From NCBI RefSeq assembly GCF_004305975.1, contig NZ_BHZI01000017.1:1-37284 (forward strand): a DNA stretch of 37,284 nt. The letters run 5' to 3'. Positions 1 to 37,284 of this stretch are shown piece by piece. A model generated the notes under the pieces. The model had not been told where the DNA came from. It searched no databases and saw only the letters and a program-made list of their open reading frames with translations. Every line of letters begins with the position of its first letter. Positions within the stretch are counted from its first letter, which is position 1. This DNA comes from Streptomyces otsuchiensis. Lineage in GTDB: Bacteria > Actinomycetota > Actinomycetes > Streptomycetales > Streptomycetaceae. The position numbers and the translations under genes are program-made.

Positions 1-131
1 ACCCGCCCGTACCCCGCGCAATACCTCCGTCGTTGAACCATTGCGGTTGAGTCATCGCCGCCGAACCGTCGCCGCCCGGCGCGCGACATCACCGGGAGCC
101 GGGCAGGCTCCCCCGCCCCGAGGGAGAGACC

Positions 132-848
132 GTGTCACGTCCGCTGATCGGCGTCAGCACCTATCTAGAGGAATCGGTGCGGTGGGGCGCCTGGGACCTC
201 CCGGCGGCCGTGCTGCCCGCCGGGTACCACCGGCTGGTGCGTGCTGCGGGCGGTCACGCGGTACTGCTGCCCCCGGACGAGGAGGCGGACGCCCCGGCGC
301 TGCTGGAGCGGCTGGACGGTCTGATCGTCTCCGGTGGGCCGGACGTGGCCCCGGAACGCTACGGCGCGGCGCGCGACCCGCGTTGCGGGCCCGAGTACGA
401 GGAGCGGGACGGCTGGGAACTGGCCCTGATCCGCGCCGCGCTGGACACCGGCGTGCCACTGCTGGGCATCTGCCGGGGGCTGCAACTCCTCAACGTGGCG
501 CTCGGCGGCACCCTGGTGCAGCATCTGGACGGGCACAGCGGCCCACCCGGCGTGTTCGGCACACACCCGGTCCGTCCCGTCCCGGGAACGCTCCTCGCCG
601 GTGCGCTGGGCGAGGACGAACTGTCGGTGCCGACCTACCACCACCAGGCGGTGGACCGGCTGGGCGACGGCCTGGTGGTGTCGGCGTACGCGCCGGACGG
701 CACCGTGGAGGCGGTCGAACGGCCCGGCCCGTCCTGGGTGCTGGGTGTGCAGTGGCATCCCGAGGCCGGGGAGGACGCGCGGACGGCGCGGGCCCTGGTC
801 ACCGCCGCCGGGCGGCGCCGCGCGGAGAACGGGGCGACGACGGCGTGA
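132..848 (+). CDS. gamma-glutamyl-gamma-aminobutyrate hydrolase-like protein (peptidase C26)
   Basis: The 238-residue product is a class I glutamine-amidotransferase-fold hydrolase of the PuuD / peptidase C26 type, which cleaves gamma-glutamyl bonds such as that of gamma-glutamyl-GABA in polyamine breakdown. The nucleophile elbow GICRG places the catalytic Cys at 114. The C-terminal QWHPE supplies His209 and Glu211 of the triad, and TYHHQAV near 168-174 is also typical. Length matches the family. The GTG start is preceded by a GAGGGAGAG ribosome-binding site. There is no signal peptide, so it is cytoplasmic. The exact substrate cannot be read from sequence; no other polyamine genes are visible here. 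The family is clear, the substrate only likely. Confidence 0.88.
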   Translation: MSRPLIGVSTYLEESVRWGAWDLPAAVLPAGYHRLVRAAGGHAVLLPPDEEADAPALLERLDGLIVSGGPDVAPERYGAARDPRCGPEYEERDGWELALIRAALDTGVPLLGICRGLQLLNVALGGTLVQHLDGHSGPPGVFGTHPVRPVPGTLLAGALGEDELSVPTYHHQAVDRLGDGLVVSAYAPDGTVEAVERPGPSWVLGVQWHPEAGEDARTARALVTAAGRRRAENGATTA

Positions 849-945
849 CTCCCGTCGCCCACAGGCGGCCCCGCCGCCCGGCCCCTACCGTGGGGAGCGG
901 GCCCGAGTCGGGCCAGAACGCGCCCGAGCAGCAGGAGGACCGGCC

Positions 946-1314
946 ATGAGCGACATCCCCGCCCTCGGCGACGACGCCCCCGGTGTCGACCCCGCCGCGC
1001 CGCCCAGCGGACCGGGCTGCGCGGAGTGCGAGGCGCAGCACGGCTGGTGGGTGCATCTGCGCCGCTGTGCGCAGTGCGGCCACGTCGGCTGCTGCGACTC
1101 CTCACCGGGGCAGCACGCCACCGGGCACTACCGGGCGACCGGCCATCCGTATGCGCAGAGCTACCAGCCCGGTGAGGACTGGTACTGGGACTACCCGTCG
1201 GAGCGGATGCTCGCGGGCCCGCGGCTGGCGGCGCCCACCGAGCACCCAGCCGAGGTGACCACCCCCGGTCCGCAGGACCGGCTGCCCGCGGACTGGGCGT
1301 CCCGGATCAACTGA
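946..1314 (+). CDS. small UBP-type zinc-finger protein
   Basis: The 122-residue protein carries a ZnF-UBP domain over residues about 25-85: Cys25, Cys28, Cys41, Cys44, Cys49, Cys50, His57, His61 and His67, with the characteristic HGWW and GCC..S.GQHA..H segments. In eukaryotes this fold recognises the free C-terminal Gly-Gly of ubiquitin; bacterial stand-alone versions are known in actinobacteria but their role is not established. The ATG start has a strong AGGAGG site 7 bases upstream. It follows the C26 hydrolase by 97 bases in the same direction, possibly co-transcribed. Both ends of the protein are Pro/Ala-rich and probably disordered. Domain identity is good; function unknown. Confidence 0.85.
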   Translation: MSDIPALGDDAPGVDPAAPPSGPGCAECEAQHGWWVHLRRCAQCGHVGCCDSSPGQHATGHYRATGHPYAQSYQPGEDWYWDYPSERMLAGPRLAAPTEHPAEVTTPGPQDRLPADWASRIN

Positions 1315-1384
1315 GCGCGCGCCCGGGGACGCGAGCGGGTCCGCCTCACCCCACGGCGGGGCTCCACGGCGCGGCGGGCGGCGC

Positions 1385-2110
1385 TCAGCGCTTACGGCGT
1401 GGCACGGCCGCGTCCAGGGCAGCGGTGAGCACGGCCGGCGCCTCGGTCAACGACGGCCCGTACCAGGTCAGATGGCGTCCGCTGACCAGTGCGGCGGGCA
1501 GGCCGGGGAAGGCTTCGGGCCCATCCGTGGCGTGGAAGGCGTACGGCTCGTCGGGCAGTACCACCAGATCGGCGCCCTCGGCCAGCCGGTCGCGGTCGAT
1601 GCGCGGGTAGCGCTCGTCGTGACCGGCCCACACGTTGCGCACCCCGAGGCGGGCCAGCAGGTCGCCGGCGAAGGTGTCACGGCCCAGCACCATCCAGGGC
1701 TTGCGCCAGATGGGTACGACCGCGTCGGCGTCGAAGGCCCGTTCGACCTGGCGCCAGGCGTCGGCGGCGTCGTCCAGCCAGCCGGGGCGCGGCAGCCGGC
1801 AGCCCTCGACCAGGGCCCGTTCGAGTTCGGTCAGGGACTGGGGCAGGGTGCGGATCTCGGTGACCAGCACGGTGATCCCCTCCGCCCGCAGCGCGGCGAG
1901 GTCCGGTTCGCGGTTCTCCTCCTCGTTGGCGAGGACGATGTCCGGGCGCAGCGCGGTGACGGCCGCCAGGTCGGGGTTCTTCGTGCCGCGCACCCGCGTG
2001 ACGTCCAGGCCGGGTGGCTGTTCGCACCAGTCGGTGGCGCCGACCAGCACGGAGGGGTCGGTGGCGGCCACGGCCTCGGTCAGCGAGGGCACCAGCGAGA
2101 CGACGCGCAT
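1385..2110 (-). CDS. helical-backbone metal receptor / cobalamin-binding-like protein
   Basis: The 241-residue product begins directly with RVVSLVPSLTEAV, the opening of BtuF/FepB-type periplasmic binding proteins (COG0614). It continues with the helical-backbone features, for example LRPDIVLANEEEN near 53-67. It has no signal peptide or lipobox, so it is predicted to stay in the cytosol, unlike a normal transporter receptor. Its ATG overlaps the stop codon of the upstream ABC ATPase (TGATG), implying translational coupling and a role linked to the iron transporter operon. A metal chelate or cobalamin-like ligand is family-based inference. The alternative is an enzyme-like or ligand-sensing descendant of the receptor family. 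Confidence 0.8.
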   Translation of the reverse strand: MRVVSLVPSLTEAVAATDPSVLVGATDWCEQPPGLDVTRVRGTKNPDLAAVTALRPDIVLANEEENREPDLAALRAEGITVLVTEIRTLPQSLTELERALVEGCRLPRPGWLDDAADAWRQVERAFDADAVVPIWRKPWMVLGRDTFAGDLLARLGVRNVWAGHDERYPRIDRDRLAEGADLVVLPDEPYAFHATDGPEAFPGLPAALVSGRHLTWYGPSLTEAPAVLTAALDAAVPRRKR

Positions 2111-3240
2111 CAGGCGCCGCCCCCGGCGACGGGCACCCGGGCGGCGGGCACGCCACGCTCCGCGGGCCCGGCGGGTCCGCCCGCGCGCACCACGACCGGG
2201 CCGTGGACGGTGAGCCCCGTGCGCCGCCCGGCGGCGGTGGTCACGGAACCGGGATGGCGGACGTCGACGGAGGTCCCGCCGTCGAGGGTGACGGTGACCA
2301 GGGCGTCATGACCGTAGAAGCACACCTCGGTCACGGTACCGGTGGTCGCGGCGGAGCCGGGGTCGCTGAGCCGCAGTTGCTCCGGCCGGAGGATGACCGT
2401 GCCATGTTCGCCGGGGGCGGCGCACCGCTCGGGGCCGTCCCCGGGAACGGCGGGTGCCTCGGTCAGCTCGCCGAGGGCGGTGGCGACCGCGCCACCCGGC
2501 AGCCGGCGGCCCGGGAGGACCACCGCGTCGCCGACGAAGGCGGCGACCCAGGCGTCGGCGGGCCGGCCGTAGACCTCGTGCGGGGTGCCGTACTGGGCGA
2601 CCCTGCCGTCCCGGAGCACGGCGATCCGGTCGGCGGTGGAGAGCGCCTCCTGCTGGTCGTGGGTGACCAGCACGGCGGTGGAACCGGTCGCCCGCAGGGC
2701 GGAGCGCACATCGGCGCGCAGCCCGCCGCGCAGCGCGCTGTCCAGTGCGTTGAACGGTTCGTCCAGCAGCACCAGGGCGGGCCGGGGCGCCAGGGCACGG
2801 GCGAGGGCGACGCGCTGCTGCTGTCCGCCGGAGAGTTCGTGCGGCATCCGGTCACCGAGGCCGCCCAGGCCCACGAGGTCGAGCATCTCCTCCGCGCGGG
2901 CCGCGCGTTCGGGGCGGCGCAGCGCGGTCAGCCCGAAGGCGACGTTGCGCGCCACGCTCAGGTGCGGGAAGAGCGCGCCCTCCTGCGCGACGATCCCCAC
3001 GGCGCGGCGCTCGGGCGGCAGGTGGACGCCGGGCCCGGCGACGGTCCGCCCTCCGACGCTGACGGACCCGCCCTCGGGCCGCAGGAATCCGGCGACGACC
3101 CGCAGCAGGGTGGTCTTGCCGCAGCCGGAGGGCCCCAGCACGGCGGTCAGCTCTCCGGCGGGGATGTCGAGGTCGAGTCCGTCCAGGACCCGGCCCTCGC
3201 CGTAGCCCACGGTCAGGTCCCGGATGCGGAGTTCGGTCAT
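2110..3240 (-). CDS. Fe(III) ABC transporter, ATP-binding protein
   Basis: The 376-residue ATPase powers uptake by the adjacent permease. The Walker A motif GPSGCGKT is at 36-43, the signature LSGGQ at 136-140 and Walker B LVLLDE at 156-161. A TOBE-type C-terminal domain follows from about 280. Length and architecture fit the FbpC/PotA group. The ATG start overlaps the permease stop by four bases (ATGA), and its stop overlaps the start of the metal-receptor-like gene, so the set reads as one coupled operon. A longer open frame extends upstream through the permease gene in another phase but is only a shadow. Fe(III) specificity rests on the partner lipoprotein and the iron box. Confidence 0.92.
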   Translation of the reverse strand: MTELRIRDLTVGYGEGRVLDGLDLDIPAGELTAVLGPSGCGKTTLLRVVAGFLRPEGGSVSVGGRTVAGPGVHLPPERRAVGIVAQEGALFPHLSVARNVAFGLTALRRPERAARAEEMLDLVGLGGLGDRMPHELSGGQQQRVALARALAPRPALVLLDEPFNALDSALRGGLRADVRSALRATGSTAVLVTHDQQEALSTADRIAVLRDGRVAQYGTPHEVYGRPADAWVAAFVGDAVVLPGRRLPGGAVATALGELTEAPAVPGDGPERCAAPGEHGTVILRPEQLRLSDPGSAATTGTVTEVCFYGHDALVTVTLDGGTSVDVRHPGSVTTAAGRRTGLTVHGPVVVRAGGPAGPAERGVPAARVPVAGGGA

Positions 3241-4904
3241 GAGCGGTGCCTCCCGAGGAGGTAGGAGGGGACGGCGGCGATCAGCACCAGGGTCAGGGCG
3301 TAGGGCGCGGCGGCGGCGAAGGCGAAGTTGTCGGTGTGGGTCCACAGCCGGGTCGCCAGGGTCTCCATGCCGGTGGGCCGCAGCAGCAGGGTGGCGGGCA
3401 GTTCCTTCATGATGACCACGAAGGTCAGCGCCGCGCCCGCCGCGATACCGGGCGCCGCCAGCGGCACGGTGACCTCGCGGAGGGTGCGCAGCGGTCCGCG
3501 TCCCAGCGAGCGGGCGGCCTCCTCCAGCGACTCGGGCGCCTGGAGCACGGCGGCGCGGATCGCGGTGACGGCCAGCGGCAGGAAGAGCGCCGCGTAGGCG
3601 ATGACCAGCAGCGGCCACTCCTGGTACAGCGGGTTGGCGTAGCGCACGGCGAGGAAGACGAAGGCGAGGGCCACGGTGATGCCGGGCAGGGCGTGCCCGG
3701 CGAAGGACGCCTGTTCCAGTACCCGGGCGAGGCCGCCGCGGTAGCGGGCCGCGATGACGGCGACCGGCAGCGCCAGCAGCACGGTGAGCGCGGCACCGGC
3801 GGCGGCCACCCCGACGGTCGCCCAGGCGGTCTCCAGCAGGGCGGCGGGCTGCCAGGTGGCGGAGTTGCCCACGGCGATCCAGTAGCAGAGGGTTCCCACG
3901 GGGAAGGCGACGGCGGCCAGCGCGACCAGTCCGGCCCAGCCGGTGGCGGCGGCGCGGGCCCAGGGGCCCAGCGGCAGGCGCAGCGGGGGGCGGGCGGTCC
4001 CGCGTCCGGCGCGCGCGTACCGGGCGCGGCCCCGGGTGCGGCGTTCGGCGACGACCAGCAGCACGGTGATCAGCACCAGCACGCAGCCGAGCGCGGCGGC
4101 CGGGGTGCGGTCGAAGCTCGCCCGGTAGGACGTGTGGATGGCGCGGGTGAAGGTGTCGTAGCGCATCAGCGACACGGCGCCGAAGTCCGACATCACGTAG
4201 AGCGCGACGAGCAGGCCGCCCCCGGCGGCGGCGGGGCGGAGCTGCGGGAGGGTGACGGTGCGGAAGGTGCGCCAGGGGCCGTGGCCCAGGGAGCGGGCGG
4301 CTTCCTCCTGGGCGGGGTCCATGCCGCGCAGCACGGCGGCGACAGGCAGGTAGACGTAGGGGAAGCAGGCGAGGCTCAGGGCGATGGCGGCGCCCGCGAA
4401 GCCGCGTACGCCGGGGAAGGCGGAGAGCCAGCTGAAGGACATCACATAGCTGGGCACGGCCAGCGGCAGTGTGGCCAGGACGGCCCACAGGCGGGGTGCG
4501 GGGAGCGCGGTGCGCTCGGTGAGCCAGGCGAGGGAGATGCCCAGGACCCAGGTCGCGGCCACGACCACGACGGTCAGCCGCAGACTGTTGGAGAGCAGTC
4601 CCGCGGTGCGGTCGGCGGCGACGACGTCCCAGGCGAAGGCCGGGCCGCGCTCCAGTGCGCGGATCACCAGGTAGACCAGCGGCAGCAGCGCGAACAGGGC
4701 CGTGACGGTCGCCGGCACCAGCAGGATCAGCGGGACGCGGCGCCGGGCGGGCCGGTGGGAGCCCCGGCGCCCGGCCGGCGCGTGCGGCGCGCCGGCCGGG
4801 CCTCGGGCCGGACCGTCGCCGGTCCCGCCCGCGCCGGTGTCGGCCGGGGCGTCGGCCTCCGGCGGCGCGGGCGGTTGGGGTGACGGCCGGCCCGGTGGGT
4901 TCAT
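3237..4904 (-). CDS. Fe(III) ABC transporter, fused two-domain permease
   Basis: The 555-residue membrane protein is the FbpB-type permease in which two MetI-like domains are fused. EAA-loop signatures appear twice: EEAARSLGHGPWRTFRTVTLPQLRPA in the first half and EEAARSLGRGPLRTLREVTVPLAAPG in the second. About twelve hydrophobic segments are visible. The first roughly 55 residues are Pro/Gly/Ala-rich and cytoplasmic. It starts 8 bases after the lipoprotein stop and its TGA lies inside the ATPase start (ATGA). Together with the lipoprotein and ATPase it imports ferric iron across the membrane. Confidence 0.92.
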   Translation of the reverse strand: MNPPGRPSPQPPAPPEADAPADTGAGGTGDGPARGPAGAPHAPAGRRGSHRPARRRVPLILLVPATVTALFALLPLVYLVIRALERGPAFAWDVVAADRTAGLLSNSLRLTVVVVAATWVLGISLAWLTERTALPAPRLWAVLATLPLAVPSYVMSFSWLSAFPGVRGFAGAAIALSLACFPYVYLPVAAVLRGMDPAQEEAARSLGHGPWRTFRTVTLPQLRPAAAGGGLLVALYVMSDFGAVSLMRYDTFTRAIHTSYRASFDRTPAAALGCVLVLITVLLVVAERRTRGRARYARAGRGTARPPLRLPLGPWARAAATGWAGLVALAAVAFPVGTLCYWIAVGNSATWQPAALLETAWATVGVAAAGAALTVLLALPVAVIAARYRGGLARVLEQASFAGHALPGITVALAFVFLAVRYANPLYQEWPLLVIAYAALFLPLAVTAIRAAVLQAPESLEEAARSLGRGPLRTLREVTVPLAAPGIAAGAALTFVVIMKELPATLLLRPTGMETLATRLWTHTDNFAFAAAAPYALTLVLIAAVPSYLLGRHRS

Positions 4905-4912
4905 GCGGGCTA

Positions 4913-6004
4913 TCAGACCATTCCGACTTCCTGCAGGAGCGCGAGGGTCTCCTCCAGGGAGTCGAGGTCGGTGAGGTTGACGTCGGGGGCCTCGATGGAG
5001 TCGAAGGCGGGAAGCTCCTCGACGGGGCTGGTGACGCCGGCGGCCAGCGGGTACTCCTTGGTCTCCTCGGCGAAGTACAGCTGCGCCTCCTCGGAGAGCA
5101 GGTATTCGACCGCCTTCAGCGCGGCGTCGCTCTGGCCTCCGTGCGCGGTGATGCCGACGCCGGCGACGTTGATCAGCGAGCCGGGGTCGCCTCCGGGGAA
5201 GTAGTGCAGCCGCGTGTTGAGGCTGTCCTCGCCCTCCTCCGCGACGGTGGCGTACCAGTAGTAGTGGTTGACGAGGCCGACCTCGATGTCACCGTTGTTG
5301 ACGGCGTCCAGGATGCCGCCGTTGCCGTCGAACGCCTCGGCGTCGTTGGCCTGGAGTGCTTCCAGCCAGTCGCGGGCACCGTCCTCGCCCTCCAGGACGC
5401 GCAGCGCGGTGACGAAGGTCTGGAAGGAGGCGTTGGTCGGTGCGTAGGCGACCTTGCCGTTCCACTCCTCGTCCGTGAGGTCGTGGATGGAGCCGGGCAG
5501 GTCGCCCTCCTCCACCAGGTCCTGGTTGTAGACCAGGACGCGGGCGCGCCCGGAGATCCCGACCCAGTCGCCGGCGGAGCCCCGGTGGGCCTCGTCGACG
5601 CCGCCGAGCACGTCCTCGGGGAGTTCCTCCAGCAGCCCGGCCTTGGACAGCGCGCCGAGCGCTCCGGCGTCCTGGGAGATGAAGAGACCGGCGCCGGTGT
5701 TCTCGCCCTCCTCCATCAGCGCGGCGGCGTGCTCGGCCGTGCCGGCGTAGCGGACGGTGACCTCGACGCCGGTGGCTTCCTCCAGCTGGCCGATGAGCGG
5801 GTCGATCAGCTCCTCGTTGCGGCCGGAGTAGATGGTGAGGGTCTCGCCGCCGCTCTCGCCCGCGTCCTCACCGCCGGAATCCGAGCCCGCGCCGTTGCCG
5901 GAGGACTCGTCGGCGGAGGAGTCGTCGCTGCCGCAGGCGGCCGCGGCCGGGATCAACAGGGCCGCGCCGGCTATGGCGGCGACGATGCGGCGGTGGCGTC
6001 TCAT
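4913..6004 (-). CDS. Fe(III) ABC transporter, substrate-binding lipoprotein
   Basis: The 363-residue protein has a short basic N-terminus, a hydrophobic stretch and a lipobox ending at Cys24 (PAAAAC), so it is anchored outside the membrane. An acidic Gly/Ser linker covers about 25-53. The mature domain starts at LTIYSGRNEELI, typical of the FbpA ferric-binding family. The cluster HYYWY (Tyr248, Tyr249, Tyr251) matches the paired tyrosine iron ligands of that family. The ATG is preceded by an AGGAAAGGGA site. It is the first gene of the iron transport operon and lies 84 bases downstream of a predicted iron box. Confidence 0.92.
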   Translation of the reverse strand: MRRHRRIVAAIAGAALLIPAAAACGSDDSSADESSGNGAGSDSGGEDAGESGGETLTIYSGRNEELIDPLIGQLEEATGVEVTVRYAGTAEHAAALMEEGENTGAGLFISQDAGALGALSKAGLLEELPEDVLGGVDEAHRGSAGDWVGISGRARVLVYNQDLVEEGDLPGSIHDLTDEEWNGKVAYAPTNASFQTFVTALRVLEGEDGARDWLEALQANDAEAFDGNGGILDAVNNGDIEVGLVNHYYWYATVAEEGEDSLNTRLHYFPGGDPGSLINVAGVGITAHGGQSDAALKAVEYLLSEEAQLYFAEETKEYPLAAGVTSPVEELPAFDSIEAPDVNLTDLDSLEETLALLQEVGMV

Positions 6005-6087
6005 GAGGGTCCCTTTCCTGGGGCTGCGCCGGGGTCGGCGGTCGCGGCTCGGACCGGGCTGTGAGCGATTCCAGCCAGTGAGGCGAC

Positions 6088-6106
6088 AGAGGTGAGGCTA
6101 CCCTTA
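6088..6106 (-). promoter_or_regulatory. iron box (DmdR/IdeR-type operator) overlapping the transporter promoter
   Basis: The 19-base element read on the minus strand, TAAGGGTAGCCTCACCTCT, matches 14 of 19 positions of the actinobacterial iron-regulator consensus TTAGGTTAGSCTAACCTAA. It overlaps a plausible minus-strand -10 (TAGCCT), with ATGACT 17 bases further upstream as a -35. Iron-loaded DmdR binding here would block transcription of the iron transporter genes, which is known biology for this regulator family. Site identity is inferred by eye. Confidence 0.72.
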
Positions 6107-6250
6107 CCTCTTTACCAAGTCATTACCGGGGGTGGGTCTCGGCTCCCCGCCCCCGGCGGCGGCCGCCTCCGGGCGGTGCGTCTCCCGCCCTCCCGCCGTC
6201 CCGCGCCCGTCGTCCCGTACGGGCGCGTGCGACCGTGCCGCTTCGCGCCG

Positions 6251-6273
6251 ATGTCGGCCCGGTGCGCGATGAT
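6251..6273 (+). promoter_or_regulatory. weak PafBC-like promoter before the 5'-3' exonuclease
   Basis: ATGTCGGCC, eight bases, then GATGAT. This keeps TGTCGG and the exact spacing of the DNA-damage pattern TTGTCRGTG-N8-TANNNT, but the -10 begins with G instead of T. Six bases separate GATGAT from the GTG at 6280, which suits a leaderless transcript. The match is partial, so this is tentative. Confidence 0.3.
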
Positions 6274-6279
6274 CCGGGG

Positions 6280-7200
6280 GTGAACCGACGTCTGATGCTG
6301 CTCGATACCGCCTCGCTCTACTTCCGCGCCTACTTCGGCGTCCCCGAGTCCGTCCGCGCTCCTGACGGCACGCCCGTCAACGCGGTCCGCGGCCTGCTCG
6401 ACTTCGTCGCCCGCCTGGTCACCGACCACCGCCCCGACGACCTGGTCGCCTGCATGGACGCGGACTGGCGGCCGCAGTGGCGGGTGGAGCTGATCCCCTC
6501 CTACAAGGCGCACCGGGTGGCGGAGGAGGTCCCGGCCGGCACCGACGTGGAGGAGACCCCGGACACCCTCTCCCCGCAGGTCCCCGTCATCGAGGCCGTG
6601 CTGGACGCCCTCGGCATCGCCCGGCTGGGGGCGGCGGGCTACGAGGCGGACGACGTCATCGGCACCCTGGCCACCCGCTCCACCGGGCCGACGGACATCG
6701 TCACCGGCGACCGCGACCTGTTCCAGCTGGTGGACGACGCGCGCGGGGTGCGGGTGCTCTACCCGCGCAAGGGTGTCGGCGACTGCGACCTGGTCACCGA
6801 CGCCGTCGTGCGCGAACGCTACGGGGTGGCCGCGGACCGGTACGCGGAATTCGCCGTGCTGCGCGGCGACCCCAGCGACGGACTGCCCGGCGTCAAGGGC
6901 ATCGGCGAGAAGACCGCCGCGCAGCTGCTCGCCGAGTTCGGCGACCTCGCCGCCGTCCGTGCGGCGGCGACGAACCCGATGTCCTCACTGACCCCGGCCC
7001 GCAGACGCAACCTGGCCGCCGCCTCCGGGTACCTCGACGTGGCGCCCGAGGTGGTGCGGGTGGCGACCGCCCTGGAGTTGCCGGACACCGACCTCACGCT
7101 GCCGGGCGCGCCACGCGACCCGGCCGCCCTCGACGCCCTCGACGCCCGCTGGGGGCTGGGCGGCTCCCTGCAGCGGGTGCTGGCGGCGCTCCCCCGCTGA
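6280..7200 (+). CDS. 5'-3' exonuclease (PolA N-terminal / FEN-like)
   Basis: The 306-residue protein resembles the 5' nuclease domain of DNA polymerase I as a stand-alone enzyme that trims 5' flaps and RNA primers. Visible motifs are LLDTASLYFRAYFG at the N-terminus and the acidic cluster GYEADDVIGTLA. Further on are VTGDRDLFQLVDD and the helix-hairpin-helix segment GDPSDGLPGVKGIGEKTAAQLL. Length fits the family. The chosen GTG sits where the conserved protein begins and just after a -10-like hexamer; ATG at 6295 is an alternative. The orthologue beside helY in M. tuberculosis (Rv2090) supports the assignment. It converges on helY with a terminator between. Confidence 0.9.
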   Translation: MNRRLMLLDTASLYFRAYFGVPESVRAPDGTPVNAVRGLLDFVARLVTDHRPDDLVACMDADWRPQWRVELIPSYKAHRVAEEVPAGTDVEETPDTLSPQVPVIEAVLDALGIARLGAAGYEADDVIGTLATRSTGPTDIVTGDRDLFQLVDDARGVRVLYPRKGVGDCDLVTDAVVRERYGVAADRYAEFAVLRGDPSDGLPGVKGIGEKTAAQLLAEFGDLAAVRAAATNPMSSLTPARRRNLAAASGYLDVAPEVVRVATALELPDTDLTLPGAPRDPAALDALDARWGLGGSLQRVLAALPR

Positions 7201-7212
7201 CGCGCGGAACAC

Positions 7213-7265
7213 CCGCCCGGGGCGGGGCACCCGGGGCAATACCCCGACTGCCGCGCCCCGGGCGG
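7213..7265. terminator. bidirectional terminator between exonuclease and helY
   Basis: A perfect 12-base inverted repeat (7213-7224 with 7254-7265) encloses a smaller GGGG/CCCC hairpin. It sits in the 97-base gap between convergent stop codons. There is no T-tract on either side, as is common in high-GC genomes. Confidence 0.6.
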
Positions 7266-7297
7266 ACGAGCAACACCGCGCGGGCCCCGGTCCGGTC

Positions 7298-10120
7298 TCA
7301 GCCGACGGAGCTGTAGGCGACCACGCCCCGCAGCACGCCGTCCACCGCCTTCCGGGCGCTCTTCGCCACCGACGACCCGGCCGGCGCCGCCGCGGCGACC
7401 TGCCCGAGGACGTCCACCACCTGCTTGCACCAGCGCACGAAGTCGCCGGCGGGCATCTCCGCGTCCCGCAGCACCGCGTCCAGCCCGTGCCCCTGCACCC
7501 ACCGGTACACCGGCCAGGCGAACCCCAGGTCCGGTTCCCGCTGGCCGACGCCGGCCGTCTCCCCGATCCGGTGGTCCTCCTCCAGGGCGTCCAGCCGGCC
7601 CCAGATCCGCACCATCTCCGCCAGCGCCGCCTTCGCCGGGCCGCCGGGCACCTCGGGCGGCAGGGCGTCGTCGGCCGAACGGCTCTCGAAGACCAGCGCC
7701 GAGACGCACGCCGCCAGTTCGGCCGGGTCCAGCCCTTCCCAGACTCCGTCCCGCAGGCACTCGCTGGCCAGCAGGTCCAGCTCGCCGTAGAGACGGCCGA
7801 GCCGCCGGCCGTCCTCGGTGACCTCGTCGCCGTGCAGGTAGTCCAGCTCCGTCAGCAACGCGCAGACCCGGTCGAAGGTCCGGGCGATGGTGTTGGTGCG
7901 GCCCTCGATCCGGCGCTCCAGCTGCCTGGTCTCCCGGCGCAGCCGGTGGTACCGCTCCGCCCAGCGGGCGTGGTCCTCCCGCTCGTCGCAGCCGTGACAG
8001 GGGTGGGCCCGGATCGCGGTGCGCAGCCGTGCGATCTCCTGGTCGTCGACGGCGTCGGCGCGCCGCCGGCGGTGACGTTCCGGCTCGTAGTGCCCGGCCT
8101 TGGTGCGCAGCGCGGAGGCGAGGTCCCGGCGGGACTGGGGGCTGCGCGCGTTGAACGACTTCGGGATGCGCATCCGGTCCAGCGCCTCCACCGGGACGGG
8201 GAAGTCCGCCTCGTTGAGCCGCTTGACCTGCCGCTGCGCCGTGAGCACCAGCGGTCGCGGACCCTCGTTCCACCCGCCCTCCCGGCGGCCGTCGCGACGG
8301 CCGTGGCCCGCGCCGCGCCCACCGCCGGGCAGGCCCGGGTCCAGGACCAGCGCCAGACCCGCGAACCGTCCGGTGGGCACGTGGATGACGTCGCCGGGCC
8401 GCAGCTGCTCCAGCGCGGTGGCCGCCTCGGCGCGCTGGATCGACGCGCCCTGCCGGGCCAGTTCGTTCTCCCGGTCCTTCAGCGCGCGACGCAGCGCCGA
8501 GTACTCGGTGAAGTCGCCCAGGTGGCAGGTCATCGACTCCTGGTAGCCCGCCAGCCCCTCCTCGTTGCGCTGCACCTGCCGCGCGATGTTGACCACGGAA
8601 CGGTCGGCCTGGAACTGCGCGAACGAGGTCTCCAGCAGCTCCCGCGAGCGGCGCCGCCCGAACTGGCCGACCAGGTTGACCGCCATGTTGTAGGAGGGCT
8701 TGAACGAGGAGCGCAGCGGATAGGTGCGGGTCCCGGCGAGGCCGCCGAGCGCTCCCGGGTCCATGGCGCGCTGCCACAGCACCACCGCGTGGCCCTCGAT
8801 GTCGATCCCGCGCCGGCCGGCCCGCCCGGTGAGCTGGGTGAACTCCCCCGGCGTGATGTCGGCGTGGGTCTCCCCGTTCCACTTGACCAGCTTCTCCAGC
8901 ACCACCGAGCGGGCCGGCATGTTGATGCCGAGCGCCAGCGTCTCGGTGGCGAATACCGCCTTGACCAGGCCGCGCACGAACAGCTCCTCCACGACCTCCT
9001 TGAAGGTCGGGAGCATGCCGGCGTGGTGGGCCGCGATGCCGCGCTGGAGCGCCTCCAGCCACTCGAAGTACCCGAGGACGTGGAGGTCCTCGTCGGCGAT
9101 CGAGGCGGTGCGCTCCTCGACGATCTCGCGGACCCGGGCGCGCGCCGCCGTGTCGTTGAGCCGCAGTCCGGCGACCAGGCACTGCTGCACGGCCGCTTCG
9201 CAGCCGGCCCGGCTGAAGATGAAGGTGATGGCGGGCAGCAGCCCCTCGGCGTCCAGCCGGTCGATGACCTCCGGCCGGCTCGGCGTCCAGATCCGCGCGC
9301 GCTGCCGTCGCTCGCGCTCGCGGTCCGCTTCCCGGCGCGGGCGTCCCCGGCGGGCGTCCCGGCCGCCCGGGCGGCTGTTCTCCATCCGGGCCATCCGCTC
9401 CAGCTCCGGATTGACCTCGCGCTTGCCGCCCTTCTCCTCGAAGAGGTCGTACATCCGGCGGCCCGCCAGCACGTGCTGCCACAGCGGTACCGGCCGGTGC
9501 TCGGAGACGATGACCCGGGTGTCGCCCCGGACGGTGTCCAGCCAGTCGCCGAACTCCTCCGCGTTGGAGACGGTCGCCGACAGCGAGACCAGGGTGACGG
9601 ACGCGGGCAGGTGGATGATCACCTCCTCCCACACCGCGCCCCGGAAGCGGTCGGAGAGGTAGTGCACCTCGTCCATGACCACGTAGCCGAGGCCGTTCAG
9701 GGTCCGGGAGCCGGCGTAGAGCATGTTGCGCAGCACCTCGGTGGTCATCACCACCACCGGCGCCTCGGAGTTGACGCTGTTGTCGCCGGTCAGCAGGCCG
9801 ACGTTGGCGGCGCCGTACCGTTTGGCGAGATCGTTGAACTTCTGGTTGGACAGCGCCTTGATCGGGGTGGTGTAGAAGCACTTGCGGCCCTGGGCGAGCG
9901 CCAGGTGTACGGCGAACTCCCCCACGATCGTCTTGCCTGATCCGGTGGGCGCGGCCACCAGCACACCACTGCCGGACTCCAGGGCGCGGCACGCCTCGGT
10001 CTGGAACGGGTCGAGGGTGAACTCGTAGCTCTCGCGGAACGCGGCGAGCTCGGTCGCCTGGTCGTCGGCGCGCCGACGCGCCGCGGCGTAGCGCTGGGCG
10101 GGGGTGAAGTCGTCGCTCAT
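7298..10120 (-). CDS. helY: Ski2/Mtr4-like DEAD/DEAH-box helicase
   Basis: The 940-residue protein is a superfamily 2 helicase of the HelY group. Walker A APTGSGKT is at 57-64, the DEVH box at 150-153 and SAT at 181-183. Motif VI, QLTGRAGRRG, comes later, and the C-terminal third has the DSHCT-type helical domain ending near the stop. A charged insert rich in Arg/Gly/Glu follows the first RecA domain. The ATG matches the conserved N-terminus. A 168-base upstream extension of the frame overlaps the lipid kinase gene and is not needed. Substrate and cellular role are poorly known; the relatives act on RNA or branched DNA. It is the last gene after tatC and the lipid kinase, with a possible own promoter. 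Confidence 0.92.
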   Translation of the reverse strand: MSDDFTPAQRYAAARRRADDQATELAAFRESYEFTLDPFQTEACRALESGSGVLVAAPTGSGKTIVGEFAVHLALAQGRKCFYTTPIKALSNQKFNDLAKRYGAANVGLLTGDNSVNSEAPVVVMTTEVLRNMLYAGSRTLNGLGYVVMDEVHYLSDRFRGAVWEEVIIHLPASVTLVSLSATVSNAEEFGDWLDTVRGDTRVIVSEHRPVPLWQHVLAGRRMYDLFEEKGGKREVNPELERMARMENSRPGGRDARRGRPRREADRERERRQRARIWTPSRPEVIDRLDAEGLLPAITFIFSRAGCEAAVQQCLVAGLRLNDTAARARVREIVEERTASIADEDLHVLGYFEWLEALQRGIAAHHAGMLPTFKEVVEELFVRGLVKAVFATETLALGINMPARSVVLEKLVKWNGETHADITPGEFTQLTGRAGRRGIDIEGHAVVLWQRAMDPGALGGLAGTRTYPLRSSFKPSYNMAVNLVGQFGRRRSRELLETSFAQFQADRSVVNIARQVQRNEEGLAGYQESMTCHLGDFTEYSALRRALKDRENELARQGASIQRAEAATALEQLRPGDVIHVPTGRFAGLALVLDPGLPGGGRGAGHGRRDGRREGGWNEGPRPLVLTAQRQVKRLNEADFPVPVEALDRMRIPKSFNARSPQSRRDLASALRTKAGHYEPERHRRRRADAVDDQEIARLRTAIRAHPCHGCDEREDHARWAERYHRLRRETRQLERRIEGRTNTIARTFDRVCALLTELDYLHGDEVTEDGRRLGRLYGELDLLASECLRDGVWEGLDPAELAACVSALVFESRSADDALPPEVPGGPAKAALAEMVRIWGRLDALEEDHRIGETAGVGQREPDLGFAWPVYRWVQGHGLDAVLRDAEMPAGDFVRWCKQVVDVLGQVAAAAPAGSSVAKSARKAVDGVLRGVVAYSSVG

Positions 10121-10130
10121 CGTGCCGTCG

Positions 10131-10153
10131 AGCCTACCGGCCGGACCGGACAG
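10131..10153 (-). promoter_or_regulatory. possible helY promoter with weak PafBC-like spacing
   Basis: On the minus strand CTGTCCGGT, eight bases, then TAGGCT. The -10 is good and ends ten bases before the helY ATG, so the leader would be very short. The upstream half keeps TGTC but only five of nine consensus positions, so damage control is doubtful while a promoter is likely. Confidence 0.35.
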
Positions 10154-10239
10154 AACTCCTGGCCTTTTGCCCGGTGTCCTCACCGTGCCCCTCGTGACGG
10201 GTCCGGCACGGTCGCCCCTGGCCGGCCCGCGCGTGTGCC

Positions 10240-11157
10240 TCAGGCGGGAGCCGCGGCGCCCAGGACCCTCACGGCGCCCGGCCGGCACTCGGCGGTCAGC
10301 GGCAGGGCGCCGACGCGGTCACCGTCCGCGTACCCGGTCTGCCCGGCCGCCTCCAGCGTCACACGGGCGGCGCGGTGCACCGTGACCGCCGGGTGGTCCA
10401 CATGGGTCCCCCGGTAGACGCGGGGGAAGACGCGCAGCAGGGTGCGGCGGGAACAGTCGCCGACGACCACCACGTCGAGGAGTCCGTCGTCCAGCAGCGC
10501 GCCGGAGCAGATCCGCATGCCGCCGCCGTAGCTGGTGCCGTTGCCGACCGCGACCAGGGTGGCCTCGGTCTCCAGCCACGGCCCGTCGTCCAGCCTCAGC
10601 CGGTACGGGACGGGGCGGAACGCCGCGAGTTCGGCCAGGATCGCGAGGTCGTACTTCAGGCGACCGGCCGGCAGGCGCATCCGGTTGCCGCGGTCGTTGA
10701 CCCGGGAGTCGAAGCCGGAGGCCAGCACCGTGCCGAACCAGCGCTCGTCGCCGGTGCCGGGGCCCGCCAGTCCGAGGTCGATCCGCCGCCCGGCGCCGGA
10801 CTTCAGCGCGTCGGCGACCAGCGCGGCGGCCCGGCCGGGGGCCCGTACCGGCAGACCCAGGGTCCGGGCGAAGTCGTTGCCGGTTCCGGCGGCGACCACT
10901 CCCAGCGGGGTGTCGGTGCCGGCGACCGCCTGGAGCGCCAGTGAGACCAGCCCGTCGCCGCCGACGGCGACCAGCGCCCCGGTGCCGGCCTCGACTTCCT
11001 CCCGGACGCGGCGCAGCGCGTCGTCGGCGTCCTCGCCGACGACCGCCCGCACCGCGTACCCCGCGTCACGGAGTACCCGGGCGGCGGGGCCGGCGGCGTC
11101 CGCCCCACGGCCGCGGCCGGCCGTGGGGTTGACGAAGAGGGATATCTCGCTGGTCAC
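10240..11157 (-). CDS. diacylglycerol/lipid kinase family protein
   Basis: The 305-residue protein has the DAGK catalytic fold. SLFVNPTAGRGRG opens it, AVGGDGLVSLALQ holds the nucleotide-binding GGDG (66-69), and GTGNDFART (91-98) is the family hallmark. The C-terminal half has GNGTSYGGGM and DGLLDVVVV of YegS-like kinases. It probably phosphorylates a membrane lipid such as diacylglycerol or undecaprenol-like substrates; which one cannot be told. The start is GTG, 17 bases after the tatC stop, so it is likely co-transcribed with tatC. It ends 119 bases before helY. Confidence 0.88.
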   Translation of the reverse strand: MTSEISLFVNPTAGRGRGADAAGPAARVLRDAGYAVRAVVGEDADDALRRVREEVEAGTGALVAVGGDGLVSLALQAVAGTDTPLGVVAAGTGNDFARTLGLPVRAPGRAAALVADALKSGAGRRIDLGLAGPGTGDERWFGTVLASGFDSRVNDRGNRMRLPAGRLKYDLAILAELAAFRPVPYRLRLDDGPWLETEATLVAVGNGTSYGGGMRICSGALLDDGLLDVVVVGDCSRRTLLRVFPRVYRGTHVDHPAVTVHRAARVTLEAAGQTGYADGDRVGALPLTAECRPGAVRVLGAAAPA

Positions 11158-11174
11158 GCGCGGACTGTATCGGC

Positions 11175-12131
11175 TCAGGTGATGTCGTCGTAACCGCCCG
11201 AGCGCGGGGGTCCCTCTCCGTTCTGCGGGGAGCGCGGCGGGGCGATCCGGCCGGGTGCGTCGATCGGCTCGGGAGTGAGGTCGAGGTCCGACGCCTCGTC
11301 GTCACTTAGCTCGGCGGGCTGGCGACGGCGGCGGCGCAGGTCGTTGAGGAGGGCGATGCCGGTGGCCACGAAGTAGAGGCCGGTGATCGGCACCGCGAGC
11401 GCGATCATCGACATGGGGTCGGTGGGCGTGACCGCAGCGGAGAACAGCGTGATGCCCATCACCATGCCGCGCCACCAGCCGAGCAGCCGCCGTCCGGTGA
11501 CGACACCGCCGAAGTTGAGCAGCACCAGGATCAGGGGCAGTTCGAAGGCGAAGCCGAAGGCGACCGCCATGCGGACCGTGATGTCGAGGATGTCGGAGAC
11601 CGACACGAGGTTCTGCGCGTCGTCGGCGGTGAAGCTGAGCAGCACCGGAATGGCGCGGGGAAGCAGCCAGTAGGCGAAGTAGACGCCGACGGCGAACAGC
11701 GGCGCGCCGAAGGCGACGACCGCCCGGGAGTAGCGCTTCTCGTTCTGGTGCAGGCCGGGGGCGATGAAGGCCCACAGCTGGTGGAGCCAGACGGGAGCGG
11801 CGAACACCAGCCCTGCCAGCAGCGAGACCTTGATGTACGTGGTGAAGGGGGAGGTCAGGCCGTCCTGGGTGAGGACGGCGCACCGCGGCCCGTCGGCGTC
11901 CCCGTCGGGACTCGTCAGTTGCAGACACTTCGGAAGTGGTTCGGTGAGGACGTTCATGATGTCCTTCGCGAAGAACATCGCCACCACGGTCACCACCACG
12001 ATCGCCAGCACGGCGACCGCCAGCCGGTTCCGCAGTTCCCGCAGGTGGTCGACGAGGGACATGCGCCCCTCGGGGTCCCTCACCTTGCGCTCGTCCTGCT
12101 CCTGGTCCCCTTTACGGGCGGCCTTCAGCAC
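11175..12131 (-). CDS. tatC: twin-arginine translocase subunit TatC
   Basis: The 318-residue protein is the receptor subunit of the Tat system, which exports folded proteins bearing twin-arginine signals. The conserved N-terminal MSLVDHLRELRNRL (about 24-37) precedes six hydrophobic segments, including the FAAPVWLHQLWAFIAPGL loop typical of TatC. The C-terminal tail after about 260 is charged and longer than in E. coli, as usual for actinobacteria. The start is GTG with an AAGGA-containing site upstream. It follows tatA after 79 bases containing a strong hairpin. No tatB-like gene is visible in this window. Confidence 0.96.
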   Translation of the reverse strand: MLKAARKGDQEQDERKVRDPEGRMSLVDHLRELRNRLAVAVLAIVVVTVVAMFFAKDIMNVLTEPLPKCLQLTSPDGDADGPRCAVLTQDGLTSPFTTYIKVSLLAGLVFAAPVWLHQLWAFIAPGLHQNEKRYSRAVVAFGAPLFAVGVYFAYWLLPRAIPVLLSFTADDAQNLVSVSDILDITVRMAVAFGFAFELPLILVLLNFGGVVTGRRLLGWWRGMVMGITLFSAAVTPTDPMSMIALAVPITGLYFVATGIALLNDLRRRRRQPAELSDDEASDLDLTPEPIDAPGRIAPPRSPQNGEGPPRSGGYDDIT

Positions 12132-12152
12132 CCCTCGTCCTTATCTGCTACG

Positions 12153-12178
12153 GCGGGGCCGGTCGGAACCGGCCCCGC
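12153..12178 (-). terminator. hairpin between tatA and tatC (possible attenuator)
   Basis: An 11-base perfect stem (12153-12163 with 12168-12178) has a four-base loop. It lies between tatA and tatC on their coding strand, without a T-tract. It could partly stop transcription or stabilise the tatA message, so that TatA exceeds TatC, as the Tat system requires. Confidence 0.55.
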
Positions 12179-12210
12179 GCCACGGGCCGCGTGCGGCGGC
12201 CACTGCCGGT

Positions 12211-12507
12211 TCAGCCCTGGGCGTTGCCGCGGGGCTCCTCGACGGGACGGGCACTGGAGACGTCGCCGGGGGCGGCCTGGATGGTCCTGGCGGCGGGCTG
12301 CTGCTGGGCGGGGGTCTGCTCGGGCGCCGCCGCCTGGGTGGTGGTGGAGTCCGTGTCGCCATCCTTGCGGAGTGCCGCGGTCTCGCTCTTCAGGATGCGC
12401 AACGACTTGCCGAGGCCACGTGCCGCGTCCGGCAGCTTCTTCGAACCGAAGATGACCACGAGGAGTACGAGAATGATTACGATCTGCCACGTTCCGATCT
12501 GGCCCAT
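12211..12507 (-). CDS. tatA: twin-arginine translocase subunit TatA
   Basis: The 98-residue protein has one N-terminal membrane helix (about 5-20) followed by the hinge FGSKKLP and an amphipathic helix DAARGLGKSLRILKSE, the standard TatA layout. The C-terminal half is Gln/Ala/Pro-rich and probably disordered. TatA oligomers form the size-adjustable export element that works with TatC. ATG start; the leader is about 80 bases if the TAAGAT -10 upstream is used. Location next to tatC and downstream of pafBC matches the mycobacterial order. Confidence 0.96.
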   Translation of the reverse strand: MGQIGTWQIVIILVLLVVIFGSKKLPDAARGLGKSLRILKSETAALRKDGDTDSTTTQAAAPEQTPAQQQPAARTIQAAPGDVSSARPVEEPRGNAQG

Positions 12508-12595
12508 AACTTCCGTCTACCTTCTCTTCCCGGGCTGCGTGATCTCCCTGGATTCCCCGGACAGGCACACTCCCGCCCGGCACGAACGCTCGGCA

Positions 12596-12601
12596 ATCTT
12601 A
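12596..12601 (-). promoter_or_regulatory. candidate -10 of the tatA promoter
   Basis: TAAGAT on the minus strand lies about 90 bases before the tatA ATG in an unusually AT-rich patch (12594-12625). A clear -35 at ideal spacing is not obvious. The other bases of 12508-12758 show no gene. Confidence 0.4.
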
Positions 12602-12758
12602 ACGCCCAGGGGTAAATACAAAGCAATGCCCGGGCGTCCGGGATATCCCATGAATACGCACGTGTCCCGCGAACCCCGCGAGAACCGGGGAAACACGCCG
12701 GATGACGCCGGATGACACCGGACCCGCCAGCCCCGTCGGCGGAGCGCGCCGCTCGCGC

Positions 12759-12986
12759 TCAGCGCCCGCGCTCACCCTCGCGCGCTCCCGCACCCAGCGA
12801 GCGGCTGTTCCCGACCACCGGGACGGCGGCGCGCTCCAGCTCCTCGGCGGCCCGGGTGATCCGCTCGGCGCTGTCCCCGACGGCGGCCGAGAAACGGCGC
12901 ACCTCCACGGCGACCCGGATGGCGAGGACGGCGAGCACGGCGACACCGCAGAAGGCGAGAGCGAGGTGGACCATCGGCCAGAACAT
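12759..12986 (-). CDS. small single-pass membrane protein of unknown function
   Basis: The 75-residue product starts MFWPMVHLALAFCG, with one hydrophobic segment over about 4-25. An amphipathic, possibly coiled-coil helix follows (VEVRRFSAAVGDSAERITRAAEELERAA), then a short Arg/Gly tail. I do not recognise a named family, though the layout resembles small DUF948-like proteins. The frame stays open 39 codons further upstream, but that part is Arg/Pro/Gly-rich and looks non-coding. It lies between pafC and tatA on the same strand, with gaps of 136 and 251 bases. Location suggests a membrane or division role, but that is only a guess. Confidence 0.6.
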   Translation of the reverse strand: MFWPMVHLALAFCGVAVLAVLAIRVAVEVRRFSAAVGDSAERITRAAEELERAAVPVVGNSRSLGAGAREGERGR

Positions 12987-13122
12987 GCCCGGAAGCCTAA
13001 CGGAGCCCGCTCGTCGGCCCCGGCCCGGCCGCCCCGGCGCGCCCGGGCCGGCCGGCAGCGCGACGCGGGGCTCCCCACAACGCGCCGCCGACCGGCCGGA
13101 CACAGGCCCCGGGCGGTCCGTG

Positions 13123-14085
13123 TCAGTCCCCGTAGGCCGCCAGGGCGCGCACGGCGGCCTCCCGGGCGCTGTCCGCGAGCGCCGGCGGGGAGACGATCCG
13201 GCCGTCGCCGCCCAGCCGCAGGGCGAGCCTCCGCAGCGTCGCCGGATCGCTGGTGCGCAGCGTGATCCTCAGGCCGCCGTCGGGGAGTTCCTCGGCGGTG
13301 TCGTACGGGTAGTACTCCGCGACCCAGCGCCCGCCGGGACCGACCTCGATCACGACCTGAGGGTCCGAGGCGGCGGGCTGCACCAGCCCGGCGCTGAGGT
13401 CCCGGGGTTCGACGGGCGGCGGCTCGGCGGGCGTGTCCAGCAGTTCGATGCTGGCGACCCGGTCGAGCCGGAAGGTCCGCCGGGCCTCGGATCGGCGGCA
13501 CCACGCCTCGACGTAGGTGTGGCCGACCGCGAACAGCCGGATCGGGTCGATCTCGCGGTCGGTCAGTTCGTCGCGGCCCGGCGAGTAGTACCGGATGCGC
13601 AGTCGCCGCCGTTCCGCTATGGCACGGTCGACGTCGGCGAAGACCTCCCCCTCGGACTCGAAGGTCACCGACAGCCGGGAGCTGGCCCCGGCGCTCTCAC
13701 CGGCCGCGGCCTCCAGCTTGGCGGTGGCGCGCAGCAGCGCCTCGCGGTCGCTGTCGCGCAGCCCCGGCAGGGTGGCCACGGCGCGCGCGGCGACCAGCAG
13801 CGCGGTGGCCTCGTCGGCGGCGAGACGCAGCGGCTCCCCGGCGCCCTCGCCCACCGCCTCGGCGTTGTACCACCAGATCCGCTCACCGTCGGTGTCGATG
13901 TCCAGCAGGTCCCCGCCGCGGAAGCTGGTGCCGCACATGGGCAGCACCTGGAGGTCGGAGATCAGCTCGTCCGCGGTGATCCCGAACGCGCGCGCCACCT
14001 CGTCCACCCGCGCTCCGGGCCGGTCGCGCAGGTAGGTCACGAGCGACAGCAGCCGCCGGGTGCGGTCGATGGCGTTGACCGCCAT
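13123..14085 (-). CDS. pafC: WYL-domain DNA-damage regulator PafC
   Basis: The 320-residue protein has an N-terminal winged-helix region (IDRTRRLLSLVTYLRDRPGA, then VDEVARAFGITADELISDL) and the conserved LPMCGTSFRGGDLLDID that follows in PafC. A WYL domain occupies the middle, around IAERRRLRIRYYSP and FAVGHTYVEAWCRRS. A WCX-like C-terminal domain ends near LAAYGD. PafB and PafC together activate the LexA-independent DNA-damage response in actinobacteria; the WYL domain senses the signal. The ATG lies 10 bases after the pafB stop, with a GAGGGAAG site that begins at the pafB TGA, so the two are made together. Confidence 0.92.
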   Translation of the reverse strand: MAVNAIDRTRRLLSLVTYLRDRPGARVDEVARAFGITADELISDLQVLPMCGTSFRGGDLLDIDTDGERIWWYNAEAVGEGAGEPLRLAADEATALLVAARAVATLPGLRDSDREALLRATAKLEAAAGESAGASSRLSVTFESEGEVFADVDRAIAERRRLRIRYYSPGRDELTDREIDPIRLFAVGHTYVEAWCRRSEARRTFRLDRVASIELLDTPAEPPPVEPRDLSAGLVQPAASDPQVVIEVGPGGRWVAEYYPYDTAEELPDGGLRITLRTSDPATLRRLALRLGGDGRIVSPPALADSAREAAVRALAAYGD

Positions 14086-14095
14086 GGCACTTCCC

Positions 14096-15049
14096 TCATC
14101 CCTTGGCGACGGCACGCAGCCGGTCGACCACGTCGGCCCGCAGTTCCGCGGGTTCCAGCACGATCACGTCCGGGCCGAACTCGGCGAGCCACGCGCCCAG
14201 CCCGTGCCCGTGGGGCAGTTCCAGCTCGTCCCAGCCGTCGTCGCCGGTGCGGGTGGCGGTGGCGCGGGCGCGCAGCGGGTATCCGGCGCCCGAGCGCAGC
14301 CGGATGCGCGCCTGCCCGGTGGCGTGCTCGCCGGCCCAGGTGGCCACGGTGTCGCGGACGGTGACCCGGTCCGGCACGTCGGCGGTGAACGCGCCGCCGC
14401 GGGAGCGCACCCGCCCGGTGATCCGGGAGAGCCGGAAGACACGTTCGGCGCCCCGGTCGCGGTCGTAGCCGGCGAGGTACCAGTGGCCGCGCCAGCACTC
14501 CAGCGCCCAGGGCTCGACCAGCCGCGGGGTGGAGCGCGCGGCGTTGGCCTTGCGGTAGTCGAAGACGACGGGGCGCCGGTCGCGGCAGGCGACCATCAGC
14601 GGTTCGAAGGACGCCTCGCCGGCCGGGATCCGCGGTTCCAGCGCGCCGAACGGCTCCGCCTCGTCCCCGGCCAGCGGCATGCCGGCGGCGCGCAGCTTCT
14701 GGAGCGCGGCGCTGGCCGCGCCGGCGAGCCGGACCTGCTGCCACACCTTGGCCGCGAGGCCGAGGGCGGCCGCCTCGGCGGCGTCCAGGGTCAGCGGCGG
14801 CAGCCGGTTGGAGTCGGGGCGGGCGACGTAGCCGACCTCGCCGTCGAGGTTCTCGACGGTCTCGATCACCATGCCGAGTTCGCGCAGGTCGTCCTTGTCG
14901 CGTTCGAACATGCGGTTGAAGGCGTCCTCGCCGCCCGCCTCGATGTACGCCTCGATCGAGGTGCGCAGTTCGCGCTTGCTCAACGGCCGGCTGGCGCCGC
15001 GCAGGCACAGCGCGAGATTCATCAGCCGCTCGGCCTTGGCAATGGCCAT
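14096..15049 (-). CDS. pafB: WYL-domain DNA-damage regulator PafB
   Basis: The 317-residue protein begins AIAKAERLMNLALCLRGAS and has NRMFERDKDDLRELGMVIET at about 44-63, both typical of PafB. The WYL region includes RRPVVFDYRKAN and the residues around EPWALECWRGHWYLAGYD. A WCX-type domain ends at VVDRLRAVAKG. It acts with PafC as a transcription activator at RecA-independent damage promoters. The ATG has GAGAGAGGG upstream. Unlike in mycobacteria, it is separated from pafA by two FKBP genes and a strong terminator, so it probably has its own promoter within 15050-15120, where I could not identify one confidently. Confidence 0.92.
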   Translation of the reverse strand: MAIAKAERLMNLALCLRGASRPLSKRELRTSIEAYIEAGGEDAFNRMFERDKDDLRELGMVIETVENLDGEVGYVARPDSNRLPPLTLDAAEAAALGLAAKVWQQVRLAGAASAALQKLRAAGMPLAGDEAEPFGALEPRIPAGEASFEPLMVACRDRRPVVFDYRKANAARSTPRLVEPWALECWRGHWYLAGYDRDRGAERVFRLSRITGRVRSRGGAFTADVPDRVTVRDTVATWAGEHATGQARIRLRSGAGYPLRARATATRTGDDGWDELELPHGHGLGAWLAEFGPDVIVLEPAELRADVVDRLRAVAKG

Positions 15050-15120
15050 CGACGCGCCGCCCTCTCTCAACTGTCGCTCAGGGACCGACCGTACCGCCAT
15101 CGGCACCGTGGGCGAAAGCG

Positions 15121-15157
15121 CGGGCCCGTCGCCCGCGCAGCGCGGGTGACGGGCCCG
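15121..15157 (-). terminator. strong terminator between the FKBP gene and pafB
   Basis: A 17-base stem (15121-15137 with 15141-15157) with a three-base loop has one imperfect pair. It separates the upstream pafA/FKBP block from pafBC. No T-tract is present. Confidence 0.65.
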
Positions 15158-15203
15158 GGTGGCGACGGCCCGCAGGCCGCCGCCGGTGGCTCGGAACGGC
15201 CGG

Positions 15204-15575
15204 TCAGACGGAGACCAGGTCGCAGACGAAGATCAGCGTCTCGCCCGGCTTGATCGCGTTGCCGGCGCCGCGGTCGCCGTAGGCCAGGTGCGGCGGGATG
15301 ATCAGCTGACGGCGGCCGCCGACCTTCATGCCCTGCACGCCCTTGTCCCAGCCGGAGATGACCTGGCCGGCGCCCAGCTGGAACTGGAGCGGGCGACCGC
15401 GGTTCCAGCTGGCGTCGAACTCCTCGCCGGAGGAGAAGGACACGCCCACGTAGTGCACCGAGACGTTGGCGCCCGCCTCGGCGACCGGGCCGTCGCCCTC
15501 CCAGAGGTCCTTGATCTCCAGGTCGGCCGGCGGCTCGCCGCCCGGGAAGTCGACCTCGGGCTTGCTGTTGCTCAC
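15204..15575 (-). CDS. FKBP-type peptidyl-prolyl cis-trans isomerase (cytoplasmic)
   Basis: The 123-residue protein is a single FKBP domain: VSVHYVGVSFSSGEEFDASWNRGRPLQFQLGAGQVISGWDKGVQGMKVGG, then RRQLIIPPHLAYGDRGAG and a closing LIFVCDLVSV. The active-site Tyr, Phe/Asp, Trp and the AYG loop are present. It catalyses prolyl isomerisation and can assist folding. No signal peptide is seen. The GTG start has AAGGAG six bases upstream; a longer frame reaching 15680 would overlap the next gene and is not needed. It is the second of two FKBP genes downstream of pafA, ending before a strong terminator. Confidence 0.94.
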   Translation of the reverse strand: MSNSKPEVDFPGGEPPADLEIKDLWEGDGPVAEAGANVSVHYVGVSFSSGEEFDASWNRGRPLQFQLGAGQVISGWDKGVQGMKVGGRRQLIIPPHLAYGDRGAGNAIKPGETLIFVCDLVSV

Positions 15576-15608
15576 GGAATTCGCTCCTTGCTGCGTCACT
15601 GTTGGCTC

Positions 15609-15650
15609 GGGACCACCCGGCGCCGCGTGACGCGGCGGCGGGGAGGTCCC
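15609..15650 (-). terminator. hairpin between the two FKBP genes
   Basis: A 7-base stem around TGA (15621-15627 with 15631-15637) sits inside a looser outer pairing, GGGACC (15609-15614) with GGTCCC (15645-15650). It could weaken read-through between the FKBP genes or simply be RNA structure. Confidence 0.35.
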
Positions 15651-15669
15651 GCGGTCGGGCACTCGGTGA

Positions 15670-16671
15670 TCAGACCACACCGAGGATGTCGACCACGAAG
15701 ATCAGCGTACTTTCCTGCAGCTCGTGCCCGTCGGCGGCGCCGTACGCCTTCTCCGGCGGAAGCACCAGCAGGACACGGTCTCCGACGTTCTTGCCGACGA
15801 GCGCCTCGTCCCAGCCGGTCACGACCGAGCCGGTACCGATCTGGAAGGCGCTGGCCGCCTCGCGGTCCCAGGAGGCGTCGAACTGCTCTCCCTCGGCCCA
15901 GTCCACGCCGGTGTACTGCACGACCAGGCCCTCGCCGGCCTCGACCTCCGCGCCGTCGCCCTCGACGAGCACCTGCTCCCGCAGCTCGGACGGCGGGTCC
16001 TCACCCTCGGGGACGGTGACCTCGGCGGCCTTCCCCTCGCCCGCGACGACCTCCGGCATGCCCTCCGCCGGCTCGGCCTGCTCCCCCTCGGCCTCACCCT
16101 GCGGGTCGATCTCCGCGGCGCCGACGATGTCGAAGACCCAGACGAGGCCGTCCTCCTCGTTCATGCCGGCCTGCGCGACCTGCGGGCCGATGAGCGTGCC
16201 GGCCTGGCCCTCGATCAGGACCCGGCTGCCGACCTTCTGGCCCACGACACTGTCGACAATGGCCTGCGGCAGCATGCCCTCCTCGCCGGTGCGGGCCACG
16301 TACTGGGAGCGCGGGGCGTCCTCGTCGGCCTCGGCCTCCTGCCCGGGGATCTCGGGCTTCACCCAGGTGTTGATCAGCTCGGCCTCGTCGGCGACGGTCA
16401 TGCCGACGACATCGGCACGGAAGTAGTCACCGGAGGCGACCTCCTCACCGTCTCCCTCGGAGATCACGGTGACCTTGGTCTCGGCGTCGAACTCGGCCTC
16501 GGGATCGACCTCGATCTCCGGCGGTGAGCCGATCTCGCCCGACACCGTGGTGGCCGCGGCGGCGTCCGAACCGGAGGAGTCCCCGTCGTCGGAACCACAG
16601 GCCGAAACGAGGAGCAGGGCCGGGACGGCCAGTACCGCCGCCAGGCGGTGCGCTGTCTTGGTGGGAATCAT
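15670..16671 (-). CDS. FKBP-type peptidyl-prolyl isomerase lipoprotein
   Basis: The 333-residue protein has a signal peptide with lipobox LVSAC (Cys25), so it works on the outer face of the membrane. The C-terminal third is a clear FKBP domain: LVVQYTGVDWAEGEQFDASWDREA, GTGSVVTGWDEALVG, LPPEKAYG and LIFVVDILGVV. The middle part (about 75-195) has a similar rhythm (DYFRADVVGMTV, VDSVVGQKVGSRVLIEG, LVWVFDIVGAA) but lacks most active-site residues, suggesting a degenerate second FKBP domain. Acidic linkers join them. It likely folds exported proteins. It is the first gene downstream of pafA and may have its own promoter at about 16726. Confidence 0.9.
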   Translation of the reverse strand: MIPTKTAHRLAAVLAVPALLLVSACGSDDGDSSGSDAAAATTVSGEIGSPPEIEVDPEAEFDAETKVTVISEGDGEEVASGDYFRADVVGMTVADEAELINTWVKPEIPGQEAEADEDAPRSQYVARTGEEGMLPQAIVDSVVGQKVGSRVLIEGQAGTLIGPQVAQAGMNEEDGLVWVFDIVGAAEIDPQGEAEGEQAEPAEGMPEVVAGEGKAAEVTVPEGEDPPSELREQVLVEGDGAEVEAGEGLVVQYTGVDWAEGEQFDASWDREAASAFQIGTGSVVTGWDEALVGKNVGDRVLLVLPPEKAYGAADGHELQESTLIFVVDILGVV

Positions 16672-16725
16672 CAGTCCAACTCGCGATTAGTGGGGGATCG
16701 GGGCGGGACCCGCCTGTCGCGCCCC

Positions 16726-16731
16726 ACCCTA
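16726..16731 (-). promoter_or_regulatory. candidate -10 for the FKBP lipoprotein gene
   Basis: TAGGGT on the minus strand, about 55 bases before the ATG, resembles HrdB-type -10 elements. No convincing -35 was found. Confidence 0.35.
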
Positions 16732-16894
16732 CGGCTTACACGCGGCAACGCGAGGCCCTTGTGCCCCAAGGCGAGCGGGCCCTTTCGGGCAGCCCGCGGG
16801 GCCTTATTCGCTCCTTATGCCGCGGACGGCACCCGGATCCGCTCCGTGCGGACGGGATCACGGCGCGTCACGCCGCGGCCGGTCCCGGGAACGG

Positions 16895-16928
16895 CGACGG
16901 CCGCGCACCCGGGGATGCGCGGCCGTCG
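16895..16928 (-). terminator. terminator downstream of pafA
   Basis: A 13-base perfect stem (16895-16907 with 16916-16928) with an eight-base loop lies 37 bases after the pafA stop on the coding strand. The rest of 16672-16965 holds no gene, only the FKBP promoter region. Confidence 0.65.
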
Positions 16929-16965
16929 GACGGATGAGCGCGAGAACGCCCGGCCCGTCCTTCGC

Positions 16966-18327
16966 TCACATCCCGGCGATCAGCTTCTCCACCCGTTCGT
17001 CCACCGACCGGAACGGGTCCTTGCACAGCACGGTGCGCTGCGCCTGGTCGTTGAGCTTGAGGTGGACCCAGTCGACGGTGAAGTCCCGGCGCTGCTCCTG
17101 GGCGCGGCGGATGAAGTCGCCGCGCAGTCGCGCCCGGGTGGTCTGCGGTGGCACGGACTTGCCCTGGAAGATCTCCAGGTCGTTGCAGATGCGCTTGGCC
17201 TGTCCCTTGCGCTCCAGCAGGTAGTAGAGGCCGCGCCTGCGGTGGATGTCGTGGTAGGCGAGGTCTATCTGCGCCACTCTCGGGTGGGACATCGACAGGT
17301 TGTTCTTCGCCCGGTACCGCTCGATCAGCTGGTACTTCATCACCCAGTCGATCTCGGTGTTGACGCGGTCCAGTTCCTGCTCGCGGACGGCGTCCAGGGT
17401 GCGGCCCCACAGCTCCAGGACCTGCTCTGTGACGCCGGTGCGGATACCGCGCCGTTCGCAGAAGTCCAGCGCCTTGTCGTAGTACTCCTGCTGGACCTCC
17501 AGGGCGGACGCCTCCCGGCCGGTGGCCAGTCGGACCTTCCGCTGCCCGGTGATGTCGTGGCTGACCTCGCGGATGGCCCGGATCGGGTTCTCCAGGGTGA
17601 GGTCGCGCATCACCGTGCCGGCCTCGATCATCCGCAGCACCAGGTCGGTCGCGCCGACCTTCAGCAGCATGGTGGTCTCGGACATGTTGGAGTCGCCGAC
17701 GATGACGTGCAGGCGACGGTACCGCTCGGCGTCGGCGTGCGGCTCGTCCCGGGTGTTGATGATCGGCCGGGAGCGGGTGGTGGCGGAGCTGACGCCCTCC
17801 CAGATGTGCTCGGCACGCTGGCTGACGCAGAACACCGCGCCGCGAGGGGTCTGGAGGACCTTGCCCGCGCCGCAGATCAGCTGACGCGTGACGAGGAAGG
17901 GGATCAGGACGTCGGCCAGCCGGGAGAACTCGCCGTGCCGGCCGACCAGGTAGTTCTCGTGGCAGCCGTAGGAGTTGCCGGCGGAGTCGGTGTTGTTCTT
18001 GAAGAGATAGACGTCGCCGGCGATGCCCTCCTCGTGGAGGCGGCGCTCGGCATCGACCAGCAGCCCCTCCAGGATTCGCTCGCCCGCCTTGTCGTGGGTG
18101 ATGAGTTCGGTGACGTTGTCGCATTCCGGGGTGGCGTACTCCGGATGCGACCCGACGTCCAGATAGAGCCGGGCCCCGTTGCGCAGAAAAACGTTGCTGC
18201 TGCGGCCCCATGACACGACGCGGCGGAACAGGTACCGCGCCACCTCGTCCGGTGACAGCCTCCGCTGTCCACGGAAAGTGCAGGTGACGCCGTACTCGTT
18301 CTCAAGCCCGAAGATTCGGCGGTCCAT
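16966..18327 (-). CDS. pafA: Pup--protein ligase PafA
   Basis: The 453-residue enzyme activates the C-terminal glutamate of Pup with ATP and joins it to substrate lysines. The carboxylate-amine-ligase-like fold shows [11 protein letters not shown] at the N-terminus (Glu9) and [18 protein letters not shown] at 51-68, whose Asp57 corresponds to the essential Asp of the family. [19 protein letters not shown] and [13 protein letters not shown] follow. The C-terminal domain ends at RVEKLIAGM. Length equals known PafA. The ATG lies six bases after a TACTGT -10-like element and lacks a ribosome-binding site, so it may be leaderless. A divergent-looking MFS/LacI pair separates it from prcA. Confidence 0.97.
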
Positions 18328-18333
18328 GTGTGA

Positions 18334-18339
18334 ACAGTA
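18334..18339 (-). promoter_or_regulatory. candidate leaderless promoter of pafA
   Basis: TACTGT on the minus strand ends six bases before the pafA ATG, placing transcription start at or next to the start codon. The 57-base gap to the MFS stop leaves little other room for a promoter. A TTTGGG 16 bases upstream is a poor -35. Confidence 0.4.
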
Positions 18340-18384
18340 CGCCTGCGGGCGGCATCCCAAACCGGGTTCAGCGCGGCGTTGCGA

Positions 18385-19644
18385 TCATTTTCCGCCCGCC
18401 GCCGGGCCCGGGGCCGGGACGGAGGGCTCGCCCGGCGGCTCGCTCAGCTCCACTCCCGGCCGCACCGGACGGCGCGCGAGGACCCCCCGGGTCGCCAGCA
18501 GCACCAGTGCCGCCGCGACGCCACCGACCGGCGCCACCACGAACCCCGCCGCGGTCCCGTGCGACTCCAGTACCGGGCCCACCACTCCGGTGCCGGCCGC
18601 GACACCGACACCGAAGGTCGTCACGAGCCAGGAGAACGCCTCGGTCACGGTGCCGAGCGGCGCGTGCCGGTCGATCACCACGAACGAGCAGGCCAGTGCG
18701 GGGGCGAGGAAGATCCCGGACACCCCGGCGAGCAGCGTCATGGCCGCCACCGACGACGGCGCGAGTGCCAGCGGCAGGTAGCCGGCGGCCAGCGCCGCGA
18801 CCAGCACCATCAGCCGCCGCTCGGGCTCACCGGCCCACTGCCGGGCGCCGTACCAGAGGCCGCCGAGCAGCGCCCCCGCCCCGAGCGCGGACAGCAGGTA
18901 GGTGGAGATCAACTCGTCACCGGCGCTCTCGGCGTAGGCGACGGCGGCCACCGAGATCGAGCCGAGCGCGATGCCGACGAAGAAGAACGCGCCGAGCAGC
19001 GACAGCATGCCCCCTGAGCGGAGCGCGCCCAGCCAGTGGGACTCCCGCGGCGCGCTGCGCCAGCTCCGGGACGGCTCGGAGGTGACGACCGACAACGCGC
19101 CGAGTACCCCCAGTACGTTGATCACCAGGAGCGCCCCGGCCGGTGACCAGATGCTGACCAGCACCATCACCACCAGCGGTCCGACGGCGAACATCACCTC
19201 CTGGGCGACGGCGTCCAGCGCGTAGGCACGGTGGATGCGGTCCTCCCGCTTCAGCACGGAGGGCCAGAGCGCGCGCAGCCCGCCCTCCAGCGGCGGGGTG
19301 GCGACACCGGCCACCACGATGGCGGCGGCGGCCACCCCGAGGGGGTCGATCCCGGAGACGGCCAGCACGATCATCGCGACGGCCGACACGATCGCCGAGG
19401 GCAGCATCACCCGGGGCTGGCCGCGCAGGTCCGCCATCCGCCCCAGCAGCGGCTGACCGACCGCGGTGGCCAGCCCGTAGAGCGCGGCCAGCGCGCCCGC
19501 GAGCGAGTAACTGCCGCCCTCGGCCCGGGTGAAGATCACGATCGCCAGCGGGGCCGTGCCGTACGGCAGCCGCCCCACGAGCGTGCCGGTGATCAGTCTG
19601 CCCGCGTGCGGCATCCGCAGCAGTTCCATGTACCCCAGCGCCAT
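18385..19644 (-). CDS. MFS transporter
   Basis: The 419-residue protein has about twelve hydrophobic segments. Its early loop GQPLLGRMADLRGQPRVMLPSA matches the GxLaDrxGrkx motif between helices 2 and 3 of the major facilitator superfamily. The substrate is unknown; drug or sugar efflux is possible. The ATG follows a purine-rich CGAGCGGAG. Upstream lies a TATAAT -10 embedded in an inverted repeat, facing a divergent LacI-type regulator that probably controls it. It ends 57 bases before pafA, so some read-through into pafA is conceivable. Confidence 0.9.
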   Translation of the reverse strand: MALGYMELLRMPHAGRLITGTLVGRLPYGTAPLAIVIFTRAEGGSYSLAGALAALYGLATAVGQPLLGRMADLRGQPRVMLPSAIVSAVAMIVLAVSGIDPLGVAAAAIVVAGVATPPLEGGLRALWPSVLKREDRIHRAYALDAVAQEVMFAVGPLVVMVLVSIWSPAGALLVINVLGVLGALSVVTSEPSRSWRSAPRESHWLGALRSGGMLSLLGAFFFVGIALGSISVAAVAYAESAGDELISTYLLSALGAGALLGGLWYGARQWAGEPERRLMVLVAALAAGYLPLALAPSSVAAMTLLAGVSGIFLAPALACSFVVIDRHAPLGTVTEAFSWLVTTFGVGVAAGTGVVGPVLESHGTAAGFVVAPVGGVAAALVLLATRGVLARRPVRPGVELSEPPGEPSVPAPGPAAGGK

Positions 19645-20063
19645 CGGCCGGCTCCGCTCGTCGTCTCTCGGCCCGCCTGCCTCCGCTCCCGGCCCCGCCG
19701 CGTCGTGCGGGGCCGTGGCACTTCCCCGGAGGCGGGCACCCCGGCGAAGTGTTACGTATAACGCCAGTGATTATACGTACGATGCGTGCTCTGTGGACCG
19801 GGCCTGCCAGACTGTTCCGTTCCGTGGACACGACGGCGCACGACAGGGCACCGCCGAGCGGGCACACGGGCCCGGGCCACCACCGGTCCGGACCGGACGG
19901 GAGTGGCAGTGAGGCAGCAGCACAGCAGACGCGACGGAACGCGGGCACACGTCGGCCGCCGCGGCCGGTGGTGCCGCCCGGCACCACCGCGGGAGACCCG
20001 GCGGTCCCACCGCGCCGGAGCCCCGGAACGGGCGGAGCACCGGGAACGCGCGGGAGACATCCG
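19645..20063. other. intergenic region between MFS and LacI genes
   Basis: The 419 bases hold the palindromic operator/promoter at 19753-19797. The 266 bases between that element and the regulator start can be read through in frame with the regulator, but the result is Pro/Arg/Gly/Thr-rich without conserved look. I therefore treat it as a leader, not coding sequence. I saw nothing else. Confidence 0.5.
19753..19797 (-). promoter_or_regulatory. MFS promoter within a palindromic operator
   Basis: TACGTATAA (19753-19761) and its exact reverse complement TTATACGTA (19771-19779) flank a nine-base spacer. Each arm contains the self-complementary TACGTA; the two centres are 21 bases apart. On the minus strand TATAAT (19775-19770) is a perfect -10, with TCCACA (19797-19792) 16 bases upstream. 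A repressor bound to the arms would cover the promoter. The divergent LacI-family gene is the obvious candidate. Confidence 0.65.
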
Positions 20064-21122
20064 GTGAACGGCCGCCGCCCGGGCCCCGCCGGAGCGACCC
20101 CGGCCCGACCCACCAGCCGGGATGTCGCCGAACGCGCGGGCGTCTCCCAGGCGACCGTCTCGCTGGTGCTGCGCGACCGCTGGAACGGCCGGGTCTCCCC
20201 CGCTCGCGCGGAGGCGGTACGCGCCGCCGCCCGGGAGCTCGGCTACCGCCCCAACCTCGCCGCCCGCAACCTGCGGCTGGGCCAGCGGCGCACGGCACTG
20301 CTGGTCGTTCCCGCGCTCACCACCGAGTTCTTCGCCCGGGTGCACTCCGGGGCGGCGCGGATGGCCGCCGAACACGACATCGGCGTGGTGCTCTATCCGT
20401 CCCCCGCGGGGGTCGGGCCCGCCCCCGATCCCTTCGCCTCGGCGAGCGCCACGCTCGACGGAGTGATCGCCTCCTCCATGGCCGCCGACGCGCTCGCCGC
20501 GCTGCGCGACGGCGGGGTCCCCCTGGTGATGCTGGACAGCGAGCCGGGACGGGAACCGGCGGTCGCCACCGTCAACCCCGACATCGCCGACGGCATGCGC
20601 CAGGTCACCGGCCATCTGCTGGAGTTGGGACACCGCACCTTCGGCCACATCGCCGCGTCCGTCGACACCTGGACCTTCCACGCGCGCGCCCGGGTACTGC
20701 GCGAGGAGCTGGCGGCCGCCGGCACCGCGCGACTGGTCGCGGCCGAGGCGGCCGCGCTGAGCGTACGGGAGGGGATGCTCGCCGCCGAGCGGGCGCTGCG
20801 CGCCGATCCGCGCCCGACCGCGCTGGTCTGCGACGACGACGTGCTCGCCGCCGGAGCGTGCAAGGCCGCGCGCCGGATGGGGCTGCGGGTGCCGGAGGAC
20901 GTCTCGGTCACCGGTATCGACGACCTGGTCCTCGCGGGCGCAGTCGAACCGGAACTCACCACGGTGCGGCTGCCGGCCGAGGAGATGGGCGCGGCCGGGC
21001 TGGGCTCGCTGCTGACGGTGCTGCGCGGGGAGAGAGCGGGCAACACCCTGCTGCCGGTGGAGCTGCTGACCCGCGGCTCCACGGCGCCGCCGCCGGCGGA
21101 CGGACCGCCCGGGGGACGCTGA
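20064..21122 (+). CDS. LacI-family transcriptional regulator
   Basis: The 352-residue protein has an N-terminal LacI helix-turn-helix (TSRDVAERAGVSQATVSLVLRD, about 17-38) and hinge helix (YRPNLAARNLR). A periplasmic-binding-like effector domain follows, with FFARVHSGAARMAAEHDIGVVLY, FGHIAASVD and the closing DVSVTGIDDL...TTVRLP segment. It should bind DNA as a dimer and respond to a small ligand, often a sugar. The GTG start follows a GGGAGA site and matches where the HTH should begin. It is divergent to the MFS gene and converges on prcA with a strong terminator between. Ligand unknown. Confidence 0.9.
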   Translation: MNGRRPGPAGATPARPTSRDVAERAGVSQATVSLVLRDRWNGRVSPARAEAVRAAARELGYRPNLAARNLRLGQRRTALLVVPALTTEFFARVHSGAARMAAEHDIGVVLYPSPAGVGPAPDPFASASATLDGVIASSMAADALAALRDGGVPLVMLDSEPGREPAVATVNPDIADGMRQVTGHLLELGHRTFGHIAASVDTWTFHARARVLREELAAAGTARLVAAEAAALSVREGMLAAERALRADPRPTALVCDDDVLAAGACKAARRMGLRVPEDVSVTGIDDLVLAGAVEPELTTVRLPAEEMGAAGLGSLLTVLRGERAGNTLLPVELLTRGSTAPPPADGPPGGR

Positions 21123-21133
21123 CCGCCTCCGCC

Positions 21134-21167
21134 CTCGGTGGTGGCCCGCTCGCGGGCCACCACCGAG
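21134..21167. terminator. bidirectional terminator between LacI gene and prcA
   Basis: A 15-base perfect stem (21134-21148 with 21153-21167) with a four-base loop fills the 51-base gap between two convergent stop codons. It serves the end of the lacI-type gene and of the proteasome operon. Confidence 0.75.
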
Positions 21168-21173
21168 CGGGGG

Positions 21174-21980
21174 TCACTTCTTCTTCTTGGGGCTCCCGCC
21201 CTCGCCGGAGGCGTCGCCACCACCGGAGCCGTCGGGCGCCTCCGCGTCCCCGGCGTCGTCCGTCCCCGCGTCGGCGGACGTCCCGGGCTCCAGCAGCTGC
21301 GACAGCTGCCGGCCCAGTACCCGCTTGAACTTGCGCCGCTGCGGGCGGGTGCGGTCCAGGACCGCGACCTCCAGCTGGTCGGCGGTGAGTTCGCGCTCAC
21401 CGCCGTTGCCGTCCCGGCCGAGAGCCTGCACGGCCAGCCGCAGCGCGGCCGAGAGCGTCATGCCGTCCTCGTGCCGCTGCTCCAGGTAGCTGCTGATCTG
21501 GTCGGCGTTGCCGCCGACCGCGACCGAGCCGTGCTCGTCGATGATCGAGCCGTCGTGCGGCAGCCGGTAGACCTGGTCGTCCTCCGGGGCGTCGCCCACC
21601 TCGGCGACGATCAGCTCGACCTCGTACGGCTTCTCCCCCGCGCTGGAGAAGATGGTGCCGAGCGTCTGGGCGTAGACGTTGGCCAGGCCGCGGGCCGTGA
21701 CGTCGTCCCGGTCGTACGTGTAGCCCCGCAGGTCGGCGTAGCGCACGCCGCCGATGCGGAGGTTCTCGTACTCGTTGTACTTGCCCGTGGCCGCGAACCC
21801 GATGCGGTCGTAGATCTCGCTCACCTTGTGCAGCGCCCGGGAAGGGTTCTCCGCGACGAAGACGATGCCGTCCGCGTACTGGAGCACCACCAGTCCGCGC
21901 CCGCGCGCGATGCCCTTGCGGGCGTACTCGGCGCGGTCGGCCATCGCCTGCTGGGGTGAGACATAGAACGGTGTCGTCAC
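21174..21980 (-). CDS. prcA: 20S proteasome alpha subunit
   Basis: The 268-residue protein forms the outer rings that gate the proteasome core. The N-terminus ([27 protein letters not shown]) is the gating segment seen in Streptomyces Prc[32 protein letters not shown] and [20 protein letters not shown] follow. The C-terminal 35 residues are Asp/Gly/Ser-rich and end in a lysine run. A stop codon sits two codons upstream in frame, so the GTG is the earliest start. The nearest Shine-Dalgarno-like AGGAAGG is rather far, 14 bases upstream. It lies 104 bases after prcB. Confidence 0.97.
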
Positions 21981-22084
21981 CGGCTATCGGTCCCTTCCTG
22001 TCCTCCTGCGCCCGGGAGCGTCCTGTGCTCCGGGGCACTTCTGTCCGAGCATGGCCTCGGCTGTCTGCGCATGGCCCGGGTGTC

Positions 22085-22930
22085 CTAGACGACGGGCGCC
22101 AGCGGCCCGTTGGGCAGCTGGAGTCGTGCGTCGAGGACGGTGCGCGCGATGTCGGCGACCTCGCTCTCGGCGAGCCGCCGGTACCCGTCCTCGGAGATGA
22201 CGGCGACCACCGGGTAGATCCGGCGGGTGACGTCGGGCCCACCCGTCGCCGAGTCGTCGTCAGCCGCGTCGTAGAGGGCCTGGACGGCGACGGTGGCCGT
22301 CTGCTCCTCCGTCAGGTCCCCGCGGTGCAGCTTCTTCAGTGCGCCGCGCGCGAAGATCGAGCCCGAGCCCACCGCGGCGAAGCCGAACTCCTCGGAGCGG
22401 CCGCCGGTGACGTCGTAGGAGAAGATGCGGCCCTTCTCGCGGTCGGTGTCGTAGCCCGCGAACAGCGGCACGACCGCCAGGCCCTGCATGGCCATGCCGA
22501 GGTTACCGCGGATCATGGTGGAGAGGCGGTTGGCCTTGCCCTCCAGCGAGAGCGTGTCCCCCTCGACCTTCTCGAAGTGCTCCAGCTCCAGCTGGAACAG
22601 GCGCACCATCTCCACGGCCAGACCCGCGGTGCCGGCGATGCCGACGGCGGAGTACTCGTCGGCCGGGAAGACCTTCTCGATGTCACGCTGGGCGATCATG
22701 TTGCCCATGGTGGCTCGGCGGTCACCCGCGAGCACCACGCCGCCGGGGAAGGCCACGGCGACGATGGTGGTGCCGTGCGGTGCCTCGATCGCGCCCTGCA
22801 CGGGTGGCAGCGGGCGGTGCCCCGGGAGCTGCTCCGGGGCGTGCGTGGACATGAAGTCCAGGAACGACGAGCTGCCGGGGGTCAGGAACGGCGCCGGGAG
22901 TCGGCCCTGGTCGCGGGAGTTGGCTGCCAC
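22085..22930 (-). CDS. prcB: 20S proteasome beta subunit
   Basis: The 281-residue precursor is the catalytic subunit. A 53-residue propeptide (with [11 protein letters not shown] and [14 protein letters not shown]) is removed to expose Thr54 as the N-terminal nucleophile in [11 protein letters not shown]. The conserved [21 protein letters not shown] carries the active-site Asp and Lys residues, and [12 protein letters not shown] and TGSGS-like GSGSIFARG are present. Length equals the Streptomyces protein. The GTG start has a GGAAGGA site. A probable promoter with TAGGGT and a 14-base direct repeat lie upstream. Confidence 0.97.
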
Positions 22931-23029
22931 TGATGTCCTTCCAGATAAGAACCGGCCGGCCGGTATCGCCGGGGCCCGTGGCCGGGCGGGGCCGGCGCGG
23001 CGTCGAAGCCGGGGCACAGTACGCCACGG

Positions 23030-23035
23030 ACCCTA
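23030..23035 (-). promoter_or_regulatory. candidate -10 of a prcBA promoter
   Basis: TAGGGT on the minus strand, about 100 bases before the prcB GTG, with TGTGGA 18 bases upstream as a weak -35. It would let prcBA be transcribed separately from pup. Confidence 0.4.
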
Positions 23036-23066
23036 CCCGCAGCGTGGCCGTGATCCACATGAACGG

Positions 23067-23132
23067 CCCGGACGGTCGCGCGCCCGGAGCGGAACCGGTG
23101 CGCACGACCGCCGGACCACCCGGACGGTCGCG
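23067..23132. repeat. 14-base direct repeat in the pup-prcB gap
   Basis: CCCGGACGGTCGCG occurs at 23067-23080 and again at 23119-23132, 52 bases apart start to start. Both copies lie upstream of the candidate prcB -10. They may bind a regulator or be a chance high-GC repeat. Confidence 0.5.
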
Positions 23133-23154
23133 GGGGACTCAAGCCCGCTGGGGG

Positions 23155-23373
23155 CTATTGGCCGCCCTTCTGCACGAAGCCGCGGACGAAGTCCTCGGCG
23201 TTCGCCTCCAGGACCTCGTCGATCTCGTCGAGCACGGAGTCGACATCCTCGCTGAGCTCCTCCTGGCGCTCCTTGAGTTCGTCGGACACCTCCGTCGACT
23301 CGGTCTGTTCCTCGGTCTCCTCCGTGGCGCGCGATGCCTTCTGCTGGCCGCCGCCGCTGTCCTTGGTCGCCAT
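23155..23373 (-). CDS. pup: prokaryotic ubiquitin-like protein Pup
   Basis: The 72-residue protein is the small disordered tag for proteasomal degradation. The N-terminal half is Gly/Gln/Glu/Thr-rich. Residues about 33-60 (LKERQEELSEDVDSVLDEIDEVLE) form the helix that binds the Arc coiled coil, and DFVRGFVQKGGQ closes the protein. The C-terminus is Gln, so Dop must deamidate it to Glu before ligation. The ATG is preceded by GGTGAGG; three extra upstream codons are possible but not typical. A promoter with a DNA-damage-like motif lies about 50 bases upstream. Confidence 0.97.
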   Translation of the reverse strand: MATKDSGGGQQKASRATEETEEQTESTEVSDELKERQEELSEDVDSVLDEIDEVLEANAEDFVRGFVQKGGQ

Positions 23374-23422
23374 CTGCCTCACCCCGCTCAGTTAGCCGAT
23401 CGCCTACGTCTTCCAAGATCAG

Positions 23423-23445
23423 ACCCTACAGCCGGGTGCTGACAT
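23423..23445 (-). promoter_or_regulatory. pup promoter with PafBC-like motif
   Basis: On the minus strand ATGTCAGCA, eight bases, then TAGGGT. This agrees with TTGTCRGTG-N8-TANNNT at six of nine upstream positions, including the whole TGTCAG core, with exact spacing and -10. The leader to the pup ATG would be about 43 bases. A promoter is likely; PafBC control is inference. Confidence 0.5.
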
Positions 23446-23515
23446 CGGCTCCTCGATCGCGCACCGGACACCGTGCCCGCCGCGCTCTCCACGATCATTC
23501 CCGTCCTGCGCGAAA

Positions 23516-25027
23516 TCAGCCGCCGGAGAGGGCACGGACCAGTTGGTCCGCGGTCTCGCACCGGTCGAGCAGTCCCTCGACGTGCTCGCGGGTGCCGCGC
23601 AGCGGGTCCATGGTGGGCACCCGCTGCAGGGAGTCACGGCCCGGCAGGTCGAAGATGACCGAATCCCACGAGGCGGCCGCCACGTCGTCGGCGTACTGCT
23701 CCAGACACCGCCCGCGGAAGTAGGCGCGGGTGTCCTCCGGCGGGCTGGTGACGGCGCGGCGCACCTGATCCTCGGTGAACAGCCGCCGCATCCGGCCCCG
23801 CTCCGCCAGCCGGTTGTAGAGCCCCTTGTCGGGCCGGACGTCGGAGTACTGGAGATCGACCAGGTGCAGCCGTGCGGCGTCCCAGCCGAGATTGTCCCGG
23901 CGGCGGTACCCCTCCAGCAGTTCTCGCTTGGCGACCCAGTCGAGCTGGTCCGCCAGGCTCATCGGGTCGCTCTCCAGCCGGGTCAGCACGTCCTCCCAGC
24001 GGGCCAGGACGTCGCGGGTCTCGTCGTCCGCGTCCGCGCCCCAGCGCTCCTCGACGTACTTGCGGGCCAGCTCGAAGTACTCCATCTGGAGCTGGACGGC
24101 GGTGAGGGTGCGACCGCTGCGCAGCGTGATCAGACCGCGCAGTCCCGGATCGTGACTGACCCGGTGCAGCGTGCGCACCGGCTGGTCCACGGCCAGGTCG
24201 ACGGCGATGAAGCCGTCCTCGATCATCGACAGCACCAGCGAGGTGGTGCCGAGCTTGAGGTAGGTGGAGATCTCCGACAGGTTGGCGTCGCCGACGATGA
24301 CGTGCAGCCGGCGGTAGCGCTCGGGGTCGGCGTGGGGCTCGTCCCGGGTGTTGATGATCGGCCGCTTGAGGGTGGTCTCCAGCCCGACCTCCACCTCGAA
24401 GTAGTCGGCCCGCTGGCTGAGCTGGAACCCGTCGGCGCCACCGTCCTGACCGATACCGACCCGGCCGGCGCCGCAGACGACCTGGCGCGAGACGAAGAAC
24501 GGCGTCAGGTGCCGGACGATGTCCGAGAAGGCGGTCTCCCGCCGCATCAGGTAGTTCTCGTGCGTGCCGTAGGAGGCGCCCTTGTTGTCGGTGTTGTTCT
24601 TGTAGAGGTGGATGGGGTGGGCTCCGGGCACCTCGGCGGCCCGGCGGGCCGCCTCGGCCATGACCCGCTCCCCCGCCTTGTCCCACAGGACCGCGTCGAG
24701 GGGGCCCGCCGTCTCCGGGGCGCTGTACTCGGGGTGCGCGTGGTCCACGTAGAGCCGGGCGCCGTTGGTGAGGATGACGTTGGCCAGCCCGATGTCCTCG
24801 TCGGTGAGCTGGCTGGAGTCCGCGTTCTCGCGTGCCAGGTCGAACCCGCGGGCGTCCCGCAGCGGGTTCTCCTCCTCGAAGTCCCAGCGCGCCCGGCGGG
24901 CACGGTGCATCGCCGCGGCGTAGGCGTTCACCACCTGGGACGAGGTGAGCATGGCATTGGCGTTGGGATGACCGGGAACGGAGACGCCGTACTCCGTCTC
25001 GATGCCCATCACGCGCCGTACGGTCAT
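23516..25027 (-). CDS. dop: Pup deamidase / depupylase Dop
   Basis: The 503-residue enzyme deamidates the C-terminal Gln of Pup and removes Pup from substrates. It is homologous to Paf[22 protein letters not shown] holds Glu10, and [18 protein letters not shown] holds Asp95, at the same number as the key Asp known in mycobacterial Dop. The Dop-specific loop region between about 42 and 80 is present ([18 protein letters not shown]). [19 protein letters not shown] and [13 protein letters not shown] match the family. The ATG has a perfect AAGGAGGG site. A terminator after arc and a TAGGCT upstream suggest its own promoter. It ends 142 bases before pup. Confidence 0.97.
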
Positions 25028-25079
25028 GCGGCCCTCCTTGCCCTGCGGCGGCCCCCGGACAGGCCCACCGCACGCCACG

Positions 25080-25085
25080 AGCCTA
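25080..25085 (-). promoter_or_regulatory. candidate -10 of the dop promoter
   Basis: TAGGCT on the minus strand lies 52 bases before the dop ATG and downstream of the arc terminator. No good -35 is visible. Confidence 0.4.
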
Positions 25086-25146
25086 GGTGCCACGGGCCGC
25101 GATGGGGAGGTGACAGGGGGTTTCCTGTGGGCTGTCTGGGAAAAAC

Positions 25147-25197
25147 GCCCGGCTGCGGGACACACAGGCACCGTGGCCTGCGCGCCCGCAGCCGGGC
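25147..25197 (-). terminator. Rho-independent terminator after arc
   Basis: A 13-base perfect stem (25147-25159 with 25185-25197) encloses a small inner AGGC/GCCT hairpin. On the minus strand it is followed by GTTTTT, rare for this genome. It starts 10 bases after the arc stop, so arc and dop are probably separate transcription units. Confidence 0.8.
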
Positions 25198-25206
25198 CGG
25201 GTGTCT

Positions 25207-26973
25207 TTACAGATATTGTCCGGTATTGGCCACCGTATCGATGGAACGACCGGTGTCGGCACCCTGCTTTCCGGTGACGAGCGTGCGGATGAAGACGATC
25301 CGCTCGCCCTTCTTGCCGGAGATGCGGGCCCAGTCGTCCGGGTTGGTGGTGTTCGGGAGGTCCTCGTTCTCCTTGAACTCGTCCACACAGGCGGCGATGA
25401 GGTGGGCGACCCGCAGACCCTTCTGGTTCTGGTCCAGGAACGCCTTGATCGCCATCTTCTTGGCACGGTCGACGATGTTCTGGATCATCGCGCCCGAGTT
25501 GAAGTCCTTGAAGTACAGGACCTCCTTGTCACCGTTGGCGTAGGTGACCTCCAGGAAGCGGTTCTCCTCGGACTCCGCGTACATCTGCTCCACGACGGTC
25601 TGGATCATGCCGCCGACGGCCGCCTCGCGGCTGCCGTGGTGCTCGGCCAGGTCCTCGGTGTGGATGGGAAGGTTCGGAGTGAGGTACTTCGTGAAGATGT
25701 CCTTGGCCGCCTCGGCGTCCGGCCGCTCGATCTTGATCTTGACGTCCAGCCGGCCGGGCCGGAGGATCGCCGGGTCGATCATGTCCTCGCGGTTGGAGGC
25801 GCCGATGACGATGACGTTCTCCAGCCCCTCCACGCCGTCGATCTCCGACAGCAGCTGCGGGACGATGGTGTTCTCCACGTCCGAGCTGACGCCCGAGCCA
25901 CGGGTGCGGAACAGGGAGTCCATCTCGTCGAAGAAGACGATGACGGGCGTGCCCTCACTGGCCTTCTCGCGCGCCCGCTGGAAGACCAGCCGGATGTGCC
26001 GCTCGGTCTCGCCGACGTACTTGTTGAGAAGCTCCGGACCCTTGATATTCAGGAAGAAGCTCTTCCCGGCGGGCTGTCCGGTGACCTCGGCGACCTTCTT
26101 CGCCAGCGAGTTGGCGACGGCCTTGGCGATCAGTGTCTTGCCGCAGCCGGGCGGACCGTAGAGCAGCACGCCCTTCGGCGGCCGCAACTCGTGCTCGCGG
26201 AAGAGGTCGGGATGGAGGTAGGGCAGTTCGACCGCGTCGCGGATCAGCTCGATCTGGTTGCCCAGACCGCCGATCTTGGCGTAGTCGATGTCGGGGACCT
26301 CTTCGAGGACCAGTTCCTCGACCTCGCTCTTGGGCACGACCTCGTAGACGTAGCCCGAACGGGAGTCGAGCAGCAACGCGTCACCGGCGCGGAGCGTCGC
26401 GCTCGGCAGCGGTGCGGCGATCCGCACCACCCGCTCCTCGTCGGTGTGGCCGACCACCAGCGCGCGCTCGCCGTCCTCCAGGACCTCCTTGAGGGTGACG
26501 ATGTCGCCGGCGCTCTCGAACTCCATGGCCTCGACCACGTTGAGAGCCTCGTTGAGCATCACCTCCTGGCCGCGCTGCAACTCCTCCAGCTCGATACCAG
26601 GACTGACGTTGACCCGGAGCTTGCGGCCGCCGGTGAAGATGTCGGCGGTGCCGTCGTCGTTGGCCTGCAGGAAGACACCGAAACCGGCCGGCGGCTGCGC
26701 CAGTCGGTCGACCTCTTCCTTGAGCGCCACGATCTGGTCACGGGCCTCGCGCAAAGTGCCGGCCAGCCGCTCGTTCTGGGACGTCACCCCCGCCAGGCTC
26801 GTCTGCAACTCGACGATCCGCTCCTCGAGCACCCGGGTGTGCCGCGGGGAATCAGCGAGCTTGCGGCGCAGGACAGTGATCTCCTGCTCTAGATCGGCAA
26901 CCTGCCGGGCCGGGTCGTCGGACCCCCGACCGGGACGGATACCGCGGTTGGTGTCGTCTTCGTGGGATGCCAC
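25207..26973 (-). CDS. arc: proteasome-associated AAA ATPase Arc (Mpa)
   Basis: The 588-residue ring ATPase recognises Pup, unfolds tagged proteins and feeds them to the 20S core. An N-terminal coiled coil (about 22-92) captures Pup, and two OB-type domains follow to about 225. The AAA domain has Walker A GPPGCGKT (273-280), pore loop KYVG (318-321) and Walker B FFDEMDSL with Asp349/Glu350. RAxxGRLDV-like [15 protein letters not shown] is present. The C-terminus ends Gln-Tyr-Leu, the tail that docks into PrcA. The GTG start after GGAGGAGGTGAGG gives the known Streptomyces length; a TTG six codons upstream is possible. Confidence 0.97.
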
Positions 26974-27324
26974 GGTCCTCACCTCCTCCAAGGGGAGCTG
27001 GACGCTTCCAGACCCTACCTGGACAGGTGTCGATCGAAACCCCTAGATCAAAAAGACCGTCGGCCGTGTCCGATCTTCACCCTTGCGCGCTCCCTCTCGC
27101 CTGGGGAATACCCACCCTGCGCCGTGGGAAAGCAGTCAGCGGTATGGTCGTGGGTGGTCAACACCCTCTCCGGGGTCCCGCCGTTCGCCGCACCACGGCG
27201 GCGGAAGGACCCCCGGCGGGAACGGCCACGGACCATCGGCGAACGCGGGAATTCCCGCTGTGCCGCTCCCGTGGCCGGTGCCCGGGAGCCCCCGGCGGAA
27301 GCGATTCCGGCGGGAGGTCCGACC
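26974..27324. other. intergenic region between arc and the ferredoxin leader
   Basis: The 351 bases hold the arc promoter (near 27012) and a perfect 14-base palindrome, GCGGGAATTCCCGC, at 27245-27258. Translations of this stretch are Arg/Pro/Gly-rich without conserved look, so I see no gene before 27325. No clear plus-strand promoter was found; TATGGT at 27143-27148 is one weak candidate. Confidence 0.5.
27012..27017 (-). promoter_or_regulatory. candidate -10 of the arc promoter
   Basis: TAGGGT on the minus strand, with TTTCGA 16 bases upstream as a weak -35. The leader to the arc GTG would be about 33 bases. ACCTG-GA-CAGGT, a small inverted repeat, overlaps the -10. Confidence 0.45.
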
Positions 27325-27390
27325 ATGACGGCAGGCAGTTATCGAGCATGTCCGGAATACCACGGGCATACGACGGGAAACGGTGGGTGA
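27325..27390 (+). CDS. possible 21-codon leader ORF before the ferredoxin
   Basis: ATG with an excellent GGGAGGT site (spacing 6) opens a 21-codon frame, MTAGSYRACPEYHGHTTGNGG, whose TGA is separated by one base from the ferredoxin ATG. The site is stronger than the one in front of the ferredoxin itself, so translation may be coupled. I do not recognise the peptide. It could be a regulatory leader or only a device for ribosome loading. Confidence 0.4.
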   Translation: MTAGSYRACPEYHGHTTGNGG

Positions 27391-27391
27391 G

Positions 27392-27703
27392 ATGAGCGCG
27401 CAGCACACGGCCGCCGACGAACTCGAGGTCTGGATCGACCAGGAACTCTGCACCGGCGACGGCATCTGTGCGCAGTACGCCCCCGAGGTGTTCGAGCTCG
27501 ACATCGACGGGCTCGCCTATGTCAAGCCGCCGGTGCCCGCCGGCGAGGAGGCCGACCTGCTGACCGAGCCGGGCGCCACCGCGCCGATCCCGTTGCCGCT
27601 GCTGACCGACGTGGTCGAGTCGGTCAAGGACTGCCCGGGCGAGTGCATCCATGTGCGGCGGGTGGCTGACCGGACCGAGGTCTACGGCCCGGACGCCGAC
27701 TGA
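27392..27703 (+). CDS. 3Fe-4S/4Fe-4S-type ferredoxin
   Basis: The 103-residue protein has the small-ferredoxin pattern WIDQELCTGDGICAQYAPEVFEL, with Cys spaced C-x5-C, and DCPGECIHV near the end, with C-P and an extra Cys. Such proteins usually carry one [3Fe-4S] cluster and pass electrons to P450s or other oxidoreductases. The middle (about 45-72) is a linker-like insert containing LLTEPGATAPIPLPLL, common in the Streptomyces version. No P450 or reductase is nearby, so the partner is unknown. ATG at 27392 is preferred; GTG at 27383 is two codons further upstream in the same frame after the leader ORF. Confidence 0.88.
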   Translation: MSAQHTAADELEVWIDQELCTGDGICAQYAPEVFELDIDGLAYVKPPVPAGEEADLLTEPGATAPIPLPLLTDVVESVKDCPGECIHVRRVADRTEVYGPDAD

Positions 27704-27727
27704 TCCTCCGCCTCCGGCGTGACGGAA

Positions 27728-27755
27728 GGGGCCGACCTGAAAACCGGTCGGCCCC
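27728..27755. terminator. bidirectional terminator after the ferredoxin
   Basis: A 10-base perfect stem (27728-27737 with 27746-27755) with an eight-base loop lies between convergent genes. Short AA and TT runs flank it. Confidence 0.75.
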
Positions 27756-27823
27756 CTTCGTCGTGTCCCGTCGTCGTGTGTCCCTCGTACTGGCCGTGGT
27801 CGTGCCCCGGCGGGCGACGTGGC

Positions 27824-28438
27824 TCAGACGCTGACGGCGCGGGGCGGTGCGGCCTGGTCCACGACCAGGCGCCCGTCGCGCCAGTTCCACGAGGCCTCAC
27901 CGTGCAGGTCGGGCTCGCTCCGGGGCACGTCCGGCGAGGAGTAGCCGAGCAGTGTCACGGTGAGCGTGCCGTCGCGGGCCCGCAGCTTCTCGACGATCAT
28001 GCCGTCTCCCGGGTCGACCAGGGTCTCGGCGACCGCGACCTCTCCCCCGGGTCGTCCGGTCAGCAGGTACACCCCGTGCGGCGGGGTGCCGCCGCCGGCG
28101 TCGCACCGCACCGCGGCGACCGTCTCGGTGCGGCCGTCGCCGTCGAGGTCGATTTCGGCGCGGTGCGTGACCAGGACGTCGTGGGGGCCGCAGTCCAGCG
28201 GATAGCTGACTGACTCGGGGTCCGGGCCGCCGCTCACGCCGGCCGGCGGGGGCCCGGAGTGGGCGGTGGCGCCCGGGGGCTGGATCAGGGCCGCGAGCCC
28301 GGCGACGGCGGCGAGGGCGACGGCCGTCGTGAGCCAGTGCACCGCGCGGGCACGGGTGTGGGGAAGTCCGGAGTCTGCCGTGGGCTGCACGCGGAGGTTC
28401 TCCTGGGAGGCAGAAGCGATGCGGGGGGTGCTCAGCAT
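27824..28438 (-). CDS. exported or membrane-anchored protein of unknown function
   Basis: The 204-residue product has a 32-residue basic/polar N-terminus and one hydrophobic segment (about 33-52). A Pro/Gly linker and a globular C-terminal part of about 125 residues follow. The latter contains EIDLDGDGRTETVAAVRC, reminiscent of FG-GAP/VCBS calcium-binding repeats, and two Cys (about 82 and 107) that could pair outside the cell. I do not recognise a characterised family. The start is uncertain: ATG 28438 is used here and GTG at 28453 is possible; neither has a strong ribosome-binding site. It lies downstream of trmI on the same strand. Confidence 0.7.
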   Translation of the reverse strand: MLSTPRIASASQENLRVQPTADSGLPHTRARAVHWLTTAVALAAVAGLAALIQPPGATAHSGPPPAGVSGGPDPESVSYPLDCGPHDVLVTHRAEIDLDGDGRTETVAAVRCDAGGGTPPHGVYLLTGRPGGEVAVAETLVDPGDGMIVEKLRARDGTLTVTLLGYSSPDVPRSEPDLHGEASWNWRDGRLVVDQAAPPRAVSV

Positions 28439-28575
28439 CGTGCCATATCTCACACCGGTGAAGAAGCGCGGGTTCCGGGGTTTCCACACGGCTCCGCCGT
28501 GCCGCCCGGATCGGGTGGCACGGCGGAGGGATGTCGGCGTCGGCGGTGGTCCGGCCGGACGCCGGAGGGGCGGGT

Positions 28576-28594
28576 GCCGGGGTGCGCCCCCGGC
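28576..28594 (-). terminator. hairpin downstream of trmI
   Basis: A 7-base stem (28576-28582 with 28588-28594) lies 10 bases after the trmI stop on its coding strand. It is short but GC-only. Confidence 0.45.
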
Positions 28595-28603
28595 CGGCGT
28601 GGG

Positions 28604-29497
28604 TCAGCTCCGGCCGCTGCCGGGACCGGTGTAGTCCTCGCCGTAGGCGCCAGGCGCCGGACGACGTCGGCGGCGCGGCGGTTCCACACCGTCGGCGAGG
28701 CGCCGGGCGGTGAGCAGGAAGCCGGTGTGGCCGATCATGCGGTGGTCGGGACGGACGGCCAGCCCTTCGACGTGCCAGGTGCGGACCATCGTCTCCCAGG
28801 CGCTGGGCTCGTTGAAGGTGCCGTGTTCCCGGATGGTCTCCACCGTGCGGGCGAGCTGTGTCGTGGTCGCCACGTACGCGCAGAGGATGCCGCCGGGGAC
28901 CAGCGCCTTGGAGACGGCGTCCAGGCACTCCCAGGGGGCGAGCATGTCCAGGATGACCCGGTCCACCTCGGTGTCGCTGAGGTTGTCCTGGAGGTCACCG
29001 ACCGTCAGCTCCCAGGCCGGGTGCGGTCCGCCGAAGTAGCGCTCGACGTTGCCCTTCGCGATGTCGGCGAAGTCCGCGCGGCGCTCGTAGGAGTGCAGCA
29101 TCCCGTGGTCGCCGATGGCGCGCAGCAGGAAGGTGGAGAGCGAGCCGGAGCCGACTCCGGCCTCGACCACCCGCGCTCCCGCGAAGATGTCGGCCATCGC
29201 GAGGATCTGCCCCGCGTCCTTGGGGTAGACCACGGCGGCGCCGCGGGGCATGGACAGGACGAAGTCGGGGAGCAGGGGGCGCAGTGCGAGGTAGTCGACC
29301 TTGCCGGTGGTGCGGACGACGGTTCCCTCGGGCGCCCCGATCAGCTCGTCGTGCGGGAAGGCACCCTTGTGGGTGTGGAAGCTCTTCCCGGCTTCGAGCG
29401 TGAAGGTGTAGTGGCGGCCCTTGGGGTCGGTCAGCTGTACCTGGTCCCCGACCCTGAAGGGCCCGCGTCGGCGGGCGGCACCGGTCGGTTCGGACAT
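28604..29497 (-). CDS. trmI: tRNA (adenine-N1)-methyltransferase TrmI
   Basis: The 297-residue enzyme methylates A58 (and A57 in some species) of the tRNA T-loop using S-adenosylmethionine. The N-terminal RNA-binding part has FRVGDQVQLTDPKGRHYTFTLEAG and FHTHKGAFPHDELIG. YPKDAGQILAMADIFAGARVVEAGVGSGSLS contains the cofactor loop (110-120), and VILDMLAPWE holds the catalytic-site Asp184. The C-terminal tail is Arg-rich. Length matches mycobacterial TrmI (Rv2118c), which also sits near the proteasome genes. The ATG fits the conserved start. Confidence 0.95.
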   Translation of the reverse strand: MSEPTGAARRRGPFRVGDQVQLTDPKGRHYTFTLEAGKSFHTHKGAFPHDELIGAPEGTVVRTTGKVDYLALRPLLPDFVLSMPRGAAVVYPKDAGQILAMADIFAGARVVEAGVGSGSLSTFLLRAIGDHGMLHSYERRADFADIAKGNVERYFGGPHPAWELTVGDLQDNLSDTEVDRVILDMLAPWECLDAVSKALVPGGILCAYVATTTQLARTVETIREHGTFNEPSAWETMVRTWHVEGLAVRPDHRMIGHTGFLLTARRLADGVEPPRRRRRPAPGAYGEDYTGPGSGRS

Positions 29498-29523
29498 GGG
29501 GGGAAGCCTAGTCCAGCCGGGTG

Positions 29524-29548
29524 CCCCGGCCGTAATCGAGGGCCGGGG
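29524..29548 (-). terminator. hairpin between the site-2 protease and trmI
   Basis: An 8-base perfect stem (29524-29531 with 29541-29548) with a nine-base loop lies 19 bases after the protease stop on the coding strand. Confidence 0.5.
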
Positions 29549-29567
29549 GCGAGGGCGGTGGGTGCCG

Positions 29568-30782
29568 TCAGGAGGGGGCCGCGGACCCGCCCTGGCCGGA
29601 CATCGCCGCGACGAAGGCCCGTTCGACGTCGGCGGTGGAGAGCACCCCGTAGATCTCACCGGTGGCCTCGACCACCAGGTACTCGCTGGAGGGGTTGGCC
29701 CGCAGATGGTTGAGCAGGTCCTCGCCGGCGAGGTCCGCGGGGACCCGCATGCCGTCGGTCAGCTCCTGCGCGAGGCCGCCCACCGGCTCCCAGGGCCGGC
29801 GGTGCTGCGGCACCGCCGCGATGGCGGCCTCCCGGACCAGCGCGCGGGGCGTGCCGTCCGGATCGACCACCACCAGCGCGCGGGCACCGGCGTCGTTCGC
29901 CCGCCGCAGCGCCTCGGAGAGGGGCGAGTCAGGGGGCACGGGGACGGCCCGCCGGGTGAGGGCGGTGGCGGTCAGCGCGGGCAGCCGCTCGCGCAGCCGG
30001 GCCATGCGCAGGCTGTTTCCGGCGCCGGTCCAGATGATGGCGGCCAGGATCGCGGCCAGCAGCCCGTCGGTGAGGGAGTCCACGCCGGTGAACGACTCGC
30101 GGTCGGTGAAGCCGCCGGTGTGCGTGGCGAGCGGGAAGCCGACCAGTACCACCACGGCGAGGACCCGGCCGGCCCAGGCGGCCACGACGGTGCCGGTCAT
30201 CGGCCGTCCGGAGATCTTCCAGATGACGGCGCGCAGCATCCGCCCGCCGTCCAGAGGCATCCCGGGCAGCAGGTTGAAGACCGCGACGATGAGGTTGGAG
30301 AGCATCAGCCCCGCGCACAGCACCCCGGGCACGGTCCCGGCCTCGGTGACGAGCATCCCCAGGTAGAAGACCCCGGCCAGGACGAGCGAGAGCAGCGGGC
30401 CGACGAAGGCGAGGGTGAACTCACGGCCCGGGGTCGGTGAGTCCTTCTCGATCTCGGAGACACCGCCGAAGAACTGGAGCTGGATACGGCGCACCGGCAG
30501 GCCGAACCGGAGCGCGGCCACGGTGTGGGCCAGCTCGTGCACCAGCACGGAGGCGTAGAAGGCGACGGCGAAGAACAGCGCGACGAGATAGCGGGCGTTG
30601 CCGATCTCGGGGAGGACGCGCTCCAGTTGGTTGCCGAAGAACCACGTGATGAGCGCTGCGACCAGGAACCAGCTCGGGGCGACGTACACCGGCACCTTGA
30701 AGATCCGGCCCATGAGGATGCCGCCTCCCCCGCCTGGGCGCTGCTTCCCGGTGCCGGGTCCGGGCCGCTCCGTGTCTCCCAC
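29568..30782 (-). CDS. site-2 protease family membrane metalloprotease with CBS domain
   Basis: The 404-residue protein is an SpoIVFB/Rip3-like intramembrane protease. HELAH gives zinc ligands His82 and His86 with catalytic Glu83, and NLLPGMPLDGG (170-180) supplies the Asp178 ligand. Four to six membrane segments are visible. A C-terminal CBS pair follows (around LSEALRRANDAGARALVVVD and SEYLVVEATGEIYGVLSTADVERAF). Such enzymes release membrane-tethered regulators or process proteins; the target is unknown. GTG at 30782 with an AGGGGACAC stretch is preferred because orthologues keep a Gly/Pro-rich N-terminus; ATG at 30713 (MGRIFKVPVYVAPSW) is the alternative. It is divergent to the RecB-family gene. 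Confidence 0.88.
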   Translation of the reverse strand: MGDTERPGPGTGKQRPGGGGGILMGRIFKVPVYVAPSWFLVAALITWFFGNQLERVLPEIGNARYLVALFFAVAFYASVLVHELAHTVAALRFGLPVRRIQLQFFGGVSEIEKDSPTPGREFTLAFVGPLLSLVLAGVFYLGMLVTEAGTVPGVLCAGLMLSNLIVAVFNLLPGMPLDGGRMLRAVIWKISGRPMTGTVVAAWAGRVLAVVVLVGFPLATHTGGFTDRESFTGVDSLTDGLLAAILAAIIWTGAGNSLRMARLRERLPALTATALTRRAVPVPPDSPLSEALRRANDAGARALVVVDPDGTPRALVREAAIAAVPQHRRPWEPVGGLAQELTDGMRVPADLAGEDLLNHLRANPSSEYLVVEATGEIYGVLSTADVERAFVAAMSGQGGSAAPS

Positions 30783-30954
30783 CGTGTCCCCTGTCCTGTC
30801 CCGCGGTCGCGGATCGTGGTCGTTGCTCCGGTGCCGCTCCCGCCGGGGTGCGGCGGGTGCCCGTGCGGGAGCACGGTGCCGCCGCCCGGTCGCAGACAGT
30901 GGCCGGGCACGATCATGCCGCGCGCGTTCCCACACGTCGATGGTATTGCGCCGG

Positions 30955-30977
30955 GTGTCGGTGGCGGGCCGTAGGGT
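30955..30977 (+). promoter_or_regulatory. PafBC-type DNA-damage promoter of the RecB-family nuclease
   Basis: GTGTCGGTG, eight bases, then TAGGGT matches TTGTCRGTG-N8-TANNNT at eight of nine upstream positions with exact spacing and -10. It also fits TTGTCAGTGGC-N6-TAGGGT, the form I recall from Streptomyces recA. Seven bases separate TAGGGT from the ATG, so the transcript should be leaderless. The gene product is a repair-type nuclease, and pafBC are in this window. Confidence 0.7.
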
Positions 30978-30984
30978 TCGTGCC

Positions 30985-32073
30985 ATGGAAGCGTCACCGG
31001 CCCCGCGTAGCCCGTCGTTGTCACCGTCCCGGGCGGCCGACTTCATGCAGTGCCCGCTGCTCTACCGGTTCCGGGTGATCGACCGGCTGCCGGAGGAGCC
31101 CAGCCCGGCGGCGACCAGGGGCACGGTGGTGCACGCCGTGCTGGAGCGGCTGTTCGACGTTCCGGCCGGGGAGCGCACGGTGGGCCGGGTCCGTTCGCTG
31201 GTGGAGCGCGAGTGGGAGCGGCTGCTGACGCGCCGTCCGGAGCTCGCCTCGCTGTTCGCCGACGAGGAGCCGCCCCCGGGTGTGGACGGCGCGGCGGCGA
31301 CGGCGGCGGAGGCACCGGCCGAGGACGGCGCGGCGCGGCTGGCGCGGTGGCTGGCGGACGCCGAGAAGCTGGTCGAGCGCTGGTTCACCCTGGAGGACCC
31401 GACCCGCCTGGAGCCGGCCGAGCGCGAGATGTGGGTGGAGACCAGGCTCGACTCCGGACTGCGGCTGCGGGGCGTCATCGACCGGGTGGACATCGCGCCC
31501 ACCGGTGAGGTCCGCATCGTCGACTACAAGACGGGCAAGGCGCCGCGCCCCCAGTACGCGGCGGACTCCCTGTTCCAGATGAAGTTCTACGCCCTGGTGC
31601 TGTGGCGGCTGAAGGGGGTGCTGCCGCGCCGTCTCCAGCTGGTCTACCTCGGAAGCGGCGACGTCCGCACCTACGACCCCGTCGAGTCGGATCTGCACGC
31701 GGTGGAGCGCAAGCTGCTGGCGCTGTGGGAGGCGATCCGGGAGGCCACGGAGACGGGCGACTGGCGGCCGCGGCGCACCAAGCTCTGCGGCTGGTGCAGC
31801 TACCAGTCGATCTGCCCCGAGTTCGGTGGTACTCCCCCGCCCTATCCGCTGCTGGTCCAGGACAAGCTGCCGCTGGAGGACGTCTCCGCGCCGGCCGGGG
31901 GCCCGGAGGAGGCCGGGGCGGCGGACGGTGGGCCCGGGGTGGGCGGCGAGCCCGGTGTGGACGGGGCGGACGGCTCCGCACGCACGGAGGCCTTGGGGGT
32001 GGCTCCGCGGGCGCCGGCCGGGGCGTCGGGCGCCGACTCGCGGCGGCCCGGGGAGGCGCCGGGGCCGGGGTGA
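30985..32073 (+). CDS. RecB-family PD-(D/E)XK exonuclease with Fe-S cluster motif
   Basis: The 362-residue protein has a Cas4/AddB-like nuclease domain. RGTVVHAVLERLF holds His50 and GVIDRVDI the acidic site. VRIVDYKTGK holds Asp180 and Lys182, and QMKFYALVLW is the QxxxY motif. Cys23 (FMQCP) plus Cys268, Cys271 and Cys277 (CGWCSYQSIC) form the AddB-type [4Fe-4S] arrangement. A 70-residue Gly/Asp/Ala-rich tail follows. It likely trims DNA ends during repair. M. tuberculosis Rv2119 beside trmI is the syntenic match. The ATG fits the conserved start and a leaderless, damage-type promoter. Confidence 0.93.
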   Translation: MEASPAPRSPSLSPSRAADFMQCPLLYRFRVIDRLPEEPSPAATRGTVVHAVLERLFDVPAGERTVGRVRSLVEREWERLLTRRPELASLFADEEPPPGVDGAAATAAEAPAEDGAARLARWLADAEKLVERWFTLEDPTRLEPAEREMWVETRLDSGLRLRGVIDRVDIAPTGEVRIVDYKTGKAPRPQYAADSLFQMKFYALVLWRLKGVLPRRLQLVYLGSGDVRTYDPVESDLHAVERKLLALWEAIREATETGDWRPRRTKLCGWCSYQSICPEFGGTPPPYPLLVQDKLPLEDVSAPAGGPEEAGAADGGPGVGGEPGVDGADGSARTEALGVAPRAPAGASGADSRRPGEAPGPG

Positions 32074-32119
32074 GCGAGAATGGGGCTCTTCGGCTTCAGC
32101 TGCCTGGGAAGGAGCGCCC

Positions 32120-32788
32120 GTGCCGATCCGCGTTCTGCTGGTCGACGACCAGCCTCTGCTGCGCACCGGATTCCGCATGATCCTGGAGGCGGAACGGGAC
32201 CTCGCCGTGGTGGGAGAGGCCGGGGACGGCCATCAGGCACTGGACCAGGTCCGGGTGCTCCAGCCGGACGTGGTCCTGATGGACATCCGGATGCCCCGGA
32301 TGGACGGGGTGGAGGCCACACGCCGGATCACCGGCCCCGCCAAGGACGGCCCGGTGAAGGTCCTGGTGCTGACCACCTTCGACCTGGACGAGTACGTGGT
32401 GGAGGCACTTCGCGCCGGAGCCAGCGGGTTCATGCTGAAGGACGCCCCCGCCGCGGAGCTGGTGCAGGCGATCCGGGTGGTGGCGGCGGGTGAGGCGATG
32501 CTGGCCCCGAGCATCACCCGGCGGCTGCTGGACCAGTACGCGGGCAGTCTGCCCTCCGGTGAGGAGCCGCTGCCGGACTCGCTGAGCACGTTGACCGAGC
32601 GCGAGCTGGAGGTGCTGCGGCTGGTGGCGCGTGGTCTCTCCAACGCGGAGATCGCCGCCGAGCTGTTCGTCAGTGAGACGACGGTCAAGACACACGTGGG
32701 CCATGTGCTGACCAAGCTGAAGCTGCGCGACCGGGTGCAGGCCGCGGTGTACGCCTACGAGAGCGGGCTGGTCCGCCCCGGGCAGTGA
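32120..32788 (+). CDS. NarL/FixJ-family response regulator (orphan)
   Basis: The 222-residue protein has a receiver domain with acidic pair Asp9/Asp10, phospho-acceptor Asp55 (VLMDIRMPRMDG), Thr85/Thr86 and Lys107. A LuxR-type HTH follows at about 156-215 (LTERELEVLRLVARGLSNAEIAAELFVSETTVKTHVGHVLTKL). All phosphorylation residues are intact. No histidine kinase gene adjoins it, so the partner is elsewhere. The GTG start has AAGGAG 7 bases upstream. It follows the RecB-family gene by 46 bases and may share its transcript, which would link it to damage induction. Confidence 0.93.
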   Translation: MPIRVLLVDDQPLLRTGFRMILEAERDLAVVGEAGDGHQALDQVRVLQPDVVLMDIRMPRMDGVEATRRITGPAKDGPVKVLVLTTFDLDEYVVEALRAGASGFMLKDAPAAELVQAIRVVAAGEAMLAPSITRRLLDQYAGSLPSGEEPLPDSLSTLTERELEVLRLVARGLSNAEIAAELFVSETTVKTHVGHVLTKLKLRDRVQAAVYAYESGLVRPGQ

Positions 32789-32842
32789 GCCCGTGCTGTG
32801 GCGGCCCGGCGGTGACGCGGTGAGGCGGTCCGCGAGGTGGTG

Positions 32843-32873
32843 CGGGGGCGGCCGGTGGGACCGGCCGCCCCCG
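32843..32873. terminator. bidirectional terminator between response regulator and HAD genes
   Basis: A 14-base perfect stem (32843-32856 with 32860-32873) with a three-base loop fills the gap between convergent stop codons. Confidence 0.75.
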
Positions 32874-32881
32874 TAACGCGC

Positions 32882-33607
32882 TCAGAGCGGGCCGGGGCCG
32901 CTCTCGGGCCGGACGGCGGGCCACAGGCCCCGCAGATAGCGCAGGTCGACCTCCGCGAGGGAGGTGACGACGCTGCGCCGGTGGGCGGCGGCGATCGGGG
33001 CCAGGGACGGCACCGCGACGACGTGGCACCCGGCGGCCTCGGCGGCGGCCACCCCGGTGGCGGTGTCCTCCACCGCGACGCAGTGTTCGGGACGGGCACC
33101 GAGTCCGGCCGCCGCCGCCAGGTAGGGGTCGGGGTGCGGCTTGTTGCGGGGAAGGTCGCTGCCCGCCACGGTCAGGGCGAAGTGTCCCGAGCCCAGCGAG
33201 GCCGCGACACGGTCGACGACGGTGCGGTGCGAGGCGGAGACGAGCGCGGCCGGCACGTCGTGCGCGGAGAGCTCGGCCAGGAGGCGTTCGGCGCCGGGCA
33301 TCAGGGTGACCCCGGCGTCGAGGCGGGCGAGGAACGCCGCGTTGACCAGGGGGCCGAGCTGGTCGAGCGTGATGTCGGCACCGGTGACGTCGATCAGGTA
33401 GGCGCCGCTGCGGCTCATCGGGCCGCCGACGACGACCTCGCGGTGGTGGTCGGCGAGGGCGTGGCCGAGCTGTGCGAAGACGGCCACCTCGGCCTCCCAC
33501 CAGACACCCTCGGTGTCCACCAGGGTGCCGTCCATGTCGAGCAGGACGGCTTGCGGCGCGGGGCCGGTGTGCGTCCGGGGCTCGGTCGCTGGGAGGAACG
33601 TCGTCAT
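32882..33607 (-). CDS. HAD-superfamily phosphatase (beta-phosphoglucomutase-like)
   Basis: The 241-residue protein has the four HAD motifs. LLDMDGTLVDTE supplies nucleophile Asp24 and Asp26, and ALVSASHRTVV is motif II. LPRNKPHPDPY supplies the Lys, and CVAVEDTATGVAAAEAAG is motif IV. An alpha-helical cap lies between motifs I and II. Such enzymes dephosphorylate small phosphosugars or nucleotides; the substrate cannot be told. The ATG follows GGAGGTG. It is downstream of metH on the same strand, after a terminator-like hairpin. Confidence 0.92.
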   Translation of the reverse strand: MTTFLPATEPRTHTGPAPQAVLLDMDGTLVDTEGVWWEAEVAVFAQLGHALADHHREVVVGGPMSRSGAYLIDVTGADITLDQLGPLVNAAFLARLDAGVTLMPGAERLLAELSAHDVPAALVSASHRTVVDRVAASLGSGHFALTVAGSDLPRNKPHPDPYLAAAAGLGARPEHCVAVEDTATGVAAAEAAGCHVVAVPSLAPIAAAHRRSVVTSLAEVDLRYLRGLWPAVRPESGPGPL

Positions 33608-33633
33608 CCGCGTGCACCTCCGGGGGAAGGGAA

Positions 33634-33671
33634 GGCCGGCCGCCGACTCCGCGAGGAGGGGGCGGCCGGCC
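33634..33671 (-). terminator. terminator after metH
   Basis: An 11-base perfect stem (33634-33644 with 33661-33671) with a 16-base loop lies 89 bases after the metH stop on its coding strand and just before the HAD gene start. It separates the two transcripts at least in part. Confidence 0.55.
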
Positions 33672-33760
33672 AGGTCCGGATCGGTCAGTTTACGCCCGGG
33701 CCGCCGGGCGGGCAGGCGGACGGGCCGAATGGCCCATTCGCGCGTGGCGGGCCGGGGCGT

Positions 33761-36700
33761 TCAGCGGGCGTTGAAGTAGTTGGCCTCGGGGTGGTGGAGG
33801 ACGATCGCGTCGGTGGACTGCTCGGGGTGGAGCTGGAACTCCTCCGAGAGCTTGACGCCGATCCGCTCCGGCTGCAGCAGGTCGGCGACCTTGGCACGGT
33901 CCTCCAGATCGGGGCAGGCCGGGTAGCCCAGGGAGTAGCGGCAGCCCTGGTACTCGGTGCGGAACATCCCGGACAGCTCGGCCGGGTCGTCGCCGCCGAT
34001 GCCGAGTTCGCCGCGTACCCGGGCGTGCCAGTACTCGGCCAGCGCCTCGGCCAACTGCACGGACAGGCCGTGCAGTTCGAGGTAGTCGCGGTAGGCGTTG
34101 TCCGCGAACAGCTCGGCGGTGGCCTCACCGATCCTCGACCCGACGGTCACCACCTGCATGCCGACGATGTCGGTCTCGCCGCTCTCCTTGGGCCGGAAGA
34201 AGTCGGCGAGGCACAGCCGGCGGCCCCGGCTCTGCCGGGGGAAGGAGAACCGGGTGCGCTCGGCGCCGTCGTCGTCGAGGATCACCAGGTCGTCGCCGTC
34301 GGCGTGGCAGGGGAAGTAGCCGTGGACGACGGCCGCCTCCAGGAGGTTGTCGGTGTGCAGCCGGTCCAGCCAGCCGCGCAGCCGGGGGCGGCCCTCGGTC
34401 TCCAGCAGCTCGGTGTAGTCCGGGCCGTCGCCGCTGCGGGTCCCCTTGAGGCCCCACTGCCCCTTGAAGAGCGCGTCCTCGTCCAGCCAGGAGGCGTACT
34501 CCTTGAGTGCGATGCCCTTGACGATCCTGGTGCCGGTGAACGGCATCGCCGGGACGGGGACGTCGGTGGCGGTGGCGGAGCGCACCGGCGGGCCGGGCTC
34601 CGCGTCGCCGTCGCCCGTCGCGTTCCCGGGCGCGGCGGCGGCTGCGGGGCGGGCCGGAACCCGGCGCTGCTTGAGTTCGGGGAGGGTCACGCCGGGGACG
34701 CCGCGCTTGATGCCGATGAGGGCGTCCATCAGCCGCAGCCCTTCGAACGCGTCCCGCGCGTAGCGCACCTCGCCGTTGTAGATCTCGTGCAGGTCCTGCT
34801 CCACATAGGCCCGGGTGAGGGCGGCACCGCCGAGGATGACCGGGTAGTCGGCGGCCATGCCACGGGCGTTGAGCTCCTGCAGGTTCTCCTTCATGATCAC
34901 GGTCGACTTCACCAGCAGCCCGGACATGCCGATCACGTCGGCGCGGTGTTCGCCGGCGGCCTCCAGGATCGCGTTGACCGGCTGCTTGATGCCGAGGTTG
35001 ACGACGTTGTAGCCGTTGTTGGACAGGATGATGTCGACGAGGTTCTTGCCGATGTCGTGGACGTCGCCGCGGACCGTGGCGAGCACGATCGTGCCCTTGC
35101 CGTCCTCGTCGGTCTTCTCCATGTGCGGTTCGAGGTGGGCGACGGCCGTCTTCATCACCTCGGCGGACTGGAGCACGAACGGCAGCTGCATCTGGCCGGA
35201 GCCGAACAGCTCACCGACGGTCTTCATCCCCGCCAGCAGCGTCTCGTTGACGATCTCCAGGGCCGGGCGCTCGGCGAGGGCGGCGTCGAGGTCGTCCTGC
35301 AGGCCGTTGCGCTCGCCCTCGATGATGCGGCGTCGCAGCCGCTCGTCCAGCGGCAGTGCCGCCAGCTCCTCCGCCTTGCCCGCCCGCACCGACTTGGCGT
35401 CCACTCCGTCGAACAGCTCGAGCAGCCGCTGGAGCGGGTCGTATCCCTCGGCGCGGCGGTCGTGGATCAGGTCGAGGGCGACCTTGACCTCCTCGTCCTC
35501 CAGCCGGGCGATCGGCACGATCTTCGCGGCGTGCACGATCGCCGAGTCGAGCCCCGCCTTGACGCACTCGTCGAGGAAGACCGAGTTGAGGACCATGCGG
35601 GCGGCGGGGTTGAGGCCGAAGGAGATGTTGGAGAGACCGAGGGTGGTCTGGACGCCGGGGCGTCGGCGCTTGAGTTCGCGGATGGCCTCGATGGTCGCGA
35701 TGCCGTCCTTGCGCGACTCCTCCTGCCCGGTGCAGATGGTGAAGGTCAGGCAGTCGATGAGGATGTCGGCCTCGTCGATGCCCCAGTTGCCGGTGAGGTC
35801 GTCGATCAGCCGCTCGGCGATGGCGACCTTGTGCTCGGCGGTGCGGGCCTGGCCCTCCTCGTCGATGGTGAGGGCGATGAGCGCCGCGCCGTGCTCGGCG
35901 GCGAGGCCGGTGATGCGGGCGAAGCGGGAGTCGGGGCCGTCCCCGTCCTCGTAGTTGACGGAGTTGATCACGGCCCGGCCGCCGATGTGCTCCAGTCCGG
36001 TGCGGATGACATCGACCTCGGTGGAGTCCAGCACGATCGGGAGGGTGGAGGCGGTGGCGAGACGGCCGGCGAGTTCGGCCATGTCAGCCGTGCCGTCCCG
36101 GCCGACGTAGTCGATACAGAGGTCGAGGAGGTGCGCGCCCTCGCGGATCTGCTCGCGGGCGATCTCCACGCAGTCGTCCCAGCGGGCGTCCAGCATCGCC
36201 TCACGGAACTTCTTCGAGCCGTTGGCGTTGGTCCGCTCGCCGATGGCGAGGTAGGAGGCGTCCTGCCGGAACGGCACCGTCTGGTAGAGCGAGGCGGCAC
36301 CCGGCTCGGGGCGCGGTTCCCGGGGGCCGGGGCTCGCGCCGCGGACCCGCTCGACCACCTGGCGCATGTGCTCGGGTGTGGTTCCGCAGCAGCCGCCGAT
36401 GAGGGAGAGGCCGAAGTCGCGGACGAAGGTCTCCTGCGCGTCGGCGAGCTCCGGCGGGGTGAGGGGGTAGTGGGCGCCGTTGCGTCCGAGGACGGGGAGA
36501 CCGGCGTTGGGCATGCAGGCCAGCGGGATCCGGGCGTGCTGCGCGAGGTAGCGCAGGTGCTCGGACATCTCGGCGGGGCCGGTGGCGCAGTTCATGCCGA
36601 TCATGTCGATGCCGAGCGGTTCCAGCGCGGTCAGCGCGGCCCCGATCTCGGATCCCAGCAGCATGGTCCCGGTGGTCTCGACGGTGACGGAGACGATGAC

Positions 36701-37284
36701 GGGGACGTCGCTGCCGGTGACGTCCAGGGCGCGGCGGGCGCCGAGGACCGCGGACTTGGTCTGCAGCAGGTCCTGGGTGGTCTCCACCAGCAGGGCGTCG
36801 GCGCCGCCGGCGAGCAGTCCCTCGGCGTTCTGCTGGTAGGCGTCGCGCAGCACGGCGTAGGGCGCGTGACCGAGGGTCGGCAGCTTGGTGCCGGGGCCCA
36901 TGGAGCCCAGCACCCACCGCTGGCGGCCGTCACGGGCGGTGTACTCGTCGGCGCTCTCGCGGGCGACGCGGGCGCCGGCCTCGGACAGCTCGTGCACGCG
37001 CCGCGGGATGTCGTATTCGCCGAGCGCGGAGTGGTTGGCGCCGAAGGTGTTGGTCTCGACGCAGTCGATACCGGCCTCGAAGTACTCTCCGTGAATTGCG
37101 CGGACAATCTCGGGGCGGGTCACATTGAGGATCTCGTTGCATCCCTCAAGCCCTTGGAAATCCTCCAGGGTGGGATCTGCTGCCTGCAGCATCGTCCCCA
37201 TTCCGCCGTCCGCCACGACGACTCGTGAGGAGATCGCCTCACGAAATGCGGCGGCTCGTTCGGCCGGGCTGAGGGTGGGCAGGG
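33761..37284 (-). CDS. metH: cobalamin-dependent methionine synthase MetH (5' end beyond window)
   Basis: MetH transfers a methyl group from methyl-tetrahydrofolate through cobalamin to homocysteine. All modules are present in order. The homocysteine-binding barrel has zinc ligands in NCATGP (near 36590) and GGCCGTTPE (near 36390). The folate barrel includes GERTNANGSKKFREAMLD. A cobalamin cap and domain carry the DVHDIGK base-off motif (near 35050). The reactivation domain ends the protein. The reading frame stays open upstream of the first GTG, coding LSPAERAAAFREAISSRVV, to the window edge. The true start is therefore outside, and only about ten to twenty residues are missing. A regulatory leader (for example a cobalamin riboswitch) cannot be judged here. 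Confidence 0.96.
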   Translation of the reverse strand, partial: LPTLSPAERAAAFREAISSRVVVADGGMGTMLQAADPTLEDFQGLEGCNEILNVTRPEIVRAIHGEYFEAGIDCVETNTFGANHSALGEYDIPRRVHELSEAGARVARESADEYTARDGRQRWVLGSMGPGTKLPTLGHAPYAVLRDAYQQNAEGLLAGGADALLVETTQDLLQTKSAVLGARRALDVTGSDVPVIVSVTVETTGTMLLGSEIGAALTALEPLGIDMIGMNCATGPAEMSEHLRYLAQHARIPLACMPNAGLPVLGRNGAHYPLTPPELADAQETFVRDFGLSLIGGCCGTTPEHMRQVVERVRGASPGPREPRPEPGAASLYQTVPFRQDASYLAIGERTNANGSKKFREAMLDARWDDCVEIAREQIREGAHLLDLCIDYVGRDGTADMAELAGRLATASTLPIVLDSTEVDVIRTGLEHIGGRAVINSVNYEDGDGPDSRFARITGLAAEHGAALIALTIDEEGQARTAEHKVAIAERLIDDLTGNWGIDEADILIDCLTFTICTGQEESRKDGIATIEAIRELKRRRPGVQTTLGLSNISFGLNPAARMVLNSVFLDECVKAGLDSAIVHAAKIVPIARLEDEEVKVALDLIHDRRAEGYDPLQRLLELFDGVDAKSVRAGKAEELAALPLDERLRRRIIEGERNGLQDDLDAALAERPALEIVNETLLAGMKTVGELFGSGQMQLPFVLQSAEVMKTAVAHLEPHMEKTDEDGKGTIVLATVRGDVHDIGKNLVDIILSNNGYNVVNLGIKQPVNAILEAAGEHRADVIGMSGLLVKSTVIMKENLQELNARGMAADYPVILGGAALTRAYVEQDLHEIYNGEVRYARDAFEGLRLMDALIGIKRGVPGVTLPELKQRRVPARPAAAAAPGNATGDGDAEPGPPVRSATATDVPVPAMPFTGTRIVKGIALKEYASWLDEDALFKGQWGLKGTRSGDGPDYTELLETEGRPRLRGWLDRLHTDNLLEAAVVHGYFPCHADGDDLVILDDDGAERTRFSFPRQSRGRRLCLADFFRPKESGETDIVGMQVVTVGSRIGEATAELFADNAYRDYLELHGLSVQLAEALAEYWHARVRGELGIGGDDPAELSGMFRTEYQGCRYSLGYPACPDLEDRAKVADLLQPERIGVKLSEEFQLHPEQSTDAIVLHHPEANYFNAR

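Follow-up and report, generated by a model that had tools for sequence, protein, structure and literature searches.

The described systems closest to the site studied here include the RecA-NDp promoters of mycobacteria, for which the consensus tTGTCRgtg-8 nt-TannnT has been printed (PMC5656591). Mycobacterial PafBC is reported to be activated by single-stranded DNA and to join the housekeeping RNA polymerase holoenzyme; its action at RecA-NDp sites is described as a sigma adaptation in which PafB reads the -26 element (PMC6789036, PMC11804915). A review extends the motif beyond mycobacteria into other Actinobacteria (PMC8223512). For Streptomyces, the recA promoter of S. rimosus has been given as TTGTCAGTGGC-N6-TAGggT (Ahel 2002, as quoted in PMC2375139), SCO6735 is reported to have such a promoter and to be expressed more strongly after UV (PMC5087735, PMC9411070), and 67 genes of S. 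coelicolor, including dinG and uvrB homologues, have been listed with related motifs (PMC2375139). A 2022 paper on S. venezuelae reports a first search in which the M. smegmatis PafBC motif did not prove to be conserved, and treats a similar LexA/RecA-independent response in Streptomyces as still awaiting demonstration (PMC9380542). No test of such a response was found in the openly searchable literature on PafBC and Streptomyces, most subscription journals lying outside this search. In M. tuberculosis, mitomycin C is described as causing overexpression of a recB-like gene, rv2119, when recA is mutated (PMC8151990), and the product of rv2119 appears as 'RecB family exonuclease 3' in a published table (PMC2587704).

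The window analyzed here, the whole stretch of 37,284 nucleotides from Streptomyces otsuchiensis, contains one closely similar site in front of a gene for a RecB-type nuclease (Table 1). The whole site (30955-30977) reads GTGTCGGTG-GCGGGCCG-TAGGGT, and 7 bases separate its end from the nuclease ATG. Compared with TTGTCRGTG-N8-TANNNT, it carries a single mismatch at the first base, with 8 of 9 letters of the upstream element agreeing, and the window's G at this place is not a true defect, since base 1 is mostly C in Streptomyces orthologues (42 of 62 non-redundant loci). The earlier note on this DNA had described the same match (eight of nine letters, exact spacing, the -10 and 7 bases to the ATG), and our direct reading of the letters agreed; pafB and pafC, which it had placed 16 kb away, lie at 16-18 kb from the motif, and the response regulator that it had put 46 bases downstream does begin at that distance (GTG at 32120, nuclease stop at 32073). 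This was the only match with at most one mismatch in the window, where dinucleotide shuffles gave an expectation of 0.01, and with at most two mismatches there were 4 matches versus 0.69 expected. On the strength of these letters and the sequence comparisons that follow, we read the site as a leaderless RecA-NDp (PafBC-type) promoter that would drive the RecB-type Fe-S nuclease, and put the probability of this reading at about 0.86.

The site shares with mycobacterial RecA-NDp/PafBC promoters the consensus, the 8-nt spacing, the occurrence of repair genes among the genes downstream and the lack of a recognizable -35; a simple consensus scan of 30700-32300 found no TTGACA/TATAAT-type (sigma-70-like) pair. 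In contrast to the mycobacterial consensus, the Streptomyces orthologues are free at position 1 and mostly have A at position 6 (47 of 62). The distance to the gene also differs, since the RecA-NDp transcript of mycobacterial Rv1955 is reported to start ∼50 bases before the start codon (PMC2897130), whereas here the codon follows 6-8 bases past the -10. The S. rimosus recA and SCO6735 promoters have the same element and -10, come from the same genus and are both described as UV-inducible, but they belong to other genes. A one-mismatch search for the LexA box found no match in the intergenic region (30714-30984), and gave 126 matches in the window versus 105 expected, an excess too small for the search to be informative.

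Table 1. Features of the site and its surroundings in the window, and genes with a Pfam match behind exact core sites of the host genome.
Feature	Position or locus	Strand	Basis or remark
Upstream (-26 type) element GTGTCGGTG of RecA-NDp/PafBC-type promoter	30955..30963	+	direct read, shuffles, column conservation, cross-family comparison
8-base spacer GCGGGCCG	30964..30971	+	commonest spacer among Streptomyces orthologues (39/76)
-10 element TAGGGT	30972..30977	+	commonest form (35/76 orthologues)
TCGTGCC between -10 and ATG	30978..30984	+	direct read; ATG at 30985
Putative transcription start region	30978..30985	+	conserved 6-8 base gap; start at or within 1-2 bases of ATG 30985
RecB-type PD-(D/E)XK nuclease, 362 aa, Cys 23, 268, 271, 277	30985..32073	+	PF12705, E 9.8e-42
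NarL/LuxR-type response regulator	32120..32788	+	in Streptomyces probably transcribed as second gene after the nuclease; GTG start
M50/CBS site-2-type protease, divergent	29568..30713	-	inferred start 241 bases from motif
pafC (HTH_PafC, WYL, WCX)	about 13123..14115	-	domain matches
pafB (WYL, WCX)	about 14096..15106	-	named from domains and place directly upstream of pafC
pafA, Pup ligase	16966..18360	-	PF03136, E 1.5e-168
recA	L004		host genome; Pfam
uvrB	L005		host genome; Pfam
ruvC	L006		host genome; Pfam
RecD2-like helicase	L003		host genome; Pfam
YoaA/DinG-type helicase	L013		host genome; Pfam
AlkZ-like glycosylase	L015		host genome; Pfam
RecB-type nuclease studied here	L014		host genome; Pfam
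SWIM-domain protein	L001		host genome; Pfam
HAD hydrolase	L016		host genome; Pfam
DUF4132 protein	L017		host genome; Pfam
Two GNATs	L029, L036		host genome; Pfam
rpoB	L002		host genome; Pfam; 245 bases off
Polyketide-synthase-like protein	L034		host genome; Pfam

Conservation within the genus was followed in 80 orthologue loci, the best 80 of 518 confirmed in named genomes; all 80 are from Streptomyces, with S. venezuelae not among them. The whole pattern was found with at most two mismatches in 79 of these best 80 loci, and the reversed pattern, searched in similar windows of the same loci, had its best match at 3-5 mismatches in all of them. The earlier note had staked its reading on close relatives not having lost the motif, and no such loss was seen. 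Of the 80 loci, 14 carried the full pattern, 58 had one mismatch and 4 had two, and in these 76 the motif always stood 6-8 bases before an in-frame ATG. Three further loci (L047, L055, and L118) have an exact core that lies 717-897 bases further up than the aligned start and is followed in each case by an in-frame ATG (L047 contains some N); they are exceptions in appearance only, because their proteins have long variable N-terminal linkers. The remaining exception, L061, has 3 mismatches, though TAGGGT and the gap are kept, and the -10 lies 6-8 bases before the start codon in every one of the best 80 loci of the 518. When column information was calculated from 62 non-redundant of 75 Streptomyces loci, the mean was 1.96 bits for the fixed motif columns, 1.12 for the spacer and other N columns, and 0.15 in the 60 bases upstream. 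With the start codon only 6-8 bases past the -10, a leader containing a Shine-Dalgarno sequence would not fit, and the conservation of this gap lends indirect support to leaderless transcription. The N-terminal linker of the nuclease (window 30985-31020; L047, L055, L118) is very variable in length among Streptomyces, reaching ∼300 residues before the aligned core, and the promoter and its gap to the start stay constant despite this variation.

Across the class, 175 of the 197 genomes sampled gave a match to the nuclease, weakly in a few cases. From the loci with a usable place, we picked by hand 60 upstream regions from 32 other families (families f2, f8, f66, f70, f73, f85, and f94 were left out of this set). 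In 57 of the 60, and at least once in every one of the 32 families, an in-frame ATG or GTG followed 6-8 bases after a TANNNT; if more than one start was compatible, the best-scoring one was taken, which gives these counts a mild bias. Upstream of that TANNNT, the element TGTCRGTG was matched at a mean of 6.07 of 8 letters with a spacer of 8, and at no more than 3.46 with the other spacers from 2 to 16. At least 6 of 8 letters were kept in 38 of the 57 loci, 5 in 13, and 4 or fewer in 6. A free search for the whole core in the 60 regions gave best matches with 0, 1, 2, 3, 4, and 5 mismatches in 12, 14, 13, 17, 3, and 1 of them, and the reversed control in the same regions reached 2 mismatches in 2, 3 in 15, 4 in 37, and 5 in 6. 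Because the control also reaches them, the 21 loci with three or more mismatches are not significant by sequence alone, and their support is the fixed position.

The exact core was also counted in whole genomes. The class sample includes 16 genomes of the window's genus, and every one of them was enriched, with 24-72 sites versus 0-3 for the control; in the phylum sample outside the class there were 0-11 sites, often no more than in the control, and the argument therefore rests on the class. Two genomes of family f79, genus g201 (G379 and G399), had 118 and 198 exact core sites versus 0 for the control, with 31-63 in the other sampled genomes of g201; expansion of the regulon or of a site-carrying repeat are candidate explanations for this excess.

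In the host genome itself (G000; 6.15 Mb in 752 contigs), 39 sites with at most one mismatch were found versus 0 for the reversed pattern that served as control, and the exact core TGTCRGTG-N8-TANNNT occurred 24 times versus 0. An open reading frame was assigned mechanically behind 23 of the 24 core sites, the other site (L020) reaching the contig end, and 14 of these 23 genes have a Pfam match (Table 1), while 9 do not. Leaving the RecB-type nuclease aside, 6 of the 13 identifiable genes are clear DNA-repair genes; repair genes are prominent behind the core sites, but they do not make up the whole list. An ATG or GTG opening a reading frame of at least 100 amino acids lay 6-9 bases past the -10 at 15 of the 24 core sites, the nuclease site included, as compared with a fraction of 0.047 at arbitrary positions of the same loci (P about 1e-14), and an ATG alone at 12 of the 24, as compared with 0.012, the range of 6-9 bases having been chosen after the sites had been inspected.

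The genes pafB and pafC are both present in the window. In 16 genomes of 7 families with both loci on a shared contig, comparison by eye gave a distance of 13-33 kb between the nuclease and the best pafC; here it is about 16-17 kb. The motif count was compared with the presence of PafBC in 246 phylum and 197 class genomes; HTH_PafC exceeded the cut-off in 188 of the 197 class genomes, so there were few negatives with which motif counts could be compared. Eight class genomes had no HTH_PafC hit at all, five of them being only 60-86% complete, and the two most complete (G270 and G313) belong to family f88. When these eight apparent negatives were searched with PafC and PafB proteins, one weak PafC hit (G286, E 7.2e-4) was obtained and nothing else; as a positive control, the same search found PafB in 5 of 5 genomes with PafC, and did not find it in the two f88 genomes. 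The WYL model detected tandem WYL genes in 6 of 8 genomes of family f88, one gene in G313, and none in G427. The tandem genes (G270 and G422-G426) lie ∼1 kb apart, those of G270 are missed by HTH_PafC, and the pairs probably represent diverged PafBC. G427, which is 95% complete and gave no WYL protein, still has TGTCGG-N10-TAGCGT before its nuclease.

We infer by analogy that the mycobacterial PafBC mechanism also holds in Streptomyces. Damage would then produce single-stranded DNA that binds the WYL domains of PafBC, and PafBC would enable the housekeeping RNA polymerase holoenzyme to initiate from the TAGGGT -10 without a recognizable -35, while PafB would read the TGTCGGTG element. The first transcribed base would be that of the ATG or lie close beside it, so that the mRNA would be leaderless and would encode the RecB-type Fe-S nuclease, which would probably trim DNA ends or flaps in recombinational repair, and in Streptomyces the transcript would probably run on into the NarL-type regulator.

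A RecA-NDp-class damage promoter might also be served in Streptomyces by another activator, either ClgR or a PafC-like WYL paralogue. ClgR is reported to recognize the same P1 promoter in M. smegmatis, where its deletion impairs induction (PMC5656591), the 3-10 PafC-HTH hits per genome in the window's genus mean that a paralogue could be the activator, and G427 retains the element with no WYL protein found there. However, cross-linking followed by immunoprecipitation has located M. smegmatis PafBC at RecA-NDp sites, structural work has placed PafB on the -26 element (PMC6789036, PMC11804915), and the nuclease keeps its place near the best pafC across the 7 families described above; we consider a different activator unlikely. 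The cross-family loci, in which TANNNT and the 6-8 base gap are kept in 57 of 60 and an upstream element of at least 6/8 in 38 of 57, would also be compatible with an ordinary constitutive leaderless housekeeping promoter, whose function would depend on the -10 and the start codon alone, the upstream element having no role. Such a promoter is very improbable here, given that the upstream element stands out at exactly one spacing (8), that the flanks upstream of it are not conserved, that no sigma-70-like pair was found in 30700-32300, and that 6 of the 13 other identifiable genes behind host core sites serve DNA repair.

Resemblance by chance in a GC-rich intergenic region could draw on the four window sites with at most two mismatches, but with 0.01 matches expected at one mismatch or fewer, and with the motif kept in 79 of the best 80 Streptomyces loci, it has a negligible probability and is already refuted by the conservation. 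The PafBC/RecA-NDp reading, which was that of the earlier note, is supported by the genome-wide enrichment, the repair genes behind other sites and the conservation among orthologues.

The earlier note had also called the product an Fe-S nuclease, and the residues support this: C23, C268, C271, C277, H50, D166, D180, K182, Q198, and Y202, which include the four cysteines and the PD-(D/E)XK residues, are each invariant in 110 sequences, of which 96 come from Streptomyces or the window's genus and the other 14 represent three further families. The arrangement C...CxxCx5C with a catalytic His, D, D-x-K, and Q-x3-Y is typical of Fe-S RecB-type nucleases, and the protein is predicted to hold a four-Cys Fe-S cluster and to have nuclease activity. 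It shares with Fe-S PD-(D/E)XK nucleases of the Cas4/AddB type one early and three late cysteines around the RecB nuclease core, and the Cas4 and AddB models match it below their curated cut-off. In contrast to those nucleases, it has 362 amino acids with no match to a helicase domain, and a sequence search at E≤1 found no relative among solved structures. Like the Rv2119-type nuclease it is RecB-type, and it is a putative Rv2119 orthologue. Because the motif stands directly before the gene, and this position is kept in many relatives, the gene very probably serves DNA repair and is induced by damage.

A NarL-type regulator is adjacent to the nuclease on the same strand in 80 of 80 Streptomyces loci (best 80 of 518). 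The two genes are separated by -4 to 609 bases (median 20.5), and the median regulator identity is 90%. Among 14 loci from three other families, 2 have such a regulator ∼1.4 kb away and 12 have none within ∼1.5 kb. No terminator-like structure was found in 30700-32300, and no TANNNT on the plus strand in 31701-32121, so that read-through from the nuclease into the regulator is plausible, and the regulator may plausibly be co-induced with the nuclease in Streptomyces. If it is co-induced, DNA damage would be coupled to a two-component output. We presume the regulator behind the nuclease to correspond to SCO1654 of S. coelicolor. A review table gives SCO1654 among the NarL-type orphan regulators, without a name (PMC9739842).

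These results bear on the published question of whether Streptomyces has a LexA/RecA-independent damage response, as raised in PMC9380542, since promoters of this class occur in abundance in 16 of 16 sampled genomes of the window's genus, and a short list of targets is given for one genome. At the level of sequence, what is new here is the depth of conservation, the genome-wide enrichment in Streptomyces as against the published negative, and the linked response regulator. We suggest tentatively, and at somewhat under even odds, that Streptomyces has a full PafBC damage regulon, that the nuclease is among its most anciently fixed leaderless targets, and that the conserved NarL-type regulator lies on the same transcript, so that sensing of single-stranded DNA would reach a second regulatory layer beyond repair. 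Being short, widely kept and, as it appears, leaderless, the promoter would make a good reporter for the damage response.

Several other sites in the host genome deserve mention. An exact full-consensus RecA-NDp site (L002; G000:C13:11694-11716, minus strand) precedes the mechanically assigned rpoB start by the distance given in Table 1, and may be a damage-responsive promoter for RNA polymerase beta. Two divergent sites stand back to back (L001/L012; G000:C5:39560-39715) between a SWIM-domain gene, on whose side the site is exact and the ATG lies 7 bases past the -10, and a gene for an AAA_5/MoxR-like ATPase, on whose side there is one mismatch. Four proteins without a Pfam match (L009, L033, L035, and L037) start 7 bases past exact core sites and are candidates for unknown damage-response genes. 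A one-mismatch site (L022; G000:C164:4989-5011) precedes the gene for a pentapeptide-repeat protein, a fold known from gyrase-protecting proteins, and here too the ATG lies 7 bases past the -10.
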